From the NCBI RefSeq assembly GCF_964204645.1, contig NC_134029.1, positions 24,198,450 through 24,262,449 on the forward strand: DNA of 64,000 nt, written 5' to 3'. The DNA comes from Tubulanus polymorphus. Its lineage: Eukaryota > Nemertea > Palaeonemertea > Tubulaniformes > Tubulanidae. The notes under the pieces are model-generated. The model saw nothing but the letters and a program-made list of their open reading frames with translations. It had not been told where the DNA came from and did not search any database. Below are positions 1 through 64,000 of the stretch, in pieces. The translations under genes and the position numbers were made by a program. The first letter of the stretch is position 1. Every line of letters begins with the position of its first letter.

Positions 1-182
1 CAACTGGGATATCATTTTATGGTCACAAAAGATCCGACTCTACTGTAGTTAGACTGAAAGATATGTTTAAGAAATCTGCCATTCTGAAGTTGTGTATTGA
101 AACGTTCAGTTCTGAAGTTTGATGCTTCTCAGGTTATCTTTTCATCTTTCTGATTTTCTGATGTTTGTTTTCTTATTTTTAG

Positions 183-292
183 GTGAAGTGAAAACAGTTC
201 ATATGCATCGTTTATTACTATGTGAAGCAACTGCTAATATCATGGCGACTGGATTTAAAATACTTGGATTAAGAACTATCAGTAGAATGTAA
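183..292 (+). CDS. RARS1: Last coding exon of cytosolic arginyl-tRNA synthetase (partial)
   Basis: A polypyrimidine tract and AG at 181-182 precede an exon that opens with two bases of a split codon, then reads 35 codons to a TAA at 290-292. The peptide contains HRLLLCEATANIMATGF and ends in RM. This matches the end of the anticodon-binding (DALR) domain of class I arginyl-tRNA synthetases; animal cytosolic ArgRS ends in a very similar LLLCEA...LGI...RM stretch. The enzyme attaches arginine to tRNA-Arg in the cytosol and in the multisynthetase complex. Only this C-terminal exon is in the window; bases 1-182 are the preceding intron. The identification rests on a short but distinctive peptide. 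The mitochondrial paralogue RARS2 is less likely. Confidence 0.85.
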
Positions 293-317
293 ATTAATAC
301 TGTGGAAATTGAATACA

Positions 318-355
318 AATAAAATATTTAAATAAAATATTATTCCGGAAATAAA
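318..355 (+). terminator. Polyadenylation signals of RARS1
   Basis: Three AATAAA hexamers lie at 318-323, 331-336 and 350-355, 26-63 bases after the RARS1 stop codon. They imply a very short 3' UTR. Which signal is used cannot be told from the sequence. Confidence 0.6.
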
Positions 356-592
356 ACAGCTGTTATTGTTGTCGTAAATTATAGCACATTTATTTGTGGG
401 ATAAAATAGGATCTCGCTTGGCCGGCTGTTGTACAGTGATTTCAAACCCATTTGGTCTTAGCTTTTCAACAATCCCTGGTGGAACTAGAAACAACTATAA
501 CGTTGCTATCTAGCAGGGATTTAGAACGAAAAGTATCTGAAGGAAACGACTAAGAGACTGCGTTCGATGATCCCATTAAAATGTCTTAATAG

Positions 593-668
593 AGCACTCC
601 CTGACGGGATTCGAACCGACCGATGAGCCTCCATGAGTTGAGAACTAACCGCCAGCCAAGTGACGTCA
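593..668 (-). repeat. tRNA-like sequence (degenerate tRNA or SINE head)
   Basis: Read on the minus strand, a good Pol III B box (GGTTCGAATCC, from the segment at about 607-617) follows an A-box-like TGGCTGGCGGTTAG by a tRNA-like distance. The acceptor ends do not form a clean seven-base stem, so a functional tRNA is unlikely. A tRNA-derived SINE head or tRNA relic fits better. Confidence 0.4.
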
Positions 669-763
669 TGAGGGTTATCCTTGCATGACGTCAATAGCTA
701 GGGTTATGGTCATTCCAACATGACGTCATTGCTAGGGTTAGGGTCTATCCTTGGATGACGTCA
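661..763. promoter_or_regulatory. Cluster of four CRE palindromes
   Basis: The perfect CREB/ATF palindrome TGACGTCA occurs at 661-668, 686-693, 721-728 and 756-763. The last three are exactly 35 bp apart and sit in a degenerate tandem repeat that also carries GCTAGGGTTA-type spacers. The cluster lies between the end of RARS1 and the first coding exon of the LAT transporter, about 1.2 kb upstream of its ATG. A regulatory role is inferred; the motif copies are directly visible. Confidence 0.5.
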
Positions 764-1288
764 TGAGCTCGGGTGTTACGCTGGATATGAACTAACCTCA
801 CCCACGTATGTACAACACAGGTGACATCTGGCGGAAGATCTTGTAATCAGTGAGTAGGTGATATTTACACTTTACACGTGAAGCTGGTGCCGCCGGTCTG
901 CGAACTGAATTCAATTACACTCGATAGTTTTACAGGTAATTACTGTCTCTCTATCAATCAGTCTGTGAGTTCATTATTAATCAATGTCCTCACACTTATT
1001 TCTATTATCACTTTAAAAGTTATTTCGTTGTTTCTATCGTCACTTAAAAAAAATTAAAATCCATCCTATTTACCGCCAGAGTCCGTTAGAACCCGCCGAC
1101 TGGCCGGCGTAATCAGGTTATTGCGTCATTGATCACTTGAGACTGCACCTAAAATTAATCAAAGAGAGATATCGAATATCACCTGTCTCGTTGTAGAGAT
1201 TGTTTATTTTTGTAATTTATGGCATTGCATTTTTTGGTGGTTGTCTGTCAGCAGAGAGTTATAGTGTCTGCTGTGTGTAGACTGAAGG

Positions 1289-1297
1289 TGATGCAAT
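1289..1297 (+). promoter_or_regulatory. C/EBP-ATF (ATF4-type) response element candidate
   Basis: The nonamer TGATGCAAT matches the composite C/EBP-ATF amino-acid-response element known from vertebrate ATF4 targets. It lies about 0.7 kb upstream of the transporter ATG. A single short motif can occur by chance. Its position ahead of an amino acid transporter is the reason for listing it. Confidence 0.3.
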
Positions 1298-1983
1298 AAT
1301 AATCATCAGGTTTTTATTATTCAGTCGGTCAGTTGCTCAAAAATTGTTAAGGGTTAACCAGTGGATAGTGGAGATAGTGACAATTGAAGTCAAATTGCTT
1401 TATCCGTTGGTTATCTTTGAGCATCCCAGGTTTGATGTAATTGGGTTTTTGATTATTTGCGCCTGTTGAGTAGGATACAACAATATCGGTGTATTTATAT
1501 CGGTGCCTGGTCTCAGCTCAGAGTTGGTTTTGGAATATTCAACTCTGAATGACTTTTAAAAATAGATTTCTAGTAATTCTAGTGAAGTGTTTGTTCTATG
1601 ATTAGATTCATAACGTATTGTGAAGTGTTATTAGTAGATTACAACTATTCTGTTATTGATTTATTACTTAATCAGTCAAGGGTTAGAATTAGTGTATGGC
1701 ATCCATATTATTAATTTTTGAACAATTGGTGGGTGAGGAATAGAAGTTTCCGATATTTGACCCCCCTTCATAGATGTGTCCTATACTTCATGACTGCCAT
1801 AATCCAGCTGCCTAAGACTCAGACCCCTAGAAGTATTCTGAACACTTGAGCACATTTTCTAAACTGGACTTAAATCCCATAAAAAGATAATTCTTGAATG
1901 GTAAAATACTTGATTTCTGTTAGTAATCAACAGGAAATGATCTTATGATTTTCCAGGTCTGAAAGTTAATCGAAAAGGACGCG

Positions 1984-4900
1984 ATGGGTCTCTGTAAGAA
2001 GAAGTCGGGTGAAATGGAAGTAACCGATAAGAAAGATGACGCTGTTCGATTGAAGAAAGAAATCGGTTTAATCCACGGAATCAGTATTATAATTGGAGTA
2101 ATCGTCGGATCAGGAATCTTTGTTTCTCCGGTCGGAGTTTTAAAGAACACCGGATCGGTTGGAGTAGCGATGGTTTTATGGGTCGTATGCGGTTTATTTA
2201 GCGTTTTAGGAGCTGTTTGTTACGCGGAACTCGGGACGACGATCCCACGTTCAGGCGGCGAGTATATCTACATCCTGAAGGCGTTCGGGCCGCTGCCCGC
2301 ATTTTTATGTTTATGGATTAATTTTATTTGTATCGGCGCCGTCAGTAACGCCGCTAATTCTCTCATATTCGCGACGTACGTTTTAAAACCGATGTTTCCG
2401 ATGTGCGAACCTCCCGAAATCGCTTTACAACTCATCGGAGCTGTTGCCATCAGTAAGTTCAACTTACCAGTATCTTTTTATCTTCAGTTTTGTCAGAATT
2501 AAGTTTCCTATAATCAATATTAGATAGACAAAATGTATTCAGCTACGAGAAGGATCGTTGTCAATTTTACTGGTCGATATGAAATTGTTTTTAATTGATG
2601 GTGCACAGGATTTTTCTCGAGAGCATGCAGTACAATGACATTCTACGATCAATCTAGAATTTGCGACTGATAAGTCGTCACATTACTGAAGTCATCTCTG
2701 TTTGAGTCCCAATTTTATCAATATGGACTTAGTATGCTTAAATGAATTGATTTAGTTTATGTTAGTGTTTAGTAACCGGATTGTTTATCGTTATTATTTT
2801 CAGCGTTTTTGACCGCAGTCAATTGTTTCAATGTGAAATGGGCTGCAAAAGTCGCAGTACAATGACATTCTACGATCAATCTAGAATTTGCGACTGATAA
2901 GTCGTCACATTACTGAAGTCATCTCTGTTTGAGTCCCAATTTTATCAATATGGACTTAGTATGCTTAAATGAATTGATTTAGTTTATGTTAGTGTTTAGT
3001 AACCGGATTGTTTATCGTTATTATTTTCAGCGTTTTTGACCGCAGTCAATTGTTTCAATGTGAAATGGGCTGCAAAAGTCGCAGTAGTTTTCACGGCATC
3101 GAAACTCATAGCTTTATTTACTGTAATCATCACCGGATTCGTGTATTTAGCTAAAGGTATCTATTGAAGCATCTTCCTCGGCAATTTGTAATGTATTTAT
3201 CTATGTGTGAGAACGTGTTAGCAGAGATAACTGATAACCACGATAACATGGATAATGCATACCCGTCGTTTTTGCAGGTAACACGGAATACTTACAAAAT
3301 ACATTTGAAGGCAGTTCATCCTCGGTTGGTGCTTACGCACTTGCATTTTATTCCGGATTTTGGGCTTTCGCCGGCTGGTAGGTTTCTCTAAAGACCCGGC
3401 TTCGAAGTTGTCGGTTTAATTTGAAATAAATTCATCTTTGATCTTAATGTAGATCTTTTGGCTTTGGATTCTTACAATATTTTAGTCGATAAACTATTAA
3501 GAGCCCTTGAAAATTATCGGTACTCGTTTCCTATCAGTTTGAACTTGATAAGTATGTTTTTGTTTCTTTTCAGGAACTACTTGAATTTTCTCGTAGATGA
3601 ACTGATAAACCCGAGGAAGTATGTATTATGTTTATATCATTGTATTCATTCTCTAAATAGAATGTTTATTGACCTAAGAAAGTGTTGAATTACCCTTTGT
3701 TAATAGTCTCCCAGCAAGAGAAGGAGAAAGAGAGGGTGAACTATTAGAAATTAAACGCAGTTGTTCCTGGCCAAATTTAGCTTGGTCAAAAATGCTTGTG
3801 TGATTGCGGCAATAGTTATTAGACCTCTCTCTCTCTCTCTCCCATCACGCTACTGTATAAACCGGTAAAACACAGACACGACTTATAAATGGCTATTTTA
3901 CGTGCTCAGTAGTCTATAGTCTGTAACTCGGGTGCCAGGTGGTGGTGACAGATTTTTTCCCATTCATTTAATGGTTTCGGTCGTTTATCGGAGCACTCAG
4001 TAACGACACAGGCACACATTCAGTCAACGCTGTCTGGTATTTTATTGATCAGTTCATCGCCTCACTGACCCTGAAATTAATCTACGTATTCCACGGGTGT
4101 TCACTACTCTCTCTCCATGGGGAAAATTGACATCAATTACTTGATGAACTTTGATATCAGGATTAATTCAGTCTGTGCTATTCAACAGTTTATCTACACT
4201 GACAATTCGGTAGTCTGCACTTGCAAATGAGCTAGATTATCACGTGTTCCACATGACAACATTTCTAAACATGTTTAAACATCTATATAACATTATGACG
4301 GCTGCGCTCTCCAACTGTCCCTGAATTTACCTCGTGCTGCCTTGCGGGGAAAATCCTGTTTCATAAATATCACATTGTAGTTATCTATTTAATGGTGATT
4401 TCCATAGCTTTGTAAACATAATGAATCAGTTGTTTATTTACTCATCAATTCACTTTTATTAATTATAGTTTGATAAGTGAAAGTGTCTTATTTATAACGT
4501 TTTGTTCATCTTGATGAACTCCTCTTTTGAGCTCTGAAAATAGTAAATTTATATTATTTGGAATGAAATAACGGGAAATGTTATGATCCAATAAAGATAT
4601 TTCATGGTTGTCATAAATGGTTTTATTGCGTAAATACTTAACTCGCTATTCTGATAGTCCGCGCTTTCAAAGAATATTTTAGGGTTCATTTCGGTGTGAA
4701 ATAAACTTAAGTACGTGTGATCAAACGTGTTACCAGTCGCCACAAAAGTAACCAATAGCAAGTTAATCGAACATTTGAGTTACAAAAAATACATGAAACT
4801 GCCCCCAGTAATAAGACAAATCTATGAAGGTACCGTAAATTGAATATTGAATGCATTGTTTCGAGTGTATTTGTAGCAATCTATCATTAACTACGTATAA

Positions 4901-7900
4901 TCATCAGAAACCAAAATAACCAGTAAACCAAAAATATTTGAGTTACTTTTTCATAAAACTCGAACCCAGTCAAAGAACTGTATCATAGAAAGTTAATTCA
5001 ATATTGTTTTGTGTGTTCTTTTTGTAGGAATCTACCATTAGCTATAATCATCTCATTAGCTATTGTAACGGTCACGTATATATTGGCGAACATTTGTTAT
5101 TTAACCGTTTTATCACCGGATGAGATGTTAGAATCAAGCGCCGTAGCAGTCGTAAGTAAAACATTGAAACATCCTTTAACATCCCCTTCACGATCATACA
5201 CGACTCATCTGAAGAGTAGCTACCGGTACTTATTCTTACTCAATACTGGCCACTTCGGTTGTACCTACTGCTCAAGTGGTGAAGAATGTAATTCAATTTT
5301 ATTTGGAAAAGCCTTCTATTTTCCTGAAACATATCGTATCATTCTTGCAATCTTCATACAAAGTTGCCTGATTGTTCTGCTTTGTGCTAGATATTGCCAA
5401 CCGAAGCAATATCTCAAAGTCTGGTAATATTACGTAGCGTTGGTTGAGCTAAGCAACTCTTAGGCTCGTGATATTGTTTGTCGAGATGAAGTCATATTTA
5501 ATAGAGTTTAAATTGTTTTCTAGTTATTTGCCGATCGTACTCTAGGTGTGATGGCGTGGATTATGCCGTTGTTCGTCGCTGCGTCTGTTTTCGGAACAAT
5601 GAACAGCGAAATGCTGTCAATGTCAAGGTTAGTTTAATGTCTCACTCCTGCAAGCTTTGAAAAAACTGAGAACTCTTTGTTCAGTAGTAGAATTAGTACA
5701 ACTTTGTGGCTTTAATTGATAAACTATTTGTGATTATTTTATAGAGTATTCTTCACCGGTGCAGAAGAAGGACATCTTCCAGTATTTCTGGCTATGATCA
5801 ACTACAAATGGCTGACACCGGCTCCCTCTATTATTGTTTTGGTGAGTACGTTCGCTCGGCGGTCCGAAATTCCTTCGCTTTAATGATGATGAAAATTGTT
5901 TAAAGATATGAAATGTATTTTAGAAGTTTCCCGGTAAAGAGAGGAATCCTGGGTCTCAGAGGGGTGGTGCAGGGGGCGAAGATTTGTTTATGCGGTTCAG
6001 TTAATTGTTTATATTGATTTGATGCTTTGTGTTACAGATGGCTATGACTCTATGTTTTCTAGCGAGTAATGATATATTTTATCTGATTGAGATGTCAGGC
6101 TTCGCGTTTGCGATATTGATGTGCGCGGCTATCGGTGTATTGCTGTTCTTACGATACAAACAGCCAAACATGCCTCGACCGATCAGGGTAAAACCAATCA
6201 CATCCTCGTTTAGCAGCGATCGTCTGAATATTCTTTATCAATCGTCGACTTCAAAACATTTGAAATATTTTGAAGTCAGATGATTCGGGTTAACCAAGTT
6301 AATTGGTAGTGCGACATTGGTTGAAGTCATTCCATTAATTGATTCTGATTGATTATTAGGTATATACAACTCCCCTGCAGTAAGACATTGATAAATTTGT
6401 CTGAGTGATATCAGAGTTTGATGTATTCTATTGAGTTAAACAGTTATCTCTGATTTAAATAGTTATCTCTGAGTTAAACAGTTATCTCTACATTAAAAGG
6501 TTATCTCTGAGTTAAACGGTTATCTCTGAGTTGATTAGATCCTACTGTTTTACCTCTGATTGTTCCCTGTAATGACTGGTGAATCAGTTTTGTGAATGTT
6601 TTTAAGCCAATGTTGCCACTTAGTGGTGGTTCTTCAATCATTTATTTCATGTATCGGTAATTGAAAATCTTTGCTTGCGGTAACAATGAATGTATTTCGG
6701 TTAAAGGTAATATTCACTATTTCAATTGAAACTCCAGTAGAAGATGTCCTCGGATCATTCCAAACTTAGCTGTCAATGATACCTCCTCAAAACTATCAAT
6801 AATTCATAAACCGCACTATTCAATGGGAACTCATTCTATTGAGGTGATGATGATTATGGTTTATACTGTGGTTTGTGCTTTGTAGAAATTTCCTAGTTGA
6901 AATTGAGTGGTAAGTGCTGGAAGTGGCTTCTCCAGTCAGCTAATCAACGGTGTCACCTTCCTCTCGAGACTAGCCTCCTGTCCAGTGACCACCCCAGACG
7001 GGTTTCCTGCCCCGTGGCCTCCCATTATAAACATATTTCTTAAACCCTTTTCTGTCACTTCTCTCTCATTTCAGATGATTTTCACTATTGCATTTATGAT
7101 GTCAAAGGATATTTTCTACCTAATAGAATTGACTGGTTTTACATACGCTATCCTCATCTGTTCATCAGTAGCAGTTTTAATATATCTTAGATACAAACAA
7201 CCCGAACTTACACGTCCTATTAAGGTAGTTTGAGACGCTCTGAGTTGAGAACTCAGGCATTGTGTGCTGTGTGACTTGAGTGTCGTTCATTCATAAGCTT
7301 CTTAACTAACCAACATTAAACAATGCATTAATTTCCGTTTCACTAAAAGTTTGTAATATATATTTTTGTCATTTAGTTTGTCTTTTGTTCCACTAATAAC
7401 TCAGTTGTCATTCCACTAATAAGTCTGTTTTAAACGAAATAGGTATTATTAACCTCCATCAAAATATATATCTCGCTGACCAGTGATACCACAGGACTCA
7501 GTTCAACAAGTTTTTCTCGTTTGAATTATGAGATCATCATGCATTACCAGTGCCTGGTAACAGTCATAGTTAACTACAGAACTGTTGAACAGGGTGCTGT
7601 CACCTAAAACGCTGTTACTTGTAACCTTGTTACATCTGTCATTAATTCAGAATTATCCCATTAATAATTATCTTTTTATCTTCTATAGACAAAAGATAAT
7701 GATGACTAGAGCCAGTTATCAATCTGTATTACCAGAACTACTGAGGTCAACACATATCTATATAGCCATTCATATTACACACAGTTCTACATATTAGGTA
7801 GAAGATAATCTTCTGATTCACATCAGATTCTGTCAGTTCTATTTTTTGTCAGGCGACATAGTGGTATTAGAACACTTTGATGAGATGTAACAGCTTGTGT

Positions 7901-9314
7901 AGTCTATACTGAGTATAGTAGTACTATGATAATATACAATGAACTTATGAACTCGGACGCATCTGTTCTCATCTACTTTTCACCGAGATGTCTGTTTCTA
8001 TCTGTCTGTTTCTATCTGTCTAGAATAGACCACCACAATCTAGAAATGACAGAAATTTAAGAAATCATTCCAACCTTCACAAAAGGCTATCAGTAGTTCA
8101 TTTACATTTATCTTAAGAGATTCCAAAGAACTAATAACTAGACTAAGTCATCGTGTAAATAGACTGGTTATAATTTATCAAACTTCTTGCACTTTTGTCT
8201 CCTCCTTATTTTTAATTCACGCATGCTTTTTGTTATTTAATCTTTTTCTATCCCGTAGTGAGTTATTTCAGTGAGACTTTTATTATTCATTGATACAGGT
8301 TGAATTTACTGTTCTTTTCCCTATTTATTACTACACTCTAAACATATTATCTTATTATCATTTATTTGATGATTTAAACTCGATCTAATATTTATCTTGA
8401 AATTGTAATAAGATGAATTTGTATCAGTAAGTATTGTGTTTACAAATCAGGAGCTAGTTCCATTCTGTGAGTTCAAATTTGTTCATTTTCTTCACCACCT
8501 TGCTGAGTCCCAATCACTCAGAACTGTGGAACTGGAATCCTGTGCTGTTGTTAATTTATAACCTCGAATTTGATTAATAAACTATTGTGAATCATTTGTT
8601 GAATTTTCAACCATTGGTTAATGAATAGTAGTTTGATAGTGTTCTGATTTTGTATTTTAGCTGCCAATTGGTATTCCGATATTTCTGTTCTTCTGGACGT
8701 TGTTTATCGTGGTATTGACGATCTACCAGCAACCGATGGAGTCTCTCATATCGATCTGTATATTCCTATCTGGAATACCAGTCTACTGGTTCGGTGTTAG
8801 CTGGGAAAAGAAACCTAAGGCTTTTCAAAACTTTATAGGTAAATTGAATGTTTTTGACACATTGCTTGTGATGTGATAAGTAGAGTCTTTGATTATCACT
8901 GTGGGCCAGTTGCACAGTCGTGACTTAAGTCCAAAAGTGGTCTTAAATGTTGAGACTGGTCTTAAGTTGTTAGATTGACTATATAACTAAGTTAGTCTTA
9001 GATTGGTCTTAAGTCTAAGTCATGACTATGCAACCGGCCCCTGGTGATAAAATTCAAGAAATCTTCCTACTTAATTCATGCAATGATGACCCATTGCCTC
9101 GCTCTGATTGCACCAGAATTTGATAGCCGCTTTTGCAGAATATGTTTTTGGTCTCTATGAGATCAGAGGCAAGTGAAGATTCTACTGAGTGGAAATTTTA
9201 TTAACTTTTGTTTCTACAGATTGTTGGACACAGCGCCTACAAAAACTGTTTATGGTCATACCGCAGGAACCAGCGTCAATCACGGAATCTAACCCCGAGC
9301 CACTGCTCGAGTGA
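1984..9314 (+). CDS. SLC7/LAT-type heterodimeric amino acid transporter light chain
   Basis: Reconstructed exons: 1984-2452, 3031-3156, 3278-3377, 3574-3618, 5028-5151, 5524-5627, 5745-5841, then 6038-6187 or 7075-7224, then 8661-8838 and 9220-9314 (TGA 9312-9314). Phases agree throughout, giving about 495 aa, normal for the family. The 12-TM APC-fold carrier exchanges amino acids at the plasma membrane, usually disulfide-linked to a 4F2hc-like heavy chain. Visible hallmarks are GSGIF at residues 42-46 (TM1), FAELGT-like AELGT, the heavy-chain cysteine in FPMCEPP (C141), AVNCFNVKWA, AFYSGFWAFAGWNYLNF, INPRKNLPLAI and the tail KKPKAFQNF...VIPQE, which is closest to LAT1/LAT2/y+LAT. An acceptor at 1955-1956 puts a 5' UTR stretch before the ATG; an in-frame ATG also lies at 2014. 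The exact SLC7 member is not assigned. Confidence 0.95.
2627..3080. repeat. Perfect 227-bp tandem duplication across a splice acceptor
   Basis: Copy 1 (2627-2853) and copy 2 (2854-3080) are identical by eye and share a GCAGTA junction. Each carries intron 1 sequence, a TTATTTTCAG acceptor and the first about 50 bases of transporter exon 2. Only copy 2 continues into the rest of the exon. If the copy 1 acceptor (after 2803) were used without removing copy 2, translation would reach a TGA shortly after the duplicated exon piece. Confidence 0.9.
6038..6187 (+). CDS. Transporter alternative exon 8a (TM9-TM10 segment)
   Basis: This is a 150-bp, phase-0 exon with acceptor TTACAG and donor GTAAAA. 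Its 50 residues include SNDIFYLIEMSGFAFAI and end in KQPNMPRPIR. By alignment to human LAT1 it covers the end of TM9 and TM10 up to the ERPIK-like loop. It is one of two equivalent exons (see 7075-7224); 28 of 50 residues are identical between them. It precedes the intron with the 19-bp repeat. Confidence 0.9.
6431..6532. repeat. 19-bp tandem repeat between alternative exons
   Basis: About five to six degenerate copies of a GTTATCTCTGAGTTAAACA unit lie in the intron between exons 8a and 8b. Confidence 0.7.
7075..7224 (+). CDS. Transporter alternative exon 8b (TM9-TM10 segment)
   Basis: This is a 150-bp, phase-0 exon with a strong polypyrimidine tract and TTTCAG acceptor, and donor GTAGTT. 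Residues include SKDIFYLIELTGFTYAI and end in KQPELTRPIK, the latter nearer the canonical ELERPIK of LAT1. Length and phase are identical to exon 8a, so either can join 5841 to 8661 in frame. Including both would also stay in frame but would duplicate TM10, so mutually exclusive use is inferred, not proven. Confidence 0.9.
8903..9041. mobile_element. Foldback (MITE-like) element in the last transporter intron
   Basis: The left end GGGCCAGTTGCACAGTCGTG and the right end, read on the other strand, GGGGCCGGTTGCATAGTCAT form terminal inverted repeats of about 30 bp around an AT-rich centre rich in TTAAGT motifs. There is no coding capacity. Target duplications are not obvious. Confidence 0.55.
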
Positions 9315-11082
9315 ATACTCAACAAGTAGAATTCTGACCCCTAGAATACCGAGGGGTTGGATTTAAGACACTTTGAGCGAGTACGCGTGAGAATACCGCA
9401 TTGTTGAACAGCATGAGTTTCGATAACATAAAATATTATTCAGACGTCTCATTTCAATAATTCAAATATTTGGATAATTCTGATTAAAATTATTAATTAT
9501 TCATGATGTTTAGATATGAAATATTCGAATATCATGTTAATTCGTGAAGTTAATCTTAATAATTCAATGATATTCAACAATTTGAATATTTGAAATCAAG
9601 ATGGATAACATGTGTTAAGGTTTATACCTCTTTTTATGTTTATTGTAGTGATTTAACATATAGCAGCTCATGAATATTTCTGGCAAACCGTGCAGATTTA
9701 TGGTAACCGCCATTTTGCTTTAAATATACACGATATCTTAAAGAATGTGAATTATCTGTGAATATTTTAGCGGTTGTTAAGTTTGAATCAGTAAAACTGC
9801 CTTGAACTCACTATTTCTTTAGTACATTACGTACAGTTTTGTTTACAAAATGTAATATTCTTATACCTACAATGCAGAGTTTGATTTCTGCTTTGAGGTT
9901 CAATTGGTTGCGGCTCATTAAACAATCATTTTACAAAATGACTATTTAACTACGGGAAATAGAAGAATTTTATTTAGAGACAGTGTTTTTGAAATGTTTT
10001 GGGAATCGGAATATGATTAAGGTGTTTGTTATTTCCTTTTCTGCTTGCTCATCTACAGTGTACAGTTGTACATTGTATTTAACATTGGCTTGAATAATAC
10101 CTTTGTATAATATAGTATAAACAGTATTTTATATAAATTTCATCCAGTAATAATCAGGTTTTGTCGCTAATCTGTTGTTTGGAAAATGTGCAAAGCTTTA
10201 TTTTTTCATAAAAATCCCAATTCGGTTATAAACCACTGTACAGTTCAAATCAGGCATAATTATCTCTGCTCGGCAAAAGAATTAGTAACTCAAATTACAT
10301 GTTTGTACATTAGTATACATATGAATATCCTAATGAATAACCTTAGTTTCTCGTTAAACAAATACTGAAAAAGGTTCACAAAAGCGAAGGCATAAATGAC
10401 AAATGTATCGTACATTGCAATCAGTATTCTGTAAGTTATATTTATGTATTATGTACCGGTAACTATTTCACATATTTACGTTAAAAGAGCCTCGAAAAGA
10501 CACTTATCTGTACTTTGATTGATTGTCAAACTTGCTTAAGTCTTCACATTATTTTTTAGACCCGATTTGTATTTTTCAATTCTATTTACTCAGTGTAATT
10601 CATTGACGTAATGATCACGTATGATATATGATGACTTGATCGTGTTTGACAGTGTGCCAATTTCTGAGAGGTTGTTTACTATCATAAATGATGTACAACC
10701 CATAAAATGATTTTGTAATGTTTGGATGTTTCTATTAAGGGATGTGTTAGAATGCGGTGAATTGGAAATTTGAATGAAAAGAACTCGAATGGTTTTCGTT
10801 TAACTCTTTGCTTTCAAGTTGAATTCCACGAAACTCGGACACAAATGTAGAAAACATTGCAACTCTCGAATTATCACCCATAAAATTTGAACAATAATAA
10901 TTGATCCCAATTGAGTTATTAGGAGTCTCTTTTAACCCTTGATCCCGATAAGAAAGTTATTACATATAAAATTTTTGATTTGATTTGTTTTGTTTTGGTT
11001 TGTTTTAGTGTTAATCCATGTGTTGTATAGATTGGCAGCATATCAGTTGCCTTCCCAACTGACCAACATCGAGGTATATATC

Positions 11083-11127
<45 letters not shown>

Positions 11128-12567
11128 GTAAAGGTTTCTTTAATGATTTGTACATTTAACGAAATATGTTTTAGTGTGTTGTGAGATAACAAACAAGTTT
11201 GACTTGATCTGGAGTGTAGTATAGTATATATTGTACATGTATTAAAAGTACAGGCATTGTAAATTTTTAGGCATATTTTCTGTATTTCAGTGAATATTGC
11301 AGTCGATTGTAATGAAAAGTTGCCCTGTCAGAATCATGTTATTCTGTAGAATACCGAGAATGATTAAAAGTATTTTAAGATACGCATTTGCTACATTGAC
11401 TACTTTTCAGAAATCGGTTTATTTTCTCAAATGTCTTACACGAATTTTCTTTCAATTTTAAAACTATGTATATTATATGAATTTGAAAAATAAATTGGGA
11501 AATAATTTTCTTAGGTTTTTGTGGTCTTTAGATTTTTCATCTTACCAGTGATTTTTGATTTGCAGCATGTACGGTGTTTGTTAGAATAACACTGTTCATG
11601 TGTGAGATTTTTGACTTACCCCAACATTGAGCTATTCATCTCACAAAAACGCCTACAGACTCTACCAAAATTGTTTTCGCACAGATTTGCGCAATGAGAG
11701 TGTTCCAATTTCCAGTAGGAATAAAATTTATGACACCGGCTCGATCGGAATTTCCAGTGATTAACTGTTTCAGTCCGAGTAGTCGTCCACTTTTAAATCC
11801 TTGTTTTTACTTGCAGTGAGTCGTCCATAATTTAGAACAAAATTTCAATTGAATTTGGATTTCGGTAAATAGTGTTATTTTACTCACTTGCCGCATAGAT
11901 TCGGAGTCGTGTTGACAACGCTTTGAAAGCAACAAGAAGAGAGAAAATGATGACAATAACGACGATTAACTAAACTCAAATTGTGTGAGGATATTTTGTG
12001 AGTAGTAGTTTAGGTGTTTGAATCGTTCAACTTACAATGAAACATTCAAAACTCTTATTAACAATCTCCTGAAACTGACAGTTGACGGTTTGGGTGAGAG
12101 GGAGGGAGGACGTGAGGGGTGCTGCATGCAAACATTCCATCCGCCTCAGTTCTGGCCGTATTCTTTTAATCAAATTATTCAACAACCGTATCTTGGGTTG
12201 ATTCTGTAAGCTGCTTTGTGGTAATCACAATATGGAGTCCTGGGGCCAGGTTGGGATTGTGGAGGTGGTGTTCTCGCATGGACTGAAAAAAAATTTAGAA
12301 TCAGCCGGCATTCTTTCTTTATATCTCGGACATGGTGGATGCACTCACTACTTTATTATTATTGTTTTAGTAACCCCCAATTCAGTAAAATTCCTTTTGA
12401 GTGAGTGTATAATTATCATCCGTTAATCAAGCCTTAAAGTAACTGGCACTGGGTAACCCTGTAAGAGCAGACCGACCACAGACCACGGCTCTATCTCGAT
12501 ATCCCGCTATATTTCAGGTGATATTGTATAATTGTAACTATGAAGCTGATGAGATGATGAAAGTGGA
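9315..12567. other. Transporter 3' UTR and intergenic DNA before CDKL5
   Basis: No supported coding exon. The sequence is AT-rich. A (TA)n microsatellite lies at about 11084-11124. An AATAAA at about 11489-11494 is one possible transporter polyadenylation signal, though it is more than 2 kb from the stop and nearer variants may be used. Non-coding first exons of CDKL5 may lie here but none can be pinned down. Confidence 0.5.
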
Positions 12568-15500
12568 ATGAATAAATATCAGGTTTTAGGAATAGTTGGA
12601 GAGGGTGAGTGGTTTGTCTGGTATTATCTGTCTGTCTATCTGTCTGACCCGTATTTAAAACAATTTGTTTTATTTTAGGGGCCTATGGTGTTGTATTGAG
12701 ATGTCGATTAAAGGTAAGCATTAGATACCACAGGGGCTTGTATCAGAGTTGTAGGTAATGTAAAAACAATAGGTAATCTGTTTATCCAATGTCTATATAG
12801 AATAACATATAGACATTGGATTAACAGATAACCTATTGTTTTTACATTACCTACAACTCTGATACAAGCCCCTGTGTCAAATACCGGACAATCTACGCTA
12901 GAAATTGTTTATTCAAGTAGGTCGTGCTAGGCCAACATTGTCACCTATTTAGCCTAGGCTTGTTGGATCTTATGTAAAATGGTTGTTAAATATTATTTCA
13001 GGAAAGTGGAGCTATGGTCGCTATAAAGAAATTTAAAGATAGTGAAGGTCAGTTTGTGGTTTAGTAAACAAACTATTCAACTATTCAAACATTGTCTATT
13101 TCGAAATGTCAATATTTACAAGTATGTAATATATTGAAACTGAGCACAATTGAATAAACAATAGTTTTACATGAAAGGCTTTTGATAGACACAGACATCA
13201 CACCTGCCTATAAGCTGTCTGATTCATGCTTATAGGCTGTCTGATTCCTGCCTAAAGGCTGTCTGATTCATGCCAATCAGCTCTCTGATTCCTGCCTATA
13301 AGCTCTGATTCCTTCCTATCAGCTGTCTGATTCCTTCTTATAAGCTCTCTGATTCCTGCCTATCAGCTGTCTGATTCCAGCATATAAGCTGTCTCTGTCT
13401 GATTCCTGCATAAAAGCACTCTGATTCCTTCTTATAGGCTGTCTGATTGCTGCCTATCAGCTCTCTCATTGCTGTCTATCAGCAGCTGTCTGATTTACTG
13501 TAGTTAGACGTGATGTATGTGGTTTGTTGTTTGTAGAGAACGATGATGTGCGTCGTACAACTTTACGCGAGTTAAAAATGTTACGTTCGTTGAAACAAGA
13601 AAATATCGTAGAATTGAAAGAAGCATTTCGTCGTAGAGGAAAACTCTATTTAGTCTTCGAATATATCGAAAAGGTAAATGAGAAAATCACCGTTTAAAAG
13701 CTACCTTGAAAAGAGCAGCGAAGAATTCACAAGACCCGTTTCCACGCTTCTGAGTTTAAGTTTTACTCAGAGTTAACTCTAACTCTAACTCACAATTGTA
13801 GAACTCGGTCCTGGAGATTTAACTCAAAATAAAGATAACTTGATTAGTTCACAGACAATTAATTAATTACTCCGTCGAGTCAAATCTAAACTCACAGCTG
13901 TGGAACTGGATCCTGAGTTCAGAGTTAACTCTAACCTCACAACTGTGGAACTGGAACCTGAGTTCACAGTTAACTCTAACTCACAACTGTGAAACTGGAC
14001 CCTGAGTTCACAGTTAACTCTAAATGACAACTGTGAAACTGGATCATGAGTTCACAGTTAACTCTAACTCACAATTGTGGAACTGGATCATGAGTTCACA
14101 GTTAACTCTAACTCACAACTGTGGAACTGGATCCTGAGTTCACAGTTAACTCTAAATGACAACTGTGAAACTGGATCATGAGTTCACAGTTAACTCTAAC
14201 TCACAATTGTGGAACTGGATCCTGAGTTCAGAGTTAACTCTAAATGACAACTGTGGAACTGGATCCTGAGTTCAGAGTTAACTCTAAATGACAACTGTGG
14301 ATTTGGATCCTGAGTTCAGAGTTAACTCTAAATGACAACTGTGGAACTGGATCCTGAGTTCAGAGTTAACTCTGACAACTGTGGAACTGGATCCTGAGTT
14401 CAAAGTTAACTCTAAATGAAAACTGTGGAACTGGATGTTTACACGTATTAAAGCTGTATTGTTTGATATGTATAGAATATGTTAGAAGTATTGGAAGAAG
14501 CTCCTAATGGTGTCGCTGTAGATACAGTACGTAGTTATATTTATCAACTATGCAACGCTATTCACTGGTGTCACAGTAATGAAATTATTCACAGAGGTAA
14601 TTATTATTACTCATATTCTAACTCGAATCTTTCATTAAAAACTGTCTCTCATTATTTTGTGTGTTTCTATCTTTAGATATCAAACCTGAAAATCTACTCA
14701 TCAGTAAAGAAGGAGTTTTGAAACTATGCGATTTTGGTAAGTGTGACACGGTATTTCGTCACTATCACTGCGCACTGCTGCATGATTCATACAAATGAAT
14801 TTATTTTGAACAGGTTTTGCTCGGAATTTAACGACTCCAGGAAGTGCTAATTACACTGATTATGTCGCAACGCGGTGGTACAGAGCTCCGGAATTATTGT
14901 TAGGGTAAGTGTTCAAATGGATACAAGTGTAGTAATCCTTACCTAACTCAGACAAACTGAGACAATTAAGATTGGTCTGAGGTATGCAAAGTCAGTGTCT
15001 GTTTCTCTGAGTTTAAGAAAGAAATCATAAAAATGATTCATTGTTGTCTGTGTTGGCTGTGTCTTGAGTAGGGCAAAGTTTACTGTACAAACTGTGTTAA
15101 GATATTTAGTTATATTAAACTCATTATATATTGATAATAGAGCTCGTTACGGGAAAGCAGTGGATGTCTGGTCTATAGGATGTATCCTAGGTGAATTAAG
15201 TGACGGTCAACCTTTGTTTCCCGGAGAGAGTGAAATAGATCAGTTGTACATCATTCAGAAGATTATCGGTCCCCTTCCTTCTCGCCAGATGGAGCTGTTT
15301 TACAATAATCCGCGATTCTCTGGACTTCGAGTGAGTAACAAACAAATCAATCTTATTTGAATATTTTCAATATTTGAAAATATTGCCACAGTTGAACATT
15401 AGTCATGGCTTTTAACTCAGATACATGTTGGTTAAAAATAACCAGCGGATAAATGTAACCATACTAACAATCACATTTTAATTGCCAACTATCCAATGGT

Positions 15501-18500
15501 TAACTCTTACAAACTTTTGAACAACTACCGCCTGAACCCTGACTCTGATGTTATCTATGGATGAAATCAAGCGAACGTTGTTTTATTGAACTTCTGAGCT
15601 TGTTGTTATTTTCAGTTTCCGACCGTATCTCACCCTGAAACTCTACAGAAACACTACCACACGGTGCTCAATACAACGTTCATTAGTTTCCTACGTAACA
15701 CGTTACACCTCGAGCCGTGCGAACGATTGAGTATCGAACAGTGTTTGAATCATCCGTTGTTTCAAACGCCCGAATATCAACAACATCAACGTAAAACTGT
15801 CAACGAGATCCCGATTAAAATGATCGACTCGCACAGCATGCCTCAGCAGCAGCACAGAGACAAGAAATTATCACAGATAAATAAAACAGTGAAAAATAGA
15901 GAAACGTAAGTTTTGAAATTTCGACGCAGATTGGAAAATATCTAAACCTAGCAGTTTATTAACAGGAAACGCTGAATATCATCACGTGAAGTGAATTCAT
16001 CAAAATGAAAGACTTCGCCCTGAAATTAATCTCTGATTGAGAGGAACATTATTTGACTCAACCTTGCTGCAGGTTGAATCCCTGTAGTTACCAGGGTTTT
16101 AACAGATAGGCACAATCGGCAAATTCTGATTTTCTTCTCTAAAATAAGGGGATTTGAATTTTTGGTCTCTTGTTGTTCTTGCTGATGACGAGTGGCACAA
16201 TGGTTTGGGGAATTCGAGAGAAATTTGGATTCTCTGATCTGTACGAACTATGTTAGTGATACAATGGCTTTCAGTTTGTGTTGATGTTGTAATTATTTGA
16301 TTTTTCAGCGTTGATTCATGTAGAACTCCGTGCCCTCCGGTTGAATCAGATCAACAGATGAATCGTGCTACATTTGACGCCCAATCGGACGATCCAGTCA
16401 TAGCGTCATATCAATCGGGGTTACCTTCACATACTGCTGATAATAACACTGAATCAACTAACTGTGTAAATATAAACAAACTCGCTAAAACTAACACAGA
16501 TACAGACAGCTCAACTATAATTCAGGGAAATATCACTAATCACCATCTACAACAGACGTCTCCGAGAATGAGCGCGACGTCTAATAAACTCATCAAGGGA
16601 CAACAGCATTATCCTCTACAGAAAGGTCTAGCAGCATCCGGACTATCTTCAATTCCGGCCATTAACAATCGCTTGACCGACGGTCAGCAGCAGCAGCAGC
16701 AGCAGAAACCGATCAGTGGACGAGGCGCGAAAGAGAACAATACAAAAAATTCTCACTACGAGAAATTTACCGATCCGAGTTCTTCGAACTATAAAAAACC
16801 GGCGGCAGCTGTAGGGGGAGCCACTGGAGAAACTAAAACTAACGCGGTTAACAAAAAATTCGTCAAGACTGACGTAAGTTATTCAAAACTTCAGGATCTC
16901 GCGTCCATGAATAAATTACTCATCTCTGGCTCGGAGAGGAATAAAGTAGTCGCCGCGGGCGCAGAGATTATTCATAAAACTGATTCAAAAATCAAAAAGT
17001 TTCCGGGAATCGAAACTGCTGCGAAAAAAGACAAAGACAGTGATAATAATCAAGATAATAAAAATGCTAGTGACGGTGAGAATGTGATGAATAATAATAG
17101 CAAAAAGTCTCTGATGAAGTTGACTTCCAATCATACAGATTGGAGGCAGAAAGATCTTCGCAGTCATCTGAATAAAGTTACCGAAAATCCGGATTTAAAA
17201 GTCTTAGAAACAGCGGCGAATAGTGAAATCAGCGCGAGTAGTAATAATAAATACAATCGATTCCTGAAATCACATCATTTAACACCAGAGGGCACTGATA
17301 CCACCGCGCCGGACCACGGCTCATCCGTGAAAAACAACGAATCGGAATCAAAAGCGAAGAAGAAATTTCTGAAAAGTTGCGAATCGGAAGATTCGCTTGA
17401 AACTAAAACTAGTCAAACTAACAACGCAGTCCGAATTCACGAAAATAACTTACCAGCAAACGCATTCCGTACTCACGAAAATAACTTATCATCGAATAAT
17501 CCGGCTAGTAGATTACGTAGTTATACGTCGATGGATCATCATTTTCCCGTTTATAGTAAGAAAGACGGTAAAAAACACCACCAGGGTGGCGTTAAATACA
17601 ACATGTTTAAAGACTCGCCGATAATCAGTCCGCGTGTGAATTCGCCGGACTGGATTCCGGCAGACGCTGCCGGCAAATTCATGAAGAAATATACGAATAA
17701 CGCAGCAGGTAAACTGAAATCAGTTTCCACGGGGAGAGACGACACTGAATCTAATAACAACGGCACGTATTCAATCAGTTTCTCTATGAAACATCAAACT
17801 GATGATTGGAGAACTAAGGTAAATAGTAATACATCCGTAATACATTACAGTAATACCTGGGGGTTTTACTAGTAATACAGAGGAAGGGGTTCTGCTGCTA
17901 ATCACCATCACAGTCCTCTGTACATCAATTCTAATGAATGATCTATGTTTCATGTTCCAGCCATTACCTGTCACAAAGAAAGATTCCAAAATCTTAGCCA
18001 AACATAATTTAGGTAAGTTTCAATATCTATTGAAAGATGAATACATACCTGAAAAGAAATTAGTGGTGCCATTTTGAAGTAGGTCGTCGTTTAACAAGTT
18101 GAGACGTGTTTTGTTTACAGATGTCGGACCTTTGTATAATGAAAACAATTCGGCTAGAATTGTGATTGGTGCAGATCGTAGGCGTGGTCCGGAGACTGGT
18201 GGTGATTGGATGATTGCGGGTAAACGCAAGAAAAAACAAAAACAGGTAAGAACTGTTTAAACACAGGATTCTGTGTGTGAGATGAATTTAAACAGAAGGA
18301 AAAGTTTTTCACTGATTTATTCGTTTCATTTCCTAGAAAGCCTCGGATAATGGCAGTAACAGTAGCAGTAATCAACTGGTTCCTCTGCGTAGTATCACGC
18401 CAGCTCCTACTGATCTTCAAGATGATAACCCAGCATCACGAGCTGCTGCTGCTGCTGCTGCTACTGCTGATACTATACAACATGATAGAACTGAACCTTC

Positions 18501-19718
18501 TGTTGGTGCCTTACCCAAAAAACAGATTGATAAGGTATGGTTCCATGTGGGTAGAAATTGACCGATACTGTGTATAGCTGTCAGTTATTGTGAATCAACT
18601 CGACTTCATGATCCGGTTCAACAGTTCTCTTGGAATTCAGACATCGACTCATTTTAACTCTAGGGGTCAAATTCAACTCAGAACTGTGGAACTTGATTCT
18701 AATTACTATTCACTGTATGGGACCCTGAAGTGTCGGAGTAACCCCCAGGTGAGGGGGTGGCTGATATGTATTTCTAATCTAATTGTAGTCTCTGTCTGTC
18801 TGTCTCGTATAGTCTGTGAGACCAGTGTTCAGTAGTAGTCAGCAGGTCTCTTCTCTGTTTCTCTTTAACCTCTAGTCTTTCTCTCTATCTCTCTAAATAT
18901 TAAAAAAAACAATTAAACTCTTGTTCTATAGGCCGTGTATATGTTAGATATTTTGCCGTAGTGAGTGTTTGGGGCTGTTTTATGAAATACAACTTGTATT
19001 TAACTATATAGCATTCTAAACATAGGATAACCAATTTCACCTTAAAATCAAATAGTTATAACCCTGCATGTATTTAAATGAGCACCGTATTCTAGAAATA
19101 CCTCACCGTTCCCTAGTAATGCATGCTTTTCTCATATATCTAGCTTTCAGGAATTATAACAATTCATTATTTAATGAAATCACTATAAAAACTGTGATGG
19201 TGAGTGACAACTGACTGTGAAAATGTTGAGTGTGGGTTTTTGCTATCTGTTCTCGGCATCATTTCAAGTTTCAGCACAAATAGTTCGAATTCCTGGATTT
19301 GTCGATTAATTATTTGACCCTTATAACAGTAAGAATCAGTTAAATTTCAATATTTGAATCTTAAGAGTCAAATATGTATCGAGGGCTGAGTTGAACACAA
19401 CTGGATGATGTGTATGTGTATTGACTTGTAGAACATTCACATCTCCTCAGATCAATCACTGACTGCGATGATGCACTCTGTTTGTTTTCGTTATTTTTTT
19501 TTGGTTTTTGATTGATTTTTTACTTCACGAATTGCAGCTTGTCTAAAATAATGAGTGAAAATGCTTTAACGTACAATAGTTTGGCTTTACAGGGAACACG
19601 GCTTCACTTACTGCCTAAACCGTCATTACTTCACACTGTACACGCAACAGCGGCGCCACCTACCACAGCAGATGGCTACCACAGCAGATCGGATAAATCT
19701 ACGAAAACTGGTCTTTGA
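12568..19718 (+). CDS. CDKL5: Cyclin-dependent kinase-like 5 serine/threonine kinase
   Basis: Fifteen phase-consistent exons: 12568-12604, 12679-12713, 13002-13047, 13537-13673, 14476-14596, 14677-14736, 14814-14904, 15141-15330, 15616-15905, 16309-17818, 17961-18012, 18121-18245, 18337-18534, 18932-18960, 19538-19718 (TGA). This predicts about 1033 aa, like vertebrate CDKL5. The kinase domain shows GEGAYGVV (11-18), catalytic K33 in VAIKK, HRDIKPEN (124-131), DFG (144-146) and activation loop TDY (160-162) before [28 protein letters not shown] and LNHPLFQT are diagnostic of CDKL5 among CDKL kinases. The long tail is low-complexity (Ser/Asn/Lys, a Gln run, an Ala run in exon 13). In vertebrates the kinase phosphorylates microtubule-associated proteins in neurons and cilia. 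The start at 12568 (MNKYQVLG) aligns with human MNKFEILG. Some tail splice choices are less certain than the kinase exons. Confidence 0.93.
12729..12876. mobile_element. Near-perfect 148-bp palindromic foldback element in CDKL5 intron 2
   Basis: The arms run CACAGGGGCTTGTATC inward from both ends for about 70 bases with only two visible mismatches, around a short AT-rich loop. It sits between kinase exons 2 and 3. There is no coding capacity, which is typical of a recently inserted MITE or foldback element. No clear target duplication could be identified. Confidence 0.75.
13205..13497. repeat. About 22-bp degenerate minisatellite in CDKL5 intron 3
   Basis: Roughly 12-13 degenerate copies of a unit like GCTGTCTGATTCCTGCCTAT lie here, ending about 40 bases before exon 4 (13537). 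Confidence 0.8.
13760..14437. repeat. 44-bp minisatellite in CDKL5 intron 4
   Basis: About 12 regular copies plus degenerate ones at the left. Each unit contains AACTGTGGAACTGGATCCTG followed by a GTTAACTCTAA segment. The same sequence occurs elsewhere in the window as the inverted ends of short dispersed elements (for example 36039-36134 and 41136-41233), so the array looks like a tandem expansion of such an element. Confidence 0.85.
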
Positions 19719-20402
19719 CATTATAATAATCAGTGACTGAACCTCACTTGCCACTGTCTGTCTCTCATTCACTCGCTAAGCTGTTGAGAGTGATTTCACA
19801 GTCTTCAGCATTTTCTATTTAAGTCTGATGTAACCGGGTCATTGATGAAGTACATATGGTGGGATGGGGGCGCTAGGTGTGGGATGGGGGCGCTAGGGGT
19901 GGGATGGGGGCGCTAGGGGTGGGTTGGGTAGCAAACTGGCCATTTGTGCATAATGCTTAGAATTAATACTTAATGAACTTCCCTACTGGTACCGGTATAT
20001 ACCAGTTCATGCCGGTATGAACTGGAGTGCTAGGGCAACTATTCATACCAGTTCTTGCCAGTATATACGCGTTTTTACCAGTATATACAAGTCCATGCTG
20101 GTATATACCGGATCGTACCGGTTTGCACCGGTATATGCCAGTCCACGCTGGTCGTTTATACCAGTATATTGGTTGTGATGTGTTCTGCCCTGATATCCTC
20201 ACAGTCAGTTCTACAGTTCACTTATGTAAGAAACTAAAGCGAATTAACAGAACTGTGGAACTGGCTCCAGGATTACATTTATACGCATTATATGTAGAAT
20301 TCTTGTATATGTTAAATGAATTGTTAGTAACTTTAAGTTTTAGTTCTTCAAACTTTGAGATTCTGTTATATTTACGAATATGAAATGAATTGAAAAATAC
20401 TC
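19719..20402. other. Region downstream of CDKL5 with two short repeat blocks
   Basis: The CDKL5 3' UTR probably starts here. A 20-bp GC-rich repeat (GGGATGGGGGCGCTAGGGGT) is present three times at 19861-19920. A degenerate 17-18-bp repeat around TATACCAGT and CCGGTATATACC fills 19981-20172. No gene is recognised, and no convincing AATAAA lies close to the stop. Confidence 0.6.
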
Positions 20403-20412
20403 AATAATTTAA

Positions 20413-20580
20413 CCCCTGTGAAGCTGGCTAACGGTTCCCAGTTCCTTATTCGGCTCCCGGTTCAAAAGCATTTTGAATCGGGAGCCGGTTCCCGGTTCCC
20501 GATTCGGCTCCCGATTCAAAATGTTTTTGAATCGGGAGCCGAATAAGGAACCGGGAACCGGGAGCCAGCTTCACAGGGGT
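20413..20580. mobile_element. 168-bp foldback element with 10-bp target duplication
   Basis: The left end CCCCTGTGAAGCTGG is mirrored by the right end CCAGCTTCACAGGGG. The arms of about 75 bp are built from repeats of CGGTTCCCGATTCGGCTCCC. AATAATTTAA occurs directly at 20403-20412 and again at 20581-20590, consistent with a 10-bp target-site duplication. It is non-autonomous, with no coding sequence. Confidence 0.75.
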
Positions 20581-20590
20581 AATAATTTAA

Positions 20591-21475
20591 CGATACATGA
20601 CATCAGAATTAGGGAAGTTCTGTTTATACATGTGTACCTATTAGATTAAATGAATCACTTCAAAGTGTCGAATTCAACTGATGATTTCGTCTACACAACA
20701 TATACCATAAATATCCAAAGGAAAAACAATTTGCTATTTCAAAATGATTTTGTTTACTAATTCTATGCAATTCAGCTATAAAACGGTTGAGGGCCGGTCC
20801 ACTTGTCTTCTGTCTTTAGGTTGTAAGATTTGCTAATTCAACCATGGACTCAACGTTTTAAAGTTCACGATTATAAACTAAGATGATCTAGGACGGGTTC
20901 TAAATCTAAGTCTTGAGGGTGTACTGGGGCAAAGATTTGGGCTATTCATGTCAATCTATAAGTCAAGGGGTAGATTTCCTCGCTAGTCTCCAGGGCCAGG
21001 GGGTTAATTATAGTTGTTTAGATGTTATATATATGACTGTAAAATTCCGTCCCTATTTGAATGATGATATATTTAATATTTGTTACGTAGTATGTTGTTG
21101 TTTTTAATCAGTATTCTCTTACAAATAGGACGATTCAAAATATTGCCAAAATATTGCGGCGAGGGTTAGAATAGAGTAGATCCGTTAATTCATTCTGTAT
21201 ATGACACCTGTTGAAACTTTGTACCTAATTTGTTGTATGTTTCAGGGCAAATCCTTTTAAGTATTGTCAAATTTTATACATACATATTATATTGTATATG
21301 ATCACTGATATTTTGTCACCCAAACTCATTTTTATTTGTTTTGGGAATTATATATTCAGATATAAACTGCATATAATGAATTATTATATATTGATTGAGA
21401 AATTACTATCTCTATTAAAGGGTTATAAATTCATATTGAATTCTGTTGAAATTGTTATTTTCTGTTCATCCTCAG
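20591..21475. other. Intergenic DNA before the 42-bp array
   Basis: AT-rich, with no supportable exon, RNA or mobile element. A plausible splice acceptor (TCATCCTCAG, ending at 21475) lies at its right edge, immediately before the repeat array. Confidence 0.4.
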
Positions 21476-21501
21476 CTTCGGCGTTGATCAATTGCTCTCT
21501 G

Positions 21502-24500
21502 AATTTCAGTGAACTAATCGATACAGCACCCCCTAGAGGAATATCATTGAACTACGCTATCAATACAGCACCCCCTACAGGAATATCAGTGAACTACACC
21601 ATCAGTACAGCGGCCCCCTACAGGAATATCAATATCCTACAACTTAAATACAGCACCCCCTAGAGGAATATCAGTGAAACCCTATCGATAGCACCCCCTA
21701 GACGTATTTCAGTGAACTACACTATCAATACAGCACCCCCTAGAGGAATATCATTAAACTACACTATCAATACAGCACCCCCTAGAGGTATTTCAGTGAA
21801 CTACACCATCAGTACATCACCCCCTAGAGGAATATCAGTGAACTACACTATCAATACAACACCCCCTAGAGGTATTTCAGTGAACTACACTATCAATACA
21901 ACACCCCCTAGAGGTATTTCATTGAACTACACTATCAATACAGCACCCCCTAGAGGAATATCATTGAACTACACTATCAATACAGCACCCCCTAGAGGTA
22001 TTTCAGTGAACTACACCATCAGTACATCACCCCCTAGAGGAATATCAGTGAACTACACTATCAATACAGAACCACCTAGAGGAATATCAGTGAACTACAC
22101 AATCAATACAGCACCCCCTAGAGGTATTTCAGTGAACTACACTATCAATACAACACCCCCTAGAGGTATTTCAGTGAACTACACTATCAATACAGCACCC
22201 CCTAGAGGTATTTCAGTGAACTACACTATCAATACAACACCACCTAGAGGAATATCAGTGAAACACTATCGATAGCACCCCCTAGAGGTATTTCGGTGAA
22301 CTACACTATCAATACAGCACCCCCTAGAGGAATATCAGTGAACTACACTATCAATACAGCACCCCCTAGAGGTATTTCAGTGAATGACACTATCATACAG
22401 CACCCCCTAGAGGAATATCAGTGAACTACACTATCAATACAGAACCACCTAGAGGAATATCAGTGAACTACACTATCAATACAGCACCCCCTAGAGGTAT
22501 TTCAGTGAATGACAATATCATACAGCATCCCCTAGAGGAATATCAGTGTACTACACTATCAATACAGCACCCCCTAGAGGTATTTCAGTGAACTACACTA
22601 TCAATACAGCACCCCCTAGAGGTATTTCGGTGAACTACACCATCAATACAGCACCCCCTAGAGGAATATCAGTGAACTAAACTATCAATACAGCACCCCC
22701 TAGAGGTATTTCGGTGAACTACACCATCAGTACACCACCCCCTAGAGGAATATCAGTGAACTACACTATCAATACAGCACCCCCTAGAGGTATTTCAGTG
22801 ATTTACACCATCAGTACATCACCCCCTAGAGGAATATCAGTGAACTACACTATCAATACAGAACCACCTAGAGGAATATCAGTGAACTACACAATCAATA
22901 CAGCACCCCCTAGAGGTATTTCAGTGAACTACACTATCAATACAATACCCCCTAGAGGTATTTCAGTGAACTACACTATCAATACAGCACCCCCTAGATG
23001 AATATCAGTGAACTACACTATCAATACAACACCCCCTAGAGGTATTTCAGTGAACTACACTATCAATACAACACCCCCTAGAGGTATTTCAGTGAACTAC
23101 ACTATCAATACAGCACCCCCTAGAGGAATATCAGTGAACTACACTATCAATACAGAACCACCTAGAGGAATATCAGTGAACTACACTATTAATGCAGCAC
23201 CCCCTAGAGGAATATCATTGAACTACACTATCAATACAGAACCCCCTAGAGGAATATCAGTGAAACACTATCAATGGCACCCCCTAGAGGTATTTCAGTG
23301 AACTACACCATCAATACAGCACCCCCTAGAGGAATATCAGTGAACTACACAATCAATACAGCACCCCCTAGAGGTATTTCAGTGAACTACACTATCAATA
23401 CAACACCCCCTAGAGGTATTTCAGTGAACTACACCATTAATACAGCACCCCCTAGAGGAATATCAGTGAACTACACAATCAATACAGCACCCCCTAGAGG
23501 TATTTCAGTGAACTACACCATCAGTACATCACCCCCTAGAGGAATATCAGTGAACTACACTATCAACACAGAACCACCTAGAGGAATATCAGTGAACTAC
23601 ACAATCAATACAGCACCCCCTAGAGGTATTTCAGTGAACTACACTATCAATACAACACCCCCTAGAGGTATTTCAGTGAACTACACTATCAATACAGCAC
23701 CCCCTAGATGAATATCAGTGAACTACACTATCAATACAACACCCCCTAGAGGTATTTCAGTGAACTACACTATCGACACATCCCCTAGAGGAATATCAGT
23801 GAACTACACTATCAATACAGCACCCCCTAGAGGTATTTCAGTGAACTACACTATCAATACAACACCCCCTAGAGGTATTTCAGTGAACTACACTATCAAT
23901 ACAGCACCCCCTAGAGGAATATCATTGAACTACACTATCAATACAGAACCACCTAGAGGAATATCAGTGAAACACTATCAATGGCACCCCCTAGAGGTAT
24001 TTCAGTGAACTACACCATTAATACAGCACCCCCTAGAGGAATATCAGTGAACTACACTATCAATACAGAACCACCTAGAGGAATATCAGTGAAACACTAT
24101 CGATAGCACCCCCTAGAGGTATTTCGGTGAACTACACTATCAATACAGCACCCCCTAGAGGAATATCAGTTAACTACACTATCAATACAGCACCCCCTAG
24201 AGGAATATCAGTGAAACACTATCGATAGCACCCCCTAGAGGTATTTCGGTGAACTACACCATCAATACAGCACCCCCTAGAGGAATATCAGTGAACTACA
24301 CTATCAATTGAGAACCACCTAGAGGAATATCAGTGAACTACACTATCAATACAGAACCACCTAGAGGAATATCAATGAACTACACTATCAACACAGCACC
24401 CCCTAGAGGAATATCAGTGAACTACACTATCAATACAGAACCACCTAGAGGAATATCAGTGAACTACACTATCAACACAGCACCCCCTAGAGGAATATCA

Positions 24501-25110
24501 GTGAACTATACTATCGATAGCACCCCCTAGAGGTATTTCGGTGAAACACTATCAATGGCACCCCCTAGAGGTATTTCAGTGAACTACGTACCATCAATAC
24601 AGCACCCCCTAGAGGAATATCAGTGAACTAAACTATCAATATAGCACCCCCTAGAGGAATATCATTGAACTACACTATCAATACAGCAACTCCTAGAGGA
24701 ATATCGGTGAACTACACCATCAATACAGCACCCCCTAGAGGAATATCACTGAACTACACTATCAATACAGAACCACCTAGAGGAATATCAGTGAAACACT
24801 ATCGATAGCACCCCCTAGAGGTATTTCAGTGAACTACGTACCATCAATACAGCACCCCGTAGAGGAATATCAGTGAACTACACTATCAATACAGAACCAC
24901 CTAGAGGAATATCAGTGAACTACACCATCAACACAGCACCCCCTAGAGGAATATCAGTGAACTTCACTATTAATGCAGCACCCCCTAGAAGAATATCAGT
25001 GAACTTAGAGGAATATCAGTGAATTACGTTATCAATACAGCACCCCCTAGAGGTATTTCAGTGAACTACACTATCGACACATCCCCTAGAGGAATTTCAG
25101 TGAACTATAC
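21502..25110 (+). repeat. 42-bp minisatellite array, about 86 units, open 14-residue frame
   Basis: The unit is 42 bp (14 codons) and reads NYTINTAPPRGISV on the plus strand, giving open stretches of up to 187 codons (21712-22275). Variant units differ chiefly at third codon positions: GGA ATA versus GGT ATT, ACT/ACC/ACA, CCC/CCA, AAT/AAC, TCA/TCG. Amino-acid changes cluster at three positions (A/T/E/S, N/S, V/L). The frame is broken in places by AGATGA, AACTAA and by shortened units containing AAACACTATCGATAG. It may be a non-coding satellite or a decayed or alternatively spliced repetitive protein exon; there is no known match. Confidence 0.9.
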
Positions 25111-25810
25111 ACAGAAATGAGTGTTATCGATTCATTCCTGGTGATGTGGATACGAACAGGTCCTAGGTTCAAATCCACAGATACTGATGTTTGGTGATTG
25201 CTAAAAAGGGGTTCTGTTTTTAAGATCTATCCATTTCGAATTGTCCAAAACTTGGTTTAAATGAGCAACGTAATTATTTATCTAACGTTATTGAAATTAA
25301 ATAGAAACGACTGTAGTTATTGACACCGGTTTCTGATGGAATTGTGTACCTTGAAATTCTGGGCTAAACAGTCGTTTCTAAATAAGTTCAAAAACGTTAG
25401 ACGAATAATTACGTTGCCTAATTAACGAGTTTAAAAGTAATTTGAATATTTTTTGAATTCATAGATATACCTAGGATACTAAATATTTTTATTTCGGGAG
25501 GTTTTTGTATCTCTAATTGGGGTCCAAAGGGTTTTTTGATAATTGACTCCCATCTATTGGATTTTCAGTGAACTATAATCTCAATAGATGCTTTGTTAAG
25601 AATCCGTATAGATTTTCATGAATGGCAGATAGGAATGTTACTCTGGCAGTCGAGGGATCTTGCGATAATCTAATCGTTGTGTAGTTAGATAAATTATAGA
25701 TATTTCATTAAAACAGTCAATGGTTTAGTGTTTCTACTGACATGAATGATTTTCGAATGAAAAATTAAACCGTGTTCTTTTAAAACCACGTAAAAAGAGA
25801 CACAGTATCA
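25111..25810. other. Spacer between arrays with a foldback element
   Basis: No gene. The notable content is the palindromic element at 25265-25417; the rest is unremarkable AT-rich sequence. Confidence 0.5.
25265..25417. mobile_element. Palindromic MITE-like element
   Basis: The left arm GCAACGTAATTATTTATCTA and the right arm, on the opposite strand, GCAACGTAATTATTCGTCTA continue pairing through AACGT and TAGAAACGACTGT. The arms are about 55 bp with a loop of about 45 bp. No coding potential. Confidence 0.65.
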
Positions 25811-26635
25811 GTAATTACTGGATTCGAACCCTGGACACCCCTGTACATCCTCTATTCAGCATCAAGGCCATTCTGAATCAGCGACAGTAATAACTGTGTT
25901 CGAACCCTGGACACCCCTGTTCATCCTTTATTCAGCATCAAGGCCATTCTGAATCAGTGTCAGTAATTACTGGGTTCAAACCCGGGAAACCCCTGTACAT
26001 CCTCTATTCAGCTTTGATTTGGAGATGCTGAATACGCATTGTACAGTGGTGTCCCGGGTTCGAACCCAGATACTGATTCAGAGTGCGGGTCCTGAATAGA
26101 GGTACTGGGGTTCCGACCGTACGTTGCTGCCGCTATGCTCATCGTTAGTGGGATTTTCATACACTAACGCAAGTTAACTCTGGCATGCTAGGGATAATGG
26201 CAACAACTCGATTGCCAGAGTTGACTTACATTAGTGTATGAAAATCCCGCTAACGATGAGCATAGCGGCAGCACCATACGGTCGGGACCCCAGTACCTCT
26301 ATTCAGGACCCGCACTCTGAATCAGTATCTGGGTTCGAACCCGGGACACCACTGTACAATGCCTATTCAGCGTCTCCAAATCAGTGTCAGTTAAGACAGG
26401 GTTCGAACCCGGGACACCCCCTGTACATTGTCAATTCAGACTCTGAATTCGTACCCTGGACACCCTAGTACATCCTCTACTCAGCATCAGGACCACTCTG
26501 AATCAGTGTCAGTAATTACTGGGTTCGAACTCTGGACATCCCTGTACATCCTCTATTCAACATCAGGACCACTCTGTGAATCAGTGTCAGTAATTACAGG
26601 ATTCGAACTCTGGACATCCGCTCAGTTTAGGATAA
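25811..26635. repeat. About 77-bp minisatellite (T-loop-like motif), first block
   Basis: Units contain GGGTTCGAACCCTGGACACC, then TGTACATCCTCTATTCAGCA and an ACTCTGAATCAGTGTCAGTA segment. The GGTTCGAACCC core is identical to a Pol III B box/tRNA T-arm. The block is interrupted by a large palindrome (26016-26382) whose arms contain inverted copies of the same unit. The same minisatellite reappears at 27540-27760 and forms the linker of the satellite to the right. Confidence 0.85.
26016..26382. repeat. 367-bp palindrome with about 170-bp arms
   Basis: The left arm starts GATTTGGAGATGCTGAATAC and the right arm ends with its near-complement GTCTCCAAATC. The arms meet around a spacer of roughly 25 bases near 26190-26215. 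The outer arm is inverted minisatellite; the inner arm is an element with ends near GCTGCCGCTATGCTCATCG. Confidence 0.8.
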
Positions 26636-27120
26636 GATAAGATAAGATAAGATAAGATATTTATTTCACTCCAACCATAAGAATGGTACGTGGAGGCAAG
26701 ATTGAATACAAAATATGAAATATAAAAATTTACAAAACATGAACAGAATTATATACATACATACAGACAAAACAAAATAGGAATTAACAAAATTTAAAAT
26801 CTAATTTTTCAGTAAAACTATTTACAGACAAAGCATGTACAGAGATTGAATTATATACAGCAAGATATATCACACGTATATAAACAATTCATTGGAGGGA
26901 TTTGTATAAACTTATACCTAACTGGATGAATTTAGCTATTCGTGGGGTATGATTCCTTAATATTTCTAGGTTTCTGGACATACTTAAATGGATGGAATTA
27001 TCACGCAGATCGCTTAGCAAAGTGCAGTCATAAATGAAGTGAAGCTCATCGCCTACGGTTAATAATGAAAAATGGAAAAAATGATCTTCAACCTTGTAAT
27101 ATAGCAATTTCCAAAATCTT
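26636..27120 (-). mobile_element. 3' fragment of a non-LTR retrotransposon (LINE)
   Basis: On the minus strand, 26889-27107 encodes a peptide with VGDELHFIYDCTLLSDLRDN and a later RIAKFI motif. This resembles the C-terminal end that follows the reverse transcriptase in many LINEs (VEDExHFLLxCPLYxDLR...LAKFI). A 3' UTR of about 230 bp follows, and then the element ends in a (TTATC)n tail, seen as (GATAA)n at 26632-26655. This is a 5'-truncated, degenerate copy. The clade cannot be fixed from so little. Confidence 0.65.
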
Positions 27121-27444
27121 GATGTATTAAATTAGGCAGCCAGAAATATTCACTCAATCAGTCGCTTGCTGGTTCAGACTGAATGGAAGATTGTTTGAAT
27201 GAACCGGAACCAAATTTCCAATTATGTACTTCGATTTAAAAAAGAAAATTCTGTAAATTAGACCGCCGATCACACAACTATATCTGTACTTCGATTTCCG
27301 ATTTCAAACCCCCTGTTTCGCTCCCGGCAGGTGTGGTGGGTCTGTAAGGGACACTCAATCAAAAAATCCAACGAAATCTACAAACCAAATAAACAACAGG
27401 GACAATCCCTATTTTAAGATCCAAAAAAAAAATAAAAAAAATAA

Positions 27445-27540
27445 TGATGCTATGATCGCCATCTATTGGATTTTGGCAGAACCGACTAGAAAGCTCTTAC
27501 TTGTCTCATCGACTCTTCTTCAGTGCGTTAAAATGACATC
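27445..27540. mobile_element. Truncated copy of the satellite's foldback element
   Basis: After an A-rich stretch (27422-27442) only the left arm of the foldback element is present (ATCGCCATCTATTGGATTTT through CTTCTTCAGTGCGTT). It then passes into the 77-bp minisatellite. It is a half-element, possibly the junction at which the array was founded. Confidence 0.6.
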
Positions 27541-27763
27541 TGTATTCAGCATCAGGACACTGTGAATCAGTATCAGTAATTACAGGATTCGAACCCTGGA
27601 CACCCCTGTACATCCTCTATTCAGCATCAGGACCACTCTGAATCAGTGTCAGTAATTACTGGGTTCGAACCCTGGACGCCCCTGTACATCCTCTATTCAG
27701 CATCAGGACCACTCTGAATCAGTGTCAGTAATTACTGGGTTCGAAACCGGGACATCCGCTTAG

Positions 27764-30700
27764 TTTGATAATGCTATGATCGCCATCTATTGGATTTTGG
27801 CAGAACCGACTAGATACCTCTTACTTGTCTCACCGACTTTTCATCAGTGCGTTGAAATCACACTTGCCATCTGGTGGATTTCTATGACACTACAGTCTAA
27901 TGATGGTTATATCCACCAGATGGCGAGAGTAATTTTAAAGGATTAAAGAAGAGTCTTTGAGACAAGTAAGAGCTGTCTAGTCAGTTCAGGCAAATTCCAA
28001 TAGATGGCGATAACGTTAGAAAACCTTGATATCCCTCCCGTCGGGTACTTGTACATCCTCTATTCAGCATCAGGACCACTCTGAATCAGTGTCAGTAATT
28101 ACTGGGTTCGAAACCGGGACATCCGCTTAGTTTGATAATGCTATGATCGCCATCTATTGGATTTTGGCAGAACCGACTAGATAGCTCTTACTTGTCTCAC
28201 CGACTCTTCTTCAGTGCATTGAAATCACACTTGCCATCTGGTGGATTTCTATGACACTACAGTCTAATGATGGTTATATCCACCAGATGGCGAGAGTAAT
28301 TTTAAAGGATTAAAGAAGAGTCTTTGAGACAAGTAAGAGCTGTCTAGTCAGTTCAGGCAAATTCCACTAGATGGCGATAACGGTAGAAAACCTTGATATC
28401 CCTCCCGTCGGGCACCCCTGTACATCCTCTATTCAGCATCAGTACCACTCTGCATCAGTATCAGTGATTACTGGTTTCGAACCCGGGACATCCGCTTAGT
28501 TTAATTATGATGCTATGATCGCCATCTATTGGATTTTGGCAGAACCGACTAGATAGCTCTTACTTGTCTCACCGACTCTTCTTCGGTGCGTTGAAATCAC
28601 ACTTGCCATCTGGTGGATTTCTATGACACTACAGTCTAATGATGGTTATATCCACCAGATGGCGAAAATCATTTTAAAGGATTAAAGAAGAGTCGGTGAG
28701 ACAAGTAAGAGCTGTCTAGTCAGTTCAGGCAAATTCCAATAGATGGCGAAAACGTTAGAAAATCTTGATATCCCTCCCGTCGGGCACCCCTGTACATCCT
28801 CTATTCAGCATCAGGACCACTCTGCATCAGTATCAGTGATTACTGGGTTCGAACCCTGGACACCCCTGTACATCCTCTATTCAGCATCAGGTCCACTCTG
28901 AATCAGTGTCAGTAATTACTGGGTTCGAAACCGGGACATCTGCTTAGTTTGATAATGCTATGATCGCCATCTATTGGATTTTGGCAGAACCGACTAGATA
29001 GCTCTTACTTGTCTCACCGACTCTTCTTCAGTGCGTTGAAATCACACTTGCCATCTGGTGGATTTCTATGACACTACAGTCTAATGATGGTTATATCCAC
29101 CAGATGGCGAGAGTGATTTTAACGGATTAAAGAAGAGTCAGTGAGACCACTAAGAGCTGTCAAGTCAGTTCAGGCAAATTCCAATAGATGGCGATAACGG
29201 TAGAAAACCTTGATATTCCTCCCGTCGGGTACCCCTGTACATCCTCTATTCAGCATCAGTACCACTCTGCATCAGTATCAGTGATTACTGGTTTCGAACC
29301 CTGGACATCCGCTTAGTTTAATTATGATGCTATGATCGCCATCTATTGGATTTTGGCAGAACCGACTAGATAGCTCTTACTTGTCTCACCGACTCTTCTT
29401 CGGTGCGTTGAAATCACACTTGCCATCTGGTGGATTTCTATGACACTACAGTCTAATGATGGTTATATCCACCAGATGGCGAAAATCATTTTAAAGGATT
29501 AAAGAAGAGTCGGTGAGACAAGTAAGAGCTGTCTAGTCAGTTCAGGCAAATTCCAATAGATGGCGATAACGTTAGAAAATCTTGATATCCCTCCCGTCGG
29601 GCACCCCTGCACATCCTCTATTCAGCATCAGGACCACTCTGCATCAGTATCAGTGATTACTGGGTTCGAACCCTGGACACCCCTGTACATCCTCTATTCA
29701 GCATCAGGACCACTCTGAATCAGTGTCAGTAATTACTGGGTTCGAAACCGGGACATCTGCTTAGTTTGATAATGCTATGATCGCCATCTATTGGATTTTG
29801 GATGAACTGACTAGATGCTCTCATTTGTCTCACCGACTCTTCTTCGGTGCGTTGAAATCACACTCGCCATCTGGTGGATTTCTATGACACTACAGTCTAA
29901 TGATGGTTATATCCACCAGATGGCGAAAATCATTTTAAAGGATTAAAGAAGAGTCGGTGAGACAAGTAAGAGCTGTCTAGTCAGTTCAGGCAAATTCCAA
30001 TAGATGGCGATAACGTTGGAAAATCTTGATATCCCTCCCGTCGGGCACCCCTGTACATCCTCTATTCAGCATCAGGACCACTCTGCATCAGTATCAGTGA
30101 TTACTGGGTTCGAACCCTGGACACCCCTGTACATCCTCTATTCAGCATCAGGACCACTCTGAATCAGTGTCAGTAATTACTGGGTTCGAAACCGGGACAT
30201 CCGCTTAGTTTGATAATGCTATGATCGCCATCTATTGGATTTTGGCAGAACCGACTAGATAGCTCTTACTTGTCTCACCGACTCTTCTTCAGTGCGTTGA
30301 AATCACACTTGCCATCAGGTGGATTTCTATGACACTACAGTCTAATGATGGTTATATCCACCAGATGGCGAGAGTGATTTTAACGGATTAAAGAAGAGTC
30401 AGTGAGACCACTAAGAGCTGTCAAGTCAGTTCAGGCAAATTCCAATAGATGGCGATAACGGTAGAAAACCTTGATATTCCTCCCGTCGGGTACCCCTGTA
30501 CATCCTCTATTCAGCATCAGTACCACTCTGCATCAGTATCAGTGATTACTGGTTTCGAACCCTGGACATCCGCTTAGTTTAATTATGATGCTATGATCGC
30601 CATCTATTGGATTTTGGCAGAACCGACTAGATAGCTCTTACTTGTCTCACCGACTCTTCTTCGGTGCGTTGAAATCACACTTGCCATCTGGTGGATTTCT

Positions 30701-33700
30701 ATGACACTACAGTCTAATGATGGTTATATCCACCAGATTGCGAAAATCATTTTAAAGGATTAAAGAAGAGTCGGTGAGACAAGTAAGAGCTGTCTAGTCA
30801 GTTCAGGCAAATTCCAATAGATGGCGATAACGTTAGAAAATCTTGATATCCCTCCCGTCGGGCACCCCTGCACATCCAGCATCAGGACCACTCTGCATCA
30901 GTATCAGTGATTACTGGGTTCGCACCCTGGACACCCCTGTACATCCTCTATTCAGCATCAGGACCACTCTGAATCAGTGTCAGTAATTACTGGGTTCGAA
31001 ACCGGGACATCTGCTTAGTTTGATAATGCTATGATCGCCATCTATTGGATTTTGGATGAACTGACTAGATGCTCTCATTTGTCTCACCGACTCTTCTTCG
31101 GTGCGTTGAAATCACACTCGCCATCTGGTGGATTTCTATGACACTACAGTCTAATGATGGTTATATCCACCAGATGGCGAAAATCATTTTAAAGGATTAA
31201 AGAAGAGTCGGTGAGACAAGTAAGAGCTGTCTAGTCAGTTCAGGCAAATTCCAATAGATGGCGATAACGTTAGAAAATCTTGATATCCCTCCCGTCGGGC
31301 ACCCCTGCACATCCTCTATTCAGCATCAGGACCACTCTGCATCAGTATCAGTGATTACTGGGTTCGAACCCTGGACACCCCTGTACATCCTCTATTCAGC
31401 ATCAGGACCACTCTGAATCAGTGTCAGTAATTACTGGGTTCGAAACCGGGACATCCGCTTAGTTTGATAATGCTATGATCGCCATCTATTGGATTTTGGC
31501 AGAACCGACTAGATAGCTCTTACTTGTCTCACCGACTCTTCTTCAGTGCGTTGAAATCACACTTGCCATCTGGTGGATTTCTATGACACTACAGTCTAAT
31601 GATGGTTATATCCACCAGATGGCGAGAGTGATTTTAACGGATTAAAGAAGAGTCAGTGAGACCACTAAGAGCTTTCAAGTCAGTTCAGGCAAATTCCAAT
31701 AGATGGCGATAACGGTAGAAAACCTTGATATTCCTCCCGTCGGGTACCCCTGTACATCCTCTATTCAGCATCAGTACCACTCTGCATCAGTATCAGTGAT
31801 TACTGGTTTCGAACCCTGGACATCCGCTTAGTTTAATTATGATGCTATGATCGCCATCTATTGGATTTTGGCAGAACCGACTAGATAGCTCTTACTTGTC
31901 TCACCGACTCTTCTTCGGTGCGTTGAAATCACACTTGCCATCTGGTGGATTTCTATGACACTACAGTCTAATGATGGTTATATCCACCAGATGGCGAAAA
32001 TCATTTTAAAGGATTAAAGAAGAGTCGGTGAGACAAGTAAGAGCTGTCTAGTCAGTTCAGGCAAATTCCAATAGATGGCGATAACGTTAGAAAATCTTGA
32101 TATCCCTCCCGTCGGGCACCCCTGCACATCCTCTATTCAGCATCAGGACCACTCTGCATCAGTATCAGTGATTACTGGGTTCGAACCCTGGACACCCCTG
32201 TACATCCTCTATTCAGCATCAGGACCACTCTGAATCAGTGTCAGTAATTACTGGGTTCGAAACCGGGACATCTGCTTAGTTTGATAATGCTATGATCGCC
32301 ATCTATTGGATTTTGGATGAACTGACTAGATGCTCTCATTTGTCTCACCGACTCTTCTTCGGTGCGTTGAAATCACACTCGCCATCTGGTGGATTTCTAT
32401 GACACTACAGTCTAATGATGGTTATATCCACCAGATGGCGAAAATCATTTTAAAGGATTAAAGAAGAGTCGGTGAGACAAGTAAGAGCTGTCTAGTCAGT
32501 TCAGGCAAATTCCAATAGATGGCGATAACGTTAGAAAATCTTGATATCCCTCCCGTCGGGCACCCCTGCACATCCTCTATTCAGCATCAGGACCACTCTG
32601 CATCAGTATCAGTGATTACTGGGTTCGAACCCTGGACACCCCTGTACATCCTCTATTCAGCATCAGGACCACTCTGAATCAGTGTCAGTAATTACTGGGT
32701 TCGAAACCGGGACATCCGCTTAGTTTGATAATGCTATGATCGCCATCTATTGGATTTTGGCAGAACCGACTAGATAGCTCTTACTTGTCTCACCGACTCT
32801 TCTTCAGTGCGTTGAAATCACACTTGCCATCTGGTGGATTTCTATGACACTACAGTCTAATGATGGTTATATCCACCAGATGGCGAGAGTGATTTTAACG
32901 GATTAAAGAAGAGTCAGTGAGACCACTAAGAGCTGTCAAGTCAGTTCAGACAAATTCCAATAGATGGCGATAACGGTAGAAAACCTTGATATCCCTCCCG
33001 TCGGGTACCCTGTACATCCTCTATTCAGCATCAGTACCACTCTGCATCAGTATCAGTGATTACTGGTTTCGAACCCGGGACATCCGCTTAGTTGAATTAT
33101 GATGCTATGATCGCCATCTATTGGATTTTGGCAGAACCGACTAGATAGCTCTTACTTGTCTCACCGACTCTTCTTCGGTGCGTTGAAATCACACTTGCCA
33201 TCTGGTGGATTTCTATGACACTACAGTCTAATGATGGTTATATCCACCAGATGGCGAAAATCATTTTAAAGGATTAAAGAAGAGTCGGTGAGACAAGTAA
33301 GAGCTGTCTAGTCAGTTCAGGCAAATTCCAATAGATGGCGATAACGTTAGAAAATCTTGATATCCCTCCCGTCGGGCACCCCTGCACATCCTCTATTCAG
33401 CATCAGGACCACTCTGCATCAGTATCAGTGATTACTGGGTTCGAACCCTGGACACCCCTGTACATCCTCTATTCAGCATCAGGACCACTCTGAATCAGTG
33501 TCAGTAATTACTGGGTTCGAAACCGGGACATCCGCTTAGTTTGATAATGCTATGATCGCCATCTATTGGATTTTGGCAGAACCGACTAGATAGCTCTTAC
33601 TTGTCTCACCGACTCTTCTTCAGTGCGTTGAAATCACACTTGCCATCAGGTGGATTTCTATGACACTACAGTCTAATGATGGTTATATCCACCAGATGGC

Positions 33701-33830
33701 GAGAGTGATTTTAACGGATTAAAGAAGAGTCAGTGAGACCACTAAGAGCTGTCAAGTCAGTTCAGACAAATTCCAATAGATGGCGATAACGGTAGAAAAT
33801 ATTGATATCCCTCCCGTCGGGCACCCTGTA
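27764..33830. repeat. Satellite of foldback elements with about 1.26-kb higher-order repeat
   Basis: Fifteen monomers start with ATGCTATGATCGCC. Each holds a foldback element of about 245 bp (arms of about 105 bp, ATCGCCATCTATTGGATTTT outward, CATCTGGTGGAT inward) plus one or two 77-bp minisatellite linkers, so spacings alternate between about 367 and 447 bp. From 28951 three monomer types recur in order: type 1 (GAGAGTGATTTTAACGG), type 2 (AATTATGATGCTATG, AAAATCATTTTAAAGG) and type 3 (GGATGAACTGACTAGATGCT). Type 1 starts at 28951, 30212, 31466 and 32727, giving a period of about 1254-1261 bp. Copies are nearly identical, implying recent homogenisation. The last block lacks type 3. Confidence 0.92.
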
Positions 33831-34900
33831 CATCCTCTATTCAGCATCAGGACCACTCTGCATCAGTGTCAATATTTATTGGGTTCGAACCTGGGACATC
33901 TGTACATCCTCTATTCAGCATCAATCTGAATGGCTTGTTTTCCAGTTGATTTCCGTGATATCTTATTCAGTTCAGGTTTCATACCATAAAACATGTCCAC
34001 ATGCTTTTGCCGTCCATATTAGAGCGACCTCGGGTCCAGTTTCAAGAAGATATTATTTGAATTCTTAACGGATTTAGTTTCTTCATTAACCCAGTTTGTT
34101 TTATCGAGTCTATAATCGTTTTTCGAGTGTCTATTGGGTGAATCCTTGTGGACAACGGTTGAATGATTCTGAAAAATGCATGATTTTAATTTAGGTTTTG
34201 GTCTCGTGTTTGATCGGGGGAGACTGGGGTGCTTCCTCGGTAATCTTATGAAATCTGATGTCCGGAAGCGATTTGAGCGCTCTCAGATACTTAAAGTTAT
34301 TGAATAAAACATTTAGCGACTTTTCACATCAGTTTCGTCGATCGCGAGGTCATCGTCAAACTTCGACAGTCGGATTCGACAAGGTCAAGTGCGCCACAGG
34401 CTTCTCATTTCCAATCTACTGCGACAAATAAGAATTCCCCGACATTTTGTCAGATTTATTAATTTAATTTTTTTAATTTCGCTTGATGAGATTGTCACGT
34501 GTGTAGTTTCAGTGCAGTTTACAACGTTTGTGTAATATTTCTCAGAATCCGGCGCGCGATCGGAGTAGTCGGTACTTTTCACCACATAGTTTGACCGTGA
34601 GCTAACCCTGGCAAGTGAGTCGATAATTAGTTCACGTATTTACCGCTATCGTTATATCTAGGGGCAGCACCAGACGGTTTAAAATCTGCCATCCGCTATT
34701 CCTACTGTGGCATGCGAATTAAAGAGTTTGTTTTGGATAGGTAATTCCACAATGCTGAGGCTTTATTATTGAAGAAACTACTTTCAATAAAGAGTTTAAA
34801 GCCCTTTTCTCAGAAACTATTCTTAATTTTCGTATTTATTTTCATTAAACTAGCGGTCTCGTCCGTGTTTTACTGTTACCCTTGACCTCGGCAACCCGGA
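33831..34900. other. Right edge of satellite and spacer upstream of UQCRQ
   Basis: The last partial minisatellite units end at about 33925. The rest is unique sequence with no firmly supported exon. The stretch 34300-34600 is comparatively CpG-rich and open on the minus strand at 34385-34585, but no family is recognised. It may be promoter-proximal to UQCRQ. Confidence 0.4.
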
Positions 34901-35103
34901 AGTTACTGAAGTGTTAAATAAGATTTTATTTGTGACGAAATCTATCTAACAACCACCAGGGTAAGTGTGAATTAAATGTGATCTGATTTTTCCTGAATTT
35001 GAAATGAATGTCGCTGTATTTATTCGGGGGTTTAGGGTTCATCTTACTTCAATCGCGACGATGTCTGAATATTTCAATCTAATTCAAATCAACTAAATTC
35101 CAG

Positions 35104-35621
35104 ATGGGTCGAACTTTTGGAAATCTTGGAATAAAAGTGTACGGTATCGTGCAGTACAGTCTGTCACCGTTTGAGCAGAGAGCGTTCGCTGGTATCCTGA
35201 AAAACGGAATTCCCAACACGTTTAGACGTGTGAAGGGTCAAATATTTCGATTTATGCCGCGTAAGTATCTAATATCAGTCAATTTTCAGGACCATCCGGC
35301 ATCTATTTTTACTATGAGCTTCGTAAAGACTTTATTACACGATGATATTCTGTTTGCGGAACCACGTGCACGGATGTTGGTTAAGATCTTATATCGCCTC
35401 GGGAGTTTAATCAGACATTAGACCAGTGGAACTGGTTCCATAAATATCTACTAAACTTAACTCATGATTTTACAGATTTAATAGAATTGTATTGTGTATT
35501 GTGTTTAGTTTATTGTGTATTTTCAGCTCTGGTCGTTGCGTATTTAGTTTATGATTGGGGAACGAAAGAGAACGCCCGATTCAGCCGTAAAGATCCGGCT
35601 GAATTCGCTAATGACTCGTGA
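35104..35621 (+). CDS. UQCRQ: Cytochrome b-c1 complex subunit 8 (ubiquinone-binding protein QP-C)
   Basis: Two coding exons, 35104-35260 and 35527-35621, join in phase to give 83 aa (human 82). The N-terminus MGRTFGNLG, then YSLSPFEQRAF, GIPNTFRR and the C-terminal membrane helix with YDWGTKENARFSRKDPAEF match subunit 8 throughout. It is a small inner-mitochondrial-membrane subunit of respiratory complex III that packs against cytochrome b. The ATG directly follows a CCAG acceptor. A 5' UTR exon ends at 34960 (CCACCAGG|GTAAGT), so the first intron lies in the 5' UTR. The gene is complete and apparently intact. Confidence 0.97.
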
Positions 35622-35748
35622 TTCACAGATCTAGGAATTAAATAATCATCATTTTGAAAGAAACATCGCAACAATACAATATGAGATAGAAACAACTAAT
35701 CAATCAGTTTGAGTGTTTAGCGTGTGTGTAAATAGTTACAGCCATTTC

Positions 35749-35754
35749 AATAAA
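35749..35754 (+). terminator. Polyadenylation signal of UQCRQ
   Basis: AATAAA lies 128 bases after the UQCRQ stop codon and is followed by a GT-rich stretch. This fits a short nuclear-encoded mitochondrial mRNA. Confidence 0.7.
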
Positions 35755-35759
35755 CTAAT

Positions 35760-36420
35760 TTTCTGTTGATGAAATTGTGGATTGTTGTTCTTACTGAAAA
35801 TTTCTCTCAAAATATTCAGGCCTGATTCACTCTCTGCTCTAGTGCAGTATCTATGATGAAAAGGCTTGTGTTTAGGATACTTGGGAGAGGATGAAAACAC
35901 CGAAGCTACTGTAGCTTTAATCAGTCGGGGAAGGACTGGATTGTTGATTATTTCTATGCCTGAGATTTTCTAAATGTCTGAAAACAGAGACCCAGTGTTT
36001 TTATTTTGAAATTGGATGATTTTCCCAAGTATTTGGGGACCCAGTTCCACAGTTGTGAGTTAAGATTCCACTCAAATGTTAACTTAAGATTTTAATAAAA
36101 ATAGTTTTAACTCTCGTCTTTGGAACTGAATCCAGAATATCCGCGGATCAAATTAATTGACTGTCCCTATAGGACACGGTTCTGAATCATTGAAAATTAA
36201 CTTACCTTAACTCAAGAATTAACTCTAATTCATAACTGAGGAAATGGATTCAGAGCAGATCCGCAGATCAAAGAGCTAAAGCTGTTCGAAAGTGTGGAAT
36301 TGGATTGTTTTAAACTTACTGATTTGTAATGATCATTATGTTGATGACTCGCCCACAGGATGACTTTAACCACTGTAAATCGAATTGCCAATTAAAACAG
36401 GTTAGAAAATTGTAAATTTG
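35760..36420. other. Gap between convergent UQCRQ and HOMER with palindromic repeats
   Basis: No gene. Two copies of the CCAGTTCCACAGTTGTGAG palindromic family are present, at about 36039-36134 and 36170-36254. Each has inverted ends rich in TTAACTC. Confidence 0.55.
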
Positions 36421-36436
36421 AAATACAGTTGGTTAG

Positions 36437-36442
36437 TTTATT
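36437..36442 (-). terminator. Candidate polyadenylation signal of HOMER
   Basis: TTTATT on the plus strand is AATAAA on the minus strand. It lies 1.36 kb beyond the HOMER stop codon, with no better-placed signal noted. It is a candidate only. Confidence 0.35.
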
Positions 36443-37799
36443 ATTAGATAAATACATGATATGCATAGTATACAATCGCAGGCAGAAAAAGGAGTCAATA
36501 GATTATAATACAACAGATAAAAACAAATGTACAACATTATTCTATCAGAATTCTTCAACTTATCAACCTCAAATTCAATATATATCACTAAATATCTTGC
36601 TATCAAAAACCTGTCTATTCGAAATGTCTCTAGTCTTCATCAACTATCAATAAGATTTTCAGCATGAAGTGCTGCCATCTGTAATTTCTAGAGGAAACTA
36701 TTCCGTGTAAGACGCTCGGCTAACTGTGAATTCCTTCAGCGAAATAGAATTAACGAAAAGATGACAAGGATGAAGTCCGATTAGACTTCCGGTCCTTGTA
36801 AAAACCTACACTCTCGCAGGGCAATCATTGATTTGTGAAGGAAATTCAAACCCTGCATTTTACAAGGTCATTAGCCGAGCGTTCCTGATGTAAACAGGGG
36901 CAGGTACTGACAAAATCATGAGAAATGTTGCTCCCTAGTGGCCGTATTGAATTCAATAAACGATCATAAACAAAAACCCAAAATAATTTTCTAAACATTG
37001 AAGCTGGCGCAACTGTCACCGGAAGATATAACTTATAAACCATAGCGAAAAGCTTGACGTGGAAAATACTAAAATATGATACTGGGTTTGAGTATAGATA
37101 TGTAGCAATAAAACATTAATCACACATCTATACAGTAATACATGTAATACAATAACAGTGTAATACACAGCGTATTACAGCGTGAAACATTTTACAAGAG
37201 TTGGATGGAAATGTTTTCTTTTAAAAATGACACGTACACAATATTTATACAACTATTTATACAATAATCTGAGGCGACACAAATTACTTTCAATGTTTCA
37301 TTAATTTCTAGTTATTTCAAGTTGTGTTATACTCAATACTGGAGGAACTACAGTTATCTAAATTTCTTCATCTAATACACGACTGAGACTGCTGCTGCTG
37401 CTGCAGCTGCTTACAAAAAAGCACCATTTTCAGTATATTGAAACAGCTTATTAAAGGTATACAATTTTTTCGAATGGATATTATACACATTCTCTACTTA
37501 ATCTGTTGTTAAAATTATGTATCAGTTAAAATCAATTTAGAATTTTAGCCGAAATAGGAAAATTTCATACCGGATACAACGAACTAACGAACATTCAGTT
37601 ATCAATTATAGCGAACAGATTTCCTCGTTGTCGTATTCAAGTTTTTAATGATACGATAAAACATCGAAAAACTCTTGAGATTCATGATTTTGTTTGTTTC
37701 TAGAATTGATGAATACACAGATAGATTAAACTGAAGTGTTCTATTTAAACGATGATGATTTCGTCAAACAGTCGAGCTGAATGATGATAGGTTTAAACA

Positions 37800-40700
37800 T
37801 CAGGATTGTTGAAGCGTCGATGATATTTGATCGTGGAATTCGTAAAGTTCCGTTAATTTATTTCCGACTTGTTGTTGAAGCTGAAGTAATTCCTGTCGTT
37901 CTCGCGACTTCGAAGATCTCTGAGATTCTAATTCCGATTTAGTTTTCGTCACCGTCGATTTCAATGATTCTCTCTCTTGTTCTAAAGCCTAAAATTTAAT
38001 CAAAAACCGACATCAGTTTTAAATTCTAAACCGATTCGATTAGATGAGGGACCATTCTGCTATCTCAGCCGACAAGTACAATGACTTTCTACTGTATTTT
38101 GTCTCGGATTTCACAAGACCAGTAATTTACTCAGCAAGGCATTGAATTCAGGGGATGTCTTAGCGTAAGAGCATTTTAAACCTCGATGTGCTCTGTGGCT
38201 TGTGGTGTATGCCGTTACGAGTGGAGAGGGTTAATTAATCCATTAACAAACCTCCCTCTAGTCTCTCTTTCTCAATAAGCTGCTCATTTAAAAATACTTT
38301 TCCCATTAATGAAAGATTAATCCTTATTAAAGGAAATCTATATTCAATTACTGCACATTCGATATTAATCATTGAATGTTTGCCTGCGTTGCACATAAAT
38401 GTGAGGGATAAAGGAAACCCTCACTAAAACCATGGAGTAATTATTTGTCATCCTCTGTCAGATTGTTGTGTAATGTACCTGAATTCGATCCAATAACTTT
38501 TTATTCTGACTTTCATATGGTAATAATTCATCGACTTTAGTCTTGAGATTTTTCACTTCCTGAAATGAAGAAATCATTCAATGTTTTAGTTTAATGTGAA
38601 ATGACACTGTAATCTTTAAAAATCCCGGGATCCAGGTCAACAGGTCTGGGTTGAATTCGTCTTTAAACATTGAAAATGTACAAATCTTAAGACTCTTAAC
38701 TCACAACTGAGTAACTGGGTCCAGCTCATACATCTTAGTAAAACCCTGGCTCACTCTCTAGATCTCAATAAAACCCCAAGATCTCTAGATCTCAGTAAAC
38801 CCCCCCCCCCCCACTCTAGATCTCAGTAAATCCACAGATCTCTAAATCTTAGTAAAACCACTAATGAAGTTAGTCTGTGACACTTGCTCTCAATAGTGTC
38901 GCGCTGTAGACAGTTATTAATAGTTCAGTTCAAATATCCCACATCAATTAACAATTTCATGTCAAATATAAATCACAAAATTGCGAACATTACGCAATAG
39001 TTTAATAGTTTATGCGAGATAAAGCGATTTGAAGATCAGAGATAAAATCAATTTATGGTAAATGGAAGTTTAAATGTTGAAATGAGTCACGTAAAAAATA
39101 AATCTACTTTTAGAAAAACTCATTTAAACCCCTGCAACAAGACAAATAGCTGCGTCTGTAGTTCTCAGTGGGATTACGAGTGATGCTTTACTATCAGTGC
39201 TTAGTGACAAGCGGATTCGAGTCCTGCTGTCTGTTTACATTGTGCAAGCTATACTTCAAAGGGTGTGGTCCTATGGTGAGGTTGAACGGACGATTCAATA
39301 GGGCTAGAGTCTTGGGAAACCAAGATTCAAATGATGTAAACCATGACAAACTTGATAATTTTGAAATTGAGTGGGTCTAATTTTCTGTTTATTCACTTAC
39401 AATCTCTTTATCTTTAGTTTCTAGATTCACAGCTGTTAGACGATCGGTCAGATCTGCTACTGTACTCTGTAATTGATGGTTTCTAACCTCCTCAGCATTA
39501 GCCTGTCCTTGTTCTAAATCAGCTACCTATAAATCAACAAACAAACATAACTTTACTTCATACATTCATGATAAACATAAATCTATCTCGCCGAAACCGA
39601 AGTACAATAGGCTGCAGTTTAGTTTCTTATAATCAGATATTAGTTTAAGTCCACTCAGATGACTAACTGCAGTACAAAGTTGAAATGATTTACGATTTAT
39701 TCTTGAACAATTGAACTGAATAAAATAAAACAGTAAATCAACTACGTACCTTGCGTCTTAATCGCGCGCATTCATCTTTATAAGACGCCAGCTGTTTCTT
39801 CCATTCTTCCACGTTTGAATTGCTCTCCTGTAAAGCCGTAGTTAATCGTGCGTTGTTGTTTTTCAGGGTTTGAAGTTCTATTTCCCATTTCTTCGCGTTC
39901 ATTGAGCTATTGAAAAAAATACAACCACATCAGTAAAACATTGGTAGGTACCGGGTCAGTACCGACATATCAGCGGGTCAGTACCGACATCAGTCAGTTC
40001 CAGGTCAGTACCGACATCGGTCAGTACCCGGTCAGTACCGTCATCAGTCAGTACCGGGTCAGTACCGACAGATCAGTGGGTCAGTACCGTCATCGGTAAG
40101 TACCCGGTCAGTACCGTCATCGGTCAGTACCCGGTCAGTACCGTCATCAGTCAGTACCGGGTCAGTACCGACAGATCAGTGGGTCAGTACCGACATCAGT
40201 CAGTTCCGGGTCAGTACTGACATCGGTCAGTACCGGGTCAGTACCAACAGATCACTGGGTCAGTACTGACATCAGTCAGTTCCGGGTCAGTACCGTCATC
40301 GGTCAGTACCCGGTCAGTACCGACACATCAGTGGGTCAGTGTGTAATACAAACCTCTGAGCTAGAGCCAGTTTCAGCCGATCATTTTCGTATTTTAATTG
40401 CCCGTCTGATGTATTTTCTGGAAGACCTGGTTTGTTACCCTTGTTTTTACGATCAGTCATCGAAGGTGAATTCTCTTTCAAGTTTTCTTCCAACTCTTTA
40501 ACTACAGCATCGTTCTTTCAGATATAAACAGAACAGAAATCAGTGATTACGCGAAACACCACTACACTGCATGCCACTGTGGAACGATATTATTAGCAGG
40601 TTAACGGTTTCTTTTTCCTGATTCAGACACTTACCTCGACCATGTATTTATTTGGTTTAATATCAACAGGTTTTTCAGGTTTTTCTGGTTTTTCAGGTTT

Positions 40701-42324
40701 CTCTGGTTTCTCTGATGAACCGTCTTTAGAACCATCCGTGATATTACTGGAAATACTGCTGTTTTCGCTGCTTCCGTTCGTTGTTTCCTGCACTTTCTGT
40801 CGACGAGTTAATTCTTTAACTTCTTTGAATTTATCGATGAACTGAAAAAACAACGAAGATGGATGAAAACTAAAAATCGAGGTCGCCTCAGAGGAATAAC
40901 GACGCGTGGGTTGTTTGTCTTCTTACCTTGGTTAAATCCTGTTCTGAAGAGAATCCGAGACCGTAGACGGTGTTCGCACGAGAATCAGACCATTGACCAA
41001 ACTTCTGAGATGTTTTTGTAAATGTCATGTTTGGTGTAATAGTACTGTTTATAACCGCCTATAAATAGATATATTCATATTTCAGATAGAGAGATAAAGG
41101 ATTCCTTTTACAAAACTGACCATGACATTTAGAGATACTGGATCCAGTTCCACAGTTCCCAGTTCAGATTTGAGTTAAAACATTGAAGATGAACTCATTT
41201 TAACTCTAACTCACAACTGTGGAACCGGGTTCTGATATTTCGTAACATATTTCAAGAATTGTTGGTGATATTCTTAAGAATATACAGCGATATTTCGACA
41301 ATGTTTTGAGTTGTAGATATTTGATATTGTTGGCAATATTTTGAGATATAGATGATGAAAGCTATGATCAATATTTTGAGATATGGATGATGAAAGCTAT
41401 GATCAATATTTTGAGATATAGATGATGAAAGCTATGATCAATATTTTGAGATATAGATGATGAAAGCTATGATCAATATTTTGAGATATAGATGATGAAA
41501 GCTATGATCAATATTTTGAGATATATATGATGAAAGCTATGGTCAATATTTTGAGATATAGATGATGAAAGCTATGATCAATATTTTGAGATATAGATGA
41601 TGAAAGCTATGATCGATATTTTGAGATATATATGATGAAAGCTATGGTCAATATTTTGAGATATAGATGATGAAAGCTATGATCAATATTTTGAGATATA
41701 GATGATGAAAGCTATGATCAATATTTTGAGATATATATGATGAAAGCTATGGTCAATATTTTGAGATATAGATGATGAAAGCTATGATCAATATTTTGAG
41801 ATATAGATGATGAAAGCTATGATCGATATTTTGAGATATAGATGATGAAAGCTATGATCAATATTTTGAGATATAGATGATGAAAGCTATGATCAATATT
41901 TTGAGATATAGATGATGAAAGCTATGATCAATATTTTGAGATATAGATGATGAAAGCTATGATCAATATTTTGAGATATAGATGATGAAAGATATGATCA
42001 ATATTTTGAGATATAGATGATGAAGGATATGATAAATATTTTGAGATATAGATGATGAAAGCTATGATCAATATTTTGAGATATAGATGATGAAAGCTAT
42101 GATCAATATTTTGAGATATAGATGATGAAAGCTATGATCAATATTTTGAGATATAGATGATGATTACCTTCGCTCCCTCGACACTAATAATTCTATATGT
42201 ATTACGACTGTTATCGAAGTAGTAACTGACGTTAATCGCCTGCCCGCTCGCCGGTAGCCATTTTTTCTTAGTTTCCGGATCTATTTGAAACACGTGAGCT
42301 TTAGTCGTATAAATCGGCTGCTCC
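37800..42324 (-). CDS. HOMER: Homer scaffold protein (EVH1 domain plus C-terminal coiled coil), first exon missing
   Basis: Eight phase-consistent minus-strand exons: 42168-42324, 40927-41058, 40635-40841, 40354-40514, 39750-39906, 39401-39526, 38479-38559, 37800-37988 (TGA 37800-37802). The first two form the EVH1 domain that binds PPxxF ligands such as group I mGluR, IP3 receptor and Shank. [22 protein letters not shown] (W24 of mammals), TSQKFGQW (F74) and NTVYGLGF (G89) are conserved. The third exon is a linker with a (EKP)5-like run. [20 protein letters not shown] opens the long coiled coil used for tetramerisation. About 403 residues are visible from the splice at 42324. The opening exon ends in phase 2, as in vertebrates (ATG-GG), and must lie to the right. 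Confidence 0.96.
39953..40340. repeat. 27-bp minisatellite filling a HOMER intron
   Basis: About 15 units of GGTCAGTACCGACATCAGTC plus seven bases, with 22-bp short variants, occupy most of the 447-bp intron between exons 40354-40514 and 39750-39906. The array ends about 14 bases from the splice donor. Confidence 0.9.
41136..41233. mobile_element. Short palindromic element in HOMER intron
   Basis: The left end GATCCAGTTCCACAGTT and the right end, on the other strand, AACCCGGTTCCACAGTTGTG carry inverted GAGTTAAAA segments in the middle. It belongs to the same family as the CDKL5 intron 4 array unit. Confidence 0.6.
41335..42162. repeat. 35-bp minisatellite abutting the first EVH1-exon splice donor
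   Basis: About 23-24 units of AATATTTTGAGATATAGATG plus ATGAAAGCTATGATC are arranged head to tail with very few substitutions. The last unit runs directly into the donor of exon 42168-42324, so the array starts within a few bases of the 5' splice site on the minus strand. Confidence 0.93.
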
Positions 42325-42335
42325 CTGAAAAACAC

Positions 42336-43815
42336 AACATTGAAATACGTGTAAAATATACAATCAAATAGAAAAAAAAAACAATCTGAAATGTTTCCTT
42401 CAGTGCTGTAGATTATTGTAGTTTCATTGATGAAAAACTCAGTCCGTATTGTTACGTTGATATAAAAAAATCCATATAAAAAGAAGTAAAAATAAAATTT
42501 GTTTACAACTGTTTTAACGCTGTATATTATTACCCCTAGTTTGTATCACATATTACTTAATCAGTCTCCAAGTTTTGGATTGTATAAATATACCTTATAA
42601 TTTTCCTATAAAGATAGTATTCCTGAAGTGACTATTAGAATAAAGTCAAAACGTTGAATAAAGTATCAGTTTTTGTGGAAATACTTCACACTCTTTTTAT
42701 CTATTCTAAATGTAGGATTTTTATACAATGACTAAAGGATGTCGTCGGATAGATGTGTTCAACAGACGCTCGAGATCCCCTCGAACATTGCCAAAAACTA
42801 ATAACGCGACAAAATCATCGACTGCAGCTCTTCTCGCAGCCATAGCAACCAACAATGAGCGATATCTCGATATTAAATTAAAGAAAAAAATATCATCTCA
42901 TAAAACTGACAAATGCCAGACGGACGTTATGAGAAAATATGTGGCTTCGTGTTTGAAATGAGTTTCCCGGAGGGCGAGCAATATGGAGCACTTCAATGAT
43001 TGAACTACCAGTAGTTTATACATCCATAGGACAACGACCAAACTTCATAAATTACCGGGAATTCAACCACCAGCACACAGGTGCAATCATCAACTATAAT
43101 ATCTTATCTACGACCATAATCAATCAGTCAAATAGCTGCCAGTGACTAATAAACGCAGTAGTTCTATCTCAAGAGGTGGGCACAATCATCATAAAACAGT
43201 CAGAAAGCTTATACAAATACAGCTAGAGACGTCCATCAAAATAAATCATACTTATGAGACTAATAGACGCACCACACACACCACGCTCACCACACGCACC
43301 ACACTCCAACATAGCAGTTATAATCATACTGCATATGACAGGATATAATCTTTACTGACCATAAAATATTATTATATGAAAGCCGATTTTTCTTTTACTA
43401 AGTGCGATAAAAACTTACATTTCTTCACGATGAGAGTGATTTCACAGTAATCACGCGAAGGGGCTGAAAGCTCACAGTAATCACGCGAAGGGGCTGAAAG
43501 CTCACAGTAATCACACACGAGTCTCACAGATATACAGTAATCAGAGCCTCGCAGTTCACGACGATGAAAAGAGCGACAAAAAACTGAATCCGATGAAAGT
43601 GTCCCCGCAGTGACAGTGAGATACACGTACAGCTCCTCTCTCCTGTCTCCACTGGTATGTGTATATATGATGGCTATTCACGGATGTGTTTATAGTGATT
43701 AGTTTCAGCTATAAAACTCCCAGGTTAGTTATCAATCAAACCTCAATGAGTTCCTCCCTCCTGGCACGGAATCAGTCCATCTATCATTATAATTAACCTG
43801 CCGTGCTGCCAAATA
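42336..43815. other. HOMER first-intron or upstream region, unassigned
   Basis: A 77-codon plus-strand frame at 42728-42961 (basic, with NNATKSSTAALLAAIATNN) is open but has no recognised family and is unsupported by splice context. A 28-bp segment containing ACGCGAAGGGGCTGAAAGC is duplicated at 43442-43525. Nothing else can be named. Confidence 0.35.
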
Positions 43816-43819
43816 TAGA

Positions 43820-44145
43820 TAATCCTGTTGACAATCCTAGTCCTGACAACCCTACTGTAAGTCCTGACAATCCTACTGTAAGTCCTGACAATCCTACTGT
43901 GAGTCCTGACAATCCTACAGTGAGTCCTGACAATCCTTCAGTGAGTCCTGACAATCCTACTGTGAGTCCTGAAAATCCTAAAGTGAGTCCTGACAATCCT
44001 CTGTGAGTCCTGACAATCCTAAAGCGAGTCCTGACAATCCTACTGTGAGTCCTGACAATCCTACTGTGAGTCCTGACAATCCTACTGTGAGTCCTGACAA
44101 TCCTACTGTGAGTCCTGACAATCCTACTGCGAGTCCTGACAATCC
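43820..44145. repeat. 21-bp minisatellite
   Basis: About 15 copies of AGTCCTGACAATCCTACTGT plus one base. Being divisible by three, the array is open on both strands (VSPDNPT and GLSGLTV repeats), which does not by itself indicate coding. Confidence 0.9.
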
Positions 44146-46879
44146 AAAACTGTTACAGTGAGTTCTTCATTGCATTCTGTAAATGCCATAGTGTTTGATA
44201 TATAAGTTGATAAGTTTCCCAATTCAATCCTCCCAGATGTGGAGAGAAATCAATAAGCTACACGATTTGTTGATTTCATCAATCCACTCTGACTGATCAT
44301 CAATTCACCGATACACCGATACAGATACCAACGATACACCGATACTGAACAATACACAATTAGTAAAGTGTTGTAGATTCCTATGGAAGAGCTGATGACA
44401 GATGAGCTGCCACTCTCGTCATCACAGACCTCCCTCACTATAATTTCCGACGATAGGAAGCTAACCGGAGATTGAAATATTGCTTGTCAGGAATTCAGCT
44501 AGTAGTTACTATAAGGCAGCTAAACTCTGCAGCTATCCCGAGATAGTTGACACACCGACTGTGTGAACAATGTTATTGGAATGTGTCACTGGTGAGAAAA
44601 TGCAGCTGTTTGATAGAAACAAAACTTACCGATCATATTCCGATCAATACAATGTACCTGACTGTCAAAAGAGTATACCCATCTGTCAATAGTATGTACC
44701 TGAATGTCATAACATGTATGTGACTGTCAATAGCATGTACCTGTCATAACTTCTGACTGTCATAATATGTATGTGACTGTCAATAAATGGCGTGTAGTCG
44801 TTGTGTAGCTGAAGTAATCTATCATCATCATCATCATCTGTGCTGAGATCTGACGACTGATTCCCAAATGTGAATCACTAATTCGCAAATAGAACCATCT
44901 TTTTTATAGCAATTATTCATCACAGAAACTAAAAGCGATGGAAATAGAAATAGACGATACACAGAACAATTTATATCCAAACCTATCCCGGACCCCGAAC
45001 GACTGATGTAGTCTTTTTTTGTAATAGTCGCCTCAGAGAATTTCTCTCGGAAATAACGGTGATTCGGTTCGACGGTTAGGAGTACCTTTCATCAAACACT
45101 CATTCTGGTCATAAGCAAAGCAATTATACGCCGATACTCAAAGCACCGTCCACAGGGAACATCATTGATGTAGATGTTGTATTTTTAGCGCAAAAGAAAA
45201 ACCGTTTTTATGGATACATAATTTTTTTCGGTTCTTATGAAAGCAACGTCTTATAAAAAAAATTCTAGGCATTTCTGCATTATTGGTGAAAAAGCCTGAG
45301 AAATAGCCTCCCTATCTGACATATGGGGCACTGGCTCCTGGTTCGCACATCTGGAACATTGCCGCCTTTTTTGCTCCTGAGAGAAAAATATTTTAACTGA
45401 AATATCATCAACTATATTAGTTCCCAATAAGAACTGCACTTGTTGATGATATTCCTAACGCCTACAGCATGTGCACTACGATCAAGTCTCAGCCTGAAAT
45501 CTCATAATTTCAGAAACAGGAACGAGTGACAGCCTGCAGACGGATGGACAGTGATTAATCAGCAGCGGGCTATCACTGATACATCACGGTATAACCAGCC
45601 GGTAAATCATTACCGCTACATCGCAGTATAACCATACCGGTAATAAGGGATGACAAGCAATTTGACGATGCGTCCCGAACTCTCTCTGATCATCAGCAGG
45701 TATAATTAACGAGCCAGAAGATTATATATACTTTGATTGATCGGCTTCAGCGCATTCTATGCATTAACCTTTTAAAATAGAACTATATATTTCCTGTGAT
45801 TGAAGCTATAAACTGACAGAGCGCAGTGCGGGTTGGGTTTACCAGGCATCAGTCCAGAATAAGAGTTAGTATTAATAATCGAAAACCCTAACTTGCTTGA
45901 GGTGAGTTACTTTACACTAGCTAGACTAGGGTCAGTTAATAGAGTAAGGAATAAATTTGGATTTTATTAGATTTGATAAGCCGGAATGAGACTTCGTAAC
46001 TTGCCTCGCGTCAATTGATGCCAGTCAAATCAATCACATGTTTTAAACGCTGAAACTGAGGGGGGGGGGGGGTTTAGGGGTTAATTCAAACCAGTTTTGG
46101 TGATTGAGATTTGAATGAATCAGATGATTAAACACCGTCACTGACACTGAGATGCTGATCATGTTTTTATTTTAAAAAAAATAAAAATTCAGCTAAATTG
46201 AATTTTATAATCATCAATCATAAAGAGATAAGAAAACTGTCAGAATTGCGATCTCTCTCACTCCTGGTGCATTCATCTTTGTCTTCTCCGCAGAAATTAT
46301 ATTTTCGAGTCATGTTTTGTTTCCGGTTACATGTTTCCATGGTGATAGCATCCTCTCTCCTCCCTCCTCACACGTCGGGGAATGGAAGGTGATGGTTTTA
46401 CTCTGAGAATAAACACAATAGTAAAATAAACGGTTCACTGACTCTCATCTCATCTACCGGTTATTTTAAGAGGATTAGGGAAGGTTTGCAGCTCTTCTCA
46501 TTAATGCAAATATTTGCAATAGGGTAGACCGAGAGTTGACACCACACATGAATAGCCAGTAAGTTATTACTATTATTAGAGTCTATGAATTTTTGCTATC
46601 ACCCTTTGGTCGCAATCGCTCCCTAGAGATCCGATACTGTGATGCAATTCACAGAAAAATGATGAAACGAATAAAACAGAATTAATCAATCTATGTTTCA
46701 GTATTGACAGCACGTCTCTCAGTTAGTCCTCACAGTTTGTGTAATCAAAAGTTTATAGCTGAACAATCGATTTTTGCCTTTATGTTCATTAATTTGCGAC
46801 TAAAAGCAGCTGCTCTGATCTCCTAGTACTGTCGAGTATTAGATGAGAAAAAAGTTTTCTCAATGAAAAGATCAATACA
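44146..46879. other. Unassigned non-coding DNA
   Basis: No recognisable gene. A 62-codon minus-strand frame at 45251-45439 contains a CSRCANQEPVPH pair of cysteines but cannot be assigned. An A/T-rich region with short repeats around ATGTACCTGACTGTCA lies at 44655-44790. A poly-G run is at about 46062. Confidence 0.3.
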
Positions 46880-47320
46880 TGTCTGTAGCAGACTGCAGCA
46901 GTCTACATCAGTCTATAGCAGCCTGCATCAGTCTGCAGCAGCCTGCAGCAGTCTACATCAGTCTGTAGCAGTCTACATCAGCCCGCAGCAGTCTGCATCA
47001 GCCTGCAACAGTCTACATCAGCCTGCAACAGTCTACATCAGCCTGTAGCAGTCTACATCAGTCTGTAGCAGTCTACATCAGTCTATAGCAGCCTGCAGCA
47101 GTCTACATCAGTCTGTAGCAGTCTACATCAGCCCGCTGCAGTCTGCATCAGCCTGCAACAGTCTACATCAGTCTGTAGCAGTCTACATCAGCCCGCAGCA
47201 GTCTGCATCAGCCTGCAACAGTCTACATCAGTCTGTAGCAGTCTACATCAGCCCGCAGCAGTCTGCATCAGCCTGCAACAGTCTACATCAGTCTGTAGCA
47301 GTCTTACAGTAGTCTACAGC
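46880..47320. repeat. 12-bp/60-bp minisatellite of CAGTCTACAT type
   Basis: The basic motif is about 12 bp (CAGCAGTCTACAT-like). In the right half it is organised into a 60-bp higher-order unit containing CAGCCCGCAGCAGTCTGCAT, present three to four times. Confidence 0.88.
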
Positions 47321-49480
47321 AATCTAATCAGATAATATCAGTCTGATCTACACAATAGAGCATTAAAAAGTGAAATTAGATACAGTTTTAATTGGAAATT
47401 GAGTAGATCTCATCATCCATTAGTTCACATTGTGTACCATGTGAGCTGTTGCTGCTGCTGCTGCTGCTGATGATGATGCCATTACTGAACTACATCTAAT
47501 GGATGATTGAACAAGAGAAACCGGAGAGTGAGGGAAGAGGGAAACAGAATGCACCATGGGTGTCATGCGTAAGAGTTATTTCGCTTTAAAAATTAGTCCT
47601 GAAAACTTTTCTAGTAAACAGAGAATCGTGAGACAAAAACACGGGGACAGCCTACCGTCAAGGGACAGCCTACCGTCAAGGTTCTGATGTTGACCAAATA
47701 TAAATACTGACAACGCGACAGAACCCGAATACATCAATCACAGCGCTCCGGTGAAGGAAACTTTACTCACTTGTTTACAGTGTTGATGGTCATTTTCATG
47801 AATTTCAGCATTCTGCGAGTTTTGGACGGAATTTTACTAACAAAACGTATAATCCTCGGATGCATGTATGAATAGAGAGAGTCTCAGTGATTTCTGACAG
47901 TGCGTATGTGACCTGTTATTATTTTATATCCCGCGCCCAAACACGACTCTCTCTCTCTCTCTCTTGTACTGTCAGTGTTTTATATAGTAGTAACGAGCAA
48001 GGCACATGTGTGTCTCCAGTATTCATTCAATAAGTGTATGAACCATCGATGACACATTGACTACAACTAGAGTTTCACAAGCACGACTCCACCCATGATT
48101 ATATCAGAGCTGTGCAGTATGAGTCATCAACCAGACACGGGGAAACAATATCTACACCTGTTACCAGTAGCATTAAACATCATATTACAATACGTAGTAA
48201 TTGACTAACTGTTCATGTTTATTGTTAGCAATGTTTGTAAACATTACTTATTGCTCATACAGTAATTAAACCAATCAAAGGGCTAACTGTGGAGATGGAA
48301 GGGTGGATTCATGACTAATCTTATAGAAGGTGGATTTGTGGAGCCTGGTTTGGATTTATATGACTAGTTTTTGAGAGGGTGGATTGTCTGAAAGAGGAAT
48401 TAGGGTTGGATAGATATGACTGTTACGATGACTCAACAGACTGATAACGAGTGAAGCAGGTAAAACCTGCAGGTAGAACACACTACTCAATAATCAAGGT
48501 CGATAATTCCGCGATAACGAAATATTCAAATTTATGTAGATTTGGTTTTTACAATGACGTTTCCGCTGAAAACTTGTTTCTTAACGCACTGAGATCATTG
48601 AGGTTAGATCCAGGGCGAGATCAGGGTTAGATCACGACGAGATCAGGGTGGCCAATAATCAAATGTTGATCAAACACTCCTAGGCAATTAAACCTTCAGA
48701 ATATACATTATTAACATTAGACTAGATATTTTACATTATTAACTAGATTAATGGGAATTAAGAAAATGAATGCACAGTTTAGATATTATATATTTTTAGA
48801 TCAATGATTTTGACAAATTAGTTTGTTGTAATTTTAAAAACATTGAATCAATAGTTTCGTTGAAAAGAATTAGATTAGAATTATGTTTTTGTTGTTATAA
48901 TTTTAAATATGAATAAGTAAATATTTCCTTCTGGTATTTTAACCTCTGGCATTATTACCCTCTGTACTGGTTGTAACAGAATACAATATAAAAATCACAC
49001 ATGATTTTCTTGTAATATAATATAGCTATGGGAAACATTTCTGACTGATTTGTCTTTTGAATTGTGGTTTTCTATCATATACATACAAGGTGGCCAATGG
49101 GGCCAGAGAGAGGATCATATAAATAATCAGCAAAGTGAATGTGATATGATTCATTATTACTGTAAGTCAGAGATTACGGCCTGGAGAGTTGAGTCAAGCC
49201 TTATCCACTCATAGTCACAGATAAGTGTCAAGGTGTTAACCATTTCGGTTTCAGTGATGCAGGCTGTGAACGTTCACCAGTACTACAGTTTGTATAACAT
49301 CCAGTTAAACCTCACTGATTTATCACATGATTTTCCATGTGAAAATAGTACGTTGTATTTCATTGATTTGAGTGTCAGTCAGAGACATTGCCAAGAGCGG
49401 GTTTCACTAAAGCTCGGATCGATTTCGATCTCGACTCTCGGTGACATCGAGTCTCGCTCGAGTCAATAACGTTATAAAAA
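47321..49480. other. Unassigned upstream DNA
   Basis: Apart from the candidate exon at 47771-47865, a (CTG)n/(GAT)n run at 47448-47477 and a (CT)n run near 47945-47964, no feature can be supported. The segment is AT-rich. Confidence 0.4.
47771..47865 (-). CDS. Candidate alternative first coding exon of HOMER (B)
   Basis: On the minus strand an open frame from ATG at 47865 reaches a consensus donor GTGAGT (complement of 47765-47770) in phase 2. That is exactly the phase needed to join HOMER exon 42168-42324. In-frame ATGs also occur at 47811, 47799 and 47793. It would add an N-terminus ending TINTVNK before EQPI. The phase match has a one-in-three chance of being accidental, and the exon lacks the MG start typical of Homer. 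Confidence 0.3.
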
Positions 49481-49967
49481 CTGTGTGAACTGTGATCTCT
49501 GACTGAAAAAACACTGTGTTATCACTGACTAAAAAACACACTGTGTGATCACTGACTGAAAAAACACTGTGTGGTCATTGACTGAAAAAACACTGTGTGA
49601 TCACTGACTAAAAAAACACTGTGTGACCACTGACTGAAAAAACACAGTGTGATCACTGACTGAAAAAACACAGTGTGATCACTGACTGAAAAAACACTGT
49701 GTGACCACTGACTAAAAAACACACCGTGTGACCGCTGACTAAAAAACACACTGTGTGATCACTGACTGAAAAAACACTGTGTGATCACTGACTGAAAAAT
49801 ACTACGATCACTGACTGAAAAAAAATACAGTGTGATCACTGACCAAAAAAACACTGTGTGATCACTGACTGAAAAAACACTATGTGATCACTGAATTAAA
49901 AAACTGTATGATCACTGACTGGAAAAACACTGTGTGATCATGGGCTGAAAAACACTGTGTGATCACG
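49481..49967. repeat. 26-27-bp minisatellite
   Basis: About 18 units of CACTGACTGAAAAAACACTG plus TGTGAT with frequent single-base differences and variable A-runs. Confidence 0.9.
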
Positions 49968-50339
49968 ACAAAACTATGAGTGTCTAACAGCAGCAGCAGT
50001 TGTTACTCTGTTTCTATTTAGCACATCTATTAGAGATTCTGTGCGTATGGCTTTTCTTCTGTCATTAGATTTTGTCAGGTTTCCTGCATCAAAGATAAAA
50101 CCGTAGAAATGAGACCGCAATTTGTGAGCGCAAACTACGTTATAAATACTCATTAGCCATAAACACCTTCAATCTAAATACTGCAAATAGTCACAGTTTA
50201 ACATGACAGTAATACTGATATCTACAGGACAAATACTGGATAACACGTCTGAGATAACTAGCTGAAACACTAATGAGAGTGAGGGAGAGAGGAGAGCACT
50301 TCATTCTAGATGCACAGGGGGGAGGGGGCCTGAAACTAG

Positions 50340-50790
50340 CCCCAGGCCTGACTGACAGAGCTAGTGCCCCCGGGACCAAGCCCCGCGCCTGACTGACAGA
50401 GTAACCCCTGAACTGAGCCCCACGCCTGACCGACAGTGCCCCCTGGATCGAGTCCAGTGCCTGACTGACGGAGTACCCCCTGAACTGAGCCCCACGCCTG
50501 ACCGACAGTGCCCCCTGGATCGAGTCCAGTGCCTGACTGACGGAGTACCCCCTGAACTGAGCCCCACGCCTGACCGACAGTGCCCTCTGGATCGAGTCCA
50601 GTGCCTGACCGACAGTGCCTTCTGAACTGAGCCCCACGCCTGACCGACAGTGCCCTCTGGATCGAGTCCAGTGCCTGACCGACAGTGCCTTCTGTACTGA
50701 GCCCCACGCCTGACTGACAGTGCCCCCTGGCAGTGCCTGGCTGACAATGCCTCCTGAACTGAGCCCAGTTCCAGGCTGAAGGTGCCTGGA
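50340..50790. repeat. 72-bp GC-rich minisatellite
   Basis: Each 72-bp unit combines two related halves, CTGAACTGAGCCCCACGCCT and TGGATCGAGTCCAGTGCCTG, separated by GACCGACAGTGCC-type spacers. It is strikingly GC-rich in an AT-rich setting and open in three minus-strand frames. Confidence 0.9.
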
Positions 50791-50877
50791 TCTAGTGCTG
50801 TGTCATGTCAGAAAATAAAATACAGATATTATAAAAACATTCAATAAAAAGTAAATGATATATAAACAGATACTCAC

Positions 50878-50921
50878 ACAATGACTTTACGTTTGACTCT
50901 ACACGAGATTGGTGAAGTCAT
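50878..50921 (-). CDS. Candidate alternative first coding exon of HOMER (A)
   Basis: On the minus strand an ATG at 50921 opens 14 codons (MTSPISCRVKRKVI) and ends in phase 2 at a GTGAGT donor (complement of 50872-50877). This is compatible with splicing to 42324 to give a 417-residue protein. It lies 8.5 kb from the EVH1 exon. Alternative: a short chance frame. Confidence 0.3.
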
Positions 50922-51574
50922 AGTTGATTGAGTCCCGGTTCAGAAGTCACATTTCATGAATACAATGTTAGATAGAGAACACGGTAACAGTAAACTAATG
51001 GTAGATATATATAGTCTTCCCAGTGGTCAATTGAAGCCCAGTAAATATCCACAAGTATTTCCTACTGCCTCGAGAAACCGCGATATAATATTCCTATTCC
51101 ATTATTGATAAATAAGCCAAAAGAAGTGCAGCGACTAACGTGAGCAGAATTCACTGATCTTCCTTCCGGCATTCCTTCAATACAATAATCATTCTTTTTA
51201 CACTAATACGATCATCTTAGATCTGAACGATTTGACACTTCGGCTCATTTCAACAGCTCTGAAATGAGCGTCGGTGTAGTTACAGTAATCGCGAGTAGTT
51301 TCCAGCAGTGTTTAGACAGACTATTAGCCGATACCGGCCGCGAGTGTAGAATTAGTTAATTACTGATTCCACGTTGATTAAGGCGCACGCGTGTTTTACG
51401 CCGTTATTAGGAAGACAATTTCGCGCTTAAATCGAAAAGACAAAAAGACACGATCGCCACCGACGCCCAACTCGTCACGAATATACAATGAATTCGAAGA
51501 TCCAATATCCATGGCAACTGCAATTTCCGTAGGTGGTTTTCGGATTCATAAATGAATGAATGAAGTTCAACTAG

Positions 51575-51690
51575 TATCCCCCCTACACCTATACCCCCCT
51601 AATGAGTATCCCCCCTACACCTATACCCCCCTAATGAATATCCCCCCTAATGAGTATCCCCCCTAACGAGTATCCCCCATAACGTGTCTC
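51575..51690. repeat. C-rich short tandem repeat
   Basis: TATCCCCCCTACACCTATAC-type units alternate with CCCCCTAATGAG. A (TCTCTCC)n block follows at 51952-51981. Confidence 0.8.
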
Positions 51691-52199
51691 CCCCTCTGGA
51701 AATCAACGACGGAGCCTTCAAACACTTTTCAACTATTTACGCAAAAATTCCAGTTCGTAAATTAATGCAGAACAGCACGCAATTCTCTCCTCGTTACTGT
51801 AACGAGAGATTAGTAAATACTGTTAGTAATATTAGTAACTGTAACCAGAGATCCGTATATACTGGTAATAATTATTAGTTACTGTAATCCTCATCACTGT
51901 AAACCAATAAAACACAAGTTATACGTAGCACTATTGATTAATGATAGATCTCTCCTCTCTCTCCTCTCTCTCCTCTCTCTCCCTGAAAACCACAAATGCA
52001 GATTTTCTTTTCATGTTGTCTTCATCGTCGATATCAGAACCATGAAGTCAAAAATAATGAATAGCCTCGCGTTATTATTATTATATCCACTGGTGATGTG
52101 AGGAGAATAAAAGCACCAGCAGCGCTGACTGAATGGCTGACTGACTGAGATCATCACAGGGAGTAAAACTCATACAGCCTGCCCGTGTACCCATATGGC

Positions 52200-52850
52200 T
52201 GCCTGTCAGCCTGCCTGTGAAACTGCCTACCCATCAGCCTGCCGGTGAGCCAGTCTGTAAGCCTGCCTACCCGTCAGCCTGCCGGTGAGCCAGTCTGTAA
52301 GCCTGCCTACCGGTCAGCCTGCTGGTGAGCTAGTCTGTGAGCCTGCCTACCGGTCAGCCTGCTGGTGAGCTAGTCTGTAAGCCTGCCTACCCGTCAGCCT
52401 GCTGGTGAGCTAGTCTGTGAGCCTGCCTACCCGTCAGCCTGCCGGTGAGCTAGTCTGTGAGCCTGCCTACCCGTCAGCCTGCTGGTGAGCTAGTCTGTGA
52501 GCCTGCCTACTCATCAGCCTGCCAGTGAGCCAGTCTGTGAGCCTGCCTACCCGTCAGCCTGCTGGTGAGCTAGTCTGTGAGCCTGCCTACCCGTCAGCCT
52601 GCTGGTGAGCTAGTCTGTGAGCCTGCCTACTCATCAGCCTGCCAGTGAGCCAGTCTGAGCCTGCCTACCCGTCAGCCTGCTGGTGAGCTAGTCTGTGAGC
52701 CTGCCTACTTATCAGCCTGCCAGTGAGCCAGTCTGTGAGCCTGCCTACCCGTCAGCCTGCTGGTGAGCCAGTCTGTGAGCCTGCCTACTTATCAGCCTGC
52801 CCGTGAGCCAGTCTGTGAGCCTGCCTACCCGTCAGCCTGCCAGTGGTATG
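52200..52850. repeat. 40-bp minisatellite
   Basis: About 16 units of GTGAGCCTGCCTACCCGTCA followed by GCCTGCTGGTGAGCTAGTCT. Variants include CTCATCAGCC and GCCAGTGAGCCAGTC. Confidence 0.93.
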
Positions 52851-53028
52851 CACAGATACCATCTTTAAGGAAGAGGAAAGCTACAAGCAGTAATAGGCGC
52901 CGGTATATCGATCCTCTATCTACCCTCATTCCAACTCGGGAAATCTATACCCAGTGGTAATTACATGAAAAATAGCATCGTTTAATAAATGAGCAGTTAC
53001 CACTGCAGAATCAACCACAGAGCTCATA

Positions 53029-53143
53029 AAGTCATCTCAAAAGTCATCTCAAGAGTCATCTCAGAGTCATCTCAAGAGTCATCTCAAGAGTCATCTCAAG
53101 AGTCATCTCAAGCAGTCACCTCAAAGTCATCTCAAGCAGTCAT
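53029..53143. repeat. 12-bp tandem repeat
   Basis: About nine copies of GTCATCTCAAGA with small deletions. Confidence 0.85.
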
Positions 53144-53385
53144 CCCCATAAACATCAGTTTGATTGATAAAGTTCAGACAGGTTTGTGTGATATGTTTGC
53201 ACTTAATCAACTACAGCAATGAAATGACTTTCTGTGTACAGAACATTTTCTCAATAACCACAATTAGTCTCAGTATTTACTGCTCGTTTTGTAGAAAGAC
53301 TCTTCAAAATGTTGTCTATAATTACGCAAATTATACAAGTTAGTGAGTGTATATGTAGTGAATGAAGCTCATTAAAGATAAGTGT

Positions 53386-54190
53386 CAGAATCAGCCCGGA
53401 GATACCTACTACAGAATCAGCCCGGAGATACCGACTACAGAATCAGCCCGGAGATACCGACTACAGAATCAGCCCGGAGATACCGACTACAGAATCAGCC
53501 CGGAGATACCGACTACAGAATCAGCCCGGAGATAGCGACTACAGAATCAGCCCGGAGATAGCGACTACAGAATCAGCCCGGAGATACCTACTACAGAATC
53601 AGCCCGGAGATACCTACTACAGAATCAGCCCGGAGATACCGACTACAGAATCAGCCCGGAGATACCGACTACAGAATCAGCCCGGAGACACCGACTACAG
53701 AATCAGCTCAGAGATACCGACTACAGAATCAGCCCGCAGATACCGACTACAGAATCAGCCCGGAGATAGCGACTACAGAATCAGCCCGGAGATACCTACT
53801 ACAGAATCAGACCGGAGATACCGACTACAGAATCAGCCCGGAGATACCGACTACAGAATCAGCCCGGAGACACCGACTACAGAATCAGCCCGGAGATACC
53901 GACTACAGAATCAGCCCGGAGATACCGACTACAGAATCAGCCCGGAGACACCGACTACAGAATCAGCCCGGAGATAGCGACTACAGAATCAGCCCGGAGA
54001 TACCGACTACAGAATCAGCCCGGAGATACCGACTACAGAATCAGCCAGGAGATACCGACTACAGAATCAGCCCGGAGATAGCGACTACAGAATCAGCCCG
54101 GAGATAGCGACTACAGAATCAGCCCGGAGATACCGACTACAGAATCAGCCCGGAGATACCGACTACAGAATCAGCCCGGAGATACCGACA
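53386..54190. repeat. 26-bp minisatellite, about 31 copies
   Basis: Highly homogeneous head-to-tail units of CAGAATCAGCCCGGAGATAC plus CGACTA. Substitutions are restricted mostly to ATACC/ATAGC/ACACC and CGACT/CTACT. Confidence 0.95.
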
Positions 54191-56680
54191 ACACAGACAA
54201 TAATGGCTCTGTCCACAGACAGATGCATTTGATCATTAATTCGATATGCTTCACTGCAATAAACACTATATAATGACAAATTGACATTATCCACTTTCCC
54301 CATGTGACCAACATCAACATCAATTAAACAGGTAAATCAGACCGGGGAAAGATGCCAGTATCACAATCAAACACGGGGAGAGGGGAGAAGGGAGGGGGAG
54401 AGAGGGGAGGGGGAGAGAGGGAGGGCGAAATGTGAAAGCAATATTCTCAAAATGCTCAGATTTCAGAAAGGCTACATTACCATTGATTGTCGAGTGTAAC
54501 ACACTATAGTTCGGAGTCATCTCTAAATCACTGCTGTATAAAACAGTTTATCAATGTAAACAATGATTAACATTCACATAGAATGAACTCGCTTAATTTG
54601 CATCATTTGGGACCAAAAAATATTATCCACTTTTAGGGAAATCCCGATTAAAACGAATTTTCTTGTGTATTGATGAAAATATGGACAGCAAATGTTGTCC
54701 GGATAAGATCAAATCCGGATTAAGGGAGTTTGACTGTGAGTTGATTTTTGAACAGGGGTGGCTGAAGGCCGGACGTGAAATTGACAGGGGCGCCTTTTAA
54801 AACCTCTCGTGTAGAACTCTGTGAATAGAGAGTGATATTTTACCGCTCGAGTCCAGAACTGACAATGAAACTATTCTTCATCAACGTAAACCAGAGTGGA
54901 ATAAAACGGCGTTTATTTTCTGGATTGTTCTGTAACCATCACTCAGCCCCACACCGAGATTGATGACTAAAATAACAACAGAGATAAGAGTAACACAAGC
55001 AACACTTCAACAGCGGCAGCGGTGGCACTCGCCATAAATTACTCAATTCACATGAATATTATGAAAGATGTATTTGACATTTTAGCAAATCCTTCATCTT
55101 ATTGCAGAGTGGTTATTGGTAAGTGGTATATAAAGTATAGCCAGCCAAATGAACGTCTAGATTTAATATCGATCAATGCTGCATGCTGCTGCATGCTGCT
55201 GCTGCTGCTGTTTCTTCTCTCATCAATTTTTAATTTTCTCATTTTCTATCTATCGTCTTCTTACAGAACTATTCCAAATTCAGAAAGTGAAGTCTCCGCA
55301 GTAAACCAACCTCGCCTCATTCCCGTACATAACCAACTCAACACTTTATGACTAAATCATTTTTCTGACTACATCTCTTTGACCTGGGGCTTAATCTAAG
55401 TGTTTTCTATGGCACCCATCTTCCGATAATTGTAGTTAGTATTCAGAGAGGGCAGCACCATACTGTCTGTGAACATATGGAAGTGCATGGTCGCTCGACC
55501 TGTTGCATATGACAGGAAAGGGTTAATTCTGAACTCACCAGTCTCAGTTTGGCCGCAATAGTAAAGGTCTATTGCATCGGTCAGCTTCGGTAGAAAAGAT
55601 GAATGCAATATCTGCGACGAGGGCCGAGACTATAGATCAACTCCAGTGTGTCCCAGTACGACATTAAATAGATGGCTATCTATCAGCCCGGTCTGTGAGT
55701 TGTCAATATTGCTGTGTTTTATGATAGTCCAGAGAGAGGGGGACGAGGAGAGATGATGACAGTAATAATGTCCTGTATTCTCATAAATCACATCAATTTA
55801 ATCCATGCTTCACATTTCAACGACGACATCTAAACAGTGAATCAATCAGCAACTGATAACATTCAATATTCCGTTTCATGAGAACAAACAAACATTAGAA
55901 AACCTGAATAAACTAAATGCCGCAACAGTCCATTTCTAAATGGATTCAAAACTTGTTATATCGAATATTCAGTCGATGCTCGGGATTTTGAGGTCGCGCA
56001 AAACCTAAATGAGGTATATAATACTTGAGGTAAAAACTGGAAAATATCGCAGAAAAACAAGTTGCATCGTTTAATAAATGAACTATAATAAGAAGTACGA
56101 TTATAGAACGTGAGTTGATGGTGTTTCATTTACTGACGGCAAAACCACCAAAAAACATCATCCGTCGTAACAATGAACGCTGTTACTTAGCAACGTAACA
56201 TCAAAAATAATCAAATTGAAGCTCGAACAAAGAAACCATTCAGATCACTAGGAATCCTATCATCTAAAACCCTGAGGGGGGCAAACTCAATAGATGCTGA
56301 TGATGATGATGATCAAAGTCATTTTTACATCAAACAGATCGATCAACGCCAAATCTATTATGTAAATATGTGAATATAACTTTTAGTGATTTATGATGAA
56401 AACAAAAATAAAAGTTAGTGCCAGCAGCGAGAGACAGAGTGCTCAGATACATTCAACCCAATTCATTTGAATCGTCAATAATTAAAGCCATTCTGAAGTT
56501 TATTTTCATTTTTGTGGTTTAAATCGTTCAATTTTCTACAGTTTTCTAAAAGTTTTGTCACTGAAAACTGTCAAATATAGAATCATTAATTGCAACACAT
56601 TCTGCAGACTGTGGTTTAAAAATGTCAGTAATTAGTCACTATGCAACATTACTTCATGTTATACATCATCGTGACAATAT
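54191..56680. other. Unassigned DNA with scattered low-complexity tracts
   Basis: A purine-rich block lies at 54370-54430 and CTGCATG/CTG repeats at 55177-55210. No coding exon with recognisable homology or convincing splice sites was found on either strand. Confidence 0.35.
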
Positions 56681-56689
56681 AGCTGCTGC

Positions 56690-56727
<38 letters not shown>

Positions 56728-56732
56728 CAGCA
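56681..56732. repeat. (CTG)n trinucleotide repeat
   Basis: About 15 CTG/GCT triplets with one TTG interruption. Confidence 0.95.
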
Positions 56733-56904
56733 CGCCCTATTGATTGATCAATACACTAAATTGAACACAGATAATTCGACGGGGTAATTATTGACACCCA
56801 GAATTCCCTGTCCCTCTCCCTCAGACAGATTCAGGATTTCGAGAGGGGTAAAACTCAACAGGGGTTTGGAGAAAATTTCGTCATCCTAAGATGTAAGTTG
56901 AGCT

Positions 56905-56998
56905 ATAATTGTGACCACCTCGCATATTGCACAAGCTGTTACCACCGGACAAGTGGACTGCAGTTTGATTTCTCGGGTTCGATCCCCGTTGAGCGCGT
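56905..56998 (+). repeat. tRNA-derived SINE-like head
   Basis: A perfect B box GGTTCGATCCC at about 56976-56986 lies downstream of a weak A-box-like stretch. The surrounding bases do not fold as a complete tRNA. Confidence 0.3.
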
Positions 56999-57451
56999 GT
57001 AATTTCACTGTCACTTCTCTTAATCCACTACTGATCCTCTACGACCTCAATAATCCTCTAATGATCCTCCACAACCTGGATAATCCTCTACTGATCCTCT
57101 ACAACCTGGATAATCCTCAACCAACCAGAGAGAGAGAGAGAGAGAGGTTCAACAGTATAAACTAACAAACGATTAGAGATTCTCGTGAACCTGCGTCACT
57201 GAGATAACAATAAACTGATCGGCTCAAAACTCATTTCAACAACTGCATGTGAAAGAAATGATATTTATAGTCAACTGAACAGGAGTGTGAGGAAATGAGA
57301 TTACCGCACAACGCGAAATAAATCTGATTTCTCAAACGGAGGTCTGCAATGATTTCATTAGAGATATAAGAGATGTTAGCCTCTTATATCTCAAATACAT
57401 TTATATAAATTGATTTATTATATACTTGTAGATTAGATACAACAGACAAAA

Positions 57452-57633
57452 TTGAGGCCAAACTCTCTGAGATACCTGAGGATACCGGATATTGAGACCA
57501 GACACTCAGAGATACCTGAGGATACTAGATAGAAACTGAGACTAGACACTCAGAGATACCTGAGGATACCGGATATTGAGACCAGACACTCAGAGATACC
57601 TGAGGATACTAGATAGAAATTGAGACCCGACTC
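57452..57633. repeat. About 84-bp tandem repeat, two and a half copies
   Basis: The repeat is composed of two related halves sharing ACTCAGAGATACCTGAGGAT, followed alternately by ACCGGATATTGAGACC and ACTAGATAGAAACTGAGAC. Confidence 0.85.
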
Positions 57634-57810
57634 TCATGACAAAGATCGCATGCAATCGCATGACAAAGATGGTTCCTCGATTAATTGAATAACCTGAAAC
57701 TCTTCCGCGCTGCGAAAATCTCATTTCTAAAATTGAATCGACTTCAACCATGAAATAGAGATCGATGTTAGAGGGATTTAACTGTCAGTTCACTTCCTTA
57801 TTGAATTACA

Positions 57811-57877
57811 GAGAAGAGGGAGAGAGAGAGAGGGAGGGGGGAGAGAGAGGGGGAGGGAGGGGGAGAGAGAGAGGGGG

Positions 57878-57973
<96 letters not shown>

Positions 57974-58075
57974 AGGGAGGTAGAGAGGGAGGGAGAGAGA
58001 GAGGGAGAGAGAGAGAGAGAGAGGGAGGGAGGGAGGGAGGGAGGGAGGTACGTAGAGAGGGAGGGAGGGAGCGTG
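57811..58075. repeat. Long (GA)n/(GGGA)n purine tract
   Basis: More than 250 bases of almost pure purine on the plus strand. A continuous (GA)n core at about 57882-57966 is flanked by GGGA/GGAG runs. Such mirror-symmetric tracts can form triplex (H-DNA); that is established for the sequence class and not shown here. Confidence 0.95.
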
Positions 58076-58259
58076 CGCTACAGGATGACTCTCAAAAATA
58101 CAATGGAAAAATACATGCGCAAGCTAGATCAATTTACGCTCCATAGGTTTCATCCTCAGAACAGCAAACACCGCCGCAAGCCCCTTCCTCTGAGGGCGAC
58201 AGCGTAAACCACAGATGAACCACAGTTAAAAATTATGAAATAAATCCATGAAAATCTAG

Positions 58260-58317
58260 GCATCAGCAGCAGCAGCAGCAACAGCAACAGCAGCAGCAAC
58301 AGCAGCAACAGCAGCAC
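58260..58317. repeat. (CAG/CAA)n repeat
   Basis: About 18 CAG or CAA triplets. The frame is open on neither strand beyond low-complexity residues, so no protein is inferred. Confidence 0.9.
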
Positions 58318-58319
58318 TC

Positions 58320-61280
58320 CCAGATATAAAAAGAAAAATACAACTACATGACGTGAACAAGTGAATTGGCAACAAAATTCCATTACCGGAAAATCTTCAA
58401 TAAACCGGAGACCAAACTTAAAACCAATATTATACATTAGAATTTCCTGTGGACAAAGATTTCAATCGATGATTGATGAAAATAGAAAAACACTTTGAAT
58501 ATACGTGAGGGGATCATCAATAACCGGGATGGGGGGAGGGGGTGGTAGGCGACCCGGTGGTCAGAGACACAGTAATTCGATTAGATCAGAACACAGACGT
58601 GAACAAGCTGCCAAGTGTTTTTTCCCGTAAAGAAAGATATCTGTTAATCGCATCAAAACACGTTTGACATTTCGGGGAACACGGACAAGATGTGACTGGC
58701 ATGAACAAGAGGCTTACTGTCATTACAAATACCAGCATGATTCTCATCAGGAGGGAGGACATGGATCGGGGGGGGGATGGTAGGAGGGGGGGGAATTAAA
58801 CAACCATCACCACACAGTGATTCTGTGTACAGCAGTTTCCCATCCCATTACTGTAATGGACATGTTTGTTACAACGAAATTATCCCAGGCCAGCAATAAG
58901 TGCAAATGAATCTCGTCTTATTTGGTATGCTGCTGATTTGGTGGACCTCGCCTTAATTTGGGAAAATTTGGAGATACGAATGCAAGAAATTTAAGAAACA
59001 GACAATCGCAGTAGAAAGTAGAAGAATTAGTCGGCGTTTAAACTCAAAACTGAATAATGAAAACATCAACTATCGTAATGATATCAGACACCATGAATAT
59101 CATCGTAGTTTTAGTGCATTTCATTTCACTTTACAAAGAACTGCAAAACAGACTTCAAAACACGTCACTAACTACAACTCGTCCAATGTTTCAACACAAA
59201 ATCAACGACAAAATACAGAAATATTTCAATCTCAGATCAAAATGATATAGGCCTAACTTTCAATGAGGTCCACAAGTCTACACTACAACATCGAAACAAT
59301 ATTAAACATACCTTTTTATCGGTTCTCCAATCTGGAGTTTAAACCAATGTAACCAAATAATATCTTGTATATCTGTGTATTTCATCATCATAGCCATAAC
59401 CTGAGTTAGGTCATTATACTATAAACCCCCGCCCCCCTGCAATCAACTTCCAGAAACAGCAACAAACTTCAAACAGATCATCCATAAAATATCAATTTAG
59501 AGAGAGAGAGAGAGTGAGAGAGAGCGCTCTTACTGACTGAAGTGTGTCAACAATAAACAAGCATTGCTACAAAAACAGAGAGAGAGAGAGAGAGAGACAG
59601 GACACAGCAAGGAGCTCCTCGGTGAGCTGATCAACCAAACATATCTCAAAAACAATCTCTTATAGCAATTATATCATATTTCTTACAAGATGGAAGAAAA
59701 ACCTGATAGATCATCCCTCGCTGTTAGAAACATCTTAATCAATTCACATCGACACAATCGCCTGAAGCTTACTACAACATGTTCTCATGCATCTTTCATT
59801 GTTTCATTTTGCTTTGATTGATTAAACATCTGCAATTTGTCGAATACTTCAAATATCACATTTTAAGGTGCTAAATGAAACTTTGCCTTATCACACACCA
59901 AACTTCCTCAGTCTGATATCTCTAATTTCAGCGGTTATTACCAAAAATGAGAGCAATTTAACATCAAAAGTATTAAGTTTCATAGAAAACGAACTAAGAA
60001 TAATTGTGATTTTGAGACAGGGTGACTATTCCCTGATATGTTGTTTTTCTGGACTCGATCTGCTAAAGAGATCAGATCAATTAACACCTAGTCAAATACA
60101 TCAGACAAATAAACGGAAACCGTTAGATTTCCCTGATTTTTAGCTTTTTTTAAACAAAAATCCCAGACTATTCCTTGACCTTTTTAAAGAAAAGAAAATT
60201 TCCTGACTATTCCCTGATTCCCCGATGAGAGAATCTTGATGTTTGTGGGTATCGGTCAATTAAACCTATGTGGAGGTGATTGTCGAGGTGGTAGATTCAA
60301 TGAATAATACTGAAAGTACTAAAAAGTTTTACTCTGCTGTGTTGAAGGGATGAAGAGGGTTTGGTTTATATGAAGTGCTGTTGAAACGTTTTTCACATAA
60401 AACCAGATAAAACTGCACTGACAAATTACTCCACAGTGTTTACTACACAGAGTCTGATAATGCATGTGGAGTCTCAGTGAGTGAGGGCTATCACATACCA
60501 ATAAAAATCATTACTCTAAACAGATTCACAAAAATACAACGCAGTAGCATTAACAGATTGTAAGTCAACAATAACTTAATTAGGAAAATAAGCACAAGAA
60601 GAGACTCCTCTCACAATAACTTTCATGATTTGTATCACGACTGAAAGACTTTAATAATGTGCTGATGGCTCATTAAACAAGGATGATTCTTTCATGTTGG
60701 TAATCATGTTTATTTGGGGTATGCCAATATCAGATTAATGAAAAAATGTCATTAAATACTAAATTGCTGCTTGAGTCGCTACTGGTCAATTATTAATAAT
60801 TACATGAGAAACTAATGAAATGTTGCTTGCTCAACATGATCTACAATTATATATCTAATCATCATCCGGGCTACATGACAAACCAGAGACAGACCACAGA
60901 CGAGACAGAGACAAACCAGAGACAAACCACCAGAGATAAGACTATGATATGAAGCTTGAATTGTGATGTATCTCTTTCTGCTCAGTGCAACCGTTCCAAA
61001 ATAGGAAATATTTCTGAATACATTCAAGAAAACAGTTGAATTGCAGTTTTCTATATTATTCAACCCTGAGCTGTTTGTTGATGTGAAACTAATACCTAAC
61101 TCGGGTTGCGCTAAAATCCGATCAGATCATCAGTGATAAGAAACATTCATGTCACATCACGAGGCCGAGTCGTTTGTCAGATCTTAGCTCTACATCAGGT
61201 CACCTGAGATCCAAGATTCGGAACTGAATACTGATGTATCCTGTTCATTGGCTTCGACCTTACAATCAGTCGTAAGTACA
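58320..61280. other. Unassigned DNA
   Basis: Contains poly-G stretches near 58765-58790 and (GA)n runs at 59501-59526 and 59576-59597. The segment around 60020-60230 has repeated ACTATTCCCTGA motifs and looks like a degraded dispersed repeat. No gene is supported. Confidence 0.35.
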
Positions 61281-61710
61281 CTCAGGTCACATAACATTCG
61301 ATCTGATCATTGTAGCAGGGTCCCATCTAAGGAATGAAAGCCACTTGCCCAGGGGGGGCAAGCATATCTGAAATTTCACTCGCCCCCTCCAAAAGCTACT
61401 TGCCCTACACAGGCAGTCCGATTGGTGGCACTATCATCCGTTGTATCCAGTGGGGAAAAATTTTATGCCATAAAATTGCACTAGCCCGGGGGACAAGTGA
61501 TAATGATAACCTACTTGCCCTGATGAGAATATACTTGTCCCGGGCAATCGGACAAGTGCTTAGATCGCACCCTGTCGTAGTAAGATATAGAACATTACCG
61601 ATCAGCTTACAACTGGTTTAAATACCATTCTCATGATGTCGCAAAAATTCCCCGACTGAAAAATCGGCTGATTGACTACCGATTTCAGATCTAATGTGAC
61701 CTGAGTCAGG
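61281..61710. mobile_element. Nested foldback element
   Basis: An inner element of about 260 bp (61316-61576) has inverted ends CAGGGTCCCATCTAAG and CAGGGTGCGATCTAAG and internal CTTGCCC/GGGCAAG motifs. It is itself flanked by an outer inverted repeat: CTCAGGTCACATAACATTCG at 61281-61300 against TCAGATCTAATGTGACCTGA near 61685-61705. There is no credible coding frame. Confidence 0.55.
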
Positions 61711-63321
61711 CTGTAGCAGACTGAACTTTCACATCATAGGTTCAGATTCAGGGGCAGGAACAACAATCAAATATTCCTCTGAACTGAGTGTTTTTCTGGA
61801 GGTGTCGCTTGTAGTACATTCAGCCTGCTGATTACCGATCTGATTCTATATTTTATGTTAAACTGAAAAGTTAAATAAATCAAACACAAATGAAATGAAA
61901 CGCAAAGATTAAAGGGTTATAGAAACAAGAGTCGTTCATTAGAGACTTTAATCAAGTATGAACTGAAGTTCATTCAATTGAACATTTAACGTCAAATTGA
62001 ACGTTATGCACGGTGCGCCACTTGGCTCGTTTTAATGAATCTGTCAAAACAATTTCTCAACACGTTTATCCCTCCACAGATGAGGCCACCAGATGGCGTA
62101 GCTACTTACTTAGCAGTTTAAGCCAAGACAGAAAAAACTAGTTCATTTATTGAATAGGCCTAAGCTTATAGTTTTCACCCTTAAAATCAAAAACAGTCAA
62201 GAAAGAGGCTTCTCAATAATCAAAGCCACATCATGTCCTGAAAATCTAGCCCTAAAATCGGATCGAGAAGGTAGCCTGTAGCCCCCCCCCCCCTTAACGG
62301 AGCCACATAGCGGCCAAGCGGGAGGGTGACCTGTAACTTTTACACTCATCCTCGGTGCTCATTTGGGAAAGACACCTCAGTGAATCCTTCAGCCCTGAAA
62401 CTGTCAAACAGTGGTCGAGACAAGAAGAAAGATGCATCGATTTCATCAATAAATTTCCAACTGTGAAAAAAGCTCTTCAGTTTCAATTTCAACGCAATAA
62501 ATCAGTTTTAATTATTCAAATTCATAAAATCATCAACTCACCCCATTATCTCCACTGTTATAGATGCGTCAATAAACACAATATCCACGAATATCTCACT
62601 GTTTTATCTGGTTTTCGCAAATTATTTTAAAATTTTGATTGATTTTGATTTGCGCACTGGATTATTCAAAGTATACTCAAGTTTCACCATTTCATGCTGA
62701 TGTTGCATGCCGATTTAAACTCAAATTAAAATTTACTTTATTGAACATAATTATTTTACGATGCATATCATCGGGTTAATAGATGAATTTAGATACAGAT
62801 CGAGACACAGATATGTTAGTTAATTCCATAGTCTCATTCCATAAGACACTTCCATATATTCATTGGCATTGGAAATTATTGGAACAATTTGATAAGTGGA
62901 ATAGCAAGCAATTTTAACGAATTCAATTCCAGTCGGCCTGCTGTCCTCAATGGCAGTCTCAGCATATTTTTCAGAGAACATATTTTCCCAATATAACTCA
63001 CTGGAAATATATTCTTTATAACGCCAAATTATCTATAACAGTAACATTATAAAATACTTTTACTGTAAGTGCCGCCGCGCAAGTGAACAGGGCCCGCCAT
63101 AATCAGGTCCTGTAGATATCTGATTGGTAGAAATGTTGTTCTTCGAATTTAGGACTTGCTATAGAACGATGACACAGTGAAACCATTTGCTGCAGAGAAT
63201 CACAGTGGGTACTGTTAGTGAATAAAGAGTCACTACGTCGGACTGGTCACCAGTCACCACACCTGGCTGGTCCCCAGTCACTGCTTTTGACGAGACAAAC
63301 TGACAAACTGAGTGTTCCATT
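61711..63321. other. Unassigned DNA
   Basis: A poly-C run lies at about 62283-62294. An open frame of 91 codons at 62355-62630 has no recognised family and no splice support. Otherwise AT-rich with no visible feature. Confidence 0.3.
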
Positions 63322-63480
63322 ATGGCTCGATTGTCTAGTGGTTAGCGTGCTCTGCCAGTAATCTTGAGACCCGGGTTTCGAACGTTGGTTTAGGGTTATT
63401 TTTGAGCTGACCGTGTAAAGACGATTTTTTTTCGGCTACAGGTGCCTTAGAACTGTTATAAAGTAAACTTTGGTTCTTCA
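63322..63480 (+). mobile_element. tRNA-derived SINE candidate
   Basis: An A box (TGTCTAGTGGTTAGCG) and a slightly altered B box (GGGTTTCGAAC) lie at tRNA-like spacing, resembling the head of an Asp/Glu/Gly-type tRNA. The acceptor arms do not pair and the 3' side passes into a non-tRNA body with a T-run. This points to a SINE and not a functional tRNA gene. The right boundary is uncertain. Confidence 0.5.
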
Positions 63481-64000
63481 TTATTTTTCTGGGTCTTTTG
63501 AATCGGATTTACACATATTGTAGTTTCTGTTTCTGTAATTATTGCACTGGCGATGTTGAATGGTTCTTATTTGAATATCGGTGGGTCTGACCAAGCCAGG
63601 GGTTACTTTCTTATCCGGGATCCTCGAGACTCATTCAGTTTCTCATATAGACTACTGGTGGGCTTAGAAGGTTGGGGTGACGTTTATTTCAAAAAGAAGG
63701 CGGTAAATGATATGTTCTGATTGAGCTCTCATTGGGGGAAGTTCAGAGCTTGTTGGGTCTGCAAAATCTAAATAAACAAACAACAACAAAAAATACAAAA
63801 AAAGACGCAAAAAATTTCACGAGGATGATTTTGAACATAAAATGTGGGTTGCAGATTTCCTGAAATGTTTACTAGCGATCATATAGATTACGCAATTGAT
63901 CGCTGAATCAAACGGAGTCAAGTTATCCAACACTTCGAACAGGTATTTAATGGCGACTGTGCGTTTGATTTTGAAGAAAGACGTGTGAATTCTAGAAATA

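What the first reader, a model, noticed from the sequence alone, without database searches (positions are those of the whole stretch)
6038..7224. Equal-length alternative exons swap TM9-TM10 in a LAT amino acid transporter
Seen: two 150-bp, phase-0 exons 0.9 kb apart (6038-6187, 7075-7224), 28/50 residues identical, both with good splice sites, both aligning to the same LAT segment. Established: in human LAT1, TM10 aromatic residues (F402, W405 area) line the distal substrate pocket. Inference: exon choice (MSGFAFAI versus LTGFTYAI) may tune substrate range or tissue use, a transporter with spliced-in selectivity.
Basis: partly seen in the sequence, partly recalled or inferred. Interest (0 to 1): 0.7.

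Follow-up and report, generated by a model that had tools for sequence, protein, structure and literature searches.

The report
Swappable gate exon in amino-acid transporter
An animal-like gene for a cell-membrane amino-acid carrier contains two alternative versions of the piece that forms part of its moving gate, so the organism probably makes two flavours of one carrier by choosing one piece or the other; this is a familiar trick of animal genes, seen here at a place in the carrier where we did not find it described.

Summary
Window 6038-6187 and 7075-7224 are 150-bp, phase-0, GT-AG-flanked exons, 28/50 residues identical; either one completes an intact 495-aa LAT-type (SLC7 light-chain) protein. 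They are sister copies (98/96) and both look long constrained: 39/50 third but 8/50 second codon positions differ, assignable changes are even (A 4, B 5), and 0 of 2000 neutral simulations match. In the 14 other LAT-type genes with a detectable exon 8 it is single. Double inclusion and double skipping stay in frame, so exclusion would need splicing control, which I could not identify. Spliced-in selectivity is only partly supported: 3 of 9 literature pocket positions differ, all conservatively (S/T, F/Y, M/I); F402 and the W405 site do not differ. Precedent: CAT-2A/2B (SLC7A2), which swaps the adjacent TM8-TM9 segment and changes affinity. Another LAT gene here has that segment's exon duplicated across a 42-nt intron; a third has three candidate first exons. 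No RNA data or relatives were available. Verdict: real, probably mutually exclusive exons; new member of a known kind.

The parts
1984..2452 (+). E1: start codon, N-terminus, TM1 to about TM4 (TM count recalled), light-chain Cys (FPMCEPPE)
   Evidence: gene model; Cys aligned
3031..3156 (+). E2
3278..3377 (+). E3
3574..3618 (+). E4
5028..5151 (+). E5
5524..5627 (+). E6
5745..5841 (+). E7, 97 bp, about mid TM8 to mid TM9 (LAT1 348-380, numbered back from E8)
   Evidence: numbering
6038..6187 (+). E8A, first alternative exon, 150 bp, phase 0: second half of TM9 and TM10 (LAT1 381-430)
7075..7224 (+). E8B, second alternative exon, 150 bp, phase 0, same protein segment
8661..8838 (+). E9
9220..9314 (+). 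E10, C-terminus and stop (TGA 9312-9314)
5949..5987 (+). G-rich intronic element about 50 nt upstream of E8A; candidate pairing arm (unproven)
   Evidence: one match in the genome search
6968..7022 (+). possible competing partner of the G-rich element, upstream of E8B (-38.4 kcal/mol; not clearly better than shuffles)
8473..8513 (+). partner of the G-rich element in the intron after E8B (-41.1 kcal/mol; suggestive only)
   Evidence: one match in the genome search

Best explanation
A LAT-type SLC7 light-chain transporter gene of an animal-like genome has its ancestral 150-bp exon 8 duplicated in tandem. The spliceosome includes E8A or E8B, not both, giving two 495-aa transporters that differ only in the second half of TM9 and in TM10. 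Both keep the same residues at most of the gate (F394, F402, and the Arg at LAT1 419 and 427, also found in LAT1), so both are probably working transporters. They differ mildly at pocket-facing 400, 404 and 408 and more in the outer parts of the two helices; the likely effect is tuning of affinity, turnover or substrate preference in different tissues or stages. Shown: the exons, frames, sister relationship, constraint on both. Inferred: mutual exclusion, tissue use, functional tuning. Not identified: what enforces exclusion.
For: Either exon gives an intact protein. E8 is a phase-0 exon of 150 bp (8) or 153 bp (4) in the 12 other genes where automatic placement found both boundaries, of 14 with an E8 hit, so A and B look like copies of one ancient exon. 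A and B are sisters, 98/96, on 50 columns. Second-position differences 8 of 50 against 39 of 50 at third positions; NG86 dN 0.36, dS not computable (saturated), two other methods failed. Neutral simulation under a simple one-rate model: 0 of 2000, with 3.25 stops and 3.4 identical residues expected. A and B are about equally far from the two outgroup exons (23 and 22 of 50 identical to one, 22 and 21 to the other); 4 and 5 assignable changes, 13 unassignable. Gate Arg pair kept in both (role in PMC7988154). PMC5740500 (passage) holds that two exons encoding transmembrane helices are highly unlikely to be cassettes. SLC7 precedent: CAT-2A/2B (PMC5803215) and fish CAT-1 (PMC7584565).
Against: No transcript or junction read was available. 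[quoted passage not shown] Nothing in the anatomy forces exclusion: 150 is a multiple of 3 (double inclusion 545 aa, skip 445 aa, both open), the intron between is 887 bp, and donors are ordinary GT. RNA pairing between flanking introns is only suggestive (2 of 150 shuffles, 6 of 400 and 36 of 300 real control segments reach it). Pocket positions are not enriched for differences. No relatives were available to show conservation.
Confidence: 0.78

Rival explanations
1. Both exons are alternatives, but the difference does not affect transport selectivity: it serves expression control (isoform-specific splicing, stability or trafficking), and the residue changes are near-neutral drift within a conserved helix pair. 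(This overlaps with the best explanation, which leaves the functional effect open.)
For: Pocket changes are conservative (S/T, F/Y, M/I) and not enriched, 3 of 9 against 19 of 41; by segment the gate half of TM10 differs least, 4 of 16, against 7 of 11 in the TM9 half and 7 of 14 in lower TM10.
Against: The copies differ at 400 and 404, positions reported at or near LAT1 ligands; in CAT-2 two residues account for the affinity difference (PMC5803215).
Confidence: 0.4
2. One of the copies is a relic that is never or almost never spliced in.
For: Weak donors (14/123 and 26/123) and a weak A acceptor (22/115).
Against: Even constraint on both copies and 0 of 2000 neutral simulations; intact GT-AG, frame and length; by eye, E8 donors of several other genes also depart from the consensus.
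Confidence: 0.09
3. The exons are independent cassettes, with an mRNA that holds both (545 aa) or neither (445 aa) as a regular product.
For: All four combinations are in frame; similar neighbouring exons are often not mutually exclusive (PMC5740500).
Against: Double inclusion adds a second TM9-half/TM10 block inside the LeuT fold, skipping removes a core helix; PMC5740500 calls cassette use of transmembrane-helix exons highly unlikely.
Confidence: 0.08
4. Assembly artefact: two alleles or two paralogous genes collapsed or misjoined.
For: A perfect 227-bp tandem repeat lies at 2627-3080 of the same gene, which could be an assembly effect or a recent duplication.
Against: A and B are 55% identical in DNA, far from allelic; of the exon segments searched (E1-E9) only E8, and the E2 fragment within that repeat, occurs twice in the first 12 kb.
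Confidence: 0.03

Closest known systems
CAT-2A / CAT-2B alternative exons of SLC7A2 (and fish slc7a1a/b exons 6a/6b)
   Same: Same transporter family (SLC7); one protein segment swapped by alternative splicing; CAT-2A has about tenfold lower affinity than CAT-2B (PMC5803215, passages). The fish CAT-1 forms (PMC7584565, passages) are compared by sequence and model; their function is stated there as still to be confirmed.
   Different: CAT branch, not LAT; the swapped segment runs from about mid TM8 to mid TM9. Here it is the next segment, mid TM9 through TM10, in a LAT-type gene. The CAT-2 position corresponds to LAT exon 7, which is duplicated in another gene of this genome (C3:9.37 Mb).
LAT1/LAT2/xCT/y+LAT light chains (SLC7A5-11) of heteromeric amino acid transporters
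   Same: Full-length similarity (LAT1 482 bits, LAT2 462, xCT 453, y+LAT2 435, b0,+AT 395), light-chain Cys, gate Arg pair.
   Different: Residues 401-405 of TM10 are G-F-A-F-A (A) and G-F-T-Y-A (B), against S-F-F-N-W of LAT1; an alternative exon 8, of which my library searches showed no report.
Tandem-duplicated substitution exons (mutually exclusive exons), e.g. SLC25A3, SLC39A14, CACNA1C
   Same: Neighbouring homologous exons encoding the same folded segment, with mostly conservative differences (PMC9741552, PMC5740500; passages).
   Different: Exclusive splicing is shown for those, inferred here.

Membership tests
SLC7 LAT-type light chain | Full-length match to solved LAT-type light chains and Pfam AA_permease_2 | tested here: met
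   isoform A; both isoforms
SLC7 LAT-type light chain | Conserved Cys for the disulfide to the SLC3 heavy chain | tested here: met
   C141 in FPMCEPPE aligns with the Cys of FPTCEPPE in 7ccs; that this Cys makes the disulfide is recalled
SLC7 LAT-type light chain | Amino acid exchange as a complex with a heavy chain | not testable with these tools
   needs expression
Tandem-duplicated mutually exclusive exons | Adjacent homologous exons, same length and phase, same protein segment | tested here: met
Tandem-duplicated mutually exclusive exons | Both copies under protein constraint | tested here: met
Tandem-duplicated mutually exclusive exons | One and only one exon in each mRNA | not testable with these tools
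   no RNA-seq
Tandem-duplicated mutually exclusive exons | Exclusion enforced by branch-point proximity, splice-site incompatibility or frameshift (optional feature) | tested here: not met
   887-bp intron, GT donors without a U12-like start (consensus recalled), 150 = 3n
Docking/selector RNA-structure class of mutually exclusive exons | Competing intronic pairings | tested here: inconclusive
   no relatives for a covariation test
CAT-2A/2B-type SLC7 splice event | Alternative segment spans about mid TM8 to mid TM9 | tested here: not met
   the window exons start at LAT1 381 in TM9 and run through TM10; exon 7 of the C3:9.37 Mb gene fits that position instead

The most novel reading that the evidence does not exclude
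The LAT family of this genome has used tandem exon duplication repeatedly, in three genes and at three different segments of the LeuT fold (first exon with about TM1-TM4, three copies; TM8-TM9 hairpin, two; TM9-TM10, two), so that splicing and start-site choice assemble transporters with different gates and selectivities from single genes; in the window gene the swapped part includes TM10, the helix that rotates into the substrate pocket of LAT1.
Probability: 0.3. Interest if true: 0.65.

Novelty: new member of a known kind. Interest (0 to 1): 0.45.

Why it matters
LAT transporters help decide which amino acids and drugs enter cells, and TM10 is the helix that several LAT1 inhibitors wedge against (PMC7988154, PMC11828871). 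A natural pair of isoforms differing only in this region would be a ready-made experiment on what TM10 contributes to affinity and turnover, as CAT-2A/2B was for the TM8-TM9 region.

Tried and rejected
Conservation in relatives: not possible; the own genome has no relatives in the held set, metagenome scans were capped at 0, and I did not scan the viral, phage, plasmid and prokaryote collections, where I expected no animal-type LAT gene. Species: a COX1 search found no match, so the organism stays unidentified; 'animal-like' is my reading of the gene structure. Transcripts: no RNA data among the tools. RNA pairing: the best I7-I9 helix (-41.1 kcal/mol) beats most controls but not convincingly (reached by 2 of 150 dinucleotide shuffles; 36 of 300 real segments of this repeat-rich window; 6 of 400 real segments from LAT-paralogue regions; 1 and 0 of 60 in two energy shuffles with the element fixed). 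I7-I8 and I8-I9 are at chance by the alignment score (86 and 83 of 150 shuffles; 87 of 200 and 68 of 100 real segments); by energy I7-I8 is reached by 3 and 7 of 60 shuffles. A weaker helix over the E8B pyrimidine tract (7035-7062 with 8042-8065) was not pursued. The region upstream of E8B is not unusually folded (z 0.65). Splicing-factor words (recalled motifs): 30 combinations of motif and region, two reached by 30 or fewer of 300 shuffles (GGGG in I7, 27; ACTAAY in I9, 15), nothing beyond chance. Rfam (gathering scores) and tRNA scans of the window: empty.

Full report
Observation. I rebuilt the gene: E1 1984-2452, E2 3031-3156, E3 3278-3377, E4 3574-3618, E5 5028-5151, E6 5524-5627, E7 5745-5841, E8A 6038-6187, E8B 7075-7224, E9 8661-8838, E10 9220-9314, every intron GT-AG, phases consistent. 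With A or with B the product is 495 aa without an internal stop; with both 545 aa; with neither 445 aa. Both isoforms hit Pfam AA_permease_2 at 1.1e-65. Isoform A matches, over nearly its whole length, a consensus xCT construct (517 bits), LAT1 (482), LAT2 (462), xCT (453), y+LAT2 (435) and b0,+AT (395) among 23 listed solved sequences. This is a LAT-type SLC7 light chain.

More than chance. Within the 64-kb window, against six frames, exon A scores 168 with exon B and 25 with the next place. In the own genome (267.8 Mb, 77 contigs; window at C5:24198450-24262449) A and B are each other's best match, 56% identical; the next best, 44-48%, are the exon 8 copies of a tandem gene pair at C5:9.85 Mb.

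Both copies are constrained. A and B differ at 20, 8 and 39 of 50 first, second and third codon positions; NG86 gives dN 0.36 and no finite dS, and two other methods failed on the divergence. Neutral evolution of one copy, under a simple one-rate model with assumed base frequencies, to the same third-position divergence gave on average 3.25 stops and 3.4 identical residues; 0 of 2000 runs had no stop and at least 28 identities, the highest being 11. Against the C5:9.85 Mb pair A and B are about equally distant (23 and 22 of 50 identical to one, 22 and 21 to the other); of 22 differing sites, 4 changes fall to A, 5 to B, 13 cannot be assigned. Neither looks like a decaying relic. A tree of 17 exon-8 sequences (14 from this genome, 3 from solved structures; 50 columns) joins A and B at 98/96, inside a four-row group with the C5:9.85 Mb pair at 98/97. 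The A-B path (0.68) is longer than the path between those two tandem genes (0.33; their own fork is weak, 88/41), so the exon duplication is probably not recent; that inference assumes similar rates.

How the family looks. By first exons I count 17 LAT-type genes, a lower bound (86 of 126 candidates scored), leaving aside weaker matches on C7. Exon 8 is single in the 14 other genes where it was found and was not found in 2 (C3:4.21 Mb). Automatic boundary placement gave a length in 12 of those 14: 150 bp in 8, 153 bp in 4; in the C2:26.29 Mb gene exons 7 and 8 read on without an intron, and one C2:20.58 Mb copy stayed unresolved. So A and B look like copies of one ancient exon unit, duplicated only in this gene as far as found. 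Two more genes carry duplicated exons at other places. At C3:9370508-9370604 and 9370647-9370743 exon 7 occurs twice, 97 bp each, 66 of 97 nt and 26 of 33 residues identical, with a 42-nt intron between; including both, or neither, runs into stops, so that pair could be exclusive by intron length and frame. At C2:26.292-26.298 Mb three first exons stand before one set of downstream exons; a search with that gene's own E2-E9 found no second convincing set in the 24 kb examined (best other match E 0.048).

Mechanism of exclusion. The usual enforcers are absent: 150 is a multiple of three, the intron between is 887 bp, and the donors GTGAGTACGT, GTAAAACCAA and GTAGTTTGAG do not look like U12 donors (consensus recalled). 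Donors and the A acceptor are on the weak side for this gene family (A donor 14/123, B donor 26/123, A acceptor 22/115, B acceptor 54/115, counted from the weakest), as is common for regulated exons, but by eye other E8 donors depart from consensus too. A G-rich element at 5949-5987 can pair with 8473-8513 after E8B (-41.1 kcal/mol) and less surely with 6968-7022 before E8B (-38.4), an arrangement like that of docking/selector systems (PMC6071210, PMC8042237: listings only). Controls leave it open: I7-I9 reached by 2 of 150 shuffles, 36 of 300 real segments of this window and 6 of 400 from paralogue regions; I7-I8 by 86 of 150 shuffles and 87 of 200 real segments; energy shuffles with the element fixed, 1 and 0 of 60 for I9, 3 and 7 of 60 for I8. 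Genome searches with each arm found only the arm itself. Without relatives I cannot test covariation and treat this as a lead only. Exclusion itself is inferred from the fold: PMC5740500 (passage) holds it highly unlikely that two exons encoding transmembrane helices are cassettes; the same paper warns that many similar neighbouring exons are not mutually exclusive.

What changes in the protein. Exon position i is LAT1 residue 380+i. LAT1 TM10 is the mobile helix of the pocket: Phe400 rotates into it, is Val in LAT2, and Asn404 lies near melphalan in a moderate-resolution map (PMC11828871, passages); that paper also finds the predicted distal pocket not to be a rigid, pre-defined one. Val396 and Ile397 touch inhibitors, and Arg419 and Arg427 bind Glu105 in the outward-facing state (PMC7988154, passages); modelling lists F402, W405 and V408 among others (PMC6803698, passages). 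In the two exons 396, 397, 401, 402, 405, 407, 419 and 427 are the same; 400 is S/T, 404 F/Y, 408 M/I, and 403 A/T. Of the nine pocket positions that I took from these papers 3 differ, of the 41 others 19 (p 0.71). By segment: TM9 half 7 of 11, TM10 gate half 4 of 16, lower TM10 7 of 14, loop 4 of 9 (the borders are mine). So the gate half is the best-kept part and change sits around it.

Comparison. The closest precedent is SLC7A2: CAT-2A has about tenfold lower affinity than CAT-2B through a region between TM8 and TM9 (PMC5803215, passages), and fish CAT-1 genes have exons 6a/6b from about mid TM8 to mid TM9, function unconfirmed there (PMC7584565, passages). In LAT numbering that is exon 7 (348-380), the exon duplicated at C3:9.37 Mb; the window gene swaps the next segment. 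Library searches showed no report of such exons in a LAT-type gene in the titles and abstract starts listed; one search listed 15 of 42 papers, and most subscription papers are not held, so this is weak evidence of novelty. Tandem-duplicated substitution exons as such are well known, mostly ancient and enriched in ion channels (PMC9741552, passages).

Verdict. A real and very probably functional alternative exon pair, probably mutually exclusive, in a LAT transporter; selectivity change unproven and likely modest. The recurrence of exon duplication in three genes of the family is the most interesting lead.

Noticed in passing
L014:6508-6604 and L014:6647-6743 (G000 C3:9370508-9370604, 9370647-9370743): Second LAT gene with a tandem duplicated exon 7 (97 bp each, 42-nt intron between, double inclusion runs into a stop), at the position of the CAT-2A/2B splice event.
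   Followed up: partly
L021 minus strand, 763-317, 4485-4036, 5573-5154 (G000 C2:26292317-26297573): Third LAT gene with three candidate first exons, each with an ATG-led open frame and a GT donor, before one set of downstream exons: alternative first exons or remnants of tandem genes.
   Followed up: partly
window 2627-3080: Perfect 227-bp tandem duplication over part of intron 1 and the start of E2: a recent duplication, polymorphism or assembly effect; it supplies a second copy of the E2 acceptor and about the first 50 bp of E2.
   Followed up: partly
window 6432-6532: 19-bp tandem repeat, 5.3 copies (TGAGTTAAACAGTTATCTC), inside the intron between the alternative exons.
   Followed up: no
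window 21292-23711: Repeat array with open frames reading about (INTAPPRGISVNYT)n; Pfam matches of the one frame scanned look like chance on repetitive sequence.
   Followed up: no
window 16358-17872: 504-aa open frame without Pfam match, by eye rich in Asn and Ser.
   Followed up: no
window 181-290: End of an upstream gene; by eye the last residues resemble the C-terminus of arginyl-tRNA synthetase (recalled, not searched).
   Followed up: no
G000 C2:20.565-20.594 Mb: Tandem cluster of five LAT-type genes.
   Followed up: no
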